In this document: positions 1 to 64,000 of the stretch, piece by piece
Numbering within the stretch: the stretch's first letter is position 1
Layout: each line of letters starts with the position of its first letter
Assembly (NCBI GenBank): GCA_021604525.1
Contig: BQJD01000002.1
Coordinates: 150,282 to 214,281 of the forward strand
DNA from: a marine bacterium B5-7
Lineage (GTDB): Bacteria > Pseudomonadota > Gammaproteobacteria > Arenicellales > CAJQKF01
Length of the DNA stretch: 64,000 nucleotides
Direction: 5' to 3'
Position numbers and translations under genes: made by a program
The notes under the pieces: model-generated
Told to the model about the DNA's origin: nothing
The model's database searches: none
Seen by the model: the letters and a program-made list of their open reading frames with translations, nothing else

Positions 1-107
1 AGCTCTCATTTCGGTGGTCAATAGTAATTCGCGCTAATTGTCATTCTTCGCTATCTATTGACGTTATAACAATCCGCAATACCCTGAAATGCACGGCCGC
101 AATCCCC

Positions 108-113
108 TATAAT
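108..113 (+). promoter_or_regulatory. possible -10 element upstream of the DUF4390 gene
   Basis: A perfect TATAAT lies about 130 bases before the first gene. The hexamer 17 bases upstream (TGAAAT, 85-90) is a poor -35, so only the -10 is convincing. Bases 1-107 hold no gene that I can see. Confidence 0.35.
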
Positions 114-241
114 CCGTGATTTAATACTTCAGCCACATTCGATTCGCGAATTCCAACAAACGCGTGAACCAATACCCCCAATCAATAGTGGACCCGCATC
201 CAGCAAGCCAACGGCCAACAACCATTGGTAAACGCAGAGGC

Positions 242-787
242 ATGGTCAACTGGCTTGTCGCCCTGGTTTTGCTCGGCGTCCCAGCCTCAGTGCAGGCTAA
301 TTTCGAAGTATTGTCCGGTCGCACAAAAATCAATTCCAACGCCATCGTCACCAATGCGGAGCTTGATCTTGAGTTGAGCGATGCGGTAGCTGAAGCACTC
401 GATCAGGGTATCGAGATCGATATCGTTGCCGAAATTCGCCTGTACCGTATCAGACCCTATATCTGGGATGAGGAAATTGCCCGCTGGCGAATTGACTATC
501 GGCTTAAACATCACGATCTTTCCACCACCTACGTGGTCAGGGATGATCGCAGCAACGAACTGGAAACATTCGTCACATTGCGCGAGGCCATGGATTTCAT
601 TGCCGATTTTAATGTATCGCTGCCGGTTGTTACCGAAACCTTGCCGCAAACCGACGACGGCTATCGTGTCGCGTTCAGCATTTATCTGGATCGTGGCAGC
701 CTGCCGCCACCTTTGAAGCTCATCGCCGACTTCTCTCCCAACTGGCATCTCGGCAGCCGCTGGAAACAATGGTCGGTCGAGCAATAG
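242..787 (+). CDS. DUF4390 domain protein, exported
   Basis: The protein is about 181 residues with an N-terminal hydrophobic stretch ending in a VQA-like signal peptidase site, then a beta-rich domain. It resembles the DUF4390 family, whose members are often found directly before an NtrY-type kinase. The function of the family is not established. I chose ATG 242 because it places the hydrophobic segment right at the N-terminus; an in-frame GTG at 164 would add 26 residues ending in a KRR cluster and cannot be excluded, since neither start has a good ribosome site. The end overlaps the kinase start by 19 bases, so the two genes are probably translated together. Confidence 0.75.
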   Translation: MVNWLVALVLLGVPASVQANFEVLSGRTKINSNAIVTNAELDLELSDAVAEALDQGIEIDIVAEIRLYRIRPYIWDEEIARWRIDYRLKHHDLSTTYVVRDDRSNELETFVTLREAMDFIADFNVSLPVVTETLPQTDDGYRVAFSIYLDRGSLPPPLKLIADFSPNWHLGSRWKQWSVEQ

Positions 788-3099
788 CCCGCCGGTTATC
801 CGGACCTGGCGCAGCGATTGCACTGTCAGCAGTGTTGTTGGCTACGTCGTTCATGTTCAGTTCCGCATCCCAGCAGGAAGGCTTGTTCGGCAAGCATTAC
901 ACGACCTTGCTGGCATTTAATATCGGCGGCGTCATATTGCTGACAGCGATCATCGGCGCCAACATCTGGCGGCTCATGCGACAGTTTCGTGCGCAAATTC
1001 TCGGCTCACGACTGACTCTACGACTGATCGCAACCTTTTCAATCCTGAGTCTGCTGCCAATCGCCGTCGTCTATTACTTCGCCATCCAGTTTCTCAGTCG
1101 CGGCATCGATAGCTGGTTTGATGTACGCATCGACCGTGCCCTGGAGGACGCCAAGCTGCTCAGTCAGAACTCACTGGCAGCAATCAATCAGGACCTGCTT
1201 CGGCAGATTCGTGACCAGGCCGTTCAGATTTCCGAGGTAGGCAGTGATATAGCGGTTATCCGTATCCTTGAAGAATTCCGCGAACAGAGCGACTACTCGG
1301 AAATGAGCCTTTACAACAGCAATGGCAGCATTATCGCGGCAAGTACCGAAGATCCACTGGCACTGTTTCCCGACAGCCCTGATGAGTACATTTTGGCGCG
1401 AGTCAATCGCGGTCAGGAATTCAGTCGTATAGAACCACTCAATGACGATACCCTGCAACTTCGAATCGTCATACCGCTACCGCGCGACGGTGTCAGTGCA
1501 ACACAACGTTATCTTCAGGTTTTATATCCACTGCCCTCGCGTTTTTCCAAACTCGGCACAAGCATTCAAACCGCCTCCGAGGAGTACAAAAAACTTCAAT
1601 ATCTGCGGGCACCGCTGAAATTGAATTTTGTGCTGACTTTGTCGATCATTACCTTGATGACCGGCTTGATTTCACTTTGGATCGCCATTTACTCAGCGAG
1701 GCGAATGACGCAGCCACTGCGACAACTGGCTGAAGGCACCCGTTCGGTCGCTGACGGCGATTACCAGGTTCGTCTGGCGGAAACCAGCAACGACGAGTTG
1801 GGTGTGCTGGTCCGCTCGTTTAACGACATGACTCGCGAAATCCAGAGCGCCCAACAGCAGGCGGCGAAAAGTCAGCAGCAGGCCGAACAGCAGCGAACCT
1901 ACCTCGAAACCATCCTTGCGCATTTATCCTCCGGCGTGTTGTCATTTGACGAGAACACCACACTCATCAAGAGTAATGCTGGCGCCGAACAGATCCTGGG
2001 TGTCGATCTGTCGAGCTGGATTGGCATGACGCCCACTGAGATCAGCGCCGATACTCCCTGGATTGAACCTTTTTTTGATGCCATCAGTCGAGAAATTGAA
2101 GATGATACGTGGGAATGGAAACGACAAATCGACCTCAACCTCGGCGGTAACCGTCAAACATTGATCGCCCGCGGCACCAAAATTTCCGGAGACCGTGCAG
2201 ATTTTGGTGGTCACGTTATCGTCTTCGAAGACGTTACAGAATTACTTCACGCTCAGCGTAGCGCAGCTTGGGGCGAAGTCGCCCGCCGCCTTGCGCATGA
2301 AATCAAAAACCCGCTGACACCTATCCAGCTATCGACCGAGCGTATTCGGCACAAGTATCTCGATAAGGTTCCGTCAGAGGATCGCGGAGCACTCGACCGG
2401 GCCACCAGCACCATCGCCAATCAGGTCGAGTCGATGAAACTCATGGTCAATGCATTCTCTGAATACGCCCAGCCGGTGCGCACCAAGTCAGTACCCACCG
2501 ACATCAACCGATTGGTTCAGGATGTCGCCGAGCTGCACAGGACCCCGGATGGCCCTTCTATCCGGCTCGATCTCGATACCGATATCGGCGAGGTACGACT
2601 CGATCCGGTGCAGTTTCGGCAGGTTTTCAATAACCTTATCATCAACTCCGGCGACGCCATGCATGGCGCCACCGATAAACCGCTGATCACCATCATTACT
2701 CGACAAATGGACTATGCCGGTCGTCGTTGGGTGGAGATCGGCGTGAAGGACAACGGGCCCGGTTTTTCCGACGGTATATTGCATCGAATATTCGACCCCT
2801 ATGTCACTACCAAGAAAAAGGGTACAGGACTCGGACTCGCTATCGTCTACCGGATTATCGAGGAACATGGCGGACGGATTCATGCCGAAAACTGTACTGA
2901 TGGCGGGGCAACTGTATCTATCCGCATCCCAATGGACAGCGATACGGCTGACTCCAAAAACGTCTCGACCGACTTTAATCCGTCTACACCCGGCAGTCGC
3001 GGAACCCGGCTTCAACCGGTCCCGACCATTACATCGGACGATAAGGACCGGCTGGTCCCAGGCGTTAGCAGCGCGCCGCGACGCGCTGACAATTCATGA
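769..3099 (+). CDS. ntrY: NtrY-family membrane sensor histidine kinase
   Basis: A 776-residue inner-membrane kinase. Hydrophobic segments lie near residues 15-34, 46-68, 84-108 and 286-308, with a large extracytoplasmic sensor region (about 110-285) between the last two. These are followed by HAMP (about 308-360), a glutamine-rich linker, a PAS domain (about 375-490), and the dimerisation/phosphoacceptor helix with His510 in an AHEIKNPLTP context. The ATPase domain has the N box (621-630), the DNGPGF G1 box (661-666) and the GTGLGL G2 box (685-690). The last 45 residues look disordered. It should phosphorylate the NtrX-like regulator encoded 24 bases downstream. The linkage to trkA and trkH suggests an envelope or ion-related signal as well as or instead of nitrogen; that part is inference. 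Confidence 0.9.
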   Translation: MVGRAIARRLSGPGAAIALSAVLLATSFMFSSASQQEGLFGKHYTTLLAFNIGGVILLTAIIGANIWRLMRQFRAQILGSRLTLRLIATFSILSLLPIAVVYYFAIQFLSRGIDSWFDVRIDRALEDAKLLSQNSLAAINQDLLRQIRDQAVQISEVGSDIAVIRILEEFREQSDYSEMSLYNSNGSIIAASTEDPLALFPDSPDEYILARVNRGQEFSRIEPLNDDTLQLRIVIPLPRDGVSATQRYLQVLYPLPSRFSKLGTSIQTASEEYKKLQYLRAPLKLNFVLTLSIITLMTGLISLWIAIYSARRMTQPLRQLAEGTRSVADGDYQVRLAETSNDELGVLVRSFNDMTREIQSAQQQAAKSQQQAEQQRTYLETILAHLSSGVLSFDENTTLIKSNAGAEQILGVDLSSWIGMTPTEISADTPWIEPFFDAISREIEDDTWEWKRQIDLNLGGNRQTLIARGTKISGDRADFGGHVIVFEDVTELLHAQRSAAWGEVARRLAHEIKNPLTPIQLSTERIRHKYLDKVPSEDRGALDRATSTIANQVESMKLMVNAFSEYAQPVRTKSVPTDINRLVQDVAELHRTPDGPSIRLDLDTDIGEVRLDPVQFRQVFNNLIINSGDAMHGATDKPLITIITRQMDYAGRRWVEIGVKDNGPGFSDGILHRIFDPYVTTKKKGTGLGLAIVYRIIEEHGGRIHAENCTDGGATVSIRIPMDSDTADSKNVSTDFNPSTPGSRGTRLQPVPTITSDDKDRLVPGVSSAPRRADNS

Positions 3100-3123
3100 T
3101 TCAACGCAATTTGATTTAGCCCT

Positions 3124-4491
3124 ATGAATAAACCCTCCATTCTCATCGTCGACGACGAACCGGATATTTGTAACATTATCGGCGACATACTCGATGACGA
3201 GGGCTATGAAACGACCAGCGCCGAGAATGCCGACAATGCCGACAAGCTTTTTAAAGAACGCGACTTCGACCTGGTGTTGCTCGATATCTGGATGCCAGGC
3301 ACCGACGGTATCACCCTGTTGAAACAATGGATGAGTGAAGGCTGCAATGCATCAATCATCATGATCTCCGGCCACGGCACGGTGGAAACCGCAGTTGAGG
3401 CGATTCGCATTGGTGCATATGACTTTCTCGAAAAACCGCTGTCAACTGCAAAATTGCTGGTGACGGTTGAGCGCGCCCTCGCCAATCGTGAACTCCTGCT
3501 CGAAAACCGACGTTTGCGTACCCGGCTTGAACCTGCTTCCGAACTCGTTGGCAGTAGCGGGATCATGCAGACCTTGCGTCAGAAAATTGCCCGCTACGCA
3601 GCAACTGATGGCTGGGTTTTGATTCAGGGCGAGGCGGGGTCAGGCAAGGGAGTGACAGCGCGTAGCCTGCATCGTCAAAGCCCACGCGCCAAAGGCTCGT
3701 TCGTGGAAATCAACCTGGCGGCGTTGCCCAGCGAAAATATTCCCCTGCAGCTCTTCGGCAGAGACGACGATGAAATTGTTGCAGGTAGCCTCGAACGCGC
3801 TGATGGCGGCACGCTGGTACTTGACGAGGTTGCCGATCTCGACGCATCACTACAGGCGAAACTTTTAAGCGCACTTGAAGAACGCAGTTTTTATCGGGTC
3901 GGCGGTCGCGAAAAGGTGACAATCGATGTGCGCGTTATCGCTACCACCAATCAGGACCTAACCGCCAAGATCGAAGTCGGTCAGTTCCGTCGTGACCTGT
4001 ACGACCGTCTCAATCAGCTTCCGCTATTCGTGCCGCCACTACGCGAACATCGTGAGGACGTTCCGGAGCTTGTCGATGCAGTCGTCCGTATCGCCATGGA
4101 TGCCGAGGGTTTCCCCTATCGGCGATTTTCAACCAGCGCTCTCAACGTGCTGCGTAACCATCGCTGGCCGGGAAACGTACGCGAACTGCAAAACCTTATT
4201 CACCGGGTACTACTCACCAGTGAGCATGAGGAGATCAGTAGCAATGACATAACCAGTGAGCTCGACGGGCGTGGTGCGAATGATACGAGCAGCACGCCGA
4301 CGTCAGCATTCAACACAGATCTGCGTGAGGCACGTGAGGCGTTTGAACGGGCATACCTGCTCTATCATCTGGAGCAGGCCGGCGGCAACATGACTGAACT
4401 CGCCAATCGTACCGGCCTTGAAAGAACCCACCTGTATCGCAAGCTGAAAGGCCTCGGCATCGACACCAAGGGCGCCAGACGCGCTTCATAG
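3124..4491 (+). CDS. ntrX: NtrX-family response regulator, AAA+ type, without the GAFTGA loop
   Basis: A 455-residue regulator. The receiver domain (1-120) has the acidic pocket at 10-12, phosphoacceptor Asp54 and Lys104. The AAA+ domain has Walker A GEAGSGKG (169-176) and Walker B LVLDE (231-235). The C-terminal Fis-like helix-turn-helix is near 415-448. The L1 loop that normally carries GAFTGA and touches sigma-54 is replaced by a short acidic stretch (about 211-222, FGRDDDEIVA). A conventional sigma-54 activator needs that loop, so this protein may regulate another RNA polymerase form or act as a repressor. It follows its partner kinase directly and precedes trkA by 26 bases. Confidence 0.9.
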   Translation: MNKPSILIVDDEPDICNIIGDILDDEGYETTSAENADNADKLFKERDFDLVLLDIWMPGTDGITLLKQWMSEGCNASIIMISGHGTVETAVEAIRIGAYDFLEKPLSTAKLLVTVERALANRELLLENRRLRTRLEPASELVGSSGIMQTLRQKIARYAATDGWVLIQGEAGSGKGVTARSLHRQSPRAKGSFVEINLAALPSENIPLQLFGRDDDEIVAGSLERADGGTLVLDEVADLDASLQAKLLSALEERSFYRVGGREKVTIDVRVIATTNQDLTAKIEVGQFRRDLYDRLNQLPLFVPPLREHREDVPELVDAVVRIAMDAEGFPYRRFSTSALNVLRNHRWPGNVRELQNLIHRVLLTSEHEEISSNDITSELDGRGANDTSSTPTSAFNTDLREAREAFERAYLLYHLEQAGGNMTELANRTGLERTHLYRKLKGLGIDTKGARRAS

Positions 4492-4517
4492 TTCACTTAA
4501 GTACGGATCGTTACCTT

Positions 4518-5894
4518 ATGAAGATTGTCATCCTGGGCGCTGGCCAGGTCGGCGTATCGATGGCCGAGATCCTGTCAAGGGAAAATAACGATATCACTCT
4601 GGTGGATATCGACGATGCGGTACTCACCGGACTTCAGGATCGTCTCGATATCAATACGGTACATGGCAGCGCTGCTTACCCTGATGTGATGGAACAGGCC
4701 GGTGTCGGCGATGCCGACCTGTTACTGGCAGTTACCGACAAGGACGAAGTCAATATGGTGGCCTGTCAGATTGCCTGGAGTTTGTTCAAGACGCCCAAGA
4801 AGATTGCTCGGATCCGCTCATACGAGTATCTCAGCCATCCAGAGATATTCGATAACGCATCAGTACCGGTGGATGTGATCATTAGTCCCGAGGCACTTGT
4901 AACCGAGCAGATATTGCGACTGATCGAACATCCGGGCGCGTTGCAGGTGGTGGATTTCGCCGGTGGCAAGATTCGTCTGGTCGGCCTTAGAGCGTATTCA
5001 GGCAGCCCATTGGTAGGTCATCCGCTGCGCGAGCTACGTGATCATTTGCCGGGTATCGATACCCGCGTCGCTGCAATTTATCGCCAGGATAGCGCCATTA
5101 TTCCAACCGGTGATACTGTCATCGAACCTGACGACGAAGTTTTCTTCGTTGCCGCCAGTGCCGACATATTCGCGGTGATGAACGAGCTTCGACAGGCCGA
5201 TAAAGCCGGTCGCAAGATTATTCTCGCAGGCGCAGGCAATATCGGTTTCCGGCTTGCCCAGGCCCTTGAAAAAAACAATTACCAGATCAAGTTGATCGAG
5301 TTTAACGAACAGCGGGCACGCTACGTCGCCGAACGACTCGAAAAGACCGTGGTACTGCACGGCAACGCCGCTGCCGAAGAATTGCTGCAACAAGCGAACA
5401 TCGAGAACGCAGAAGTATTTTGTGCGCTGACCAACAAGGATGAAGCCAATATTCTGTCCGCGATGCTCGCCAAACGGCTCGGTGCTCACCGGGTGATGTC
5501 GCTGGTCAATAGCTCCGCCTATGTTGAACTGGTCCAGAGCACGATGCTGGACATCGCATTATCTCCGCGGCTTGCTACCATCGGTACATTACTCACTCAT
5601 ATACGCCGCGGAGACGTTGTCCAGGTGGCTTCTCTCAGACGTGGCGCGGCCGAAGCCATCGAAGCCGTCGCCCACGGCGATGCAAGCACCTCACGGGTGG
5701 TCGGCCGACGGGTCGCGGATATCGCCCTGCCTCGAGGTGCGTCACTGGGTGCAATCCTGCGTGGCGAGGAGGTATTAATTGCCCATGACATCACCGTAAT
5801 AGAGCCAGAGGACCACGTCATCGTGTTCGTAGTCGACAAAGCAGATATTCCAAAAATTGAGCGCCTGTTCCAGGTGGCTGTCACCTTCATTTAA
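4518..5894 (+). CDS. trkA: Trk potassium uptake regulatory subunit TrkA
   Basis: A 458-residue cytoplasmic protein made of two similar halves. Each has a Rossmann RCK_N domain (GAGQVGVS at residues 7-14, and a second GAGNIGFR motif near 237) followed by an RCK_C domain. TrkA binds nucleotide and gates the TrkH channel. Length and duplication fit the family. trkH starts 35 bases downstream, so the two complex subunits are encoded together, and both may be cotranscribed with ntrYX upstream since no terminator is visible between them. Confidence 0.95.
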   Translation: MKIVILGAGQVGVSMAEILSRENNDITLVDIDDAVLTGLQDRLDINTVHGSAAYPDVMEQAGVGDADLLLAVTDKDEVNMVACQIAWSLFKTPKKIARIRSYEYLSHPEIFDNASVPVDVIISPEALVTEQILRLIEHPGALQVVDFAGGKIRLVGLRAYSGSPLVGHPLRELRDHLPGIDTRVAAIYRQDSAIIPTGDTVIEPDDEVFFVAASADIFAVMNELRQADKAGRKIILAGAGNIGFRLAQALEKNNYQIKLIEFNEQRARYVAERLEKTVVLHGNAAAEELLQQANIENAEVFCALTNKDEANILSAMLAKRLGAHRVMSLVNSSAYVELVQSTMLDIALSPRLATIGTLLTHIRRGDVVQVASLRRGAAEAIEAVAHGDASTSRVVGRRVADIALPRGASLGAILRGEEVLIAHDITVIEPEDHVIVFVVDKADIPKIERLFQVAVTFI

Positions 5895-5929
5895 CCCCAC
5901 CAACAAGCTTCATAAGCGGAATTAAAAAG

Positions 5930-7381
5930 ATGCGGCACAAGGTGGTTCTCAAGATCCTCGGCGTATTACTGACGCTGTTCTCGACGACTCAACTACCGCC
6001 GGTCATCGTTGCGTTGATATACGATGAACACAGTATCAAGGCATTTGTGCTGAGCGGTCTGTTAACCCTGTTGACCGGTATACTGTGCTGGTTACCTGTC
6101 AGAAACTTCCATCGCGACCTCAAGTTTCGCGACGGATTCCTTGTGGTAGCGTTGTTCTGGACCGTGGTGGCGCTGTTTGGATCACTGCCTTTTCTTCTGA
6201 CGGAAGAAGTTCATATCAGCGTGACAGACGCCTTCTTCGAATCCATGTCGGGTCTCACCACCACCGGCGCGACGGTCATGACCGGCCTGGACGAACTGCC
6301 GCGCTCGATCCTTTACTATCGCCAGCAGCTTCAGTGGCTGGGCGGCATGGGCATTATCGTCCTTGCAGTCGCTGTCATGCCGATGCTCGGCGTCGGTGGC
6401 ATGCAGCTATATCGCGCCGAAACGCCGGGACCGGTAAAAAACTCCAAACTCACACCGCGTATTACCCAGACGGCGAAAGCATTATGGCTTGTTTACACCG
6501 GCCTGACTGTCGCCTGTGCGCTCGGCTACTATGTTGCAGGCATGAATGTTTTCGATGCCATAGGTCATAGTTTCGCGACAATCGCCAGTGGCGGATTTTC
6601 CACACATGACAGCAGCCTTGGTTTCTACAACAGTCCGCAGATTGCCATTGTCGCCACAGTGTTCATGATTTTCTCAGGAATAAATTTCGGGCTACACTTC
6701 ATGGCCTTCAGAAATCTCAGTGTGTTCACATATTTCCGTGATCCCGAAGCACGGGGCTACCTGCTGTTTGTATTTGCCATTATCTGTATAACTCTGGCGA
6801 CTCTGTTGGCGACAAACGCATATTCCACAATTCCCGAAACTATCTGGCAAGGTATCTTTCAGGTGGTTTCCATGGGTACTACCACCGGTTTTGCCACCAC
6901 TGGCTTTAGTTGGTGGCCGACATTCCTGCCGGTAATGCTGGTGATAATGAGCGCGGTTGGCGGCTGTGCCGGGTCCACTTCAGGCGGCATGAAAGTTATT
7001 CGCCTGATCCTGTTATACAAGCAGGGCAGACGCGAGATCCATCAACTGATTCACCCCCAGGCGGTCATCTCCATCAAACTCGGTAACAAGCCAGTACCCA
7101 ACCAGGTCATCAATTCGGTATGGGGATACCTGGCACTATATATTCTGTCTTACGTCACCATCTCGATTGCCATGTCCGCAACCGGTGCCGATCTCATTAC
7201 GGCTTTCTCATCGGTCACTGCCTGTTTGAACAACCTTGGCCCGGGTCTCGGCGAGGTAACCGATAACTATGCTTCGGTGACAGTTGCAGGCAAATGGTTG
7301 CTGTCATTCACCATGCTGCTCGGGCGTCTTGAGTTGTTTACCCTGTTGGTATTGTTTTCGCGAAGCTATTGGCGAAGCTGA
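5930..7381 (+). CDS. trkH: Trk potassium uptake transmembrane subunit TrkH
   Basis: A 483-residue polytopic membrane protein of the SKT (TrkH/KtrB) family. Glycine-containing pore-loop segments typical of the potassium selectivity filter are visible, including GLTTTGATV, ATIASGGFST and a TTTGFATTG stretch, with the fourth in the C-terminal third. The complete Trk channel is this subunit plus TrkA, encoded just upstream. Start ATG 5930 is preceded by an AAAAAG-rich segment rather than a strong Shine-Dalgarno. Confidence 0.95.
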   Translation: MRHKVVLKILGVLLTLFSTTQLPPVIVALIYDEHSIKAFVLSGLLTLLTGILCWLPVRNFHRDLKFRDGFLVVALFWTVVALFGSLPFLLTEEVHISVTDAFFESMSGLTTTGATVMTGLDELPRSILYYRQQLQWLGGMGIIVLAVAVMPMLGVGGMQLYRAETPGPVKNSKLTPRITQTAKALWLVYTGLTVACALGYYVAGMNVFDAIGHSFATIASGGFSTHDSSLGFYNSPQIAIVATVFMIFSGINFGLHFMAFRNLSVFTYFRDPEARGYLLFVFAIICITLATLLATNAYSTIPETIWQGIFQVVSMGTTTGFATTGFSWWPTFLPVMLVIMSAVGGCAGSTSGGMKVIRLILLYKQGRREIHQLIHPQAVISIKLGNKPVPNQVINSVWGYLALYILSYVTISIAMSATGADLITAFSSVTACLNNLGPGLGEVTDNYASVTVAGKWLLSFTMLLGRLELFTLLVLFSRSYWRS

Positions 7382-7418
7382 AAATCGAACCGGTACACCA
7401 TCATACTATCCACGAACA

Positions 7419-7826
7419 ATGACAGATGTAATGAACACAACTCGAAAAATTTCAATCGTAGACGCCTTTGCGCAGGTCCAGTTTCTACCCGATCGCACAC
7501 CGGACATGCCTGATGACATCAGCGAAAATGCGTTTGCCAAAGTTTGCGACTATCGCGATGGGGGGGTGTTCATTGGACATTATGCCGGCGCCAGTCCCTG
7601 GGAGCGGCATAGCCAAGGTGACGAACTGGTGTGGATTATCAGCGGTCAAACGACGCTGATTGCCTACATTGACGGCGAGGAACGACGCGAAACATTGAGT
7701 GCTGGCGAGATGCTGTGTGTGCCGGCAAATACCTGGCATCGTTTCGAGACAGCCGTCGAGGTCAAGGTCATGACCGTCACACCGCAACCAACCGATCACA
7801 GCATCGACTTGCCAGCAGACGAATAA
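7419..7826 (+). CDS. small cupin-domain protein
   Basis: About 135 residues forming a single cupin beta-barrel: a H-x-GDE metal-site strand (ERHSQGDELVWI) and a second conserved-type His in the PANTWHRF strand. The open frame extends upstream to 7284 inside trkH, but that extension is cysteine-rich shadow sequence; ATG 7419 or 7431 fits the domain. Cupins bind a metal and are used as dioxygenases, isomerases or ligand sensors, so the substrate cannot be predicted. It ends 82 bases before the convergent GT9 gene. Confidence 0.75.
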   Translation: MTDVMNTTRKISIVDAFAQVQFLPDRTPDMPDDISENAFAKVCDYRDGGVFIGHYAGASPWERHSQGDELVWIISGQTTLIAYIDGEERRETLSAGEMLCVPANTWHRFETAVEVKVMTVTPQPTDHSIDLPADE

Positions 7827-7908
7827 ACAGCCAAATGTCGCGAATACGCTTTACCTCAAGGGGTAGCCGTGTCGCTATCCAGTGGCTGACCATATCCGCT
7901 TGTGCGAT

Positions 7909-8913
7909 TCACTCAGTACAAACTGATAATGAATCCAGTGCCTTGAGAATATCCACAGGTTCAATACTGTCGATACAACGCTTCTCACAATTCATCCGAT
8001 AACAGCGAACGCAGGGGGCGGGGCCGCGCAAAATGACCGCCTGCCCACTTGGTCCAACACGGGTTTCATCGGTGGGACCGAACAGTGCAACAACCGGTGT
8101 ATTGCAGGCCACTGCCAGATGCATGGCGAAGCTGTCGCCGCTGATCACCGCTTGGGCGGCACTCACGATGGCAGCAAACTCGTTCAGATCAAGTTCACCA
8201 CACAGATTGATTACCGAAGTCAGATCATTATCGTTGACGAACTGACTGGCAACTTCTTGATCTGAACGCGCACCGCTTATCACTACTGCGCAACGTCCTT
8301 GCAGCGCCGCTGCAAGATGCGTGAAACCTTCCGTTTTCCAGTTTTTACTGGGCCAGCGTGTGAACGGACTGAAAATTACGTAGGGCAAACCGTCCCAGCC
8401 ACTTTCTCGCAGTTTGGTTTTCGCTCGCGCTATCACCTCATCGGATATAAAAAGTTCCATACGGGTATCGTCTGAATCGATGCCCGCCAACGTCAGCACC
8501 CTGTCCATCTCATCCAGTGCGTGTAATCTACGATCACGAAAACCTTCAACGAATGGCCAACGACCCTTGACGATGCGTCGTCGTGTGCGTGCGGCATAAA
8601 GAAATAATACGGATTTCCAGCGTCCTTGCAGATCAATAGCGAGATCGTACTCGGTGACGCGAACTCGCTTTAGCGTGTCTTTGAAATGTCCGAGTGTCCA
8701 TAGCGGATGACGCCACCAATCACGCTTGACGCGATAACGCTCAAACAATATCAACTCGTCGACATTGGGATTATCACGAAACAGGTCAGCCGATGAATCA
8801 GCCGTCAACAGGGTAAGCCGGCTATCAGGATACTTTGCCTTGATCGCCTTGATATGTCCGGTGGAATGTAGAACATCCCCAAGGGAGGTTTGCTTTATAA
8901 CAAGTATGTTCAC
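7909..8913 (-). CDS. glycosyltransferase family 9 (heptosyltransferase-like)
   Basis: A 334-residue GT-B enzyme of the ADP-heptose:LPS heptosyltransferase family. The N-terminus has the KQTSLGDVLHS motif, and the C-terminal donor-binding domain has GDSFAMHLA and ALFGPTDE motifs typical of GT9. It probably adds a heptose or related sugar to lipopolysaccharide core on the cytoplasmic face. It overlaps the upstream acyltransferase gene by 4 bases, so it is the last gene of an envelope operon. The exact position in the core cannot be told from sequence. Confidence 0.85.
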   Translation of the reverse strand: MNILVIKQTSLGDVLHSTGHIKAIKAKYPDSRLTLLTADSSADLFRDNPNVDELILFERYRVKRDWWRHPLWTLGHFKDTLKRVRVTEYDLAIDLQGRWKSVLFLYAARTRRRIVKGRWPFVEGFRDRRLHALDEMDRVLTLAGIDSDDTRMELFISDEVIARAKTKLRESGWDGLPYVIFSPFTRWPSKNWKTEGFTHLAAALQGRCAVVISGARSDQEVASQFVNDNDLTSVINLCGELDLNEFAAIVSAAQAVISGDSFAMHLAVACNTPVVALFGPTDETRVGPSGQAVILRGPAPCVRCYRMNCEKRCIDSIEPVDILKALDSLSVCTE

Positions 8914-9884
8914 TTGTGCCCGGACTGTTGCGCGATGCGGTCAGGGACCTGATCGTAGGGAGAAGGTCCGCCATCCGGCCGTGTCTTGAACCAGCGAAGC
9001 GTCCACATGTATTGCGCTGGCGCGAGTCGAACACGTTCTTCCAGTGCGGCGTTAACGTGGATGGCATCGGCGGTATCGTCGCCGCTCGGAAAGTCTTCTA
9101 GCGGAGCACCGATATCAACCGTATAACGTCCGCTATCGACATCGAGCCATGTAATCATCGGAAGCACCACTGCATCGGTCAATCGCGCCAGGCGACCCAC
9201 TACAGTCAGGGTTGCCGTGGGAACACCGAAGAACGGTGCAAACACGCTGAGTTCCGCTCCAAAATCCTCGTCCGGTATAAAGTAACACTGGCGACCGTTA
9301 CGTATCGCCCGAAGCAGCGGTCGCAAGCCGTTGTCACGCATCATCATGACACCGCCCATCCGTTCACGACCGCGAATCAGCATCCAGTTAAGCAGATCAT
9401 CAGGCGCTCGCTTCATCATCGATACTGATGGATAACGCTCGGAAAGCAATATGCCACCAAGATCCATGCCGACCGCATGAGGCGTAATAAGAATTACCCG
9501 GCGTTTATCCTTATGTGCCTGGTCAAGACGGTCGACTCCACGAAACTGAACCCATTTGCGTATCGTGCGTGGCGATCCCCACCACGCCAGGCCGAAGTCG
9601 ACGACATTACGCCCATAGAATTCGAAATGCTGTCGCACCATTTCTTCACGTTGTGTTTCGTTGAGATCCACAAAACACATCTCGATGTTGATTCGAACAA
9701 TCTCGCGACGCTTGGCATTGCGGCGATAAAAAAGCCGACCCATGGCTGCACCAAAATCCAGTGCCATACGACGCGGCATCAATGCGGTCAGTCCGATAAC
9801 ACCGATCAGCAACCAGGTACTCAAGTACCGCGGCTTCAGGTATTCGGCTTTTAAACGTTCAGACATTACGGACTCGTGCAACAT
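8910..9884 (-). CDS. LpxL/HtrB-family lysophospholipid (lipid A) acyltransferase
   Basis: A 324-residue protein with one N-terminal membrane segment (about residues 24-38) and the HX4D acyltransferase motif in TPHAVGMD, plus the C-terminal MWTLRWFKTRP block typical of the family. These enzymes add secondary acyl chains to lipid A at the inner membrane. An alternative start 18 bases in (ATG 9866) would shorten the overlap with the upstream transferase gene from 26 to 8 bases. It lies in an overlapping run with GT9 and two sugar transferases, supporting an outer-membrane glycolipid role. Confidence 0.87.
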   Translation of the reverse strand: MLHESVMSERLKAEYLKPRYLSTWLLIGVIGLTALMPRRMALDFGAAMGRLFYRRNAKRREIVRINIEMCFVDLNETQREEMVRQHFEFYGRNVVDFGLAWWGSPRTIRKWVQFRGVDRLDQAHKDKRRVILITPHAVGMDLGGILLSERYPSVSMMKRAPDDLLNWMLIRGRERMGGVMMMRDNGLRPLLRAIRNGRQCYFIPDEDFGAELSVFAPFFGVPTATLTVVGRLARLTDAVVLPMITWLDVDSGRYTVDIGAPLEDFPSGDDTADAIHVNAALEERVRLAPAQYMWTLRWFKTRPDGGPSPYDQVPDRIAQQSGHK

Positions 9885-10536
9885 TAACGCCGGCCTGTAA
9901 CAGGAATTCGGCCAACGGCGGGTACTCCCTGGCCACCAATTGAAGGTCTGTCGGTGTATCGATATCGCGAAGTTCGGGTAATTGATAAAAAGTCATGCCG
10001 ATACGATCGGCGTTATCCATGACTCGTCGATACACATCATCCGCTCCCCATATTACGTTCTCAAACAGATCGCGCGATGCATTGAGCATGCCGATAAAAT
10101 AAAATCCGCCATCAATCGCCGGTCCAATGACATTGTCGCCGGAGTGTAATCGACATGCAGCATCCTGCAACGTTGAAGCCGGCACATGGGGAACATCTGC
10201 ACCGATAATCGCCCGCGGACATTCACTCGTCGTATAAGTATCGTCAGCAATTGCATTAAGCATGCGATCACCGAGATTATCACCACGTTGAATCGTTTGC
10301 GCATTGCCATTAAATCCGAGCGAAGAAGTCACGCCATCGGTCTCGGGCGCAACGACAATACAGATCTCGCCGGGCCAGTTATCGGATAAAGTTTCCAGTG
10401 TCCATTCGAGCATAGCCCTTGAAAGTGACGCGGCGCCTTGCTCACCGAGTACTGGAATAAGGCGTGTCTTGGTGCCACCCGCCACCGGCAGTCGAGTAAA
10501 AACATTGATGAGCGGACGGCACTCAGCACTTACCAC
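9859..10536 (-). CDS. TIGR04282-type (arsenosugar-associated) sugar/nucleotidyl transferase
   Basis: A 225-residue GT-A-like protein related to the DUF2064 / TIGR04282 family (called transferase 1, rSAM/selenodomain-associated, or arsenosugar biosynthesis glycosyltransferase). The N-terminal FTRLPVAGGTKTRL segment and the GADVPHVPASTL and GPAIDGGFYFIG blocks resemble nucleotidyltransferases of the MobA type. Typical partners (radical SAM ArsS, ArsM) are absent from this window, so an arsenosugar role is not supported here. It overlaps the TIGR04283 gene upstream by 14 bases and the acyltransferase downstream. Confidence 0.8.
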   Translation of the reverse strand: MVSAECRPLINVFTRLPVAGGTKTRLIPVLGEQGAASLSRAMLEWTLETLSDNWPGEICIVVAPETDGVTSSLGFNGNAQTIQRGDNLGDRMLNAIADDTYTTSECPRAIIGADVPHVPASTLQDAACRLHSGDNVIGPAIDGGFYFIGMLNASRDLFENVIWGADDVYRRVMDNADRIGMTFYQLPELRDIDTPTDLQLVAREYPPLAEFLLQAGVNVARVRNV

Positions 10537-11218
10537 TGTAGATCCTCGCCAGGTAATTCGGATTGGCGCCCAGCCAGTAAGCGAAACGCAGCACCCACAT
10601 CAATAATATGGTTTTGATAATGCCGTTGTCACGCCAACGACGTGCCGATGTGGTTACCGCTTGTCTCACACGCAAGGGTCTTGCTGTACGCTTAAGTCGA
10701 CGCGACAGATCGATATCTTCCATGATGGGCAAGTCACTGTAACCACCGAGTCGCGAGAAGAGTGTACGGGTGACAAACAGAGCCTGATCGCCAGTAGCGA
10801 TACCCGTTACGCTGGAGCGCAGATTCATCATGGCGGCGATCATTCGCGTCCACCCGGCACGGTAATCGAAGCAAACATCGAAACGACCCCACCCATTCGC
10901 CGGCAACGCCTTGAGCAATGTTGAAAGGTCACAGGATGGCAATGTGGTGTCGGCATGCAGGAACAACAGTACATCACCCGTTGCAATACTCGCACCGAGG
11001 TTCATCTGTCGCGCACGTCCCTTGTGTATGCTGCCCACCCAGCAAAGGGATGTGTTTGTACCAGTAGCATCCCCTGGCAGATCGAAACAAACGTTATAAT
11101 CGCGGCTCGAATCCACCACGATCACTTCGAACAGGTCCGCGCGATTCGACAGCGCTGCAAGCGACCGTATGCAATCAGCAGATTCATCAAGTACCGGAAC
11201 AACAATCGAGATCCGCAC
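10523..11218 (-). CDS. TIGR04283-type family 2 glycosyltransferase
   Basis: A 231-residue GT-A enzyme. The N-terminus ISIVVPVLDES is the nucleotide-sugar binding strand of GT2 proteins, and LLFLHADTTLP carries the DXD-like metal motif (HAD). A hydrophobic C-terminal segment (about 205-220) may anchor it to the membrane. It is the usual partner of the TIGR04282 protein, whose gene it overlaps. It begins 9 bases after argG ends, so argG and the envelope genes appear to share a transcript. Confidence 0.82.
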   Translation of the reverse strand: MRISIVVPVLDESADCIRSLAALSNRADLFEVIVVDSSRDYNVCFDLPGDATGTNTSLCWVGSIHKGRARQMNLGASIATGDVLLFLHADTTLPSCDLSTLLKALPANGWGRFDVCFDYRAGWTRMIAAMMNLRSSVTGIATGDQALFVTRTLFSRLGGYSDLPIMEDIDLSRRLKRTARPLRVRQAVTTSARRWRDNGIIKTILLMWVLRFAYWLGANPNYLARIYSGKC

Positions 11219-11227
11219 CAGGTAAGG

Positions 11228-12439
11228 CTAACGCCCTTTTTTGCCGGCGATGCGAAGACGCAATGAATTCAAACGAATGAATCCTTCTGCGTCTGCCTGA
11301 TTATAGGCACCCTCGTCTTCTTCAAAGGTGGCTATTTTCTCGTCAAATAATGAATCGTTCGCCGATTGTCGTCCACGAATCATGACGTTACCTTTATACA
11401 GATCGAGACGGACTTCGCCGTTCACATGTACCTGGGAAGCGTCAATCATTTCCTGCAGCATGCGGCGCTCTGGACTGAACCAGTAACCGTTATAGATCAG
11501 CGAGGCATAACGCGGCATCAAATCGTCCTTGAGATGGGCAACTTCGCGATCCAGGGTAATCGACTCGATGGCACGATGCGCTTTCAGCATGATGGTGCCA
11601 GCCGGGGTCTCATAACAGCCGCGCGACTTCATACCGACATATCGGTTCTCGACCAGATCGGCGCGACCAACACCGTGTCGGCCACCTAGTTTGTTCAAAG
11701 TCTGCATGACTTCAGCCGGTGTCATCAACGTCCCGTTTACACTAACGATATCGCCCGCCTTATACCCGAGCACGAGTTCTTCTGCTTCGTCGGGTGCATT
11801 CTGTGGCGAAGTGGTCCAGCGCCACATGGATTCATCCGGGGCAACCCAGGGATCTTCGAGTTCACCCCCCTCATATGAAATATGCAACATGTTGGCATCC
11901 ATGGAGTAACTGGATGAGCCATCGGGCTTGGCTTCCACCGGAATCTTGTTACGCCGCGCATAGTCCATGAGTTTCTCACGCGACAAAAGATCCCATTCGC
12001 GCCATGGAGCGATGACCTTGATGTCCGGATTCAAGGCATATGAGCTCAGTTCGAAACGCACCTGGTCATTACCCTTGCCGGTAGCCCCATGAGAAACCGC
12101 ATCGGCACCGGTACGTTCTGCGATATCGACCAGGTAACGTGCAATCAGCGGCCGTGCGATGGACGTACCGAGAAGGTACTCGCCTTCATACAGCGTGTTC
12201 GCGTGAAACATCGGGAATACATAATCGCGGGCAAATTCATCCTTCAAGTCCTCGATGAAGATTTCTTTCACGCCGAAGTCGAGTGCTTTTTTACGTGCCG
12301 GCTCAAGCTCTTCGCCCTGGCCCAAATCGGCGGTGAAGGTGACCACTTCACAATCGTAAGTTTCTTTGAGCCATTTCAGGATGATCGACGTATCCAACCC
12401 ACCGGAGTAAGCTAATACAACCTTGTTAACCTCTTTCAT
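11228..12439 (-). CDS. argG: argininosuccinate synthase
   Basis: A 403-residue enzyme that joins citrulline and aspartate using ATP in arginine synthesis. The PP-loop AYSGGLDTS is at residues 9-17, and the [16 protein letters not shown] block typical of ArgG is present. I chose ATG 12439 because the protein then begins [14 protein letters not shown] as in the family; the open frame runs 37 codons further with no family similarity. It is divergent from argF, the preceding pathway step, across a 419-base gap. Confidence 0.96.
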
Positions 12440-12858
12440 GAAAATCACTCCAGTATTGATTGTCCGGGGCGATTGCACCCGCATTGAAAACCCGCAATTA
12501 TAGTGATGCGTGCCATCAACACAACAAAGTCGTGGATGGTTCTGAAGCATCCTGTTTACCAGTGACCACTTCCCTTGGTCAAATCCTCCCGCTATACTTT
12601 ATTGTTTAGTTTAACGCCCCGGCTGGTTCGTGGGCGTTTTTTCGTTCGGTGGGTCAAGAATAAAACACCTGTAACTTCGTATTGTGACCCGTATTGTCTG
12701 ATGTTGTGGAAATGGTCGAGCTATAAATTCAAGTCGTAGAACCGATAGTACCCAAGTCACGTGTCAATCAATCATCAAAACACGAGATTCCGGCACATCT
12801 TTCAACCCGCTACAGAAATACACGCAGTAACGTTCAGCCGCCCAATGAGGTGATCCGT
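12440..12858. other. argG-argF divergent intergenic region
   Basis: This gap must hold both promoters. It contains a TATACT -10-like element on the plus strand (12593-12598) with no good -35, and a strong hairpin with T-run (annotated separately). I see no clear ARG box (paired TGAAT/ATTCA) and no tRNA. The remaining 200 bases before argF show no other structure. Confidence 0.5.
12613..12643 (+). terminator. intrinsic terminator within the argG-argF gap
   Basis: The arms AACGCCC (12613-12619) and GGGCGTT (12632-12638) form a 7-bp stem followed by a run of T. The T-run is on the plus strand, so it ends plus-strand transcripts. No plus-strand gene lies upstream within the gap; it may end a short RNA or act as a leader terminator for argF. 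Confidence 0.65.
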
Positions 12859-13770
12859 ATGACCCGTCATTTTTTAACCCTCAACGATCTTTCTGCTATT
12901 GAGATCAGATCCCTGCTCGATCGTGCCATCGAGCTGAAGCGCATGCTTGCTGAGGGTGAGATTTATGAACCAATGCGCAACCGTGCACTGGCGATGATTT
13001 TCGAGAAGTCATCGACTCGAACCCGGGTCTCCTTCGAAGTTGCCGCGATTCACTTTGGCGGTACCGCAATTTTTATCTCGCCTAATGACAGTCATCTCGG
13101 ACGTGGCGAACCGGTAGCGGATACGGCGCGGGTATTGGCCTCGATGACAAGCGCGGTGGTGATGCGAACACACAGTCATGAGCGCGTAGTGGATCTGGCT
13201 CGCCATTCCAGCGTACCGGTCATCAACGGCCTGTCCGATTTGTTCCATCCATGCCAGTTACTGGCCGACCTGCTTACGTATCTCGAGAATCGCGATACCA
13301 TTGAAGACATCAAGGTGGCCTGGATTGGCGACGGCAACAACATGTGTCACTCCTGGGCCAATGCCAGTAAGCTGATCGGCTTCGATCTCGCTATTGCAAC
13401 ACCTGACGGTTACGAACCGCAAACCGATATCGTCACAGATAATAGCGGACGAATTATCCTTGGTAACGATCCGCTGGAGATGATTAAGGACGCCGATCTG
13501 GTTGTTACCGACACGTGGGCAAGCATGGGGCAGGAAGAAGAAAAACAACAGCGCATGCAGGCATTCAGCGGTTTTACTGTTGACCAGAACATGATGAACC
13601 AGGCTAAAGATAACGCTCTGTTCATGCACTGCCTGCCGGCCTACCGCGGCTACGAAGTTACAGCCGATGTTATCGAGGGGCCGCAGAGCGTGGTATTTCA
13701 GCAGGCTGAGAATCGCCTGCATGCGCAAAAGGCGCTACTTGAATTTCTTCTCAAAGAAAATCTTCCGTGA
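12859..13770 (+). CDS. argF: ornithine carbamoyltransferase
   Basis: About 303 residues. It makes citrulline from ornithine and carbamoyl phosphate. The carbamoyl-phosphate motif SSTRTRVSFE, the HPCQLLADLLT motif and the ornithine-site FMHCLP motif are all present. The start is fixed at ATG 12859 by a strong Shine-Dalgarno GAGGTGA at 12847-12853; a GTG at 12850 lies inside that site. The stop overlaps the next start as GTGA, coupling it to an ABC ATPase. Confidence 0.96.
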   Translation: MTRHFLTLNDLSAIEIRSLLDRAIELKRMLAEGEIYEPMRNRALAMIFEKSSTRTRVSFEVAAIHFGGTAIFISPNDSHLGRGEPVADTARVLASMTSAVVMRTHSHERVVDLARHSSVPVINGLSDLFHPCQLLADLLTYLENRDTIEDIKVAWIGDGNNMCHSWANASKLIGFDLAIATPDGYEPQTDIVTDNSGRIILGNDPLEMIKDADLVVTDTWASMGQEEEKQQRMQAFSGFTVDQNMMNQAKDNALFMHCLPAYRGYEVTADVIEGPQSVVFQQAENRLHAQKALLEFLLKENLP

Positions 13771-14810
13771 ACCCCCTGTTAAAAGTCGAGGGGATTACCT
13801 GCGAATACGATGACCAGGTTGCGGTCCGCAACCTGGGTCTTGAAGTCGAGGCTGGTTCCCTGGTCTGCCTGCTTGGCCCGAGCGGCTGTGGCAAGACTAC
13901 TGTGCTGCGTGCCATCGCTGGCTTTCATGCCCTGTCGCGAGGCGAGATTCATATCGACGGTACGCTGGTCTCGTCGACCCGCTTCACCCTCGCTCCCGAA
14001 CAGCGGCACGTGGGCATGGTATTCCAGGAACATGCCCTGTTTCCTCACATGAACGCCAGCGAGAATATCGCTGCCGGTATTCGCAAGCTGCCTGCCGATG
14101 AGCGATACCAACGTATTGAGGAGATGCTGGAAAAGGTGGGGCTCAGCGGCTTTGCCGACCGCTACCCCCATGAGATGTCTGGCGGGCAGCAACAGCGTAT
14201 TGCCCTGGCACGCGCACTTGCGCCGGGACCGCACCTGTTACTCATGGACGAACCGTTCTCGAGTCTCGATCTCGAACTTCGAGAAAAGCTTGGCATTGAA
14301 GTCCATGATCTACTCAAACGTGAAGGAATCACCAGTGTATTGGTGACCCATGACCAGATGGATGCATTTGCGCTGGCCGATTTCGTCGGTGTCATGCACG
14401 CCGGTGAAATCGTCCAGTGGGATACGCCCTACAATCTGTATCATGAACCACGCACACGCTTTGTCGCTGATTTCGTCGGCGACGGAGTTTTTGTCGACGG
14501 TCTGATTCGTGATCGACACAGCATTGAAACAGAGCTCGGCATCGTCGAAGACAGCGCAATAGAAAATTTTCTCAACGACGCAGAAGTAGATGTACTGCTT
14601 CGTCCCGATGATATCGTTCCATGTGAATCACCCAGGGTACGCGCCCGCATCGTTCGCAAGGCATTCAAGGGGGCGGAGATTCTTTATACCCTGCGTCTCG
14701 CCAGCGGCACCCGGGTATTGTCGCTGTTTCCCTCCCATGCCGATCACGCAGTCGGCGAGGAAGTGGGCGTGTGTCTCGATGCCGAACACCTGGTGGTTTT
14801 TCCGAAATAG
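13767..14810 (+). CDS. FbpC-like ABC transporter ATP-binding protein, orphan
   Basis: A 347-residue ATPase with Walker A GPSGCGKT, signature MSGGQQQR, Walker B LLLMDEP and the switch His in VTHDQMDA, then a C-terminal regulatory domain of about 120 residues. It resembles ferric iron and other binding-protein-dependent importers (FbpC/PotA group). GTG start 13767 overlaps the argF stop. No permease or binding protein lies nearby on this strand, so its partners must be encoded elsewhere; the substrate is unknown. Confidence 0.85.
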   Translation: MNPLLKVEGITCEYDDQVAVRNLGLEVEAGSLVCLLGPSGCGKTTVLRAIAGFHALSRGEIHIDGTLVSSTRFTLAPEQRHVGMVFQEHALFPHMNASENIAAGIRKLPADERYQRIEEMLEKVGLSGFADRYPHEMSGGQQQRIALARALAPGPHLLLMDEPFSSLDLELREKLGIEVHDLLKREGITSVLVTHDQMDAFALADFVGVMHAGEIVQWDTPYNLYHEPRTRFVADFVGDGVFVDGLIRDRHSIETELGIVEDSAIENFLNDAEVDVLLRPDDIVPCESPRVRARIVRKAFKGAEILYTLRLASGTRVLSLFPSHADHAVGEEVGVCLDAEHLVVFPK

Positions 14811-14886
14811 CGTTTGTCGTCCCACGCAAGTCCACGCCTTGTAACGAAATCAATCAAATTTCCGGGCTACGTTTTATTCATGTGAC

Positions 14887-14903
14887 GAAGGCACAACGCC
14901 TTC
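14887..14903. terminator. hairpin between convergent ABC ATPase and ankyrin genes
   Basis: A 6-bp perfect stem GAAGGC/GCCTTC with an ACAAC loop touches the stop codon of the ankyrin gene. There is no T-run on either side, so termination is only possible. Confidence 0.3.
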
Positions 14904-15612
14904 AGTAATCCTTTGTTAATATTTCAACGATTGATGTGAATCCACGTTCACGGGCATGTTCCAGAACCGTGACTCCATCGTTATCGGTGATGTCAGGGTC
15001 GGCTCCATTTGCCAATAAAAGCTCAACAATCTGCTGATGTTTAATCCCGCCATCAGACAAGATCACCGCTTCCATCAGAGCAGTCCAACCAAGATTATTG
15101 ACATGATTTACATCAATTTTAGATTTTTCAAGTAGTAGCTTTACAGTATCTACGTGACCTTTTTCGGCAGCAGGAATGAGTGCTGTGCCACCATAGTAAT
15201 TGTATATGTCTGGTCTGGCCCCGGCATTTATCAAGTGAGTCAAGGCTTCATTCATACCGTGCGCACCGGCATATAAAAATGCGGTCTGGTCTATAACATC
15301 TGAAGATTTTGTTTCATCGTAATAATCAACACTGGCACCCAGTTCGATTAACAGTCGCAATGCTCTTATGTTGTTTTGCATCGTAACGACCAAAACAGCC
15401 GATCGTCCGCGCCGATCTACAACATCAACGCTCCCCCCTTCCTCAATGATCTGCCGCAACTGTTGCTTGTCACCATCGATGGATGATGTAAGCACCAGGT
15501 TAAAAGTATCACTGGCTATACCCATTGCCTGAGAGTTACACCCCGCTCCAATCAAGAAAAATAGAATGCATCTTCTCGTATTCAAAAACGAATTTCTAAA
15601 TAAACCGGCCAC
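14902..15612 (-). CDS. exported ankyrin-repeat protein
   Basis: A 236-residue protein with an N-terminal signal-like segment (about residues 14-30, with a Cys at 25 in a poor lipobox), then about five ankyrin repeats of about 33 residues (for example GRSAVLVVTMQNNIRALRLL, TALIPAAEKGHVDTVKLLL and DGVTVLEHARERGFTSIVEIL). It is probably a periplasmic or lipoprotein binding module; partner unknown. It is the leftmost member of the minus-strand accessory gene string, though I see no attC-like site after it. Confidence 0.82.
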   Translation of the reverse strand: MAGLFRNSFLNTRRCILFFLIGAGCNSQAMGIASDTFNLVLTSSIDGDKQQLRQIIEEGGSVDVVDRRGRSAVLVVTMQNNIRALRLLIELGASVDYYDETKSSDVIDQTAFLYAGAHGMNEALTHLINAGARPDIYNYYGGTALIPAAEKGHVDTVKLLLEKSKIDVNHVNNLGWTALMEAVILSDGGIKHQQIVELLLANGADPDITDNDGVTVLEHARERGFTSIVEILTKDY

Positions 15613-15653
15613 TTGATCATCTCACCTGGCAAAACAATATAGTTAGACTGAAC

Positions 15654-15726
15654 TGCAAGCGCCTCGCATCAACGACAAAATACGTAAGCGGCGGATTGAG
15701 AGTCCAACTTCAGCCTCCTGTCAGGC
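15654..15726 (-). repeat. attC-like recombination site A (after the VOC gene)
   Basis: 73 bases beginning 8 bases after the VOC stop codon. Read on the minus strand it has an R''-like box GCCTGAC, a central region, and a GATGCGAGGC motif before a decayed R' box. The GATGCGAGGC motif is identical to site B and the length matches sites B and C. R' (GCTTGCA) departs strongly from GTTRRRY, so recombination is probably lost. Confidence 0.5.
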
Positions 15727-15733
15727 ACGACAA

Positions 15734-16075
15734 CTAGGCCGGGCGGTCATGTTTTGGTTGGTAAACACCCAATGGACCTCCTCCAGGCAACGTGATATTG
15801 ACAAGACGCCCCCAGGGTTCTTCATGAATGTCGGTACACGGTACATTGAGCTCGGTCATCCGTGAAATGAAGTTCTCTATGTTTTCACACATCAAATAGA
15901 ATTCGTGCTTACCGTTTGATTCTGCAGGATGGAAAGCTGCTTCCACGGGAGGCATTCCAAAAACGAGCCAACCGCCACCTGCATCCACATGTTTAAATTT
16001 CAGAACATCTCGAAAAAACGCACGGTCCACTTCCGAGTTGGTACTGTAAATAATCGCGTGTGCACCAATAATCAT
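15734..16075 (-). CDS. VOC-superfamily (glyoxalase-like) protein
   Basis: A 113-residue single-domain VOC protein. It has the paired beta-alpha-beta-beta-beta pattern, the DRAFFRDVLKF opening helix, an EFYLMCENIE strand and a C-terminal GRLVNITLPGGGPLGVYQP strand usual in glyoxalase/bleomycin-resistance proteins. Substrate is unknown. A good AAGGAG precedes the ATG. It sits between a weak site and attC-like site A, and so reads as a gene cassette. Confidence 0.8.
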   Translation of the reverse strand: MIIGAHAIIYSTNSEVDRAFFRDVLKFKHVDAGGGWLVFGMPPVEAAFHPAESNGKHEFYLMCENIENFISRMTELNVPCTDIHEEPWGRLVNITLPGGGPLGVYQPKHDRPA

Positions 16076-16162
16076 GTGAATCTCCTTGGTTGTCGTAGAT
16101 ATTAGCTCAGTAATGTTTTACACCTATCGTCCCACACCAGCTGCAAACTACGCGCATCTGAA

Positions 16163-17170
16163 TCATGCGTAAATATAATACGAATACCTTTTTATACGCC
16201 CTTCTTCAACGCTTGGTAGGTAGTCTTCATCTGCTTCCCTAATCCAGTTGTCACAAATTAACTCTGCTCCTTCTGACACATATTCATCACGAAGTGAAAG
16301 CGCGGTTTCCTTAACTCTGGGCCAGAATTTAAGAAATAAATCTGAGTAATCTACAGTGTCATACCGAAGATTAAGATTATTTAGTGATTTCGCGACTCGA
16401 GTGTCCTCGCTACCAAGGCACGATAATTCGCTTTCGTTTTTTATGCGATGCTCTATCAGAATACAAAGCTGCCCACCCGGTTTAATAGATTTGAGGATCG
16501 ACGAAACGGTTTTATCCATATCGGATACCCAGTAGATAGAATCGATCGAGATGGCGGCATCGAAGGAATTGACAGGCAACTCAAGTGAATTGAGGTCGGC
16601 CTGAATAAAATTGATTTTGCCCCGCTTATCCTGTGTGCGGTTACATGCCGTTCTTATTGCAGATTCGGAATAATCAATGCCAGTTACAAACGCCTCAAAC
16701 TTGTCAAACACATACTCAGACAAGCCCCCTGCGCCGCAACCAAGATCCAGCAAATGATGATCAGGCAGTAGTTGTAATCTGGAAAGCAAATCATCCAGAC
16801 ATTCCATATCAGTCTGCCCCTCCTGAGATCGGTCCTCGCCGAATACAGCCTCGCAAAACCTGGAATGTGCCTTACTCGACTCTGCAAGATCGTAGAGCTT
16901 TTGATAGTAATACCAGTACAGATCGGGGCGTTCTGCGTAATATTCGACTGCCAGAGGACGTCCAATGGCGGTTAAATGATATCCATCGTCATTGCCCAAT
17001 ATCAGGTTTTTACTTTCAAGATCGGTAAAAGCGGTTGTCCAATCTTCCTTGAACACCCAATATCTATCTGAGCGCTCTTCAAGGATTTTTCGCGAAGCTG
17101 TAATCCCATGAGATGAGGCTTCTTCTATGCTAGCGAGTAACTGAATTTCGGCCTCAGAAAGATTCATCAC
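16163..17170 (-). CDS. SAM-dependent methyltransferase with an N-terminal winged-helix-like domain
   Basis: 335 residues in two parts. About 1-75 looks like a winged-helix segment (helices around EIQLLASIEEAS and DWTTAFTDLE, then a LILGNDDGYHLTAIGRPLA wing). About 110-260 is a class I methyltransferase with motif I LLDLGCGAGG, an acidic motif II (FVTGIDYSES) and FDAAISIDSIYWV. Product and substrate are unknown. Base composition is clearly more AT-rich than its neighbours, indicating transfer. It is the cassette between site B and the VOC gene; the site expected after its stop (16080-16160) is not recognisable. Confidence 0.75.
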   Translation of the reverse strand: MMNLSEAEIQLLASIEEASSHGITASRKILEERSDRYWVFKEDWTTAFTDLESKNLILGNDDGYHLTAIGRPLAVEYYAERPDLYWYYYQKLYDLAESSKAHSRFCEAVFGEDRSQEGQTDMECLDDLLSRLQLLPDHHLLDLGCGAGGLSEYVFDKFEAFVTGIDYSESAIRTACNRTQDKRGKINFIQADLNSLELPVNSFDAAISIDSIYWVSDMDKTVSSILKSIKPGGQLCILIEHRIKNESELSCLGSEDTRVAKSLNNLNLRYDTVDYSDLFLKFWPRVKETALSLRDEYVSEGAELICDNWIREADEDYLPSVEEGRIKRYSYYIYA

Positions 17171-17280
17171 AGAGTCCCCTTCTTTAAACAGAACGCTTTG
17201 ATACTAACCCATAATAATGTTTGGTTGAAACGATGTTGGTTAGGGCCGATTTGAGATAATTGAGGGATAATTTTCTTATC

Positions 17281-17352
17281 GACTAATGCCTCGCATCAGC
17301 GGTCAGCAAAGCGCTTGTCGGATACTGATCCGTCTGCATACATTTGTCAGAC
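17281..17352 (-). repeat. attC-like recombination site B (after the cupin gene)
   Basis: 72 bases, starting 9 bases after the cupin stop. On the minus strand: R'' box GTCTGAC (6 of 7 to RYYYAAC), left arm TGCAGACGGA, a variable loop, right arm CCGCTGATGC, then R' box ATTAGTC. The arms TGCAGACGG and CCGCTGATGC are nearly complementary with a small insertion, as in attC sites. Confidence 0.6.
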
Positions 17353-17361
17353 ACGTGTTAT

Positions 17362-17796
17362 CTAGTCAACAATCTCTGCACTATCCCATTTCTCACTTAT
17401 ACCGAGCCAGTCAATGATTCCTGCTGTATTTCCATCTTCATCTAAATACTGGATCGGTCCATGGCTGATAAACAAGTATTCAGTAGGTTCTGGAAAATAG
17501 GTTTTTTCATGGATGACTCCGTTTGGCTCATATCCGTAGTCACCAGCCACGGCGGTAATGCCCCCGTTTTCTTTCCCGCCTCTAACCTCGACTTTCCCTT
17601 TCAATACAAAATATTCGGCGGAACTAATATGCTTATGAGGCGGAACGGAACCACCCGCTATAGTTCGAAACAATACTGCCCAGGTACCTGTAATGGAACA
17701 TATCCTCAGCAACTTGAAATCATACCCATCTCTAAGGCGCTTCCACGGTAAATCCGTATTGGACACAAATACATCTGCAATTTCCGGGGTTGTCAT
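17362..17796 (-). CDS. cupin protein, ChrR/dioxygenase-like
   Basis: A 144-residue cupin. The VPPHKHISSAEYFVLKGKVE strand holds the His-x-His and Glu metal ligands, and a later His is in NGVIHEKTYF. It resembles the Dke1 / dihydroxyacetophenone dioxygenase-like cupin group, which uses iron; a ligand-binding role is also possible. A strong AAAGGAGAC site precedes the ATG. It lies between site C and site B as a separate cassette. Confidence 0.78.
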   Translation of the reverse strand: MTTPEIADVFVSNTDLPWKRLRDGYDFKLLRICSITGTWAVLFRTIAGGSVPPHKHISSAEYFVLKGKVEVRGGKENGGITAVAGDYGYEPNGVIHEKTYFPEPTEYLFISHGPIQYLDEDGNTAGIIDWLGISEKWDSAEIVD

Positions 17797-17817
17797 TTTT
17801 GTCTCCTTTGATTAAAA

Positions 17818-17890
17818 ACCTATCGCGACGCATCAGCGTCGAATTGAATGCCTTACGAGCGCTCCATCCGACTGCATGCACTTGTTAAAG
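17818..17890 (-). repeat. attC-like recombination site C (after the GNAT gene)
   Basis: 73 bases beginning 15 bases after the GNAT stop codon. On the minus strand: R'' CTTTAAC (6 of 7), left arm TGCAGTCGGA, loop, right arm TTCGACGCTGATGC, R' GATAGGT (6 of 7 to GTTRRRY). The left arm is complementary to the right arm apart from a two-base insertion and one mismatch, which matches attC architecture well. Confidence 0.62.
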
Positions 17891-17905
17891 AGTATTGGTT
17901 CGATA

Positions 17906-18364
17906 TCATCTGGGCAGTAATTTCTGCATGTAAACACGATTGTAACCATGTTCCTCTCTTCGATCCGTTTCCGTGTATCCAAGATTTTTATAGAATTCGA
18001 TATTCTCCACCATGCTCTCGTGAGTGTATAAGTCCAGTTTCTCAAAACCCTGATTTTGCGCCTCGGTTTCGGCAAACTGAATCAGGCGTTTGCCTAGCCC
18101 CTTCCCCTGTTGTTCAGGGTGGACTGCAACGTTATCCAAAAGAAAGCCTGTCTGCGTTCGAACAAGTACCAGGACGCCAACTATCTGTTCAAATTCGGCT
18201 ATGAAAACGGAATGCTGCTGAACTGCCTGACCGTAATCATCGAGCATGGGACCAGGCGGCTTTCCGATTCGTACAATGTAATGATGGTAGGCCGCTTCAA
18301 CGCATTTCTGTATCGAAGGGGCATCCGATATCTTGGCTTTTCTCATGACGGGATCATCATTCAT
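17906..18364 (-). CDS. GNAT-family N-acetyltransferase
   Basis: A 152-residue acetyltransferase with the full GNAT fold. The acetyl-CoA loop VHPEQQGKGLGKRLI is near residues 86-100, and the C-terminal IEFYKNLGYTETDRREEHGY block is typical of small-molecule or protein acetylating members. Acceptor unknown. GNAT genes are common integron cassettes, in line with the attC-like sites on both sides. Its start codon is only a few bases from site D, so it has little room for its own leader. Confidence 0.87.
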   Translation of the reverse strand: MNDDPVMRKAKISDAPSIQKCVEAAYHHYIVRIGKPPGPMLDDYGQAVQQHSVFIAEFEQIVGVLVLVRTQTGFLLDNVAVHPEQQGKGLGKRLIQFAETEAQNQGFEKLDLYTHESMVENIEFYKNLGYTETDRREEHGYNRVYMQKLLPR

Positions 18365-18367
18365 AGG

Positions 18368-18424
18368 CTCTAACGCATTTGTAAAGTGAATCTGTTTGGC
18401 ATCAGTTTGAACGGGTGGTTATAC
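18368..18424 (-). repeat. attC-like recombination site D (after the sulfotransferase gene)
   Basis: 57 bases, the usual length of the shortest attC sites. On the minus strand the R'' box is GTATAAC (6 of 7 to RYYYAAC) and the R' box GTTAGAG (6 of 7 to GTTRRRY) within the classic GCGTTAG context. The inner arms pair only partly. It lies 46 bases after the sulfotransferase stop and 3 bases before the GNAT start. Confidence 0.6.
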
Positions 18425-18470
18425 GACTTTTCTACGAGACAATTCTTTCGGCCAGTGGTTGTTTTCTGCA

Positions 18471-19097
18471 CTATATCTTGCCGGTTACACGATCCCAAAA
18501 TTCTGCCCGATCATTAGTCCGTGGAAACTCTTCATCCGGAACCGACACCTCAAGGAACTCACAAAGCGGACCCCATCCCTCTTTCACTTCATATTCGAGC
18601 AATTGACTGGCCGGGATTGACTCCTTTACTGCTTCATTGTGCGCCACAAAACCACGGATTAAACCTTCGCGATCGAGACCGTCAGGAAATCCTGTCCTGG
18701 CGATAACACCACTACCCATTTCAACCCATGCCTTCATTTCATCTGGCGCGTTGTCTCTATAGGCAATCAACTTGTAAATCGTTGCAATAAAACTGTCTGC
18801 CCAGCTCTCGGGTGTGCGCTTGGTCAGGATAAACCTGGCCGATGAATACACCGCAATCAATTCGCGAAAAAAACCGGCAGTGGGCCAGTCGACTGCGCTT
18901 TCGTAGCCGTTGTAAATGGCTTGCCAATCCGGGTGCCCACTCAACGCTGCCGACCAAAGGGGTACGTGCACTGGCATTTGATGAAGAACTTCTTCCATGT
19001 GGTAACAAGGACCGAACCCGAGCCGAGTGATTGCGAGTTTGAGAGAATAAGTGCCTGTACGCCCAACGCCTGCGCCAATTACCTGAATAGCCATCAT
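18471..19097 (-). CDS. sulfotransferase family protein (Sulfotransfer_4-like)
   Basis: A 208-residue P-loop protein. The N-terminal GAGVGRTGTYSLKLAI segment is the 5'-PSB loop that binds PAPS in the family, and ARFILTKRTPESWADS is the 3'-phosphate binding segment. Proteins of this type resemble the eukaryote-like sulfotransferase_4 group; the acceptor is unknown. It is the rightmost gene of the minus-strand cassette string and would be the most integrase-proximal cassette. Confidence 0.82.
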   Translation of the reverse strand: MMAIQVIGAGVGRTGTYSLKLAITRLGFGPCYHMEEVLHQMPVHVPLWSAALSGHPDWQAIYNGYESAVDWPTAGFFRELIAVYSSARFILTKRTPESWADSFIATIYKLIAYRDNAPDEMKAWVEMGSGVIARTGFPDGLDREGLIRGFVAHNEAVKESIPASQLLEYEVKEGWGPLCEFLEVSVPDEEFPRTNDRAEFWDRVTGKI

Positions 19098-19426
19098 GGT
19101 TCTCCGTAAAATATGTTGAATATTGGTTCTTGATGTTCGAGTGAGACTGATAACGTCATTGAACCCGATGAAGACTTTAGTAGCTGCAGCTTTGTCCTCT
19201 CGTTGACCGATCCAGACTGGAATACATCATCACCCGTTGCATCTACGCGAGCGATCAGAAGTGATGACATGGATACTTTGCGTGATCATCCTGGCTACCT
19301 GATCATGAAAGTTGAGATTTATCATGCACAACCATTTGCGCTGCCGGCTATCGAAAATTCTCGATACGAGAAAGCCCGGCATATAGCCGGGCTCGTATCT
19401 GGTTACGTCATTACTTGTTTACAATG
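19098..19426. other. gap between cassette string and rpoH
   Basis: No gene is seen. It holds the rpoH terminator near 19365-19397. I looked for an attI site or remnants of an integrase here and found none. Confidence 0.5.
19365..19397 (-). terminator. rpoH terminator hairpin
   Basis: A perfect 8-bp stem AGCCCGGC (19373-19380) / GCCGGGCT (19386-19393) with an ATATA loop, extended by TACG/CGTA. On the minus strand it is followed by TTTCTC, a weak T-run, 30 bases after the rpoH stop. Confidence 0.65.
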
Positions 19427-20281
19427 TCAGGCGGCAAGTACCGTCTTCATGTTATCCATTGCCTTCTTTTCGATCTGTCTGATTCGCTCGGCAGACACGC
19501 CATACTCATCGGCAAGATCGGATAGTGTCGGTTTTTGAGTTTCATCGTTTAACCAACGACGCTGGATAATATCGCGGCTTCTGTCATCGAGGCGCGAAAG
19601 TGCATCACCAAGCATCTGATGTCGCTCGTTCACCTGGTCGACGCGCTCCAATACCCGTTCCGGATCGTAACGATTATCCGCCAGGTAACCTGCCGGAGAC
19701 GGCACCAATTCGTCATCGCTTTCAATCGGATCAAAGCTCACATCGTGACCGGTCAGACGGGATTCCATTTCCTTGACGACTGCGCTATCGACATCCAGTT
19801 TCTCGGCTATATCATCAACTTCGTTCTGCCGCATCCAGCCAATCCGGTTGCGAGACTTGCGTAGATTAAAAAACAGTTTACGCTGCGCCTTGGTGGTCGC
19901 CACTTTGACGATACGCCAGTTCTTGATGACGTAGTCGTAGATTTCCGCACGAATCCAGTGCACGGCAAACGAAACCAGGCGCACGTCGCGTTCCGGATCG
20001 AAACGCTTGACAGCTTTCATCAGGCCAATATTGCCTTCCTGTATCAGATCCTGAATGGGCAGTCCGTATCCCATGAACCCACGTGCCACGCTGATCACGT
20101 AGCGCAAGTGCGATAATACGAGCTGTCGGGCAGCGTCGATATCGTCTTCATCCCGAAGGCGCACGGCCAAGGCACGTTCTTCTTCGGCTGTCAAAATGGG
20201 TGCTTCATTAACCTGTTGCAGATATTGGGACATGCCCTGGCTGCTTTTGGCATCAAGCATCACCGGAAAACTTTGAGTCAT
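19427..20281 (-). CDS. rpoH: RNA polymerase heat-shock sigma factor RpoH (sigma-32)
   Basis: 284 residues. Region 2 is seen in QDLIQEGNIGLMKAVKRFDP and the -10 recognition helix, region 4 as a C-terminal helix-turn-helix (LADEYGVSAERIRQIEKKA). The RpoH box QRKLFFNLRK, specific for this sigma factor and used in FtsH/DnaK control, is intact. The start is ATG 20281, 8 bases after the Shine-Dalgarno AAGGAGGG; upstream in-frame ATGs would bury that site. Gene order ftsY-ftsE-ftsX-rpoH is the classic gammaproteobacterial one. A CIRCE operator overlaps its promoter (separate entry). Confidence 0.96.
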   Translation of the reverse strand: MTQSFPVMLDAKSSQGMSQYLQQVNEAPILTAEEERALAVRLRDEDDIDAARQLVLSHLRYVISVARGFMGYGLPIQDLIQEGNIGLMKAVKRFDPERDVRLVSFAVHWIRAEIYDYVIKNWRIVKVATTKAQRKLFFNLRKSRNRIGWMRQNEVDDIAEKLDVDSAVVKEMESRLTGHDVSFDPIESDDELVPSPAGYLADNRYDPERVLERVDQVNERHQMLGDALSRLDDRSRDIIQRRWLNDETQKPTLSDLADEYGVSAERIRQIEKKAMDNMKTVLAA

Positions 20282-20316
20282 TTGTAAACCCTCCTTCATT
20301 ACATGGCAGGTGCTGT

Positions 20317-20343
20317 TTAGCACTCTACCGCTTGGAGTGCTAC
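20317..20343. promoter_or_regulatory. CIRCE operator (HrcA site) in the rpoH leader
   Basis: TTAGCACTC, nine bases, GAGTGCTAC: 17 of 18 positions of the CIRCE consensus (TTAGCACTC-N9-GAGTGCTAA). It directly follows the -10 element of the rpoH promoter, so HrcA bound here would block transcription start. hrcA is not in the window. Confidence 0.88.
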
Positions 20344-20348
20344 GTTAT

Positions 20349-20354
20349 ATTATA
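20349..20354 (-). promoter_or_regulatory. rpoH promoter -10 element
   Basis: A perfect TATAAT on the minus strand, placing the start site at about 20342 at the edge of the CIRCE element. No good -35 is present 17 bases upstream (TAAAAA-like), so an activator or extended -10 may matter. Confidence 0.55.
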
Positions 20355-20568
20355 GTTCCCTAATACTCAAGTTTTTTAGACAGAGTCCAATTCCCGAATG
20401 ACTATTCAACATATTGATATATTTAATTTATATGGAAAATTGCAAAAAATTAGTTACTGCAATTTAAGTAATTTCAAATGCCAAGTCCGGTTTTTCAGGG
20501 TTATTTGATGATAAATCGTTGAACGATACCGTCAATCCTGATCAATAAGGCGCTACATATAAGCGGAT

Positions 20569-21477
20569 CTATCGGGGCAATACGGTTGCAAGAAAACGCG
20601 ATACCGTGGCCCACGACGATAGCCAGCCGAGCGCTGCCGAGGCTGCAATCACACGCCAGATCACACCGAACGACAGAAAATTCACCTCGCCGCCTCCCAG
20701 ATAGACCTGGAGCAGTTGCCCCAATGGCGCTGACATAAGCATGTAAATTATCCAGGCAAAGCCCAAGGCAAAAAGCGCACCAGTAAGACCTTTGATGAGG
20801 CCGTTATAGAGGTAGGGCCGACGGATGAACGCCTCGCTGCCACCCACCAGAGAGATCACCTCGATTTCCTCACGCGCGGTCACCAGTCCAAGCCTGACCG
20901 AGTTCGCTATCACCAGGGCGACAGCGGCAAACAGCAACAACCAGATCGAACGAACCACGATCATTGCCAGATCGGTTATGGCCTTCAAGCGTTCAAGCCA
21001 TTCGAAATCGAGATTCACCTCATCTACACCATCGATTGCAGCCAGTCGATCTGCAAGATCGCGATAGGCTTGCGGATCAAGTGTCGAACGTGGATTAACT
21101 TCGATCACATCCACCAGGGGATTGGTTTCGAAACGATCACGCACCGATTCGAGTCCGCTGGCCCGAAGAAGCTCATCGAGTCCTTGTTCACGATCGATCA
21201 GATGAACCGATTCGATATCGGTATCATCGGCGATGTCAGCCACCAATTCGTGGACGCGTTGCGGGGTCGCACTGCGCTCCATATAAATTGACAATCGCGG
21301 CCCCTGGGTAACGTCCTGAAATACTGATGTGAGGTTGTAGACAAGCGTGTACAGCACCATCGGCACTGCCAACGCCACACCGATACCGGCCAATGTCAGC
21401 ATTGAGGAAAACGGCCGATCCGTCAACACCGCGAGCGCCCGCCTTGCTGCTTGCAGATGTGCGCTGGCGAACCTCAT
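20569..21477 (-). CDS. ftsX: cell-division ABC transporter permease FtsX
   Basis: A 302-residue inner-membrane protein. One N-terminal membrane segment (about 28-50) is followed by a periplasmic domain with GPRLSIYMERSATPQRV, then three more segments in the C-terminal half. FtsX works with FtsE to control septal peptidoglycan hydrolases at the divisome. It follows ftsE after 66 bases and precedes rpoH by a 287-base gap containing the rpoH promoter. Confidence 0.94.
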   Translation of the reverse strand: MRFASAHLQAARRALAVLTDRPFSSMLTLAGIGVALAVPMVLYTLVYNLTSVFQDVTQGPRLSIYMERSATPQRVHELVADIADDTDIESVHLIDREQGLDELLRASGLESVRDRFETNPLVDVIEVNPRSTLDPQAYRDLADRLAAIDGVDEVNLDFEWLERLKAITDLAMIVVRSIWLLLFAAVALVIANSVRLGLVTAREEIEVISLVGGSEAFIRRPYLYNGLIKGLTGALFALGFAWIIYMLMSAPLGQLLQVYLGGGEVNFLSFGVIWRVIAASAALGWLSSWATVSRFLATVLPR

Positions 21478-21543
21478 GTATCGCTATCCATAGTGCGAAG
21501 ACGTTTTGCGATATTCCAACAGGTAACAGGAATCATATAAAAA

Positions 21544-22233
21544 TCACGCGCTCAGCGATCCGCTCTTCATCACGCTGTTGCCGGTGAGTCGACCATCGGT
21601 CAGCGTCAACTGGCGTGCGGGACGAAATCTGCCGATCTGCCGCAGGTCATGCGTGGCGATCAGCACGGTGACCCGATGGCGATTGAATTCAGCAAACAGA
21701 TCCATAATATCCGATGCCATGTCGTCATCGAGATTTCCGGTTGGCTCATCTGCAAGAAGAATACTCGGCTTGTTGACTACGGCGCGGGCGATGCCGACGC
21801 GTTGTTGCTCACCCCCCGATAGTTCGGTCGGCAAAACCCGTTCACGATCCAGCAAACCGACCTTGTCGAGTGCTGCTCGCACTCGCCGCCCAACGTCGCG
21901 ATGCGACACACCCGACACCATCAATGGTAAAGCGACGTTCTCGCCCACACTGCGATCAGCCAGTAGCCGGTTGTCCTGAAACACCACACCAATACCACGT
22001 CGGTATCGAGCGATATGTCGTCGCGGCAGTTTCCCGAGATTGAGGCCGCCGACAACGATCTGGCCGCGACTGGCGCGCTCCATGACCAGAATCAGTTTTA
22101 AAAGCGTACTTTTGCCCGCACCGGAATGACCGGTCAGGAAAACCATCTCGCCTGGCGTCACATGGAAGGTCACCCGATTGAGCGCATCTTTCGGGCCGCC
22201 ATAGTTCTTGCTGATCTGGCTGAATCGAATCAT
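21544..22233 (-). CDS. ftsE: cell-division ATP-binding protein FtsE
   Basis: A 229-residue ABC ATPase with Walker A GHSGAGKSTLLK (about 35-46), signature LSGGEQQRV, Walker B ILLADEPTGNLD and switch His in ATHD. It partners with FtsX. FtsE does not usually power transport but couples ATP use to cell wall cleavage at the septum. It starts 39 bases after ftsY ends. Confidence 0.95.
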   Translation of the reverse strand: MIRFSQISKNYGGPKDALNRVTFHVTPGEMVFLTGHSGAGKSTLLKLILVMERASRGQIVVGGLNLGKLPRRHIARYRRGIGVVFQDNRLLADRSVGENVALPLMVSGVSHRDVGRRVRAALDKVGLLDRERVLPTELSGGEQQRVGIARAVVNKPSILLADEPTGNLDDDMASDIMDLFAEFNRHRVTVLIATHDLRQIGRFRPARQLTLTDGRLTGNSVMKSGSLSA

Positions 22234-22272
22234 ACAGGCACCTGGAAATTACCTGAAAAAACCGGGTGCAAG

Positions 22273-23202
22273 TTAAGGATCGCTCGATACCAGCGCATCG
22301 ACAAAGATCGCGGCATCGAACGGTTGCAGATCGGTGGCGCTTTCGCCCACGCCGAGGAAGCGGATCGGTAAAGCAAATCGTTCGGCTACCGCCAACAACA
22401 CGCCACCCCGCGCGGTTCCATCCAGCTTGGTCACAATAAGCCCCGTCAGCGATACGGCATTTTTGAAGTGCTCGATCTGCGAGAGTACGTTCTGGCCGTT
22501 ACCTGCATCTACCGTCAGCCAGACATCGTGGGGCGCGGCCGCATCGATTCGACGTATCACCCGGGCAACTTTGGAAAGCTGCTCCATCAGGTCCGCATTG
22601 ACATGTTGTCGGCCGGCGGTATCGATAATCAGGTAATCCATGTTGCGCGCAAGCGCCGCCTGCATTGCGTCATGAGCAACCGAAGCGGCATCGGCGCCAT
22701 GTTGACGGGCCACCACCGGCACGTCGAGTCGTTCACCCCAGCGTTGCAACTGCTCGGTGGCAGCAGCGCGGAAGGTATCGCATGCCGCCAGCATGACCCG
22801 TTTCCCCGCCTGTGCATAATAATGGGCGAGCTTGGCGGATGTGGTTGTCTTACCGACACCATTAACGCCCACCATCAAGATGACATGTAGCCCGGATGCT
22901 TCAGGATCGATATCGACGCGCTGGCAGGGTTCGAGAATTGCCGTCAACTCCTGTTTCATCAGGTCACGCAATGCATTGGAATCGGGCGTCTTGTCACGCT
23001 TGGCTCTGTCGCGAAGCGTCTGCGTCACGCGAGCGCTTGCAGCGACACCCATGTCGGCCATAATGAGCTGATCCTCGAGTTCATCGAAGTCGCTGTCTTC
23101 AAGAACTGATCGACCACCTAACAACCCTTTCAGGCTCTCACCAAATGATTTTCGTGTTTTGCCGAGTTTTGCGAACAGGCTCTCGCCGCGGGATTTAAAC
23201 AT
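22273..23202 (-). CDS. ftsY: signal recognition particle receptor FtsY
   Basis: A 309-residue SRP GTPase with the NG domain: G1 GVNGVGKTTTSAKLA, the DTFRAAATEQL insertion box, G3 DTAGRQ and G4 TKLDGTARGG. The acidic A domain of E. coli FtsY is essentially missing; only about 15 basic and amphipathic residues precede the N domain, which is enough in many species for membrane targeting. It delivers ribosomes translating membrane proteins to SecYEG. Confidence 0.96.
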   Translation of the reverse strand: MFKSRGESLFAKLGKTRKSFGESLKGLLGGRSVLEDSDFDELEDQLIMADMGVAASARVTQTLRDRAKRDKTPDSNALRDLMKQELTAILEPCQRVDIDPEASGLHVILMVGVNGVGKTTTSAKLAHYYAQAGKRVMLAACDTFRAAATEQLQRWGERLDVPVVARQHGADAASVAHDAMQAALARNMDYLIIDTAGRQHVNADLMEQLSKVARVIRRIDAAAPHDVWLTVDAGNGQNVLSQIEHFKNAVSLTGLIVTKLDGTARGGVLLAVAERFALPIRFLGVGESATDLQPFDAAIFVDALVSSDP

Positions 23203-23560
23203 ACCGGATTCTTATGGAATGACTCATTGAAATGATGCTGTGTACGATCCAGGAAACAACCCTTGAATAACTACCGGAGCTTGATCAACAGCCCAATATT
23301 ACCAAGCACCCCTCGTGAAGGGCGTGGTGCACAATTAACAGCGACAATGACACGATAGGTTATTGAAATTATTTACGGGGAAGTGCAATACAAGATAATA
23401 ACCATCGACGAGATACAATGTCCTGAACTGCGAGACCATTATGAGCGGGTTTATACACCAGGACACGCATGACCTGAGTGACACTTAACGTAAGCGTCGC
23501 GGTTCACCATTGGTGGCGCAGGCCGTATTGTACTTCAAGCATTTACAGGTTTGATTTAAA
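23203..23560. other. ftsY-rsmD divergent gap
   Basis: It must carry promoters for ftsY and rsmD but none is clear. A hairpin near 23306-23330 (arms GCACC and GGTGC with an imperfect inner stem) is the only structure. No gene seen. Confidence 0.45.
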
Positions 23561-24154
23561 TTGACCAGATCGGCATCACGACCGGGACATAAAACTGCCA
23601 ATGGATCGGTTCGAATCATCGGCGGCGACTTGCGCAGCCGGCGAATTCCTGTCAATTCAGCCCGGCAGCTCAGACCAACACCCGACCGTGTACGCGAGAC
23701 GTTATTCAACTGGATTTCAACAGGACTTCAAAATGCCCACTGTCTCGATCTCTTCTCGGGTAGCGGTGTACTTGGCTTTGAAGCGCTGTCACGCGGCGCA
23801 TCCACTGTAACTATGGTGGAAAACTCGGGTCCGATTTATCGTCAATTGATCGATAATGCATCCCTTCTCGATATGGGTTCGCGTGTGCAAATCATTCGCC
23901 AGAATGCTTTCAAATATTTACAGCGCACTGATCAGTCTTTCGACTTCATTTTCATCGACCCTCCATTTGACGACCACGCCGTCGAGCCGACTCTTACGGC
24001 TATCTACGAGAATGATCTCTTGAATCCCGGTGGCAGGGTTTATGTCGAACAGCGTGCACAGTCGGCTATCGACAACTTCACAGGTTGGCGTATGCTGCGT
24101 TCCGGACGGGCTGGTGACGTGGATTTTAGGCTCCTTGAAACGGATCGCCCCTGA
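23561..24154 (+). CDS. rsmD: 16S rRNA (guanine966-N2)-methyltransferase RsmD
   Basis: A 197-residue class I methyltransferase with SAM motif DLFSGSGVLGFEALSRGA and the catalytic FIFIDPPF (DPPF) motif, plus the N-terminal RIIGGDLRSRRI typical of RsmD. It methylates G966 in the 30S subunit. The only plausible start is TTG 23561, since an in-frame stop lies three codons upstream and the next start codon is inside the conserved domain. It is divergent from ftsY, the E. coli-type neighbourhood with one strand inverted. Confidence 0.92.
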   Translation: MTRSASRPGHKTANGSVRIIGGDLRSRRIPVNSARQLRPTPDRVRETLFNWISTGLQNAHCLDLFSGSGVLGFEALSRGASTVTMVENSGPIYRQLIDNASLLDMGSRVQIIRQNAFKYLQRTDQSFDFIFIDPPFDDHAVEPTLTAIYENDLLNPGGRVYVEQRAQSAIDNFTGWRMLRSGRAGDVDFRLLETDRP

Positions 24155-24198
24155 GTTCGGTACCAAGTATGCTTGTGAATACGAACACGACCGTGGGC

Positions 24199-24227
24199 TT
24201 GCGCGACATTTGCCAAGGCAGTATTCT
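24199..24227 (+). promoter_or_regulatory. possible coaD promoter
   Basis: TTGCGC and TATTCT separated by 17 bases, 77 bases before coaD. Each hexamer differs from consensus at two positions. Confidence 0.35.
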
Positions 24228-24303
24228 TATATTTTTGTGCACTGCAATAAAAATCGCGTACTAGCGTACTAAAAATCATACGCCTCAACCTGGCAGATAA
24301 TCC

Positions 24304-25063
<760 letters not shown>

Positions 25064-25071
25064 TGATTTGC

Positions 25072-25102
25072 ACAAACCCATGCTCCCGGCAGGGCTTGTT
25101 TC
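25072..25102. terminator. weak hairpin between ferredoxin and OmpA-like genes
   Basis: CAAACCC pairs with GGGCTTG (one mismatch) and is followed by TTTC on the plus strand. It is in the right place between convergent genes. Confidence 0.3.
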
Positions 25103-25131
25103 AATAATCCGATATGGGCAATCCGATCGAG

Positions 25132-26601
25132 CTACTGAACTGACGCCGACGACTCAAGCCTGTTGGCCGGCGACAACACGATTTCGAGCCGGCGGTTGGC
25201 ACTTCGCCCTTCGGGTGTTTTATTATCGTCGACCGGACGGTACTCACCGTATCCAACGATTCTGAGCCGCTCCGGGGGGATACCTTTCGATTCCAGATAA
25301 CGGGCAGCACTCGCCGCCCGTGCGGCGGACAACTCCCAGTTACTTGGAAATATGTTGCGACGATCAACGCTGATCGGCACGCTGTCGGTGTGTCCTTCAA
25401 GGCTGATGATACGGTCTTCGTTGTTGCGGGCATATTCAGCGATGGAATCCAGCACCGCCTGACCCTTTTCCCGTAACCGCGTGGAACCGAAGGCAAATAC
25501 AATATCGCTGTCCATTCGAATGAGCGTGACGCGATCGCGAATTTCGCGAACCTCGGTATCTTTCGCGGCAACCACTTGCTCGATCTCGTTACGCAGGTTT
25601 TCAAGTTCAAGGCGCGCTTTGTCCCGCTCTTCGTTTAACTGCGTGACCTCGGATTCACGCACCTGCAACTGCTGTACCAATTCCTCGCTACGCCGATTCA
25701 GATCGGCCAGATCAGCCTCAAGTGTATCGACCCGGCTACGCTCGGCGGTGAGGTTATCGGTCCGTTCGGCAATCCGCGCATTCGCCTCACTGAGTTTTTG
25801 CTCGAGTTCTGCTGTGTGCTCTGCCTTCTCGCGTGCCGCTTCAAGGTCGGCTTCGACCTTATCCCGTTCACTGATTGCCGTCTGAAGCGCCTGGCTCGCC
25901 TCATCAAGAATTTCACGCTTGCTTAGCAGGTTTTCACTGATCTCGCTACGCTGTGATTGTTCACTGACAAGCTTGGCTTTCAACTCTTCATAATCCTGAC
26001 GTAAGGATTGATTCGATTCACTGGATGTCGTCAGTTCTGCATTTTTATCCGCAAGCTTGGTATTTTCTGCGACCAGAGCGACATTTGCTTTCTTGGCTTC
26101 TTCAAGCTGCTTGACCGATTGTGCAAGATCAGCCTCAAGTGCCTCGAGGCGTCGCTGACTGCGTTCGGACAGACCGGCCAGTTCATTGCGAAGATTCTGC
26201 TCCGTGCTGACAGCCTTAACCAGTTCCTCCTTGAGTGTCTGAAGATTCGCTTCAGATTTTGCTGTGTCTTCACGTACTGATAACAAGGCACTGGCTTTGT
26301 TTGCGGCATCACCTCGAACGGCCTCCAGTTCGCGAGTCAAATCGTTTACTGTTGCATCAAGGGTAGCTTCGTACTCACGCGCGGCAGCCAGACGGGCTTC
26401 GCTTTCGGACAGGGCAGTAGCCGCCTCGCTCTGCGCCTGCTCTGCTGTGGCAACAGACTCCTCAAGCGATGACAGTTTGCTTGACAGAGTCGACACCTCG
26501 TCTAGCTGTTCTTCAGAACGGTTGGATTCCATGGCATAGAGGATCCATCCGATTAGCGCCGCCACCACGGTAACCACTGTCATAATAGTCGATCGATTCA
26601 T
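25132..26601 (-). CDS. coiled-coil protein with C-terminal OmpA/MotB-like peptidoglycan-binding domain
   Basis: 489 residues. A single membrane segment at about 8-24 anchors it with a short cytoplasmic start. Residues about 28-345 form an almost unbroken Glu/Ala/Leu-rich heptad coiled coil. About 355-480 is an OmpA-like domain (LEGHTDSVPI, WELSAARAASAARYL, RIVGYGEYRP, RSANRRLEIVL). The layout suggests a periplasmic strut linking inner membrane to peptidoglycan, as in MotB-like or YiaD-like proteins, but with a much longer coil. No motA-like partner is next to it. Confidence 0.8.
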   Translation of the reverse strand: MNRSTIMTVVTVVAALIGWILYAMESNRSEEQLDEVSTLSSKLSSLEESVATAEQAQSEAATALSESEARLAAAREYEATLDATVNDLTRELEAVRGDAANKASALLSVREDTAKSEANLQTLKEELVKAVSTEQNLRNELAGLSERSQRRLEALEADLAQSVKQLEEAKKANVALVAENTKLADKNAELTTSSESNQSLRQDYEELKAKLVSEQSQRSEISENLLSKREILDEASQALQTAISERDKVEADLEAAREKAEHTAELEQKLSEANARIAERTDNLTAERSRVDTLEADLADLNRRSEELVQQLQVRESEVTQLNEERDKARLELENLRNEIEQVVAAKDTEVREIRDRVTLIRMDSDIVFAFGSTRLREKGQAVLDSIAEYARNNEDRIISLEGHTDSVPISVDRRNIFPSNWELSAARAASAARYLESKGIPPERLRIVGYGEYRPVDDNKTPEGRSANRRLEIVLSPANRLESSASVQ

Positions 26602-26989
26602 AGCTTACTCCGTCTCCTTAAGTAACCCCGGAGTGATTCCGAAGCCCTCCTCGCCTCCGGAAATGCCGCATGACGCGAATCCCGGTTCGTTATACTTAAA
26701 AACACCGCATCACGTGAATGGTGCGACCGATAGGGTCGCCTTTGGACGCATGTCACGGGTATTGGTTATGTCGAGTATCCTATCCCGAGATTTCGATACC
26801 ACGCAAGTTACCTCTGCAAGCCTCCATTTAAACCACCAGTTCGGGACGGGGTAACGAGACATCTTAAGTACTGGCGAATTTTCAATCGAACCACGGGTCC
26901 AATCCGAGGCGTCCAGTTGATAGAAAATCAAACTCATCGAATAAAATGAAATATGCCAGTACATCAACCCCCGCAATATCCGTACGCCG
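26602..26989. other. gap between OmpA-like and TVP38 genes
   Basis: Divergent gap with no gene seen. It holds a perfect 6-bp hairpin GCGACC-GATAG-GGTCGC at 26723-26739. Promoters are not obvious beyond TATAAC on the minus strand near 26690. Confidence 0.4.
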
Positions 26990-27661
26990 ATGAATAAACG
27001 TCTTGTCGTATTCCTGCTGTTGGTGGTGATTGGCATTGCGGCCTACTCCACCGTTTCGAGCGGCCTGTTAACGCTCGATTCACTTCGCAGTTATCAATCG
27101 ACGCTGCTTGAGGTGGTTCACCAGCGTCCGATAATCTCAGCGCTTGCCTACTTCTGTATTTATGTCTTGATCACTGCGCTCAGCATACCTGGCGCCATAG
27201 TGATGACCCTTGCTGGCGGTGCAATATTCGGCGTCGTCTTCGGTACCGCCCTGGTATCCATTTCATCAACCGTTGGTGCCACCCTGGCATTTCTGATTGC
27301 ACGCACACTCGCGCGGCCGCTAATCAGGCAAAAATTTTCGCATCGGCTGCAGAAAGTGCAAACCGGTTTTGAAAAAGATGGTGCGTTGTATCTGTTCACC
27401 CTGCGACTGGTCCCGGTGATACCCTTCTTCGTCATCAATGTTGTCATGGCGCTTACCTCCATCAGGACCCGCGTTTTTTTCCTTGTCAGTTTCCTCGGCA
27501 TGCTGCCGGCAACCGTCGTCAACGTAAATGCAGGTACACAGTTGTCGAGCATCGAAGCCATCGGAGATATTCTGAGTCCTAAAGTGCTGTTGTCATTTGC
27601 CCTGTTGGCAGTATTTCCCTGGCTGGCCCGGGCCGTCGTCAAAGCGGTTCGTAAGTCATGA
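26990..27661 (+). CDS. TVP38/TMEM64 (DedA-related) membrane protein
   Basis: A 223-residue polytopic protein with about six membrane segments and the SNARE-associated/TVP38 core: GAIFGVVFGTALVSISSTVGA followed by a charged loop and LRLVPVIPFFVIN. Related proteins are thought to be lipid scramblases or transporters. It overlaps the downstream flavoprotein gene by 4 bases (ATGA), an arrangement often seen for these two families. Confidence 0.85.
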   Translation: MNKRLVVFLLLVVIGIAAYSTVSSGLLTLDSLRSYQSTLLEVVHQRPIISALAYFCIYVLITALSIPGAIVMTLAGGAIFGVVFGTALVSISSTVGATLAFLIARTLARPLIRQKFSHRLQKVQTGFEKDGALYLFTLRLVPVIPFFVINVVMALTSIRTRVFFLVSFLGMLPATVVNVNAGTQLSSIEAIGDILSPKVLLSFALLAVFPWLARAVVKAVRKS

Positions 27662-29103
27662 GCAGCCGTCGACCACGCCGTGTCGATGCCAATATCATCG
27701 TCATTGGCGCGGGCTCCGCGGGCCTGGTCAGCGCCTATATTGCGTCTGCGCTAAAAGCCGATGTTATCCTGATTGAAGCTGCCGAGATGGGTGGCGACTG
27801 CCTCAATCGGGGCTGTGTTCCATCAAAAGCATTGATCGCTGCGGCCAGACGCGCCTGGCACATCCGCCACGCTGACGACTACGGCATCAGCGGTGGCATA
27901 GTGCATATTGATTTTGCAGCCGTCATGGCTCATATCAGAAATGCCATTGATACGATCGCGCCGCACGATTCGGTGGAGCGATACAGCAAACTCGGCGTGC
28001 GTTGCATCGCTGGTCATGCTCGATTGGTAGATCCCTATACGGTCGCCGTCGATAATCAAACTTATCGGGCTCGCAGCATTATCATTGCCACGGGAGCGGA
28101 TCCGATGATTCCCCCCGTGCCAGGTCTCGACACGGTTGACTACCTGACATCGGACACCCTGTGGGGCCTCAATGAACTACCGCGGCGCCTGGCGGTGCTG
28201 GGGGGCGGACCCATTGGCTGTGAACTGTCCCAGGCCCTTGGGCGGCTCGGCGCCGATGTTGCCATATTTGAAATGCAGCCGAGACTGCTGGCAGGCGAGG
28301 ATATCGATGTCAGCGATCGGCTCATGGCACAGTTGACAACCGAGGGGGTCAGCTTACATACCGGCAGCAAGGTCACCGCAATCGAGCCCGGACGTTTGAC
28401 GTATCAGACCGATAACGGGAATGACGGCGAATATATCTTCGATAGCGTACTGGTAGCGACGGGCCGCAAGCCTCGGGTCGAAGGAATGGGACTTGAAGAG
28501 CTGGGAATCGAGTTAACCTCCGGGCGAATCGACAGCAATCCGTTTCTGCAAACACGATACCCCCACATCTTTGCCTGTGGAGATGTGGTCGGGCCATACC
28601 AATTTACGCATGCCGCGTCTCACCAGGCCTGGCACGCGACCGTGAACGCCCTGTTCAGACCATTCAAGCGGTTCAGGATCAGTTATGAACATCTGCCGTG
28701 GGCGATATATACCGATCCCGAGATAGGACGGGTCGGTCTGAATGAGAACACCGCGAATGAACGTGACATCAAGTTTGAATGTACCCGCTTCGATCTCTCG
28801 GGACTCGATCGGGCAGTAACCGATGGCGAAACCAATGGATTTGTGAAAATCCTCAGCAAACCCGGATCCGACAAAATCCTCGGCGCCACTATCGTCGGTC
28901 ACGGTGCCGGCGAGATGGTCGGTGCCATAACTCTCGCCATGAAACATGGCATTGGCCTTAACAGGATCCTTGGTACGATTCTGCCTTATCCGACTTACAA
29001 CGAAGCGTTAAAGCGCGTGGCGGGAATCTGGAAGAGCGATCATGCACCTGAATGGGCACTCACATTGCTTCGCCACTATCATCAAATCAGACGTCGAATT
29101 TAA
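27658..29103 (+). CDS. FAD-dependent disulfide oxidoreductase, mercuric reductase/lipoamide dehydrogenase-like
   Basis: A 481-residue flavoprotein. FAD motif GAGSAGL near residue 17, redox disulfide in DCLNRGCVPSKAL (about 46-58), NAD(P) motif GGGPIGCEL near 181, FAD-closing CGDVVGP near 303, and a C-terminal dimerisation domain. The lipoamide dehydrogenase HPT motif is YPT here (LPYPTYNEAL), as in mercuric reductase-like proteins, yet the terminal Cys pair of MerA is absent, so neither function fits fully. It is translationally coupled to the TVP38 gene. Confidence 0.85.
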   Translation: MSSRRPRRVDANIIVIGAGSAGLVSAYIASALKADVILIEAAEMGGDCLNRGCVPSKALIAAARRAWHIRHADDYGISGGIVHIDFAAVMAHIRNAIDTIAPHDSVERYSKLGVRCIAGHARLVDPYTVAVDNQTYRARSIIIATGADPMIPPVPGLDTVDYLTSDTLWGLNELPRRLAVLGGGPIGCELSQALGRLGADVAIFEMQPRLLAGEDIDVSDRLMAQLTTEGVSLHTGSKVTAIEPGRLTYQTDNGNDGEYIFDSVLVATGRKPRVEGMGLEELGIELTSGRIDSNPFLQTRYPHIFACGDVVGPYQFTHAASHQAWHATVNALFRPFKRFRISYEHLPWAIYTDPEIGRVGLNENTANERDIKFECTRFDLSGLDRAVTDGETNGFVKILSKPGSDKILGATIVGHGAGEMVGAITLAMKHGIGLNRILGTILPYPTYNEALKRVAGIWKSDHAPEWALTLLRHYHQIRRRI

Positions 29104-29180
29104 GGCAAAAAAGAATTCTGGATACCTGACATCCCACTATTGCAATATATTAAGATATTCGAATATAATTGCATCACTCT

Positions 29181-29201
29181 CAATGCTGCAATGCAGCATT
29201 G
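29181..29201. repeat. 21-base perfect inverted repeat
   Basis: CAATGCTGCA, one base, TGCAGCATTG. It lies between the flavoprotein stop and its terminator; its role is unknown. Confidence 0.5.
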
Positions 29202-29227
29202 TCGGTTTTATCCTCCTCCTTAAATTT

Positions 29228-29257
29228 ACCGCCACCTTTCGTGTGGCGGTTTTTTTT
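29228..29257 (+). terminator. intrinsic terminator after the TVP38-flavoprotein operon
   Basis: ACCGCCAC / GTGGCGGT, an 8-bp perfect stem with a CTTTCGT loop and eight T. The clearest terminator in the window. Confidence 0.92.
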
Positions 29258-29390
29258 CAATTGCAGAATGCACCGGAACAAATCCTGCTTGTAAAACGGC
29301 GTTTGTGTGACGAATTACGACTGATGCGCAAGAATCTTGTCGAATTGGTTTTTTTCGTTGCCAGATTCAACTCCCGCGTCACCCCCCCAT

Positions 29391-30092
29391 TTACTTTGGG
29401 AGAGATTCTTCGCTGCCAGTACCGGTCTCGTCGGAGGCATGATTGTCAGGTGGGTCAGCAGGCAGATTGTCGCTCTCATCTTGATCCGCTGCGCTACCAT
29501 CGGCTGAATCCGCGCCCGATACGGCATCGGAATCGGCAATCGAGGTTACTGAATGCGCGACGACCGCCTCTTTACCGTCGATACTTTGGGTGTTTTTCAG
29601 CCGCCAGTATTCATGCACACCTTCCTCTCCCTTGCGCTGTGACCACTGCCTGAGAGCATCGCGTTCACCTGCGTAATCAAAATATGGCACGCCGAATCCG
29701 CAGGATGATTGCACCAGATCGATACTCAGATCGAAAATCTGACGTGCTCCTGTATCTGGCTCGAAATACGAATATAACTCCGTCCACTCGGGGTTTTCTG
29801 GCGTTATCGTACGGGCACTGCCGTACAGACGCAGAATTTTCGGCTCGGCCTCGAATGCACAGAACATCAGCGTCATACGCGGGTTTTCCAATAGATGTGC
29901 CGATGTCTCGTTACCGCTGCCGGTCAGGTTAAGCCAAATAGCCCGAACGGGATCAAGTACCCGCAGACTGTCGCCGCCTTTCGGTGACATGTTGACACGA
30001 CCATCGGGCGCTGCGGTTGCACAGAAAAACAGTTTCTGGCGGGCTATAAACTCCATGTGCTGCGGCGAAATTTCCTGGTATTTTTTTCCCAT
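29391..30092 (-). CDS. pyridoxamine 5'-phosphate oxidase-like flavin-binding protein
   Basis: About 233 residues. Residues 1-180 form the split-barrel of the PNPOx-like family (ATAAPDGRVNMSPKG, ENPRMTLMFCAFE, RLYGSARTI), common in stress-related flavin or F420 enzymes with unknown substrates. The last 50 or so residues are low-complexity, rich in Asp, Ser, Ala and Glu, and not part of the fold. I chose ATG 30092, giving MGKKYQEISPQH; 14 upstream codons have no family similarity. Confidence 0.82.
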   Translation of the reverse strand: MGKKYQEISPQHMEFIARQKLFFCATAAPDGRVNMSPKGGDSLRVLDPVRAIWLNLTGSGNETSAHLLENPRMTLMFCAFEAEPKILRLYGSARTITPENPEWTELYSYFEPDTGARQIFDLSIDLVQSSCGFGVPYFDYAGERDALRQWSQRKGEEGVHEYWRLKNTQSIDGKEAVVAHSVTSIADSDAVSGADSADGSAADQDESDNLPADPPDNHASDETGTGSEESLPK

Positions 30093-30223
30093 ATCAATAC
30101 AAACCCTCCGTATCGACTGTGGCGACGAGCACATATCGACAATTTGAATCTTAATAAATCATGCTGTCCGGACGTCGGCTACAATAGCGCATTGAATCAT
30201 CACTATTGCCACAGGCTTTTTCC

Positions 30224-31204
30224 ATGCCAGACCAACCAAACCAACTGTTTCTCCTGTTTCCAGGACAAGGTTCGCAATACCCGGGTATCGGTAAAGATCT
30301 CTGTGAAAACGAACCTGCCGCACGGAAAGTGTACCAAACCGCCAGTGATGTCCTGGGCTACGACATCGAACGGCTGTCATTTTACGACCCCGACGAACAG
30401 ATTCACCTCACTCGCTACACCCAGCCGGTGCTGCTAACCCACTCCATCGCCTGCCTGCGGGCCTTCGAACAGAGAATTGGCAAACCACTCAGGGCCGGTG
30501 CCGTTGCCGGCCACAGTCTCGGGGAATACAGTGCTCTGGTAGCCGCCGGTGCGCTCGATTTCGCAGATGCCTTGAATCTGGTTGCTATCCGTGGCGAGTT
30601 AATGAGTACTCACGGCCAGGGAGAAATGGAGGCCTTGCCAGTATCGATAGATGACGCCAAACCCTTTGCGGATCGGTTCTTCTGCGCGATCGCCGCTTGC
30701 AATCTCCCCGATCAGACAGTGGTCGGCGGCGCTAGCGAGGATCTCGACCGTCTGGCGCAGGAATTCACAGTGGCCAACCCGAGAAAACGCACCGCACGAC
30801 TAAAAACCGAGGGTGCTTTTCATACCTACTACATGGTGGGTGCTGCCCGCGAATTTCGAGAACACCTTGATGCTGCGCCGTTTCGTACGCCACATTCTCG
30901 CGTATTATCAAACTATACTGGTGACTTTCACGATGATACCGCCGAAGCCATCCGTACCCGTCTGTTTTTCCAGTTGTTTCATCCGGTTTTGTGGCATCAG
31001 AATCTTCTTGAAGGGGTGGCAGCAGGCGCCACGCACATTCTTGAGTTCGGCGGTGGTATCGGTCGCGGCGAAAGCGCTGAGGACAAGCGACCCAACCTTG
31101 AAGGCATCGTCAAGAAAACATTTCGTCGCGCTGATCAGCCTCCTGCTTACGGGGCTGTGATCAACTCGGCAACACTCGATGCAAGCGCCGACAATTTCGG
31201 CTGA
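30224..31204 (+). CDS. ACP S-malonyltransferase (FabD-like)
   Basis: About 326 residues with FPGQGSQYPGIG at the N-terminus, the nucleophile Ser in GHSLGEYSAL, the substrate Arg in AIRGELM and the catalytic His in GAFHTYYM. It moves malonyl from CoA to acyl carrier protein. It is not in a fab operon here and the C-terminus is longer than usual, so it may serve a polyketide or other specialised pathway rather than bulk fatty acid synthesis. The start could also be TTG 30206. Confidence 0.83.
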   Translation: MPDQPNQLFLLFPGQGSQYPGIGKDLCENEPAARKVYQTASDVLGYDIERLSFYDPDEQIHLTRYTQPVLLTHSIACLRAFEQRIGKPLRAGAVAGHSLGEYSALVAAGALDFADALNLVAIRGELMSTHGQGEMEALPVSIDDAKPFADRFFCAIAACNLPDQTVVGGASEDLDRLAQEFTVANPRKRTARLKTEGAFHTYYMVGAAREFREHLDAAPFRTPHSRVLSNYTGDFHDDTAEAIRTRLFFQLFHPVLWHQNLLEGVAAGATHILEFGGGIGRGESAEDKRPNLEGIVKKTFRRADQPPAYGAVINSATLDASADNFG

Positions 31205-31237
31205 AACCATCTTGTTCGCGAAGTTGTCAGGTGTGTT

Positions 31238-31999
31238 ATGTGTTTCGTACTGATCGCCTGCCAGGCGCATCCAGACTACCCGATAATTATCGCCGCTAAC
31301 CGCGACGAGTTCTTCGCACGTCCGGCCACGTCTATGCATTGGTGGGATGGCTCGCCACCACTTCTTGCCGGTCGCGATCAGCGCTCAGGTGGAACCTGGT
31401 TTGGAATTCGCGGTGATGGCCGATTCACAACCGTGACCAATCTGCGCAACGGACAGCCACTAAACACACAAGCCGAATCCCGCGGCGCTCTGGTCACCGA
31501 CATGCTGGCAATCCAGGAACCGCTTGAGCACGCCCACATCGAACTTCGCCGTAACCGACAGCGCTACAACCCATATAACCTTCTCTATGGCGATCGCGAG
31601 CAGGTGTTTCACTTCAACTCGCATGCCGACCAGTCAACTATCCTGACACCAGGAATCCATGCACTCAGCAATGCCAGTCTTGATACGCCCTGGCCGAAAG
31701 CGGTTGAGGGTTCGCAGGCATTTTCGGCGCTACTGGCATCGCCTGATTTCAATATCGATGCCTGCTTTGACCTGTTACGCAACGATACGACCTATCATGA
31801 CGTACCCGATACCGGTCTGGATCCTCAGCGCGAACGAGCCCTGTCGGCCATATTCATCGAAGCCAACGACTACGGGACACGAACATCAACAGTGCTGACA
31901 GTCTCATCCAGCAATGAAATCAATGTAGAGGAACGTCAGCATGCCGGGGATTACAGCGGCTCGCGTCGCTCCGTTTTTCGTTTCAAAGCATCACGTTAA
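31238..31999 (+). CDS. NRDE-family (TANGO2-like) protein
   Basis: A 253-residue member of the NRDE/TANGO2 family, named for the AANRDEFFARP motif near residues 20-30. Cys2 after the initiator Met fits an N-terminal nucleophile-type arrangement. GGTWFGIRGDGRF and TNLRNG are further family blocks. In eukaryotes TANGO2 is linked to haem or lipid handling; the bacterial role is unclear. It follows the malonyltransferase by 33 bases. Confidence 0.88.
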   Translation: MCFVLIACQAHPDYPIIIAANRDEFFARPATSMHWWDGSPPLLAGRDQRSGGTWFGIRGDGRFTTVTNLRNGQPLNTQAESRGALVTDMLAIQEPLEHAHIELRRNRQRYNPYNLLYGDREQVFHFNSHADQSTILTPGIHALSNASLDTPWPKAVEGSQAFSALLASPDFNIDACFDLLRNDTTYHDVPDTGLDPQRERALSAIFIEANDYGTRTSTVLTVSSSNEINVEERQHAGDYSGSRRSVFRFKASR

Positions 32000-32126
32000 C
32001 GGGTTTCATCTCATCAATATCTGTCCACTTGACTACCGCGATACAGCTGACGTAGGTCACACTGGAATCTGGCTCAAACTGGCTGCATCCCCCAAATACG
32101 ATGTTAAATGCTCGCTCAAATGCTCA

Positions 32127-32140
32127 TTTACTCATGTAAA
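32127..32140. promoter_or_regulatory. inverted repeat upstream of the GGDEF-EAL gene
   Basis: TTTAC, four bases, GTAAA, placed 126 bases before the start codon. An AAATGCTC direct repeat lies just upstream. A possible regulator site; the factor is not known. Confidence 0.3.
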
Positions 32141-32265
32141 CTGCGCGTTTTCTCTTCCATTTGCCTTGCCTTGCCTTGGCGGCCTTCGCTCAGGTTGAGA
32201 CAGGTTCCAGGAACACAATCAGAGCATAGACAGTCGGATAACAACGCCAAGCATATTGCCAACCC

Positions 32266-35031
32266 ATGTTGACGGGACCCTCAAACGAAATCAAGACGCG
32301 CATCAAGACTGCGCTTTGGCCTGACGTTCATACGCGCCATGAGCAACTCGCGCTGATTTTCGAGGAGGCAATAAATAGCGCCGGTATTCTGCTGGTCGCT
32401 TCCAGCATATTTGCGTTAGTCATCTGGGACTATGTACCCAAAGTGATGATCATTGCCTGGATGTTGACATTCGCAGCGGTCATCGGATTCAGATATCAGA
32501 TAGCGATGAGTTTCGCTCGGCAAAAGAAACGAGATGTAGAAAACAAACGCTGGGTTTATCTTGTCTTTACAGGTGTTACCCTGTCCGGACTTCTATGGGG
32601 TTTTAGCGGCTTGTTTCTTCACTACACGCCGGATTCACTCGATATTGTTATTGTCTTGACGGTCACCGTTGTGACCATAACGGCCATTTCCTTTCAGGCA
32701 CATTATCTACCCGTTTTTCTTGTGTATCTGTCATGCACAACGTTACCCATGATTTATTTTGTGTCGCTTGAATTAACCTCAATCAATGCACCTTCAATAT
32801 TGTTATACGCATTATTTTTTATCGCTGTGGCAATGTCTGCCTATCGTTTCAACCATACGATTTACGAGCGGCTGTCGGCTCAGCGTCAGGCCGCTGTTTT
32901 AAGCGAGCGTTTATCAGATAAGAATCTTTCGTTAACCAGAGAACTGAAGCAACGACGACGAACCGAGAAGGCGCTCGCCCTCAACCAGGAATACCTGAAC
33001 GCGATCTTTTTCAACGCGCCGCTTGAGATTTATCTTAAAGACAAAGAAGGACGGTATATCAAGATCAACCGCGAGTTTGAACGACTTTTCAATGTCACCG
33101 ATGAGCAGGCCAAGGGGAAATTTCCAGCGGACATACATGAAGATGCGTTAGCTGCTGCTGCCCGTGCCCACGATCTTGAGGTACTTAATAACGGCGAGAC
33201 CCGAATTATCGAACAGTCGTGTAAATTGCCAGGCATTGACGATGATAGCGAACACACTTTGTTAACCGTTAAATTTCCGATAAAAACCAAAGGAGGCAGT
33301 GTCAACGGAGTTGGCGCCGTAGTTCTTGATATCACCCGACAAAAAGAGATTGATCAGCAACTGCGTCTGAGTCGTGAACGATTCCGGGATTTTGCAGAGA
33401 TCGCATCGGACTTTTATTTTGAGATCGATGAAAGCCTCAAACTGACGTTCTCATCGGCACGTGGACGCATACTCAATGGCGTACCTATGGAGGAACTGGT
33501 TAGCACTCGTGATCGGCAACTATCCTCAGGTCATATAGTTGATGGGCCGGAATGGACAATGCACCTTGCCCGCCGTAACAATCATCGACCCTACGAGTTC
33601 GAAGTTTCATTCATGCGTAATGACGACAAGGAAATACGTCTGCATATCAAGGTAAACCCCATCACTAATGAAGACGGTAAGTTTAGAGGTTTTCGGGGCA
33701 TCGCTCGTGACATAACGCGTGAATACAAGCTGGCGCAGGACATTTCCTATAACGCCAATCACGATCCGTTGACCGGACAGCTTAATCGACGAAAATTCCT
33801 TCAATACGTCGATGAATTCATAGAGGATGCACGTAAATCCAATCATTCGCACGTACTGTGCTTTCTTGATCTTGATCGCTTCAAGTTCGTCAACGACAGC
33901 AGCGGCCACGTTGCCGGTGATGCGCTGCTGGTTGAGGTGTCAAACACGATACAAAAGCAGCTTAGAAGCGGAGATAGATTCGGTCGAATGGGTGGTGATG
34001 AATTTGGTATTTTACTACGCGAGTGTTCCACCAATCGCGCCGACTCCATTGCCTCTCACATACTCAAAGGACTCCAGGAAATTGATTTTAAATGGGGTGA
34101 ACGCAGTCACTCCATATCTGCCAGTATCGGTATCAGCATCATCGATAGTCAGGTGGGTTCGGCAACATCATTGTTGATCGATGCCGATCAAGCCTGCTAC
34201 CGCGCCAAGGAGTTGGGTGAGGGACGCATATTCGTTAGCAATCGTTCAGGTGGACGAATGCCGCAACGCATTCAACATTACCGACAAACCGATTGGCTCG
34301 ATGCGCTGGATAAGTCCTTACTGCAATTGTATGCACAATCGATTGTCTCGTTAAATGACGAGGGTAGCAGTTACAACTGGAACGAAATTCTTGTTCGCCT
34401 GGTAGATGCCGATGGCAATGCCCACTCCCCTGAATATTTTATTCCCTATGCCGAACGATTCGGACAGATTACAAGGCTTGACCAATGGGTAGTAGCGAAT
34501 ACGTTTGAGTATATTCAAACGATTGACGATTTACACAACCGGCGCTTTTCTATCAACCTGTCGGGCGCATCCTTACACAGCGATCGACTACGTGATGACA
34601 TACTCGAATTATTCGCAACCACCGTGGTTAAACCCGAAAACATATGTTTCGAATTAACCGAGACATCTGCGATCAAAAATCTCGGGCTCGCCAAAAATTT
34701 TATCGAACGTATCAGAAGCGAAGGCTGCACAATCGCACTTGACGATTTTGGCACCGGCCTCGCTTCATTCTCGTATTTAAAACACTTTCCGGTTGATTTC
34801 GTCAAAATTGATGGCAGTTTTATTCAGGACCTCGATGCCGATGCCTACAATCCAATTTTTGTTGAATCCATTGCCTCGGTGGCGTCAGCAATGAATATCC
34901 GCACCGTTGGAGAATGCGTTGAATCGGCACAAATACTTGAACGTCTTACCAAGATCGGCATCGACTACGCACAAGGCAATGCAGTCGGTTCACCCCAGCC
35001 TCTGACAGATCTCCATAAGTCGCTCAGTTAG
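32266..35031 (+). CDS. membrane PAS-PAS-GGDEF-EAL cyclic-di-GMP enzyme
   Basis: 921 residues. About five membrane segments (40-205) form an N-terminal sensor, followed by a short coiled coil, two PAS domains (about 240-365 and 370-490), GGDEF (about 495-660) and EAL (about 680-915). GGDEF is intact and preceded at five residues by RSGD, an RxxD inhibitory site. In the EAL domain the key Glu is in NEILVR (EIL rather than EAL), and the INLS Asn, ELTE, DDFGTG, KID and YAQG residues are present. Both synthesis and breakdown of cyclic-di-GMP are possible. The stop codon overlaps that of the convergent soeC-like gene by 4 bases (TTAG). Confidence 0.93.
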   Translation: MLTGPSNEIKTRIKTALWPDVHTRHEQLALIFEEAINSAGILLVASSIFALVIWDYVPKVMIIAWMLTFAAVIGFRYQIAMSFARQKKRDVENKRWVYLVFTGVTLSGLLWGFSGLFLHYTPDSLDIVIVLTVTVVTITAISFQAHYLPVFLVYLSCTTLPMIYFVSLELTSINAPSILLYALFFIAVAMSAYRFNHTIYERLSAQRQAAVLSERLSDKNLSLTRELKQRRRTEKALALNQEYLNAIFFNAPLEIYLKDKEGRYIKINREFERLFNVTDEQAKGKFPADIHEDALAAAARAHDLEVLNNGETRIIEQSCKLPGIDDDSEHTLLTVKFPIKTKGGSVNGVGAVVLDITRQKEIDQQLRLSRERFRDFAEIASDFYFEIDESLKLTFSSARGRILNGVPMEELVSTRDRQLSSGHIVDGPEWTMHLARRNNHRPYEFEVSFMRNDDKEIRLHIKVNPITNEDGKFRGFRGIARDITREYKLAQDISYNANHDPLTGQLNRRKFLQYVDEFIEDARKSNHSHVLCFLDLDRFKFVNDSSGHVAGDALLVEVSNTIQKQLRSGDRFGRMGGDEFGILLRECSTNRADSIASHILKGLQEIDFKWGERSHSISASIGISIIDSQVGSATSLLIDADQACYRAKELGEGRIFVSNRSGGRMPQRIQHYRQTDWLDALDKSLLQLYAQSIVSLNDEGSSYNWNEILVRLVDADGNAHSPEYFIPYAERFGQITRLDQWVVANTFEYIQTIDDLHNRRFSINLSGASLHSDRLRDDILELFATTVVKPENICFELTETSAIKNLGLAKNFIERIRSEGCTIALDDFGTGLASFSYLKHFPVDFVKIDGSFIQDLDADAYNPIFVESIASVASAMNIRTVGECVESAQILERLTKIGIDYAQGNAVGSPQPLTDLHKSLS

Positions 35032-36044
35032 CTTATGTATTGGTAGTAGATATTTTGCGGATGCTTTGCCTGGGCAAAGAAGTACCAGCGTTCGGCAATC
35101 AGTCCCAGGTATTGAACCACAAAGGCGATTATAAGCACGGCAAACGATCCACTTGTAACACCGGTGATGATAAGGATGATTGGCAGTGGAAATGTCAGCA
35201 CAAGAAACAGCGGTCGTATCCAGCGGAAAACCCAATCCGGTGCGTTGTGAAAAAACTCGCGGGTATTAAATGATCCCCCCATTACACCCTGGGCACGCTG
35301 AATAATCGACCCATGACGAATGCCGATTGCGGATTGCACGGTCGAACGGGGTTTCAATCGCGCATTCCGGTATAACGACATGACACGTCCAAGCAGTGCG
35401 GCAACAGTAATCACCACCGCCCAGAACCCGAACAGCTTGACGAGACCTTGTGATGGCTCGGGTACGATAAAAACAGTCAGCGCAGTTGCCAGAGTAAATC
35501 CCGAGGCGCTACCGAGCAATGTGTAGTTAATCACCGTTAACACACTCGCCCATTCCTGGATGAACTTGATGCAGGCATAGATCATCGCTGTAGATACAAA
35601 CAACGCAAACGTTGCCAATACCGCGAAAGCGCCGACAATGAGTGTGAGATCACTATCAAACCCACTATCGATACCGATGATGCCAAGGTCCCAGCCAAGA
35701 TAGTGAAACATCGTATAAAGCGCCAGAAGTACCATCAGCAAGGGCAAGAGAATTACCTCTCGCGATAGCCAGGAGGTTCGCCACATACTGGCACTTCGCC
35801 AGGCCCGTTCGGGATGACCCAGATGCAGAAACGATGCACCGAGTCCGGCAATCAGCAAAACCAGACTGATGATTCCACCTGCGACATAAAAACTACGCGG
35901 CGAAGACGCAACAACGCCGACAGCAGCATAGCTCTCGGCAGTATAAAGCGCGAGCAACAATCCCTGACCGGCGCCGATCAGGGTGGTTAAAAATATTACC
36001 GAGAATGCTGGATGCATTGTTTGTCGAATCCCATGTTCTACCAA
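35028..36044 (-). CDS. soeC: membrane anchor subunit, SoeC/DmsC family
   Basis: A 338-residue polytopic protein with about eight membrane segments and the MHPAFSVIFLTTLIGAGQGL opening typical of DmsC/SoeC proteins. It takes the electrons from the iron-sulfur subunit to the quinone pool (or back). It overlaps soeB by 7 bases. Name given by operon and size; a DMSO or polysulfide reductase anchor would look similar. Confidence 0.78.
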   Translation of the reverse strand: MVEHGIRQTMHPAFSVIFLTTLIGAGQGLLLALYTAESYAAVGVVASSPRSFYVAGGIISLVLLIAGLGASFLHLGHPERAWRSASMWRTSWLSREVILLPLLMVLLALYTMFHYLGWDLGIIGIDSGFDSDLTLIVGAFAVLATFALFVSTAMIYACIKFIQEWASVLTVINYTLLGSASGFTLATALTVFIVPEPSQGLVKLFGFWAVVITVAALLGRVMSLYRNARLKPRSTVQSAIGIRHGSIIQRAQGVMGGSFNTREFFHNAPDWVFRWIRPLFLVLTFPLPIILIITGVTSGSFAVLIIAFVVQYLGLIAERWYFFAQAKHPQNIYYQYIS

Positions 36045-36772
36045 CTGGTAATATCGTCAAGCGTCTGTTCGCGGACGGGTCCCGATGGACCGACATCGAT
36101 TTCTTTCTTCAATGGATTATCCACACGCACCAGTTCATCATCGTGAATGGTTACCTCGATACGGCGACGCGGCAGGTAGTGATTGGCCGGCTTGGTACCC
36201 CACTCCGGCATTAGTGCGTAGCCACCTTGTTCACGAATAGCTCGTGAGACTTCCGACTCGGAATCATGAACATCACCGAACAACCGGGCGCTGGTAGGAC
36301 ACGCATTGACACAGGCAGGCTTTCTTTCTGTTTTAGGGATGGATTCGTCATATATTCGGTCGACACACAAGGTGCATTTTTTCATCACTTTCTGATGCTC
36401 ATCCAGCTCGCGCGCTCCGTACGGACAGGCCCATGAACAATATTTGCAGCCAATGCACTTATCGTAATCAACCAATACAATGCCGTCTTCAGGGCGTTTA
36501 TAACTGGCACCGGTCGGACATACCGGCACGCACGGCGGTTCTTCGCAGTGCAGGCAGGATTTTGGGAAATGGACCGTCTGGGTATCCGGGTACTGACCCA
36601 CCTCGAACGTTTGCACACGATTGAAGAATGTCCCGGTCGGCTCCGCACCGTAGGGGTTGTCGTCAGACAGATAACCGGCAATGCCCGAAGTATTCCACTC
36701 CTTGCAACTGGTGACGCAGGCGTGACATCCGACACACACATTCAGATCGATGACCAGTGCAAGCTGCGTCAT
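36038..36772 (-). CDS. soeB: iron-sulfur electron-transfer subunit, SoeB/DmsB family
   Basis: 244 residues with four ferredoxin-type Cys clusters: CVGCHACVTSC, CLHCEEPPCVPVCP, CIGCKYCSWACP and a C-terminal set CTLCVDRI...CVNACP. These pass electrons between the molybdenum subunit and the membrane anchor. The HYLPRRRIEV segment near the end resembles SoeB. Overlaps soeA by 4 bases (ATGA) and soeC by 7. Confidence 0.83.
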   Translation of the reverse strand: MTQLALVIDLNVCVGCHACVTSCKEWNTSGIAGYLSDDNPYGAEPTGTFFNRVQTFEVGQYPDTQTVHFPKSCLHCEEPPCVPVCPTGASYKRPEDGIVLVDYDKCIGCKYCSWACPYGARELDEHQKVMKKCTLCVDRIYDESIPKTERKPACVNACPTSARLFGDVHDSESEVSRAIREQGGYALMPEWGTKPANHYLPRRRIEVTIHDDELVRVDNPLKKEIDVGPSGPVREQTLDDITSW

Positions 36773-39675
36773 GACGCCACCGTCTTGTCACGCATGATAC
36801 CGGCCACATATTTGAGCACTCTGGATCGCCTGGCATCCTGTCCCGCAACCGCTCCAATGGCGGTGAATTGCGGAGAAGTTTCAGCTTGTTCGGTTTGTTC
36901 GGCCTTATAGACACGCACACGGACATCGTACCAACCAGCCTGACCTGTTACTGGATCGGAATTTGAAATCGGTCGATCGTCGATCTTGGAGGGCAGTTCT
37001 TCGGTGATGAGATGGTTGAGCAGAAAACCTTTGCGCGATTCGTCAGCATCCGCGTCAAGACCCCAGGCGCCGGCAGCCTTGCCGATGGCATTCCATGTCC
37101 ACACAGTGTTCGGTTCCACGGCCTCTGAGAATCGACACATGCAGCGCACCTTGCCCCACGGACTCTCGACCCATATCCAGTCGCCGTCAGCAAAGCCATG
37201 CTTGTGACCGAGTTGAGGGCTGACATACAAATAATTATGGCTATGGATCTGTCGAAGCCAGGCATTTTGCGAATCCCACGAATGGTACATGGCCATGGGA
37301 CGCTGGGTGATAGCGCTCAACGGATACCGTTGCTTGTCGGTTTGCTGCGCCTCCAGCGGCTCATAGTAAAACGGCAGTGGATCGAAGTATTGCTCAACCC
37401 GTTGGCGCAGATGATCAGGCGGTTGACGTGTCTGGGTCTTACCCTGGGCAGCCAGTCTGAACTGCTGCAGAACCTCCGAGTACACATGAATCAGAATGGG
37501 TTCAGCATACCGGATCAGTCGGTGCCGCTGCGCCCAATCAAGATAACCCCTGTTGAAGTTCCGCATGTATTGAAAGGAGCGCGGTAACTCGTAATGAAAA
37601 ACGCAGTTGTTTTTTTCATACATCTCCCATTGGTTGGGGTTGGGCTCGCCCTGCATGAATTTCTCTCCGCCCTTGCCACGCCAGCCGGAGAGAAACCCGA
37701 TCCCGGATCCGGGCTCAGTCTCATAGTTGATAATGAAGTCGGGATAATCGCGAAACTTGCGTTCGCCCTGTTTATCCACGAATGCCGGCAACCGAAGACG
37801 CGACGCCAGTTCTATCAACACCTCCTGGAACGGTTTGCACTGACCCTTGGGCGGTACCACAGGAATTCGCACCGAGTCACACGGGCCATCAAATTCGGAG
37901 ATCGGTCTATCGAGCATCGACATGACGTCATGGCGTTCAAGATAAGTGGTGTCTGGCAGCACCAGGTCGGCGAACGCCACCATCTCCGATTGAAATGCAT
38001 CGCAGACCACCAGAAAAGGAATCTTGTACTCGCCGTCCGCATCGCGGTCATTGAGCATGTCGCGCACCTTTTCGGGACTCATGCTTGAATTCCACGCCAG
38101 GTTAGCCATGAATATCATTAGCGTATCAATACGATACGGATCACCCCGCCAGGCATTGGTTATGACGTTATGCATCAGTCCGTGCACGGCAAGGGGATAT
38201 ACCCAGGAGAAAGCGCGGTCGATACGCACCGGCTCACCGGCCTCATCGACAAAAAGGTCGTCCGGTTCAGCCGGCCAGCCAAGCGCCATGCCCTCGAGCG
38301 GACGATTCGGGCGCACCGCTTCCGGTACGCGCGGCGGTTTGGCACAAGGTGGTATGGGTCGCGGAAAAGGTGCCTTGTGCCTGAAACCGCCGGGACGATC
38401 TATTGTTCCAAGTACGGTCATCAGGATCGACAGGGAACGAATCGTTTGAAATCCGTTGGAATGCGCAGCCAGACCGCGCATGGCGTGAAAGGCAACCGGG
38501 TTGCCGGTGACATGGTCGTGATCCTTACCCCACACATCTGTCCAGGCGATGGGCAGTTCGATTTTCTGGTCACGGGCGGTCACACCCATCTCATGGGCGA
38601 GACGCCGAATACGATCCGCCGGAATGCCGGTTATTCCATGTGCCCATTCAGGGGTGTAATCGGTGAGGCGATCAGTTAGCAACTGGAACGCCGTTTTAAC
38701 CGGTGTTCCGTCACCTAATCGATATTCGCCGAGAAGACGCGGATCGGCGCCCTCGGAATGTGTCAGCACTTCGCTGTTGCGATGACGATCCCACCACAGT
38801 TTGTTCTGTGGATCGAAACAACCCTCTTCTTCAGGCACCTCGGTGCGCACGAACATGCCGTACTCCGAGCTGTCAGGATCGTTATTGACGAGCTGTGCAG
38901 AATTGGTATATCGAATCAGGAATTCGCGATCGAACAAGCCCTGATCGATCAGCTCACGGGTGATCGCCAGCAGTAACGCACCATCGGTTCCGGGTCGAAT
39001 CGGCACCCATTCATCGGCAATCGCCGAGTAGCCGGTACGAACCGGATTGATGGAGATAAACTTGCCGCCGGATCGCTTGAATTTGGCGAGGGCGATTTTA
39101 AGTGGATTAGAATGATGATCCTCGGCCGTACCGATCATCACGAACAGACGCGCGCGATCAAGGTCGGGTCCACCAAATTCCCAGAATGAACCACCGATGG
39201 TATAGATCATTCCGGCGGCCATATTGACCGAACAAAATCCACCGTGGGCAGCGTAGTTGGGCGTACCGAATTGCTTGGCAAACAATCCGGTCAGGGCCTG
39301 CATCTGGTCGCGGCCGGTGAACAGGGCAAACTTTTTCGGATCGGTTTCGCGAATGCTGCGCAGCCGATCTTCCAGCATTGAAAAGGCTTCGCTCCAACTT
39401 ATTGGCTCGAATTCATTATCGCCGCGATTGGAGCCGGGTTTACGGCGCAGCGGCTCCGTCAATCGCGCCGGCGAATACTGCTTCATGATGCCAGAGGCAC
39501 CTTTGGCGCAGATTACGCCCTTGTTCAGGGGGTGGTCGGGATTACCCTCAATATAGCGAACCTGTCCATCACGAAGGTGCACACGAATACCGCAACGACA
39601 GGCACACATATAGCAGGTTGTATTGCGGATTTCCTTAGGTCCGCAAGCGCGTTCTGAATCGGCTGTGTATTCCAT
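36769..39675 (-). CDS. soeA: molybdopterin oxidoreductase, probable sulfite dehydrogenase SoeA
   Basis: 968 residues, DMSO reductase family. An N-terminal [4Fe-4S] motif CYMCACRC (C-x2-C-x3-C) with a fourth Cys in GVICAKG is followed by the bis-MGD domains and a C-terminal dinucleotide-binding domain (SPQLGHKHGFADGDWIWVES). No twin-arginine signal is visible, so the enzyme should face the cytoplasm, as SoeA does. Size, missing signal and the B and C partners fit cytoplasmic sulfite:quinone oxidoreductase. A thiosulfate, polysulfide or other oxoanion enzyme is possible, since substrate cannot be read from sequence. Confidence 0.8.
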   Translation of the reverse strand: MEYTADSERACGPKEIRNTTCYMCACRCGIRVHLRDGQVRYIEGNPDHPLNKGVICAKGASGIMKQYSPARLTEPLRRKPGSNRGDNEFEPISWSEAFSMLEDRLRSIRETDPKKFALFTGRDQMQALTGLFAKQFGTPNYAAHGGFCSVNMAAGMIYTIGGSFWEFGGPDLDRARLFVMIGTAEDHHSNPLKIALAKFKRSGGKFISINPVRTGYSAIADEWVPIRPGTDGALLLAITRELIDQGLFDREFLIRYTNSAQLVNNDPDSSEYGMFVRTEVPEEEGCFDPQNKLWWDRHRNSEVLTHSEGADPRLLGEYRLGDGTPVKTAFQLLTDRLTDYTPEWAHGITGIPADRIRRLAHEMGVTARDQKIELPIAWTDVWGKDHDHVTGNPVAFHAMRGLAAHSNGFQTIRSLSILMTVLGTIDRPGGFRHKAPFPRPIPPCAKPPRVPEAVRPNRPLEGMALGWPAEPDDLFVDEAGEPVRIDRAFSWVYPLAVHGLMHNVITNAWRGDPYRIDTLMIFMANLAWNSSMSPEKVRDMLNDRDADGEYKIPFLVVCDAFQSEMVAFADLVLPDTTYLERHDVMSMLDRPISEFDGPCDSVRIPVVPPKGQCKPFQEVLIELASRLRLPAFVDKQGERKFRDYPDFIINYETEPGSGIGFLSGWRGKGGEKFMQGEPNPNQWEMYEKNNCVFHYELPRSFQYMRNFNRGYLDWAQRHRLIRYAEPILIHVYSEVLQQFRLAAQGKTQTRQPPDHLRQRVEQYFDPLPFYYEPLEAQQTDKQRYPLSAITQRPMAMYHSWDSQNAWLRQIHSHNYLYVSPQLGHKHGFADGDWIWVESPWGKVRCMCRFSEAVEPNTVWTWNAIGKAAGAWGLDADADESRKGFLLNHLITEELPSKIDDRPISNSDPVTGQAGWYDVRVRVYKAEQTEQAETSPQFTAIGAVAGQDARRSRVLKYVAGIMRDKTVAS

Positions 39676-39845
39676 GGCAAGGGTTGCGTCTTGAATATCC
39701 GGCGTGAGAATTTAGCGCCTAACAGTAGCGGTAATCAGGGCTATTCGGCAATCAAGAATGTTTATCCGAACCCTATCCCGGCTTGCCCCGAAACAATCCC
39801 GGCATTTTGCAACGAGCTCGGTCGTGCCACGACATGCAATACATG

Positions 39846-40124
39846 TCAGACGAATCGGAACACGAACAATGTCCAGGCAATCGATATGATTAACCCGCCC
39901 CATAAGGGAACGCCAAACAACCCAAGCCAGCCAAGAAAAATATAGGCCGCACCCAGCAAGGAGATAAACAGACGATCACCACGGGTGGTATCGATTCCAA
40001 ATACCCCACGGCGTGGCGCGCCGCCAGGGGAACGTGTCTCCCATATCACCATGGTTGTCAACGCAACACCGATAAATACAAAGAATGCCACTGTCGGCCA
40101 GGTCCATGCCATCCATGAAAACAT
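39846..40124 (-). CDS. DUF2160 membrane protein of the glycerol ABC transporter
   Basis: About 92 residues with two or three membrane segments (MFSWMAWTWPTVAFFVFIG, then LLGAAYIFLGWLGLFG and SIAWTLFVFRF). It belongs to the DUF2160 family found directly after glpQ in glycerol ABC operons; function unknown but presumably part of the uptake complex. ATG 40124 gives the family start; an open frame reaches 40166 inside glpQ. It is the last gene of the operon. Confidence 0.82.
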   Translation of the reverse strand: MFSWMAWTWPTVAFFVFIGVALTTMVIWETRSPGGAPRRGVFGIDTTRGDRLFISLLGAAYIFLGWLGLFGVPLWGGLIISIAWTLFVFRFV

Positions 40125-40134
40125 GGTAGCCACC

Positions 40135-40935
40135 TTATACCCGACCCAGGGCAAAGCCCTTGGCAATGTAGTTACGTACGAACCATATTACGATGGCGCC
40201 GGGAATAATCGTGAGTGCACCCGCCGCTGCCAACAACCCCAACTCGTAGCCGGACGTACTGGCGGTACGCGTCATGGTTGCAGCGATAGGCTTGGCAACG
40301 ACCGAGGTAAGGGTTTTCGCCAGCAATAGCTCGACCCACGAAAACATGAAACAAAAGAATGCTGTCACACCGATCCCTGCGGTGATACTGGGTATAAAAA
40401 TCTTGACGAAAAATCGCGGAAACGAATATCCGTCGATATAAGCCGTCTCATCAAGCTCCTTCGGAACGCCGGACATGAACCCTTCGAGTATCCATACGGC
40501 CAGAGGAATGTTGAACAGGCAGTGCGCAAGCGCCACGGCGATGTGGGTATCGAACAGTTCCATTGCCGAATACAACTGGAAAAATGGCAGCGCAAAAACC
40601 GCCGGCGGCGCCATGCGATTGGTCAGCAGCCAGAAAAACAGATGCTTGTCGCCAAGAAATCGGTAGCGAGAAAACGCATAGGCAGCAGGTAATGCCGCCG
40701 TTACCGATATCACCGTATTGATAACGACATAGGTCAGTGAGTTGATATAACCGTTGTACCAGGTAGGGTCGGTAAAAATCTTCTTGTAGTTGGCAAGCGT
40801 AAACTCGATAGGCCACAATGAGAACGTGCCGAGAATCTCGTTTGTCGTCTTGAACGACATATTAAGAAGCCAATAAATCGGCAATAGCAGGAAGATGATA
40901 TAGATTGTTGGGATGAGCCAGCCAAGACGTCTCAT
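40135..40935 (-). CDS. glpQ: glycerol ABC transporter permease GlpQ
   Basis: A 266-residue MalG-type permease with six membrane segments. The EAA coupling loop ELDETAYIDGYSFPRFFVKI near residues 160-180 docks onto the ATPases. Overlaps glpP by 4 bases and is followed by the DUF2160 gene. Assigned by homology of the whole set to the rhizobial GlpSTPQV system. Confidence 0.88.
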   Translation of the reverse strand: MRRLGWLIPTIYIIFLLLPIYWLLNMSFKTTNEILGTFSLWPIEFTLANYKKIFTDPTWYNGYINSLTYVVINTVISVTAALPAAYAFSRYRFLGDKHLFFWLLTNRMAPPAVFALPFFQLYSAMELFDTHIAVALAHCLFNIPLAVWILEGFMSGVPKELDETAYIDGYSFPRFFVKIFIPSITAGIGVTAFFCFMFSWVELLLAKTLTSVVAKPIAATMTRTASTSGYELGLLAAAGALTIIPGAIVIWFVRNYIAKGFALGRV

Positions 40936-41801
40936 TTCTGGTCCTCATCACGCATCATGACGGTATAGAAAATCCAGCTAAGCAGCAGGATGATCATGAA
41001 ATAAATCAGCGACATCGCCGCTGCCGGTCCAAGATCGAACTGCCCGAGAGCAATCTTTACGAGATCGATGGAAAGAAACGTGGTGGCATTCCCGGGGCCG
41101 CCACCGGTCAGCACGAACGGCTCCGTATAGATCATGAAACTATCCATGAATCGCAATAGCACTGCGATGGTCAATACCCGTTTCATTTTCGGCAACTGTA
41201 TGTAACGGAAAATCTGCCAGCCGCTGGCGCCGTCAATATGCGCTGCCTGATAAAACGCATCCGGTATGGAGCGCAGCCCCGCATAGGCCAACAGCACCAC
41301 CAACGACGTCCAGTGCCATACGTCCATCAGCACCACGGTTGCCCATGCCGCCCCGGGTTGCTGGGTGAAGTTGTAGTCAATCCCCATGGCATTGATGGTC
41401 CGGCCCAGCAAGCCGATATCCGGCAGCGCGAATATATTCCACATCGCACCGACCACGTTCCAGGGAATCAACAGCGGTAATGCCATTAACACCAGGCACA
41501 CGGACACCAGAATGCCCTTGCGCGGCATCGCCAGTGCAACGATTACGCCAAGCGGAATTTCGATTGCCAATATCTGGAAGGTAAACATGAGTTGACGGCC
41601 AAGCGCCTCATGGAATCGCGGCGAGTGCAGCACCTCCGTATACCAGGTGACGCCTTCCCAGAAGAAGACATTGTCGCCAAAGGTCTCCTGGACTGAATAA
41701 TTGACCACTGTCATGAGCGGAATGATGGCGTTGAATGCCACCAGTACCAGCACCGGCAGTACAAGCCACCAGGCTTTTTGATTCGTTGTTCGTTCAATCA
41801 T
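40932..41801 (-). CDS. glpP: glycerol ABC transporter permease GlpP
   Basis: A 289-residue MalF-type permease with six membrane segments and the EAA-like loop IPDAFYQAAHIDGASGWQIF. It pairs with GlpQ to form the transmembrane path. Overlaps glpT and glpQ by 4 bases on each side, so the three are translated as a unit. Confidence 0.88.
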   Translation of the reverse strand: MIERTTNQKAWWLVLPVLVLVAFNAIIPLMTVVNYSVQETFGDNVFFWEGVTWYTEVLHSPRFHEALGRQLMFTFQILAIEIPLGVIVALAMPRKGILVSVCLVLMALPLLIPWNVVGAMWNIFALPDIGLLGRTINAMGIDYNFTQQPGAAWATVVLMDVWHWTSLVVLLAYAGLRSIPDAFYQAAHIDGASGWQIFRYIQLPKMKRVLTIAVLLRFMDSFMIYTEPFVLTGGGPGNATTFLSIDLVKIALGQFDLGPAAAMSLIYFMIILLLSWIFYTVMMRDEDQK

Positions 41802-42880
41802 CGGGCGCCTCCTGCGAGACGCCAGCCATCGATGTAGACATGTGCATGGCGTGGATCAAATCGTACCCGGACATCGCTTTGGGGTATCTCGACGCCTTCT
41901 GGGCAATAGATCTTGAAGGAATGTCGTCCGAGAGTTGCGTCGAGAATCCTGTAACGACCGACATCGATCACTGCGCTGATCTCGACCGGCATACCGGAAG
42001 GATCGATGTGAATATACTCAGGACGCACACCCAGTTCGAGGTTACCATCAGTACCATGGGTTGTCGCTGGCGACACGTCAAGCGCAATGTGGTGATCATC
42101 GATCCGAACCCCACCCGCATCAAGTTGACACGGAAATACATTCATACCGGGCGAGCCGATGAAGTGTCCGACAAAAGTGTGCTCAGGTGTTTCGAACAAC
42201 GCTTCGGATGTCCCCACCTGAACCACCTGACCATCGTGCATGACCACCACTTGATCGGCAAAGGTCAGTGCCTCGGTTTGATCATGGGTGACGTAAATCA
42301 TGGTGAAGCCATAACGTTGATGAAGCTGCTTGAGCTGCGATCGAAGCTGCCACTTGAGATGAGGATCGATAACCGTGAGCGGTTCGTCGAACATGATCAC
42401 GTTGACGTCCGGCCGAACCAGGCCACGTGCCAACGATATCTTCTGTTTGTTATCTGCTGATAGTCCTGCAGCTCGCTTGCCCAGAATATCGGCAAGACCC
42501 AACATTCCCGAAACTTCTTTCACCCGTCGATCAATCTCACTCGAACCCATACCTCGATTCTTCAATGGAAAAGCAAGATTTTGATAAACGGTCATGGTGT
42601 CGTAGACCACTGGAAACTGAAAAACCTGGGCGATGTTTCTTTGTTCCGGCGCCAGCGCATTAACATTGGTATTGTCGAATAGCACCTCGCCTTCGCTTGG
42701 CTCAAGGAGACCCGAGATAATATTCAACAGGGTCGTCTTGCCACATCCCGAGGGCCCGAGCAGTGCATAGGCGCCCCCGTCCTGCCAGGACAGGTCAATT
42801 TTTTTCAGCGCATAATCGGCATCGCTTAGTGGAATATCAAGATAGCTGTGGCGAAGATTGCGTAACGTGATTTCAGCCAT
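41798..42880 (-). CDS. glpT: glycerol ABC transporter ATP-binding subunit GlpT
   Basis: About 360 residues. Walker A is GPSGCGKTTLLN and the switch His is in YVTHDQTEAL, but the signature is LSADNKQK instead of LSGGQ and the D-loop reads TVID. These departures complement those in GlpS. The C-terminal third is an OB-type regulatory domain. ATG 42880 (MAEITLRNLRHSYL) is preferred over the longer frame, which runs back into glpS. Not related to the E. coli GlpT antiporter of the same name. Confidence 0.88.
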   Translation of the reverse strand: MAEITLRNLRHSYLDIPLSDADYALKKIDLSWQDGGAYALLGPSGCGKTTLLNIISGLLEPSEGEVLFDNTNVNALAPEQRNIAQVFQFPVVYDTMTVYQNLAFPLKNRGMGSSEIDRRVKEVSGMLGLADILGKRAAGLSADNKQKISLARGLVRPDVNVIMFDEPLTVIDPHLKWQLRSQLKQLHQRYGFTMIYVTHDQTEALTFADQVVVMHDGQVVQVGTSEALFETPEHTFVGHFIGSPGMNVFPCQLDAGGVRIDDHHIALDVSPATTHGTDGNLELGVRPEYIHIDPSGMPVEISAVIDVGRYRILDATLGRHSFKIYCPEGVEIPQSDVRVRFDPRHAHVYIDGWRLAGGAR

Positions 42881-43973
42881 GAGCTGCCCTCGCAACACGA
42901 TCGTCATGTTCGCCAACCCTGTGACCGTCTTCGTTGAAGACAATAAACTTGTCCGGATCCACAGCCACGCTCACCTGCTGACCGACATCGAGACGGTGTA
43001 CGCCGTGTGCCTGACAAACCCAACCATGTGTACCGATATCAAGATGAACAAATGTTTCCGAACCACTGATCTCTGCAATGGTAACTTTACCCTGCAGTTC
43101 TATCTCATGGCTGTTTCTTGCTTTCAATGAAACGTGATGAGGTCTTAGAGCGAGAACATAACGACCATCGCTTAATTGATCCGTCATGCGGTCAATAGTG
43201 AAGTGCACCTTGTCTTCCATAACAAACTCGCCAGCACGCTTCTCCACGCTAACCACATTAAGCGGCGGATCTGAAAATGTTTTTGCGGTGATGAGATCGT
43301 GGGGATTTCGAAACACTTCGTGCGTTTTGCCAAACTGTGTCAGCCGACCTTCGCACAGTGTCGCGGTATGCCCGCCAAGCATCAGTGCTTCACCGGGTTC
43401 GGCAGTCGCATAGACCACCTTCGTACCCGTGTCGCGAAATAACTTCGGTAATTCACTGCGCAGTTCCTCGCGAAGCTTGTAGTCGAGATTAGCCAATGGT
43501 TCATCCAGTAAAACCAGCGAGGCATCCTTGACAATGGCGCGTGCCAGCGCGGTTCTTTGTTGTTGGCCACCCGACAGGTCACCGGGGCGACGCTGCAAAA
43601 ACGGTTCAAGCTTAAGCAGCTTGGCTACGCTATTGACACGTGTTGCAATCTCCTTGCGATCTACGTGCGCAACCCGCAATGGAGAGGCGATATTATCAAA
43701 CACGCTCATCGACGGGTAGTTGATGAATTGCTGGTAAACCATAGCAACCTTACGCTTTTGTACCGATACGCCGGTTACATCCTTGCCATCCACCATCACC
43801 CGTCCTGTATCCGGTTTTTCGATTCCCGCCAGAATTCGCAGCAAGGTAGTCTTTCCAGATAATGTCGGACCAAGCAAGACATTGAAGCCATCGGACTCAA
43901 GCTTCATGGAGACATTGTCGAGGTACGTGATGCCATCACGGTGAAGCGTTACATGGTCAAGTTCAATCGTCAT
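42873..43973 (-). CDS. glpS: glycerol ABC transporter ATP-binding subunit GlpS
   Basis: 366 residues. Walker A is GPTLSGKTTLLR, the signature LSGGQQQR and Walker B LVLLDEPLANLD are canonical, but the switch-His region reads YATAEPGEAL, so the His is lost. With GlpT it should form a heterodimer with one full and one defective ATP site. Overlaps glpT by 8 bases; starts 5 bases after glpD. Confidence 0.89.
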   Translation of the reverse strand: MTIELDHVTLHRDGITYLDNVSMKLESDGFNVLLGPTLSGKTTLLRILAGIEKPDTGRVMVDGKDVTGVSVQKRKVAMVYQQFINYPSMSVFDNIASPLRVAHVDRKEIATRVNSVAKLLKLEPFLQRRPGDLSGGQQQRTALARAIVKDASLVLLDEPLANLDYKLREELRSELPKLFRDTGTKVVYATAEPGEALMLGGHTATLCEGRLTQFGKTHEVFRNPHDLITAKTFSDPPLNVVSVEKRAGEFVMEDKVHFTIDRMTDQLSDGRYVLALRPHHVSLKARNSHEIELQGKVTIAEISGSETFVHLDIGTHGWVCQAHGVHRLDVGQQVSVAVDPDKFIVFNEDGHRVGEHDDRVARAAHG

Positions 43974-43978
43974 ACAAG

Positions 43979-45544
43979 TTATCCGGTTAACGACTCATGC
44001 CGGGTTGGAGATGCGGTAATCCGCATTTCGATGAAACGCTGTAATGCATCCACATTAATCTCATTTTTACGCAGCCCGAGCTTGCTTCGGCGCCATAACA
44101 CATCTTCAATTTCCAGCGCCCATTCATGATCCATCATCCAGCGTACTTCGACTGCGTACAGACCACAGCCGAAGTGTTCACCAAGATCACCTGATTGCCG
44201 TGCTTTACCAAGCATCGCAACGATGTCGGTGCCGTAACTTCGAAACCAGCGTGTCATGACCTCAAGCGGTACAAAGTCAAATTGATTCGCCAGTTCCATC
44301 AGCCGTGACTCCCGCTGTTTGAAAGAGAAGTCACCACCCGGCAACGATACGTCGGCAGTCCAGGAATCCTTTTTTAATTCAAGATCTGCTGCCAGTTCGT
44401 TCATGACTGCTTCGGCAAGTTTTCGATGGGTTGTTAATTTGCCACCAAAGATATTGATCAGACCTGCGCCTTGACAGCTCGTCGTGCGTTTCAGTACATA
44501 GTCGCGTGTTGCTTGCTGGGCGCTCGTTGCACCATCGTCGTACAGCGGTCTGACTCCCGAGAAGCTGCCGACAATATCGTCATCGCTTAAGCGATGAGTA
44601 AAGTAACGATGCACGCAGTCAATCAGATACACGCGTTCCGCATCGGAAATTGTCGCCGTGGAAGGATCATCGTGATAGTCGACATCGGTCGTACCAATCA
44701 GTACAAAATCTGTCTCAAACGGTAATACAAAGACAATGCGTTGGTCGTCATTTTGCAAAATATATGCATTGTCATGCTGAAACCATTTGCGCGCAATCAG
44801 GTGAGACCCCTTGACTTTGCGCGTTGCCGAGTCCGGCTTGTCATCCTCACCCGTATCAACATGATCGAGGTAGAAATCGGACACCCACGGGCCAGTCGCA
44901 TTAACCACTGTCCGGGCAATGTAACGGGCGTACTCGCCACTTCGAATGTTCTCGCTTTCCACAACCCAGACATCGTTGCGTGCCTTTATGGATGTACAGG
45001 CCGTTCGGGTGAGTATGTTTGCACCGTGGGCACGGGCATCGCGGGCCGTGAGCACCACCAGGCGGGCATCGTCTGTCCAGCAATCGGAATACTCGAATGC
45101 AGTATCGAATCGACTCTGAAGGAGCCGACCCGCCTCGCTGTCTGCAAAGTCGGCAATCTTCGAACTGTGCGGAAACAGACGTCCGCCCAGATGATCGTAT
45201 AAAAACAAGCCCAGGCGAATCATCCACTTCGGCCGCATACGCGGATTATGCGGAAAGACGAATCGCATTGGGTGTGATACGTGCGGCGCAATGCGAAGTA
45301 TCACATCACGTTCGCGCAGTGATTCTCGCACCAGTTTGAATTCATAATGCTCAAGGTAACGAATGCCGCCGTGAATCAGCTTGCTGCTGGCTGACGATGT
45401 CGCTGCGGCAAGATCACCTTTCTCAAGCAACAATACCGATAGTCCTCGACCGGCCGCATCACGTGCAACCGCACATCCGTTAATACCCCCGCCGATAACA
45501 ACGACATCATAGCTGGGTGTGGTTGCAACAGCGCTCGATATCAT
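43979..45544 (-). CDS. glpD: aerobic glycerol-3-phosphate dehydrogenase
   Basis: A 521-residue FAD enzyme: FAD motif GGGINGCAVARDAAGRG near residue 18 and the SSASSKLIHGGIRYLE substrate block. It oxidises glycerol 3-phosphate to dihydroxyacetone phosphate, passing electrons to quinone at the inner membrane. Overlaps the repressor gene glpR by 4 bases. It consumes the product of GlpK, encoded divergently. Confidence 0.95.
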   Translation of the reverse strand: MISSAVATTPSYDVVVIGGGINGCAVARDAAGRGLSVLLLEKGDLAAATSSASSKLIHGGIRYLEHYEFKLVRESLRERDVILRIAPHVSHPMRFVFPHNPRMRPKWMIRLGLFLYDHLGGRLFPHSSKIADFADSEAGRLLQSRFDTAFEYSDCWTDDARLVVLTARDARAHGANILTRTACTSIKARNDVWVVESENIRSGEYARYIARTVVNATGPWVSDFYLDHVDTGEDDKPDSATRKVKGSHLIARKWFQHDNAYILQNDDQRIVFVLPFETDFVLIGTTDVDYHDDPSTATISDAERVYLIDCVHRYFTHRLSDDDIVGSFSGVRPLYDDGATSAQQATRDYVLKRTTSCQGAGLINIFGGKLTTHRKLAEAVMNELAADLELKKDSWTADVSLPGGDFSFKQRESRLMELANQFDFVPLEVMTRWFRSYGTDIVAMLGKARQSGDLGEHFGCGLYAVEVRWMMDHEWALEIEDVLWRRSKLGLRKNEINVDALQRFIEMRITASPTRHESLTG

Positions 45545-46356
45545 TCTCGATCACCCGGTGCGGTGGCGGCTTCAGGCATTTCAGTCTCTCGATCGGCAAT
45601 ATGCACCGTTACGTTATGACGTTCGCACACATTGATGAACGGATCCGGTGGTTTTGTATCTGTTACAAAATGATCGACACTTGAAATATTCTCGATACGT
45701 ATTGGCGCACTACGCTCGAACTTGCTTGAGTCTGACACCAGGATGACCGAGCGGGCATGATCGATGATGGCTCGCGCCACTTGCACCTCGCGATAGTCGT
45801 AATCGAGTAAGGTGCCATCTTCGTCAATGGCCGACGCACCAATAATCGCGTAGTCAACCCGGAACTGGGAGAGGAATTCGGTCGCCCGACCGCCAACGAT
45901 GCCGCCATCTTCATGTCTGACAACGCCACCGGCGACTATCAACTCGACGCCGGCCGCGCCCATCAGGCGCGTCACCACCTGCACATTGTTGGTGATGACC
46001 ATCAAGGCGTGTTTCTTGCCGATATAGCGCGCAACCTGTTCGTTGGTCGTACCGATATTAATAAACAACGAGCTGCCGTCATCTATCAGGGAAGCTGTCA
46101 GGGCACCAATCCTGCGCTTGGCTTCGGTGGCGATATGACGCCGCGCCCGGTAACCAAGATTCACCTGGGTATTGCCAAGAACCGCCCCACCGTGAACACG
46201 TTTTAGCTGCTCATGATCACACAGGATATTAAGATCACGTCGTATGGTTTGTGGTGACACATCGAATCGTGCAGCGAGTGCGTCCACATCAACATTGCCC
46301 TCAACCCGGGCGATGTCAATGATCGCGCGCTGCCGTGAAGTTAAAATTTCAGGCAC
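45541..46356 (-). CDS. glpR: DeoR-family repressor of glycerol genes, GlpR
   Basis: A 271-residue DeoR/GlpR-family regulator. N-terminal winged helix (about 6-58: TSRQRAIIDIA and VSPQTIRRDLN), then a sugar-phosphate sensing domain (GTTNEQVARYI, IIGASAIDEDG). Glycerol 3-phosphate is the usual inducer. It lies between glpV and glpD in the operon it likely controls. Candidate sites are in the glpV-glpK gap. Confidence 0.88.
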   Translation of the reverse strand: MPEILTSRQRAIIDIARVEGNVDVDALAARFDVSPQTIRRDLNILCDHEQLKRVHGGAVLGNTQVNLGYRARRHIATEAKRRIGALTASLIDDGSSLFINIGTTNEQVARYIGKKHALMVITNNVQVVTRLMGAAGVELIVAGGVVRHEDGGIVGGRATEFLSQFRVDYAIIGASAIDEDGTLLDYDYREVQVARAIIDHARSVILVSDSSKFERSAPIRIENISSVDHFVTDTKPPDPFINVCERHNVTVHIADRETEMPEAATAPGDRE

Positions 46357-46390
46357 GTGAATTGCCGCCAGTTCCTTATGCTGAGCACGT

Positions 46391-46424
46391 GGCCCGGATA
46401 CGGTGACGCTTCCGGATCCGGGCC
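46391..46424. other. intercistronic hairpin between glpV and glpR
   Basis: Perfect 9-bp stem GGCCCGGAT / ATCCGGGCC with a 16-base loop, no T-run. Likely a 3' stabiliser or partial terminator that lets the binding protein be made in excess over the genes behind it, as known for other binding-protein operons; this is inference. Confidence 0.6.
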
Positions 46425-46437
46425 TGATGCCTGGGTG

Positions 46438-48174
46438 TTACTGTTCAGCCCAGCGCTTGACCAACTCTTCGTAAGCAACGGTCTCGCCCTGGGGCTTCTC
46501 GTTTTCCAGTTTGGCCTTGGGCGAGCCCTCCTTCGACAGCCATTCGGACGGATCCTTCTCTTCATTGAGACGCGGACCACAGCCACCATATACCCCGGCC
46601 TTCTCGTCAGCCGCCTGCATACGAGCCATCACCTGATCCATTTCCGATGCCAGTCGGTCCATGGCCTCTTGCGGTGTAAATACGCCTGAGTTGACGTCAC
46701 CGATCTGCTGCCACCAAATCTGTGCAAGTTTCGGATAATCCGGAACATTGACGCCTGTGGGTGACCACAGTACACGGTCCGGCGAACGGTAGAATTCCAC
46801 CAGACCACCGAGTTTCGGCGCCCGATCGGTGAACGACTGATGCCTGATGGTACTGTCTCGCACGAAGGTCAGACCAACGTGACTCTTCTTGACGTCAACG
46901 GTCTTGGAAACCACGAACTGTGCATACAGCCAGGCGGCCTTGCGACGATCCACCGGGGTCGAGTTAAACAGTGTCCATGAACCAGCATCCTGGTAACCCA
47001 GCTTCTGTCCCTCTTCCCAGTAGGGGCCGTGAGGAGATGGCGCCATTCGCCACAATGGATTGCCTTCATCATCGACAGTATTGTTGCCCTCGCTTTTAGG
47101 CGCCACCATCGAAGCGGTAAACGCGGTGTACCAGAAAATCTGCTGGGCGACATTGCCTTGCGAGAGTGCAGGTAACGACTGGTAGAAGTCATAACTGGCT
47201 GCTCCCGGCGGAGCGTATTTGCGCAACCACTCATCCCACTTTCGTATTGCATAGACCGCGGCAGGACCGTTTGCAGCGCCACCGCGTGACACCGATGCAC
47301 CAACCGGATTACAGGTGCCTGCCTCCATACGAATGCCCCACTCATCGACAGGTACGCCATTGGGCAAGCCCTTGCTACCCTCGCCGGCCATCGACAGCCA
47401 GGCATCCGTCATTCGCCAGCCGAGATCCGGAGCGCGTTTACCGTAGTCCATATGTCCATATACCTGGACGCCATCGATTTCCTTGACGTGTTCGGTGAAG
47501 AACTCTGCAATGTCCTCATACGCCGACCAGTTGACCGGAACGCCAAGATCATAGCCATACATTTCCTTGAACTTGTCCTTGATCTCGGGTCGATCAAACC
47601 AGTCCTTGCGATACCAATATAGGTTGGCGAACTGTTGATCCGGCAACTGATATAGCTTGCCATCGGGACCCGTTGTAAACGACTTGCCGATGAAGTCGTC
47701 GACATCCAGCATCGGGTTGGTAACGTCTGCGCCATCACCGCTCATCCAGTCGCTCAAATTGACTGCAAGCTGCAGTCTTGAATGAGTACCGATCAGATCG
47801 GAGTCGTTGATGTATGCATCGTACAAATTACGCTTGGTCTGCATCTGCGTTTGTACAGCCTGCACCACTTCGCCTTCGCCGAGAAGTTGATGGTTGACCT
47901 TGATACCGGTGATTTCCTCAAATGCCTTGGTCAGCGTTTTGGATTCGTATTCGTGGGTTGGAATGGTCTCTGAAAGAACATTGACCTCCATTCCCTCGAA
48001 CGGTTTGGCGGCATTAATAAACCACTCCATTTCCTTAACCTGATCATCCCGGGTCAGGGTCGATGGTTGGAATTCACTATCGATCCACTTCTCAGCCTCG
48101 GCCATGCCGGCAAAACCGGAAGGCGACACGACAAACGCCGCGACAAGAGCTGACAGTTGTATTTTGCGGTACAT
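46438..48174 (-). CDS. glpV: glycerol ABC transporter substrate-binding protein GlpV
   Basis: A 578-residue exported protein. Signal peptide about 1-22, ending in an Ala-rich segment before MAEAEKWIDSEF. The long mature part is a type of extracellular solute-binding protein as in GlpV of rhizobia. A strong AGGAGG precedes the start and a good promoter lies upstream. It is first in the operon, ahead of glpR, unlike the rhizobial order where glpV follows the permeases. Confidence 0.88.
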   Translation of the reverse strand: MYRKIQLSALVAAFVVSPSGFAGMAEAEKWIDSEFQPSTLTRDDQVKEMEWFINAAKPFEGMEVNVLSETIPTHEYESKTLTKAFEEITGIKVNHQLLGEGEVVQAVQTQMQTKRNLYDAYINDSDLIGTHSRLQLAVNLSDWMSGDGADVTNPMLDVDDFIGKSFTTGPDGKLYQLPDQQFANLYWYRKDWFDRPEIKDKFKEMYGYDLGVPVNWSAYEDIAEFFTEHVKEIDGVQVYGHMDYGKRAPDLGWRMTDAWLSMAGEGSKGLPNGVPVDEWGIRMEAGTCNPVGASVSRGGAANGPAAVYAIRKWDEWLRKYAPPGAASYDFYQSLPALSQGNVAQQIFWYTAFTASMVAPKSEGNNTVDDEGNPLWRMAPSPHGPYWEEGQKLGYQDAGSWTLFNSTPVDRRKAAWLYAQFVVSKTVDVKKSHVGLTFVRDSTIRHQSFTDRAPKLGGLVEFYRSPDRVLWSPTGVNVPDYPKLAQIWWQQIGDVNSGVFTPQEAMDRLASEMDQVMARMQAADEKAGVYGGCGPRLNEEKDPSEWLSKEGSPKAKLENEKPQGETVAYEELVKRWAEQ

Positions 48175-48204
48175 GACTCCTCCTATTTGTTTTTTGGGTC
48201 ATTC

Positions 48205-48233
48205 ATAATATTTGTAGATTTTGCGTTTTTCAA
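48205..48233 (-). promoter_or_regulatory. glpV promoter
   Basis: On the minus strand, TTGAAA (48228-48233) and TATTAT (48205-48210) with an exact 17-base spacer. Start site about 48198, some 25 bases before the glpV start codon. Confidence 0.7.
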
Positions 48234-48241
48234 GGCATAAT

Positions 48242-48270
48242 ATGAAAATAATGAAAGGAAAAACGAAAGT
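48242..48270. promoter_or_regulatory. possible GlpR site: repeated GAAA elements
   Basis: TGAAAATAATGAAAGG followed by AAAAACGAAAG, three GAAA elements at 8- to 12-base spacing, just behind the glpV -35. Related DeoR-type glycerol repressors bind TTTCG-type repeats; assignment is tentative. Confidence 0.35.
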
Positions 48271-48306
48271 CGAGAGGGTTAAATCGAATACGGCTCACCT
48301 TAAGAT

Positions 48307-48322
48307 TTACCAACGTTGGTAA
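48307..48322. promoter_or_regulatory. 16-base perfect palindrome, LacI-type operator-like
   Basis: TTACCAACGTTGGTAA is a perfect palindrome with a central CG, the pattern of LacI-family operators. It lies between the glpV promoter and glpK. No LacI-family gene is in the window. Confidence 0.5.
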
Positions 48323-48453
48323 GCATCGCATTCACAGGATTCGAAGACAGATATCCAAATATCGCGGTGGTTCAAGGACATCCTTTCAGGTTATCTTGTA
48401 AACGATTATCCCCTGCTACCCGGTGTGACCTTTTAAGTGCTTGAAGTTTCTCC

Positions 48454-49950
48454 ATGAATGAACCTCTACTACTTGCAATCGACCAGGGAACCACGTCGTC
48501 ACGAGCGATCGTTTTTGACCGCGCGGGCGCCATAGTTGCCAACGCACAGCGCGAATTTGAACAAATTTATCCACACGACGGTTGGGTGGAACACGACCCG
48601 GAAGCGATTTTCAACAGTGTTGTCGATACGTGCCGGCAAGCGCTGGACGCCGCCAATGGTGATGTCGTTGCCGCCGGTATTACCAATCAGCGCGAGACCA
48701 CTGTGGTGTGGGAGCGCGCGACCGGGAAGCCGATCTATAACGCCATCGTCTGGCAGGATCGGCGTACCGCCAGTCTCTGTGATGCTCTACGTGCAGATGG
48801 CCTGGAAGAACGGGTTCAGGAACTCACCGGCCTGCTGCTCGATCCGTATTTTTCTGCCTCCAAAATTGCCTGGATACTCGATCACGTTGAAGGGGCAAGA
48901 ACGCGAGCTGAAAGTGGCGAGCTCGCCTTCGGCACCATCGACTCGTTTTTGCTGTGGCGTCTGACTGGCGGTCGCAGCCATGCCACCGACGCCACCAATG
49001 CAAGTCGTACCCTGCTGTTTAATATTCACACGCAACAGTACGACGACGAGCTTCTTAAGTATTTCAACGTGCCGCGTGCATTGCTACCCGAAGTCAAGGA
49101 TTGCACCGCCGAATTCGGCAGGATTATGGAGACGCTCCCCGGTGCCGGCATTCCCATTCTCGGTATCGCCGGCGACCAGCAGGCCGCGCTGATCGGTCAG
49201 GCGTGCTTTGAACCGGGCATGATGAAAAGCACCTATGGAACCGGCTGCTTTGCCATGTTCAATACCGGTACCACCGCGGTGGCATCTTCCAATCGGTTGT
49301 TGACCACCGTTGCCTACCGCTTGGGCGGCGTAACCACCTATGCCCTGGAAGGCTCGATATTTATTGCTGGCGCAGCGATACAGTGGCTCCGTGATGAGCT
49401 TAAGGTGCTTGAGAATTCTGCCGATAGCGAATCGCTTGCGGCCAGCATCAAGGACAATCAGGGTGTGTATATGGTCAGCGCATTCACCGGACTCGGCGCG
49501 CCATACTGGGACCCCCATGCCCGCGCAGCGGTATTTGGAATGACCCGTGATAGCGGGCCGGCACAGCTTGCTAGAGCTGCCCTTGAAGCCGTGTGTTATC
49601 AGACCCATGATCTTCTGACCGCCATGACGGCCGACGGCGCGCAGCACCCGAATACCCTGCGGGTCGACGGCGGGATGGTTGCCAACAACTGGCTATTGCA
49701 ATCACTCGCCGATATTACCGGCGTACCAGTGGAGCGACCGGAAGTGGTCGAAACCACTGCTCTGGGCGCAGCCCGCCTTGCAGGGCTCGGCGCGGGTGTT
49801 TACGATTCACTCGATTCGCTTGCCAGTGTCTGGCATGCCGAACGACGTGCGGAACCGTCACTTGATTCGAGTGTACGTAAACGCCAGTTACGCTGCTGGA
49901 ACGCCGCGGTCGATGCGGTTGCGCGCTATACCCTCGCATTACACGAGTAA
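48454..49950 (+). CDS. glpK: glycerol kinase
   Basis: 498 residues of the FGGY kinase family: phosphate loop [15 protein letters not shown] near the start, [12 protein letters not shown] and [16 protein letters not shown] in the second half. It phosphorylates glycerol to glycerol 3-phosphate, which GlpD oxidises. Divergent from glpV across a regulatory gap of 279 bases. Confidence 0.96.
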
Positions 49951-50051
49951 GCGGTCACATCAAAGTCATTCCATCTCGCTTATAATCAGGTATCTTTATC
50001 GAGGCGTCGACAGCTATCAACGACGTCCTAACTTATTGGATTATTCAGCGG

Positions 50052-51479
50052 ATGCGCCCAACCAGAAACGCCAAAATTCTCGCCACCTTGGGTCCGGCCA
50101 GTGATAACCTTGATCAGATCCGTGCCCTCGTCAATGCCGGTGCCGACGTATTCCGGTTGAACTTCAGTCACGGCAGCCAGGACGATCATCGCCACAGCGT
50201 CGCACGAATACGACAGATTGAAGAAGAGCTGGGCCGTCCGATTGGCATCCTCCTGGATCTGCAAGGCCCAAAACTCAGAATCGGCACATTCGAAGACCAC
50301 GAGATCACCCTCAAGGATGGTCAGCAATTCCGGCTCGATCTCGATAGCACACCGGGCAATAATCAACGAGTCGCGCTGCCGCATCCGGAGATTCTCAAAG
50401 TACTTACAAACGGTACTCATCTGCTATTGAACGACGGCTTGATTAGCCTTCAAGTCATCTCCTGCGATCCTCAGCACGTTGACTGTAAAGTGATAACCGG
50501 CGGTGAGTTGTCCGACCGCAAGGGTGTCAACGTACCCGGCGTGGCATTGCCGATCTCGGCGATGACCGACAAGGATTGTGCCGATCTCGACTTTGGCCTT
50601 GAACTCGGCGTCGACTGGGTCGCGCTATCGTTTGTGCAGCGGCCTGAAGACGTTATCGAACTGCGTAAGCGGGTCAACCAGCGAGCAGCCATTATGTCCA
50701 AGCTGGAAAAACCCACGGCAATTCAGTTTCTCGATGAAATCGTTGCTCTGTCCGACGCGGTGATGGTCGCGCGCGGCGATCTTGGCGTTGAGATGCGTCC
50801 CGAGGAAGTACCGAGCGTTCAGAAACGAATCGTCAGATGCTGCCGGCGTGCTGGCAAACCGGTGGTTGTCGCCACACAAATGCTGGAGTCGATGATCAGT
50901 GCGCCGACACCCACCCGGGCGGAGACCACCGATGTCGCCACCGCGATTTATGACGGTGTCGATGCCGTCATGTTGTCTGGCGAAACGGCTGTGGGCGATC
51001 ATCCGGTCGAAGCCGTTTCCATCATGCATCGGATTATTTGTGAAACCGAGAAAGATCCGTACTATCGCGAGACCATTGATGCGCTGATCCCCAACCCGGA
51101 ACCGGTCAGCGGCGATGCCATCTTCGCCGCAATGAGCCGGGTGGTGGAAATCATGCCGATCAAGGTCGTCATCACCTATACCGATTCCGGGTCCACCAGT
51201 CTGCGCGCCGCCCGCGAGCGTCCTCGTATTCCGATCTTGTGCCTGACACCCTACCAGGCCACGGCACGCTGCATGCAGTTGGTCTGGGGTGTCCACGCCG
51301 AGATTGCGGTCGCCTCCGATGATGTCGATACGGTGGTTGCAACTGCATGCCGGATTGCCCTGCGTGAAGGTTATGCCGAAGAAGGCGAACACGTCGTCAT
51401 CACTGCCGGCATGCCGTTCCGGGTTCCCGGCAACACCAACCTTCTGCGTATCGCTCGCGTACGTGAGGAGCATGTGTAA
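50052..51479 (+). CDS. pykA: pyruvate kinase
   Basis: A 475-residue TIM-barrel enzyme. It has the NFSHGSQDDH catalytic block, the MVARGDLGVEM Mg/K site and AVMLSGETAVGDHP. It converts phosphoenolpyruvate and ADP to pyruvate and ATP. Lies 101 bases after glpK, giving a local link between glycerol entry and lower glycolysis. Choice of pykA over pykF is not decided by sequence. Confidence 0.95.
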   Translation: MRPTRNAKILATLGPASDNLDQIRALVNAGADVFRLNFSHGSQDDHRHSVARIRQIEEELGRPIGILLDLQGPKLRIGTFEDHEITLKDGQQFRLDLDSTPGNNQRVALPHPEILKVLTNGTHLLLNDGLISLQVISCDPQHVDCKVITGGELSDRKGVNVPGVALPISAMTDKDCADLDFGLELGVDWVALSFVQRPEDVIELRKRVNQRAAIMSKLEKPTAIQFLDEIVALSDAVMVARGDLGVEMRPEEVPSVQKRIVRCCRRAGKPVVVATQMLESMISAPTPTRAETTDVATAIYDGVDAVMLSGETAVGDHPVEAVSIMHRIICETEKDPYYRETIDALIPNPEPVSGDAIFAAMSRVVEIMPIKVVITYTDSGSTSLRAARERPRIPILCLTPYQATARCMQLVWGVHAEIAVASDDVDTVVATACRIALREGYAEEGEHVVITAGMPFRVPGNTNLLRIARVREEHV

Positions 51480-51485
51480 GCACAC

Positions 51486-52250
51486 ATGGGACGAGCATCT
51501 GATTCAAGGTTTTTGATCGACGGCAGCGATATCAACACCGAGTCATCCACGAAGACGACCGTTGACGATGAGGATGGCCGTTATCAACGCGCCATCCGCT
51601 ATCCCTATGATTGGCCGAGCGATTGTTATCTTTTTCATAGTGGCCGAAGCCATCTGGTGCATGATCGAATAGCCGCGCGTGAGGGTCGGGTGGCGGTCCT
51701 TGCCTACGGCTCCAACCGGTCTCCTGAACAATTAATGCGCAAGTTCGGCAAGCTCCACGCTAACCAGGCTATCTTTGTCGAACGCTGCGAGCTCTCCGGC
51801 TGGGACGTCATTCATTCCGCTCACGTCACTCGTTACGGCGCGATCCCGGCGGCTCTTGTCGCCAATCCTGACGTTACTATCCGGGTTGCCGTGACCTGGC
51901 TGGATAACAAGCAGCTTTATATTATGGATGAGAGCGAAAGCACTGGCTGCAATTACGGTCGCCAAACCCTGACCCGCAGCGCAAAACCTGGTGATGGCGA
52001 TGCAAACGAATATGAAGTTCAGGCGTATGTAACCAGCCATGGACCACTGAGAGTCGATCAGCAGCTTGTCAGTCACGCCGCCATCGATGCCAAGGGTCGT
52101 CCCGATAAGGGACTTCACACAATCGACGTATTAAAACGCGCCCACACGCTGTTCGCATCAACGCAATCGTTCAAGCAGTTCGTTCTCGGACTTTGCGACG
52201 ACGCGCGTTATCGCAAAGAAATCACCCATCTTCTCAAGCAAGGCCTTTAA
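51486..52250 (+). CDS. gamma-glutamylcyclotransferase-like fold protein
   Basis: 254 residues. The VLAYGSNRSPEQL segment near 68-80 carries the YGSN motif of the GGCT-like fold; the rest is not recognisable and I cannot place the catalytic Glu with confidence. An N-terminal extension of about 55 residues is unusual. It starts 6 bases after pykA and ends 12 bases before the ComB-family gene, so the three probably form one transcript. Function unknown. Confidence 0.6.
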   Translation: MGRASDSRFLIDGSDINTESSTKTTVDDEDGRYQRAIRYPYDWPSDCYLFHSGRSHLVHDRIAAREGRVAVLAYGSNRSPEQLMRKFGKLHANQAIFVERCELSGWDVIHSAHVTRYGAIPAALVANPDVTIRVAVTWLDNKQLYIMDESESTGCNYGRQTLTRSAKPGDGDANEYEVQAYVTSHGPLRVDQQLVSHAAIDAKGRPDKGLHTIDVLKRAHTLFASTQSFKQFVLGLCDDARYRKEITHLLKQGL

Positions 52251-52262
52251 TTCTTATACATC

Positions 52263-52976
52263 ATGCAAACCATTCACGTTATTGGTAATCAGCAGCATCT
52301 GGACTCAGCCCGCTTGCCGGGCAAGGTCGCAGTCGTCATTGATGTTCTGTTTGCAACCACTACTATTGCCATGGCTCTCGATGGCGGTGCGCGCGAAGTG
52401 ATTGCCGTACCCGAAATCGATGAGGCACGTAGTTTTGCCGGTGAACCGGATACCATCCTTGCCGGGGAAAAAGATGCCGAGATTCCAGACGGCTTCATGA
52501 CCTTCGCACCACTGGTATTATCGAAAACGCAACTATCCGGCAAGCGACTGGTACTGGTCACCACCAATGGCACCGTAGCGTTGAAGAACAGCGAAGGTGC
52601 CACACACATATATACCGCGGCCCTGGTGAACGCCGCAGCCATTGCCCGCCATATAGTAAAAAACCATTTCGATGAAACAATCCTGCTTGTCTGCTCTGCA
52701 TCAAGGCATCGCTTTAATATAGAAGACTACGTCGGTGCCGGCATTATCGTGGATTATCTGATGCGTGCCGATGTCAATCGATTTCAGCCGACCGACTCGG
52801 CAATAGCTGCCAATACACTGGCAAAACCGGACCGGCTGACCGGGATATTAAAAGATTCCAGAGTGGGCCGAATGATGAGTGAAATGCAGCTTGGAATGGA
52901 TGTCGATTTCGCCGCCCGACTCGATTGTTACGATATCGTACCTCGCTTCGACAACACTCGTATCGTCGCTGTATAA
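52263..52976 (+). CDS. ComB-family 2-phosphosulfolactate phosphatase-like protein
   Basis: 237 residues. VIDVLFATTTIAMAL (family DVxRATTT, with Phe for Arg), AGEKDAEIPDGF, LVTTNGTVAL and NIEDYVGAGIIVDYL match the ComB family, which removes phosphate from (R)-2-phospho-3-sulfolactate. In bacteria many ComB homologues have unproven roles. The Arg-to-Phe change deserves note. A LDH2-type dehydrogenase, the family of ComC, is 3 kb away, so a sulfolactate role is possible but unproven. Confidence 0.75.
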   Translation: MQTIHVIGNQQHLDSARLPGKVAVVIDVLFATTTIAMALDGGAREVIAVPEIDEARSFAGEPDTILAGEKDAEIPDGFMTFAPLVLSKTQLSGKRLVLVTTNGTVALKNSEGATHIYTAALVNAAAIARHIVKNHFDETILLVCSASRHRFNIEDYVGAGIIVDYLMRADVNRFQPTDSAIAANTLAKPDRLTGILKDSRVGRMMSEMQLGMDVDFAARLDCYDIVPRFDNTRIVAV

Positions 52977-53022
52977 ATGTATGAATTGCGTTGTTGATGG
53001 TTTAGCGGCTGACGCCTTGTCG

Positions 53023-53763
53023 TCAACCCAATACGCTGCCCTCGGCGGGTTCAGCCCTGGAAGGATTGATAAAGAACGGCGCCTTGATCCACTCCGCATT
53101 GCAGGCACGCGCAACTGCCGGGCGCTTCTCCAACGCCGTCAACAGTCGCCAAACATGCGTATTGGACGATACTTGATTGATAGCAACAGGGTATCCTGCG
53201 GGATACAGCATCAGCCAGCGACAGCAAACGCCAAGATACAGATCGAGCGCACTAAACCCGGAATCAAGCATCCATATTCCGTTATGAGCTGCGATGTGTC
53301 GATCAAGAAGCTGCAGGTGACCGAGTATCCGCTCACTGACCATATCGCGGAGATGCCCTGCATCCCGATCACCCATATAGCGCTCGGCATAAAAACGAAT
53401 GCGAAGATCAGCGTGCAGGGTGTTGCTGATATAGAATAACCACCGATACAGATCACCGCGGCCATCATGATTGATGCCGGGACCGAGTAACGGATGACGG
53501 TCGATGAGGTACAGGCAAATTGCTGCGGTCTCAAACAATACGGTATCGGCAACAGAACCGTTATTGGAATGCGTCGTCGCGCGACGATGTACCAGCACCG
53601 GCAGAAGACCTTGTGGATTGAGTCTCAAAAATTCGCTGCTGCGTTGCTCGCCACGACTTCGATCGACCAAACGTGCTTCATAAGCGACATCGGCCTCTTG
53701 AAGCGCCATACGAACGATGAGGTTGGCGCTGTCGGGTGAGTAGTACAGAATATAATCTGACAT
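53023..53763 (-). CDS. glutathione S-transferase-like protein
   Basis: About 246 residues. N-terminal thioredoxin-like domain (YYSPDSANLIVRMAL, then LNPQGLLPVLV with its cis-Pro, and the glutathione-binding FETAAICLYL) and an all-helical C-terminal domain. The Ser of YYSPDSAN could activate glutathione as in beta or Nu-type GSTs. Substrate unknown. ATG 53763 gives the family N-terminus. Convergent with comB across 46 bases. Confidence 0.83.
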   Translation of the reverse strand: MSDYILYYSPDSANLIVRMALQEADVAYEARLVDRSRGEQRSSEFLRLNPQGLLPVLVHRRATTHSNNGSVADTVLFETAAICLYLIDRHPLLGPGINHDGRGDLYRWLFYISNTLHADLRIRFYAERYMGDRDAGHLRDMVSERILGHLQLLDRHIAAHNGIWMLDSGFSALDLYLGVCCRWLMLYPAGYPVAINQVSSNTHVWRLLTALEKRPAVARACNAEWIKAPFFINPSRAEPAEGSVLG

Positions 53764-53951
53764 GGCGTAATCCAGCATCGGTATCAACAGACTGTTAAAG
53801 TGGCATCTTGTCACAGGTCCTTTGGATATTCACACAAAGAATATGATCAACGCTGCATATGAAGAATACCGGATGGAGAGGTCGATGGTCATAGCTGAGC
53901 AGACATCGCCATCAAACAATTAGCAACTGATTGCGACGCTTTGGAACGTTC

Positions 53952-55616
53952 ATGAAAAGAGTAACCGATTACCCTGCATGGCAGCAGCTAGTCAAACATT
54001 GTGACGCGACATCCGCCATGTCCATGCGCGATCTGTTTATAGCCGAGCCGGATCGATTCGACTCGCTATCGGTGCGCGTCGACGATCTCCTGTTCGACTA
54101 TTCCAAAAACCGGATTGATCGACAAGGTATTTCCCTGCTCACAGCACTCGCCCGTGACGCTGATGTCGAGGCCCGTCGTGACGCCATGTTCCGCGGCGAA
54201 GCCATCAATATCACGGAACAACGCGCAGCACTGCATACTGCACTTCGAAGACCGGCAAGCGACATGCTTGTGGTCGATGGCCGTGACATTGTCAAGGATA
54301 TCATCCAGGTGCGACATCAGATGGATTCGTTCAGTACCCGTCTGTTTAATGGTGATTACAAGGGTCATACCGGCAAACATGTAACTGATGTCGTAAATAT
54401 CGGCATCGGTGGATCGGACCTCGGTCCGGCCATGGTCTGCGAAGCGCTGTCACCTTATCGGGATACCGGTATCAATGTTCATTTTGTATCCAATATTGAC
54501 CCGGCAGACTTGTTGAGAACACTCGCCAATCTCGACGCCGAACACACTTTGTTCATCATTGCATCGAAATCATTCACAACACTTGAAACCCTGGCAAATG
54601 CACACGCCGCACGCCGCTGGTTTCTCGATAATGGTGGCACCACATCAGGGGCATCCAAACATTTTGTCGCCGTCTCCGGCAACCCTGCCAAAGTCGCCGA
54701 ATTTGGTATCGTTCCCGAAAATCACTTCATATTATGGGACTTTGTCGGTGGCAGATATTCGCTATGGTCGGCTATTGGCCTGCCCATCGTCATTGCCGTC
54801 GGGATGCAACGTTTTGAGGCACTGCTGGATGGCGCCTACCGGATGGACCAGCATTTTCTCAGCGCACCGATCACGGACAACATGCCCATGCTGCTGGCCC
54901 TTGCTGGCATATACAATCGGAATTTTCTTGGCTACCGAGGCCAGGTAATTACGCCTTACGACCACAACCTTGGCCGCTTTGCTGAGCATATTCAGCAACT
55001 GGACATGGAAAGCAATGGCAAAAGCGTCGACGTAAACGGCCGTCGAATCGATGACTACGATACCGGACCGATACTTTTGGGTGGCACCGGTACCAATGCC
55101 CAGCATTCGTACTTCCAGATCCTTCACCAGGGTAGTGATGTTATCCCGGTAGATTTTCTGATTGCTGCAAACAGTCATTACCCCGACACCAACCGCCACC
55201 GTGAGTTGATGGCTAACTGCCTGGCACAATCCGAGGCGCTAATGACCGGACGTAATGTAGACGAAACACGCCAGGCCATGGGTGATCATGGCATCGAGTT
55301 GAATGATGACGCATCGATAAATCATCGCGTGTTCGACGGCAATCGTCCGAGCAACACACTCGCCTACCGACGACTCGACCCGCATACGCTCGGCATGCTG
55401 ATCGCTCTGTATGAGCACAAGGTGTTCGTTGAAGGAGTGATCTGGAATATCAATTCCTTCGACCAGTTCGGCGTTGAGCTGGGCAAGGAGTTAGCCGGAA
55501 AGATTAACACAGACCTTGATGAACAAAAAAGTGCAGGCGTTGAGTCAACCCGTACCAAAGCGTATGACGCTTCGACCAGGGGCCTGATTGACCATCTGCG
55601 TTTATTGAAAGATTGA
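53952..55616 (+). CDS. pgi: glucose-6-phosphate isomerase
   Basis: About 554 residues with the SIS folds of Pgi: GIGGSDLGPAMV, SKSFTTLETLAN, GGRYSLWSAIGLP and NSFDQFGVELGK. It interconverts glucose 6-phosphate and fructose 6-phosphate; with GlpK and GlpD it permits gluconeogenesis from glycerol. ATG 53952 is preferred to TTG 53931. The convergent LDH2-like gene lies 221 bases away. Confidence 0.95.
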   Translation: MKRVTDYPAWQQLVKHCDATSAMSMRDLFIAEPDRFDSLSVRVDDLLFDYSKNRIDRQGISLLTALARDADVEARRDAMFRGEAINITEQRAALHTALRRPASDMLVVDGRDIVKDIIQVRHQMDSFSTRLFNGDYKGHTGKHVTDVVNIGIGGSDLGPAMVCEALSPYRDTGINVHFVSNIDPADLLRTLANLDAEHTLFIIASKSFTTLETLANAHAARRWFLDNGGTTSGASKHFVAVSGNPAKVAEFGIVPENHFILWDFVGGRYSLWSAIGLPIVIAVGMQRFEALLDGAYRMDQHFLSAPITDNMPMLLALAGIYNRNFLGYRGQVITPYDHNLGRFAEHIQQLDMESNGKSVDVNGRRIDDYDTGPILLGGTGTNAQHSYFQILHQGSDVIPVDFLIAANSHYPDTNRHRELMANCLAQSEALMTGRNVDETRQAMGDHGIELNDDASINHRVFDGNRPSNTLAYRRLDPHTLGMLIALYEHKVFVEGVIWNINSFDQFGVELGKELAGKINTDLDEQKSAGVESTRTKAYDASTRGLIDHLRLLKD

Positions 55617-55837
55617 CGCGATCCGCAACCTATCATGGCGTCAGTGTCGACCACCGATCCAAAAATGAAAATTCGCGTTAGCCATGATGGATCGATTCCC
55701 AGTCAGCACGATCCCCAGTTTGAATTGCCGATACGGTTGCGTTGTTATCTGTGTCAGGTGTCTTCAAGATAGTTTCCTGTCAGTGGTTTATCGCCGTACC
55801 TTGTCAGGTATCTTGTTGGCAGTGATTAGATTGAGAC

Positions 55838-56830
55838 TCATCGACCGCCGTAACTTTCAATTTCAAGGAACAGCTCATCGTCGACGCTAACGCCGTCGCT
55901 GGCTGCCCGATCGCGACACGCAATTCTTCGATCTCCCGGAAGGCGTACACCCGGCTGGCTGATCATGACCGTCAGCAGCGGCTCGAGGCGATCAGCAATA
56001 TTGAAGACATCCGGATCCAGTGCAATAAAGCTCTGGCCGACATTGGGCGGGCCGCCGCTATCGTCAATCAGCGAACTTGCCTGATAAGAAAATTGCGCGC
56101 CACCCAGGGCAGCCAGAATATCAACCATAAGCGCCAACGACACCCCCTTGTAACCGCCGGCAGCAGCCATCGAACCGGCAAGCCCCCTGGCGGGATCGGT
56201 AGTGGGCACGCCGTTTTCGTCAAGCGCCCAATCGGCAGGTATCGAACGATCATGACGCGCGGCGTCAATAACATTGACCATGGCCGTAGTTGATGACGAC
56301 TGATCAATAACCAAGGCCGTGCGACCGGTGCGTGGTATGGCGAACGCCAAGGGATTAGTACCGAAAAACGGTTTGGTCCCGCCGTACGGCGCAATAGCAG
56401 GAGACGCATTTGCAAAGCCGAGCGCGAGCAATCCGTGATTCGCCAGACTTTCGACGAACCAGCCGAGAACGCCGGCGGTGTAGGATCGATTCAGGGTCAT
56501 GATGGCAATACCCTGGTGCCGAACCATGCGGATATAATCTGCTTCGGCAGCCTTATACGCGGCGTGACAAAAGCCATGGTACGCATCGACTTCAAGCACA
56601 CCGGGCGCGGGTGCGTGCCATTTCGCACTCGCCTTACCATCGACCTTGCCAACCTTCAGATGGCGACAGTAGATCGGTAAAAATCCGAGTCCCACCGTTC
56701 GAATCCCGTCAGCTTCGGCAGCGGCGATTGAGTTTGCCACCGCTGCGGCATTTCCCTCGCTGGTACCACAGGCGATGAGCGCATTGCGTGCCAGACTCTC
56801 CACTGCTTCAAGTGTCAGTGTAACCGGCAT
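55838..56830 (-). CDS. LDH2/MDH2-family NAD(P)-dependent dehydrogenase, atypical
   Basis: 330 residues of the lactate/malate/sulfolactate/ureidoglycolate dehydrogenase family: ALGFANASPAIAPYGG and FFGTNPLAFAIP form the coenzyme site. The two family His motifs are changed: the usual SHG is TVG at about 45-47, and SNHFG is RSYTA at about 115-119. A related group with this change exists as far as I recall, so it may be a distinct subfamily. Substrate unknown; sulfolactate is one candidate. Confidence 0.8.
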   Translation of the reverse strand: MPVTLTLEAVESLARNALIACGTSEGNAAAVANSIAAAEADGIRTVGLGFLPIYCRHLKVGKVDGKASAKWHAPAPGVLEVDAYHGFCHAAYKAAEADYIRMVRHQGIAIMTLNRSYTAGVLGWFVESLANHGLLALGFANASPAIAPYGGTKPFFGTNPLAFAIPRTGRTALVIDQSSSTTAMVNVIDAARHDRSIPADWALDENGVPTTDPARGLAGSMAAAGGYKGVSLALMVDILAALGGAQFSYQASSLIDDSGGPPNVGQSFIALDPDVFNIADRLEPLLTVMISQPGVRLPGDRRIACRDRAASDGVSVDDELFLEIESYGGR

Positions 56831-56915
56831 ATCAAAACAGCAGTATGAAACATGTCGGCATCATAAAGAATAAGTCCGGCATACCTGATGCCGATGATGC
56901 TCGCCAGGCGTGCGA

Positions 56916-57647
56916 TTAGAAAACGCGGTTGAACAGGTCGATCATCGACTGCCATGAGGCTGTATCCGCATCGGCGTCATGGGCCAACGGCAGACCGTAC
57001 TTCTGACCGCGTTCGGTTGCCTTGGGGTTGGTAAAACCGTGCATGGCATCCGCATAGACGATCACCTCATAATCGGCGCCAGCGGTGTCCATCTCTTTCC
57101 TGAATGCGGCCAGGTCATCGTCAGTTACCATCGCATCGGCGCCACCGTGGCAGACGAGAATACTGGGCTTCACTGATCCAGGCTCGGCGGTATGAAACGA
57201 TCCCAGCGCGCCGTGGAAGCTCACCACGGCATTTAAGGGCAGGCCGATGCGCGCCATGTGCAGCGCAACCGCGCCGCCAAAACAGTAACCGATTGCGGCG
57301 GTGCGATCGGCATCGACACCCGGTTGTTCGATGAGAGTTTCGTATGCGCCTCTGGCTCGGGCAGTTCCGGCGTCCATATCGGCCAGCACACCGTTCATCA
57401 GCGCCGAGGCCTGCTCAGGATTATCGGCGGTTGCGCCACCTCCAAACATATCAATGGCAAATGCAGCGTAGCCCGCCTCGGCGAGTTTCCTTGCCCGTTC
57501 GCGAATATAGTTGTTAAGCCCCCACCATTCGTGAACAACAATGACCCCGGGCCTTTTACCTTTAATGTCTGTATCGATAGCAAGATAGCCGGAAAACGTT
57601 CCGCCATCTACCTTGTAAGTCAGGGGTGAACCTTCGATGTTTGCCAT
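56916..57647 (-). CDS. dienelactone hydrolase family protein
   Basis: About 243 residues of alpha/beta hydrolase. Nucleophile Cys in GYCFGGAVAL, Asp in the HGGADAMVTDDD region and His in AMHGFTNP complete the dienelactone hydrolase triad. Such enzymes open lactones or act as general esterases. ATG 57647 follows a good GGAGG; the longer open frame has no similarity. The GMC gene is divergent 170 bases away. Confidence 0.88.
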   Translation of the reverse strand: MANIEGSPLTYKVDGGTFSGYLAIDTDIKGKRPGVIVVHEWWGLNNYIRERARKLAEAGYAAFAIDMFGGGATADNPEQASALMNGVLADMDAGTARARGAYETLIEQPGVDADRTAAIGYCFGGAVALHMARIGLPLNAVVSFHGALGSFHTAEPGSVKPSILVCHGGADAMVTDDDLAAFRKEMDTAGADYEVIVYADAMHGFTNPKATERGQKYGLPLAHDADADTASWQSMIDLFNRVF

Positions 57648-57817
57648 GATTTCCTCCAGTTGCGCTACCAGAATCGCCGCAATAAATATGTGACAGCCGG
57701 ACGCGTTGTTTCGTTGTGAGTAGTAAGTCGTATTGATAGTATCGCAGCATCCGGTCCAGCGTAACACCGCAACACTGCGGCAAACCATTGACGCAAATTC
57801 CAAGGTACCCTTTGAAT

Positions 57818-59476
57818 ATGAACGAATTCAATCCCGATTACATCATCGTCGGCTCCGGTTCGGCCGGCTCGACACTGGCTTACCGGTTATCTGAAAGTGG
57901 GGATTTCCGTGTCCTGGTGGTCGAATATGGCGGCACCGACGCCGGTCCGCTCATCCAGATGCCGGCAGCATTATCCTATCCGATGAACATGTCCACCTAC
58001 GACTGGGGTTATCGGACCGAGCCTGAACCCGCCCTTGGCGGACGCCGTATGGCATGCCCGCGCGGCAAGGTTATTGGCGGATCATCATCCATCAACGGTA
58101 TGGTATACGTCCGCGGCCACGCTCTCGATTTTGATCACTGGAAAGAAGCCGGGGCAGATGGCTGGTCGTATGCCGATGTCCTCCCCTACTACCTGCGCAT
58201 GGAGCATTCCCACGGTGGACAGCCCGGCTGGCGCGGCACTGACGGGCCGCTGCATGTGAGCCGCGGTCCACGCGCCAACCCGCTTTATCATGCCTTTGTA
58301 GAGGCTGGACATGAGGCCGGGTATAAATTGACCGATGATTATAACGGCGAGCAGCAGGAAGGCTTCGGGCCCATGGAGATGACGGTACACAAGGGTCGTC
58401 GATGGTCGGTCGCCAACGCCTATTTAAGACCTGCCTTGAAGCGTCCCAACGTCAAGTTGATTCGGGCGCTCGCCCGCAAGGTAATTTTCGAAAACGGCCG
58501 TGCAGTGGGCGTTGAAATCGAACGTCGCGGCGGCATCGAAACATTACGCGCCAATCGCGAGATTATCGTATCGGCATCATCAATTAATTCCCCGAAGATC
58601 CTGATGCAATCGGGTATCGGTCCGGCTGATCACCTGAAAGATCACGGCATTGAAGTCATTGCTGACCGGCCAGGCGTCGGCGGCAACCTGCAAGATCATC
58701 TCGAGTTATATGTCCAGGTTCATTGCCTGCAGCCGATCACTTTATATTCCAGGCTCAACCTGTGGTCGAAAGCACTCATCGGTGCGCGCTGGTTATTTTT
58801 TAAGTCGGGTCTCGGCGCCACCAATCACTTCGAAAGCGCTGCCTTTATCCGCTCCCATGCGGGAGTGGAATATCCTGATATTCAATACCACTTCCTGCCG
58901 GTGGCAATTCGCTACGATGGCAAGGCGCCGGCTGCAGGTCACGGCTTCCAGGCCCATGTCGGACCCATGCGATCAGCAGCACGAGGCAGCGTTCGCCTGG
59001 GCGGGCCCAATCCGAACGACGCCCCGTCGATTCGCTTTAACTATATGAGTGGCGAACACGATTTCGAAGACTTCAGAACGTGTATCAGACTCACCCGCGA
59101 GATATTTGGCCAGAATGCGTTCAAGCCGTACATCGGGGACGAGATTTCGCCTGGGGCCGCAGTGCAATCCGATGCAGCTCTTGACGAGTTCATCGCCAAA
59201 GAAGTGGAAAGCGCCTACCACCCCTGCGGCACCTGTCGCATGGGCGCCGCCGACGATGCCATGGCGGTTGTCGATCCCAAGTGCCAAGTCATTGGCGTGG
59301 AGGGCTTGAGGGTCGTCGACAGTTCAATTTTTCCACGTATCACCAACGGTAACCTCAATGCTCCATCGATCATGGTCGGCGAGAGGGCCAGCGATTTTAT
59401 TCTCGGCAAAACGCCACTGGCACCGCTTGATAAAACTCCCTGGATTCACCCCAACTGGCGCAATAGCCAGCGATAA
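57818..59476 (+). CDS. GMC-family FAD oxidoreductase, choline dehydrogenase-like
   Basis: About 552 residues. FAD motif [14 protein letters not shown] at the N-terminus, the [14 protein letters not shown] second GMC block, and the catalytic His in [10 protein letters not shown] near the C-terminus with the [17 protein letters not shown] closing block. Oxidises alcohols such as choline or other primary alcohols. No betaine genes adjoin, so the substrate is open. ATG 57818 fits the family better than TTG 57788. Confidence 0.9.
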
Positions 59477-59690
59477 ACTGGTTGAACTGACATCCATACA
59501 GTGCCGGCTTGCCGCCATATTTCAAGATATCACTCCAAGATGGCTGACACCTGTCACAATCATATAATCCCGATCGCCAGCCATGGCCTGCATTGGGCAT
59601 GCAACTGCACCCACGGATCGCATCCCATGTATGTTCCGCGCGGCGGTTGAATTCTTCGTAAGGTTAGTCAACTACACATTATCTTCAAAA

Positions 59691-61052
59691 ATGACCACCC
59701 CACTGAAACGTTGTCTGAGTCTCTGGGAAATCGTGGTCTACGGTGTCGGCCTGATTCTTGGCGCGGGTATCTATGTATTAATCGGGGCAACGGCGGGAAT
59801 CGCCGGGAACATGCTGTGGTTGTCTTTCCTGGTGGCCAGTGTGGTGGCTGGATTTACTGCCATGAGTTATGCCGAACTCAGCTCACTCTTTCCAAAATCC
59901 GCCGCAGAGTTTGTCTTTGCCAGAGCCGCATTTGGATCAGATGCATTGGCGTGGATGATTGGTTTTTGTGCGGTAATTATCGGTTTTACCACCGCCAGCG
60001 CTGTTGCCGTGGGCTTTGCGCAATATCTCAAACTTTTTGTCTCGATCGATCATTTGTTTCTTGCATTCGGTTTGATCGTTTTAATGTCCTTGATCAATTT
60101 CTGGGGTATCAAGGAGTCTGCGCGATTTAACATGGTGGCCACCGCCATTGAAGCAGGTGGTTTGATGTTAGTGATTGTCGTTGGAGGGTATCAGATCATC
60201 GACAATATTATCCCTGCAGCCGATTTGTTGGCTTTGCCGCAGCAAACACAAAATTCTTCCCACAGTCTGCTACCAGTGGTCTCGGCCGGAGCGCTGATAT
60301 TCTTCGCCTATCTCGGATTCGAGGACATCGCCAATATTGCCGAAGAAGCAGAGAATCCTCAAAAAGTCTTACCAAAGGCATTTATCTACGCACTGGTCAT
60401 CTCAACCGTGATTTATATCCTGATAGCTGTTGTTACCGTCAGTGTCGTCCCTTATCAAGTACTGGCCACCGCCGAACAGCCATTATCTCTCGTAATGGAA
60501 ACTTTGATCGGCGGAATTGCGCCGGACATCATCGCCATAATTGCGCTGTTTGCCACGGCCAATACGGTTCTGATCACACTTATCGTCGGCGCACGCATGC
60601 TCTATGGCATGGCCCAAGGTGGCGCTTTACCGCCGCTGCTCGCCCGTGTTCACCCGGGTCGTCAGACACCTTGGCCTGCGATCGTCGTCATGGCGCTCGT
60701 TACCCTGCTGTTTCTCACCTTCAGAAAAATAGAAGTCCTTGCCTCGATCTCTGATGTAGGTATTTTCGTGCTCTTTTTTGCTGTGAATCTCAGCAATATT
60801 GTCTTGCGCTACCGGCAACCTGATCTTGTTCGCAGTTGGCGTGCACCGCTCAATATAGGATCGTTCCCACTCATATCAGCCCTTGGCGCACTGAGCTGCT
60901 TGTTAATGCTGTTAACAATTAATCATCCCGTGGATATCTTTGGAAAACAGATCTCCTCCCTCATCGTAGGCCTGCTAATCTTTGCACTGGCCATACCTGC
61001 CTACTTCCTGTTTGGCAGGAAAGGTCCGGACGCAAACATGAAAACGTCCTGA
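59691..61052 (+). CDS. APC-family amino acid permease
   Basis: About 453 residues with 12 membrane segments. VVYGVGLILGAGIYVLIG is the conserved first-segment binding motif of APC transporters. Substrate is not readable. ATG 59691 gives MTTPLKRCLSLWEIV; upstream frame to 59583 is unsupported. A TATAAT at 59563-59568 may belong to its promoter. Confidence 0.87.
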   Translation: MTTPLKRCLSLWEIVVYGVGLILGAGIYVLIGATAGIAGNMLWLSFLVASVVAGFTAMSYAELSSLFPKSAAEFVFARAAFGSDALAWMIGFCAVIIGFTTASAVAVGFAQYLKLFVSIDHLFLAFGLIVLMSLINFWGIKESARFNMVATAIEAGGLMLVIVVGGYQIIDNIIPAADLLALPQQTQNSSHSLLPVVSAGALIFFAYLGFEDIANIAEEAENPQKVLPKAFIYALVISTVIYILIAVVTVSVVPYQVLATAEQPLSLVMETLIGGIAPDIIAIIALFATANTVLITLIVGARMLYGMAQGGALPPLLARVHPGRQTPWPAIVVMALVTLLFLTFRKIEVLASISDVGIFVLFFAVNLSNIVLRYRQPDLVRSWRAPLNIGSFPLISALGALSCLLMLLTINHPVDIFGKQISSLIVGLLIFALAIPAYFLFGRKGPDANMKTS

Positions 61053-61062
61053 AGAAATGCGA

Positions 61063-61935
61063 CTAAGTGGGATTGACTGCGGAGATCACCCACGATGACG
61101 AATCCATAACGATACCGTCGCTATGCTGTGTCTGGTCACCGATTGCCGCCGCCAGGGCTACTTCGATTTGGGCTCGCTTTTCTTCCGCTTCTGCACCTGC
61201 TTCGCGGAATACTTCACCGGCGGGCCCCAACGCCAACTGGAAATTGATCGCATCCTCCACGGTTCGACCGACCAGCACGGGCGCATCGACACGTTCGAAA
61301 CGTATTTCCTCGTACCCGGCCGACTTCATCATTCCGGTAACCATTTCCTGATTGGCCATGGAAAACGGTCCGGGCCCACAGGTTTGCGCATCCTCTCCGG
61401 GAGGCGGAAGAAACTGAAGTACAATTTCCTTGGGCAAATTCAACCACGGATTATCAGCTGGTGTACGCCATACGATGTGGGTTAGGGTCGCACCAGGCTT
61501 CATTGCCTTGCGAATATTGCGCATCGCTGCAACCGGATTGGAGAAGAACATTGTTCCGAAACGCGAGAATACAAAATCGTATTCAGGCTCAAATGGCATG
61601 AATAGAACGTCTCCATTGACGAAACTTATATTTTCAAGCCCCTCTTCAGATGCCTCCTTGATACCGAATTCCATAAAAGCATCGCAACAATCGACACCAA
61701 GCACCCGACCCGAAGGGCCGACCAGACGAGCCAGCTTTATGGCTGTATCTCCAAACCCGCAGCCAACATCGAGAACTGTGTCTCCCTCCTTGACCGACAA
61801 TGTGGGAAAGATCGCTTCGCTGTGTTGGGTCAGTCCATCGACCAGAATATGTTTGTAGTTAATAAATTTTGGAACCAGAATTTCGTTCCAGAAATCGACA
61901 AACTCGTTATTGGCAGAATCGGGGGCGGTTGTCAT
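61063..61935 (-). CDS. class I SAM-dependent methyltransferase
   Basis: 290 residues. Motif I VLDVGCGFGDTAIKLA (about 55-70), motif II RVLGVDCCDAFM and FDFVFSRFGTMFF resemble UbiE/COQ5-like methyltransferases, but the length and the C-terminal part differ from UbiE. Substrate unknown. Good AGGAGG precedes the start. Convergent with the permease at 10 bases. Confidence 0.85.
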   Translation of the reverse strand: MTTAPDSANNEFVDFWNEILVPKFINYKHILVDGLTQHSEAIFPTLSVKEGDTVLDVGCGFGDTAIKLARLVGPSGRVLGVDCCDAFMEFGIKEASEEGLENISFVNGDVLFMPFEPEYDFVFSRFGTMFFSNPVAAMRNIRKAMKPGATLTHIVWRTPADNPWLNLPKEIVLQFLPPPGEDAQTCGPGPFSMANQEMVTGMMKSAGYEEIRFERVDAPVLVGRTVEDAINFQLALGPAGEVFREAGAEAEEKRAQIEVALAAAIGDQTQHSDGIVMDSSSWVISAVNPT

Positions 61936-62168
61936 TTGAATTCCTCCTGTCGTATATAGTCAGTGCACACTGCCAGTAGAAACTGGTCGACGTGTTATTA
62001 ATGCTGGTGGAACCGTCTTTGACCTTGTGCAAGTCGTGTACTTTCTCACAATCGAAAATATACCCGTTACATTGATATTCAACCTAAAACGTGATCGTGG
62101 CAACAAATAATTGACGCAGGTCGTCGCAGACTAATAATCACACTCACAGCAAACCGCATTGGTCGAAG

Positions 62169-62546
62169 TCATCTTGCCGTTGGATCATGCCGGATGGATT
62201 GTTCCAGCAACAATCTGGCCATTGCATCGGACGCACCCAGATAGGGCGCCAGACGAATAACGACATCAGAATATGCTTCGGTGACAGTGGCGATCTCATT
62301 GGGAATATCTTCTACAACATGACGACCGGCTGAAAGGAAATACGGCATCACTACGATGTCGGTTTCACCACGTTCTATCAGCGCTATAAGCCCGTCCGGT
62401 ATGGATGGCTCGGCCAATTCCAGGAACGCGCATTCGATAATATCGTAACGATCATTAACGGCGCGAACCGCGTTGGTGAGTTCGCGGATTTCATCATTGG
62501 AGCGCTGACGACGGCTACCGTGGGCAACCAGTAATATTGCACTCAT
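62169..62546 (-). CDS. short CbiX-type chelatase
   Basis: 125 residues, one CbiX/sirohydrochlorin chelatase domain with metal-site His in LLVAHGSRRQRS and MPYFLSAGRHVVED. Full bacterial CbiK/CbiX are longer or two-domain, so it is the short CbiXS form that works as a homodimer. It may insert iron or cobalt into sirohydrochlorin for sirohaem or cobalamin. It lies 58 bases after hemH, another chelatase. Confidence 0.82.
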   Translation of the reverse strand: MSAILLVAHGSRRQRSNDEIRELTNAVRAVNDRYDIIECAFLELAEPSIPDGLIALIERGETDIVVMPYFLSAGRHVVEDIPNEIATVTEAYSDVVIRLAPYLGASDAMARLLLEQSIRHDPTAR

Positions 62547-62604
62547 GGTAAAACCTCCCTGCTGTTATTAGCATTTTTATTCAAATGCATGTCGTGTATA
62601 CCTG

Positions 62605-63699
62605 TTATTGGTCTGCACCTGAAGCGAGCGCCCTCTGTTTTGTTACTGATGGCTCGGTGGTTGACCCTGCCGCCGTATTCATCCAGCCACTGGTATGCAA
62701 TGCAACGATATCGACAAGCGCTGCCATGTGCGCATCGTTATCGTTAAGGCACGGGATGTACTCATAGCTCGAACCGCCGGCTGCAAGAAAAAGATCGCGA
62801 TTTTCCACCGCAATTTCTTCAAGTGTCTCAAGGCAGTCTGCACTGAATCCGGGACAGATAACCTGGACATTACTGACACCATCAGCGGCAAGCGCCTTTA
62901 ACGTCTCGTTGGTGTAAGGAGTCAGCCACTGCCTGGGTCCAAGGCGACTCTGGAATGTGACTCGATAGTCAGATGGCTCAAGGCCCAGACTCTCGGCCAA
63001 CAGGCGTGCGGTCTTTTGACAGTGACAGTAATACGGATCGCCCTTATCAAAATACTCCTTTGGAATACCATGGAACGACATCAGCAACAGTGCCGAATCA
63101 CTGTGTTGTCGTTTAAATTGCCTGACAGACTCCGCAAGCGCTGAAATGTAGCCGGGATGATCATGATACTGATTGATAAATCGCATCTCCGGCAGCCAAC
63201 GCCAGGTCATGAGTTCTGCGTTAACCGCATCGAATACGCTTGCCGTGGTAGTTGCCGAATACTGTGGATACATCGGTAGTACCAGAATTCTCCTGGCATG
63301 GGCGGCCTCGAGTTGTGCCAGCGCATCGGCAATAGACTCCCGTCCGTAGCGCATTGCCAGGGCCACTGGTACATCGAAATCGAATCTGTCCCGAAGCGCC
63401 TTCTTCAATGCAGTATGCTGCGCCTTTGATATCTCCATCAGTGGTGACTCACCATTTCTCCAGACACTTTGATAGGCACGTGCAGATCGCGCCGGACGAG
63501 TGTTGAGGATGATGCTGTGCAGCACCAGCCACCATATCGGTCGCGCCATCTCCACAACACGTGGATCCCATAAAAATTCTTTCAGGTAGCGCCTGACACT
63601 CGCTTTATCCGGCGCATCCGGTGTGCCGAGATTAACCATCAACACACCGGTCACGGCGTCATCATCATGACAATGCTTGGTAGGCGAGCGATATTTCAC
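62605..63699 (-). CDS. hemH: ferrochelatase
   Basis: 364 residues of HemH. The metal-binding His is in LLMSFHGIPKEYF, followed by DPYYCHCQKTA, FQSRLGPRQWLTPYT and the Glu in CLETLEEIAVEN. It puts iron into protoporphyrin IX. A C-terminal tail beyond about 330 extends past the usual end. It is first in a minus-strand pair with the short CbiX and divergent from a DUF2237 gene. Confidence 0.95.
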   Translation of the reverse strand: MKYRSPTKHCHDDDAVTGVLMVNLGTPDAPDKASVRRYLKEFLWDPRVVEMARPIWWLVLHSIILNTRPARSARAYQSVWRNGESPLMEISKAQHTALKKALRDRFDFDVPVALAMRYGRESIADALAQLEAAHARRILVLPMYPQYSATTTASVFDAVNAELMTWRWLPEMRFINQYHDHPGYISALAESVRQFKRQHSDSALLLMSFHGIPKEYFDKGDPYYCHCQKTARLLAESLGLEPSDYRVTFQSRLGPRQWLTPYTNETLKALAADGVSNVQVICPGFSADCLETLEEIAVENRDLFLAAGGSSYEYIPCLNDNDAHMAALVDIVALHTSGWMNTAAGSTTEPSVTKQRALASGADQ

Positions 63700-63826
63700 G
63701 GTCTGATTCCTGACATCAGCCGATTCTTACCAGTAAATCGTGATAACGACTCAAACTGTATCGGGAAACACGTTACGATCTTTGAAGGAACTATCATTGG
63801 CCTGTCGAAATGGGTGGATGACGTCT

Positions 63827-63841
63827 GTACAATGATTGTAC
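63827..63841. promoter_or_regulatory. inverted repeat in the hemH-DUF2237 divergent gap
   Basis: GTACAAT, one base, ATTGTAC; perfect. It overlaps possible -10 elements for both directions. A MerR-type light regulator (LitR) site is an idea only. Confidence 0.45.
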
Positions 63842-63849
63842 CGTGTTCT

Positions 63850-63861
63850 TCGGACGTCCGA
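63850..63861. promoter_or_regulatory. 12-base perfect palindrome in the same gap
   Basis: TCGGACGTCCGA, 8 bases after the inverted repeat. Possible regulator site. Confidence 0.35.
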
Positions 63862-63929
63862 GCGACGTACCCATTGGCACAAGAATCCTTAAATGAAAAT
63901 ACTGCTGTACTACAATCCGGGAAATGATA

Positions 63930-64000
63930 ATGAGTGATCAAAGAAACGTCTTCGGTGAAGCACTCGAAACCTGTTCGACCGATCCAATCACCGGATTCAC
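63930..64000 (+). CDS. DUF2237 family protein, start only
   Basis: The window ends after 23 codons: MSDQRNVFGEALETCSTDP then ITGF. The N-terminus, with the CSTDP motif, matches the DUF2237 family of about 120 residues, whose function is unknown; members often occur near light-response genes such as photolyase. An ATG at 63924 is an alternative start. Confidence 0.72.
   Translation, partial: MSDQRNVFGEALETCSTDPITGF

Follow-up and report, generated by a model that had tools for sequence, protein, structure and literature searches.

The analysed window, a 64,000-nucleotide stretch of DNA, contains two convergent core genes, abc and rpoH, separated by a gap of 4.6 kb. This gap is occupied by six open accessory genes (14902-19097), all on the minus strand, and by four attC-like sites, here called A to D:

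13767-14810, plus strand: abc (ABC transporter ATPase), behind argF, left core flank; DNA similarity to two congeners stops at its stop codon
14811-19426, no strand: outer limits of the presumed inserted stretch; the congeners have only 93 and 77 bp here
14902-15612, minus strand: ank, gene for an ankyrin-repeat protein, at the edge of the array (Pfam Ank_2; GC 0.437)
15654-15726, minus strand: site A, probable relic, 7 bases past the voc stop; keeps an L'-like box (GTTGATGCGAGGC)
15734-16075, minus strand: voc, small protein gene (label given from the sequence)
16163-17170, minus strand: mtase, SAM-dependent methyltransferase gene (Pfam Methyltransf_11)
17281-17352, minus strand: site B, attC with a decayed R' box, L'' and L' boxes kept
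17362-17796, minus strand: cupin, ChrR-like cupin gene (Pfam Cupin_7), cassette body of site B
17818-17890, minus strand: site C, attC with R' at 6/7, L'' and L' boxes kept
17906-18364, minus strand: gnat, GNAT acetyltransferase gene (Pfam Acetyltransf_7), cassette body of site C
18368-18424, minus strand: site D, probable short attC with R boxes GTATAAC and GTTAGAG (6/7 each) and a poor hairpin
18471-19097, minus strand: sulfo, sulfotransferase gene (Pfam Sulfotransfer_4), cassette body of site D
19427-20323, minus strand: rpoH, right core flank; similarity to the two congeners restarts at its stop

All six genes are missing from the gaps of 93 and 77 bp in the two same-genus genomes searched. 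Eight order-level relatives carry different sequence there, about 1.2-1.7 kb long, and in the ten relatives with a comparable locus not one of the six was found at this position. The same gene order in distant relatives, an outcome that would have spoken against a cassette array, was not found. For mtase and voc, absence from the congeners refers to the abc-rpoH comparison only, because the class-sample genomes listed do not show congeners. A homologue of sulfo (39%) lies elsewhere in the congener G001. The sequence-only reading had described a partly AT-rich stretch bounded by core genes, and both points hold: GC is 0.437-0.474 in five of the six accessory genes, below the range of argF, abc, rpoH and ftsX (0.517-0.562), and 0.507 in sulfo. 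Terminator-like patterns number 10 versus 4.7 (sd 2.2) in shuffles. A promoter scan gave 10 versus 9.0 in shuffles and is uninformative on expression. Rfam at gathering thresholds gave no match in the window, which is uninformative for attC, since attC is not known to have a family there.

Four of the six genes (gnat, cupin, sulfo and voc, with C, B, D and A, respectively) have a site directly behind the stop codon; mtase and ank lack one. No attC was found behind ank (14811-14901), and it is uncertain whether ank is a cassette. Nor was one found between mtase and voc (16076-16162), so that these two may form a two-gene or fused cassette, or a site may have been lost. The voc protein has no Pfam or NCBIfam match and no match at E 1e-20 in 368 other genomes of the class. 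Its plasmid homologues (8 records, 46-56% identical) include some annotated as extradiol dioxygenase. Likewise, at E 1e-30 mtase has no match in 368 other genomes of the class, and cupin none in 108 other genomes of the order at E 1e-25. Plasmid records also include homologues of gnat (49), cupin (15) and sulfo (18), and all of these plasmid homologues, voc included, are below 60% identity.

The four sites occupy the coordinates and the gene strand proposed from the sequence, and lie 7, 9, 15 and 46 bases past the stops of voc, cupin, gnat and sulfo. The R'' box follows the motif RYYYAAC; as claimed, B, C and D match it at 6 of 7 positions, and A does likewise. Compared with GTTRRRY, the R' boxes score 6/7 in C and D, 5/7 in B and 3/7 in A, which bears out the decay reported for A and B. 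The arms TGCAG..CGGA and GCTGATGC, said to be common to three sites, are indeed found in B and C, but not in A, where they read TGAAG..TGGA and GTTGATGC. Site A differs from the site B word GCTGATGCGAGGC, chosen after seeing both, at one of 13 bases. With at most one mismatch this word occurs in the window only in A and B, and once in 405,058 background positions. In 14 global alignments of B and C to each other, to four sites on contig C41 of the same genome and to sites at loci L093 and L102 of other genomes, none of 500 letter shuffles reached the observed score. In eight comparisons each, the corresponding numbers are 0-5 of 500 for A and 0-39 of 500 for D.

Three covariance models of attC, R1, R2 and R3, were built in this analysis. 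The first motif scans used perfect R boxes only. From 46 candidates, 25 were hand-picked for set A1 and 19 for set A2, leaving out sites that were long, doubtful or had odd hairpins; for set A3, 14 were picked by eye, some of a general kind and the rest because they resembled the own-genome type, with a hand-written structure. R3 is a broader model of 124 sites, without choice by eye except through R1. R2 is lineage-specific, with 14 attC sites, none of them from the window. It gave eight matches on both strands of the 64 kb, with B first (35.5 bits, E 9e-7) and C second (26.0 bits, E 3e-4), but it is not fully blind, as part of its sites came from the own genome and had first been located by a pattern derived from B and C. 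The best score outside B and C was 10.5 bits, and D ranked fourth with 10.2 bits. Against the whole 4.4 Mb genome, B retained E 6e-5 and C E 0.02. The pattern itself has 8 matches in the genome and its reverse none; three of the matches, on contigs C28, C54 and C81, were rejected as attC by eye, and R2 did not list them.

The other two models are near chance for B and D. R1 with default filters found nothing in the window; unfiltered, it listed B (7.9 bits, E 4.6) and D (7.5 bits, E 6) as second and fourth of five matches, without C. The sensitivity of R1 is limited: sites at L094, L095 and L098 found by motif scan were missed by it. With R3, D was first in the window (13.1 bits, E 0.37) and B second (8.2 bits, E 6), with the same score as an unrelated position, 55628; C and A were not listed. 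Genome-wide, R1 lists two places and R3 six, none of them in the window. Site A had no match in the window with any model, and its partial score of 6.1 bits is at chance level. The R''-L''-L'-R' architecture is accordingly scored by R2 in B and C, weakly in D and not in A. Scores for at least two sites had been named as supporting evidence, and B and C provide them with the lineage-specific R2; the opposite outcome, no covariance match in any of the four sites, did not occur. By this model B and C are attC sites. D is probably a short attC, and A, for which no model used supports the proposed attC, is probably a relic. B and C start 537 bp apart and, with D as supporting evidence, make up the at least two close attC sites of a CALIN; broad models alone are insufficient for this count.

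The folding of the sites was compared with shuffles. Over the eight strands of A to D, z ranged from -1.53 to +1.21, none significant (B -1.53, C -0.91). A comparison site at L093 reached -5.07, and two C41 sites of the own genome only -1.95 and -1.77. These values bear on the idea that the cassettes are still mobile and are excised in trans by an outside integrase. For CALIN cassettes, trans mobilisation is possible according to PMC12444791 and PMC9668308, and the R boxes of C and D still stand at 6/7. However, no site of the four significantly outdoes its shuffles in folding, and R' is decayed in A and B, which makes present mobility very improbable. The evidence favours an old array, which is probably immobile.

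No full integrase was found, in line with the earlier claim. No integron-integrase gene is recognised among the reading frames of at least 70 aa listed at 8-26 kb, TIGR02249 has no match on contig C2 at E 0.001, and no IntI in the assembly exceeds the family cut-off. By this measure, an intact intI over the cut-off, the genome has no complete integron. Its best match (93.9 bits) covers 67 positions and contains a stop; at the same lax threshold each of the 14 control genomes gives a match too, none over the cut-off. An IntI stub of about 64 codons with one stop lies at 872-1063 of contig C65. It is 66-71% identical to the IntI C-terminus of two relatives and adjoins attC sites like B and C. 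A tyrosine recombinase on contig C76, a 327 aa frame with matching pieces of 91.7 and 70.2 bits, was a candidate for the missing IntI but was rejected because of its low identity to the IntI of two relatives (25-28%) and because nothing from position 175 to 235 matches the family. Matches on contigs C8 (28-29% identical to the same IntI) and C26 (24-25%) look like, and are presumably, XerC/XerD-type recombinases. One further match in the integrase search, on contig C48, has 21 bits.

C65 and C41 share an overlap of 141 identical bases at their left ends, and R2 places attC sites on C41 at 76, 1279, 3430 and 4886. A fragment of this C65/C41 chromosomal integron array could have been moved to the abc-rpoH gap by rearrangement, not by integrase-mediated cassette insertion; the stretch would be a CALIN on this route too. 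C41 shares its attC type with B and C, and several attC clusters are spread over the genome, among them those on C75 and C4. Nevertheless, the break in similarity to the congeners falls within the gap, between genes that converge, and neither intI nor a core gene is seen to have been brought along. We consider this route unlikely.

Homologous loci in other genomes were searched for attC. Two of eight sulfotransferase loci, from two other genera, adjoin attC sites. The first (L174, from another family) carries the most identical homologue (49%, second by E-value), with two attC sites upstream (35.9 and 22.9 bits); the second (L179) has matches of 29.2 bits and a weak 13.8. The other six loci, with flanks of at most 1.5 kb, have no attC match at E up to 1. 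Among 12 GNAT loci, R2 gave one weak match (L160, 17.9 bits) 3.1 kb away, and R1 on six of the 12 gave none. These data also bear on a rival reading, in which an ordinary island or hot spot was filled by illegitimate or homologous recombination and the attC-like words would be chance or terminator-like hairpins. Foreign composition and an empty site are expected of any island; site A is undetected, the hairpins are poor, terminator-like patterns exceed the shuffles as given above, and the gap is variable among the eight order-level relatives. On the other side, B and C score well clear of everything else in the window under the structure model and resemble attC sites of their own type that are linked to intI, the sites lie directly past the stops of co-directional genes, and sulfotransferase homologues occur near attC in two other genera. 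An ordinary island is quite improbable.

Taken with the R2-detected B and C, the weak D, the relic A, the empty congener site, the stub and the sulfotransferase homologues near attC, the cassette-array reading stands: the stretch is very probably a CALIN, that is, a cluster of integron cassettes with attC sites and without an integrase. The cassettes would have entered an ancestor after its split from the two congeners, by insertion, we infer, rather than by loss in the congeners. The acting integrase was most likely the one whose C65 stub survives, or a similar one. Single-stranded folded attC hairpins of the cassettes may have recombined into the short abc-rpoH gap, probably at a putative secondary (attG-type) site, and the cassettes may have arrived singly in succession or in one block. 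Later the integrase gene would have been lost by deletion and a stop codon. Without integrase the sites would no longer be under selection, so that hairpin arms and R' boxes eroded, most of all in A. At the mtase-voc boundary a site was either lost or never present. The frames themselves have remained open, and the genes, presumably kept by selection, may now act as ordinary chromosomal genes. Cassette insertion at attG sites was reportedly described by Loot et al. in Nat Microbiol in 2024; it offers a possible way for cassettes into the chromosome away from attI, the attG here being only putative. In a more specific and rather improbable version, the terminator hairpin of the convergent genes served as the integrase landing site, the cassettes were domesticated, and the sites eroded after intI loss while the genes remained intact. 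If true, attC erosion would be a clock for the time of integron death.

CALINs of Xanthomonas, as described in PMC12444791, consist of two or more clustered attC sites that lie in the chromosome apart from the ancestral platform, and intI in this genus is often broken or lost. The present array is similar to those in having an attC cluster off the ancestral platform and a broken intI. It differs from them in lineage, in attC sites that are weak against broad models, and in its place between abc and rpoH. Chromosomal integrons with a full IntI also occur in the same order, for example in G007 (loci L074 and L093). Its attC sites are of the subtype GCATGCAGnCGGAC / CCGCTGATGC, as in B and C, and one of them (L093, 2793-2867) shares its strand with the array belonging to a full IntI. 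Unlike the genome of the window, G007 has IntI over the family cut-off. The eroded array is an ordinary further case of a known kind of element, as described for Xanthomonas. It adds a case of cassettes persisting in a chromosome after integrase death. Moreover, the lineage-specific model recovers eroded attC sites missed by broader ones, suggesting that generic models may undercount CALINs. The methyltransferase, cupin, acetyltransferase and sulfotransferase genes are still open and may be useful acquisitions.

The stretch between the convergent core genes abc and rpoH of marine bacterium B5-7 (G000; 119 contigs, 4.41 Mb; the window is C2:150282-214281) is very probably a CALIN, a cluster of attC sites without integrase; this judgment concerns its identity and not the route by which it arose. 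The features are as follows.

abc and rpoH with the accessory genes and attC-like sites between them
13767-14810, plus strand: abc, left flank of the accessory stretch
14811-19426: accessory stretch with six ORFs, all on the minus strand (ankyrin repeat, voc, methyltransferase, cupin, GNAT, sulfotransferase)
15654-15726, minus strand: attC-like site A
17281-17352, minus strand: attC-like site B
17818-17890, minus strand: attC-like site C
18368-18424, minus strand: attC-like site D
19427-20323, minus strand: rpoH, right flank of the accessory stretch

The products have family hits except voc, which matches no family and takes its name from sequence. All six frames are open, and we infer that selection keeps these genes. 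Part of the stretch is AT-rich, as the sequence-only reading had noted: GC is 0.437-0.474 in five accessory genes and 0.507 in the sulfotransferase, in contrast to 0.517-0.562 in argF, abc, rpoH and ftsX.

With the abc protein as query, 41 genomes were searched (B5-7 included), two of them from the same genus (G001 and G002). In both congeners abc and rpoH are convergent, with a stop-to-stop gap of 93 bp (G001) and 77 bp (G002), and DNA similarity breaks off at the abc stop (14810) and returns at the rpoH stop (19427). Among the loci compared from 14 relatives, 10 have abc and rpoH together: those of the two congeners and of eight genomes from other families, where the gap of 1.2-1.7 kb is occupied by other sequence. 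The same genes in the same order in distant relatives would have spoken against a cassette array, and none of the six was detected at any of the 14 loci (E 1e-6). Given the short congener gap, the similarity break and the missing genes, the stretch would be an insertion in the lineage of the window; loss in both congeners is less likely.

Three attC covariance models were built, all without window letters. R2 was trained on 14 sites, four of them from contig C41 of B5-7 itself. Among its eight matches in the window, B ranks first (35.5 bits), C second (26.0) and D fourth (10.2), and its ten places across the genome include B (E 6e-5) and C (E 0.02). The R2 helix is backed by its alignment: 85.5% of cells are paired, versus 27-41% after a slide of 1-3 columns, and 8 of 17 pairs change on both sides, with the caveat that the structure was written from the same sequences. 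R2 is partly circular, since its C41 training sites surfaced via a pattern derived from B and C. However, the broad model R1 also detects the C41 sites at 1279, 3981 and 4886, and finds sites of the same type as B and C at loci L093 and L102, on the array strand adjoining full IntI (integron integrase) genes. Lineage-specific models reportedly work because attC sites resemble each other within a lineage (PMC8352920).

R1 was trained on 19 sites from arrays adjoining IntI genes in other genomes. With E up to 0.005, it detected sites in 23 of 27 intI-linked loci, 124 in all (105 outside the training set), each on the strand predicted by intI orientation. In the window it gave no match with default filters and five without them, including B (7.9 bits) and D (7.5 bits), at chance-level E-values. 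R3, trained on those 124 sites, has three window matches. The best is D, at 13.1 bits (E 0.37); B comes next at 8.2 bits (E 6), a score equalled by an unrelated place. Genome-wide, R1 marks two places and R3 six, none within the window. Site A, which differs from a word in site B at 1 of 13 bases, is missed by all three models. Of the four sites first proposed, B and C thus stand by R2, D weakly, and A finds no covariance support. None of the four folds significantly better than shuffles on the bottom strand (z -1.53 to +0.26); this test separates poorly, because two C41 sites also score just -1.95 and -1.77, versus -5.07 for the L093 site.

The cut-off of the IntI family TIGR02249 is passed in 16 of 60 genomes searched (B5-7 included) and in 102 of 237 in a class sample; B5-7 and its three nearest relatives have no gene above it. 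The search for intI elsewhere in the genome, suggested in the sequence-only reading, gave only a tail with a stop: C65:872-1063 codes for roughly the final 63 IntI residues, with 66-71% identity to the matching residues in two relatives. About 800 bp from this tail, where the contig ends, lie a truncated attC and a cassette-like gene; this contig end and C41 overlap over 141 identical bases. C65 and C41 hold a chromosomal integron remnant, probably split across the two contigs. Together, C65 1-1063 (L009) and C41 1-4950 (L065) carry the IntI tail with its stop, at least four attC sites, and cassette-like genes, some of them broken. On C41, some cassette genes seem broken, alcohol dehydrogenase-like and methyltransferase-like frames (named from sequence) each being split. 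G001 has attC sites of up to 62 bits on its contigs C105, C41 and C50 (L151, L152, L153) and no IntI match at 1e-60; thus, intI loss may be common to the genus.

Sulfotransferase homologues were examined at eight loci from seven genomes other than B5-7. The homologue at L174, from another family, has the highest identity (49%; second by E-value), and two same-strand attC matches lie upstream (35.9 and 22.9 bits), the latter of which stops roughly 170 bp short of the sulfotransferase match. At L179, upstream matches of 29.2 and a weak 13.8 bits are separated from the homologue by about 0.9 kb or more, including another gene. The remaining six loci have no attC match at E up to 1. Cupin, methyltransferase and voc have no match in 108, 368 and 368 other genomes, respectively, at the chosen thresholds, and attC was not found close by at the GNAT homologue loci.

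The stretch adds to an already described kind of element. Among bacteria, CALINs are reported to outnumber integrons that have intI (PMC9668308). In Xanthomonas, a genus in which intI is widely inactivated, they are described at a distance from the ancestral platform (PMC12444791), a likeness to the present stretch. Cassette fusion, in which two cassettes lose the site that separates them, has been reported (PMC4670013), and the methyltransferase-voc pair, which has no site between its genes, would fit it. Integrases are also reported to be able to insert cassettes at attG, secondary sites in the chromosome. We accordingly class the stretch as a CALIN; the original cassette-array reading is supported by B and C under R2, the empty congener gap and the C65 tail.

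Further attC matches in B5-7 lie on contigs C75, C4 and C1; gene names here are from sequence. On C4 (8000-16500, L149), a pair at locus positions 3570-3630 and 4722-4809 (R2 25.8 and 27.4 bits) surrounds an asparaginase-like gene, and a glyoxalase-like gene follows the second site. On C75 (L148), matches at 4315-4374, 6215-6272 and 6663-6721 (R3 17.2, 23.6 and 13.2 bits) are flanked by FAD-linked oxidase-like genes and a SugE/Gdx-like small transporter gene; this short contig may be a further array or may have been binned in error. The 6.8-kb contig C76 (L010) is a mobile-element contig with DDE-type transposase-like, AAA ATPase-like, IS91-like transposase and tyrosine recombinase genes. Finally, C1 (130276-133327, L124) carries a lone attC-like site at locus positions 1501-1552 (R1 29.4 bits, R3 32.8 bits).
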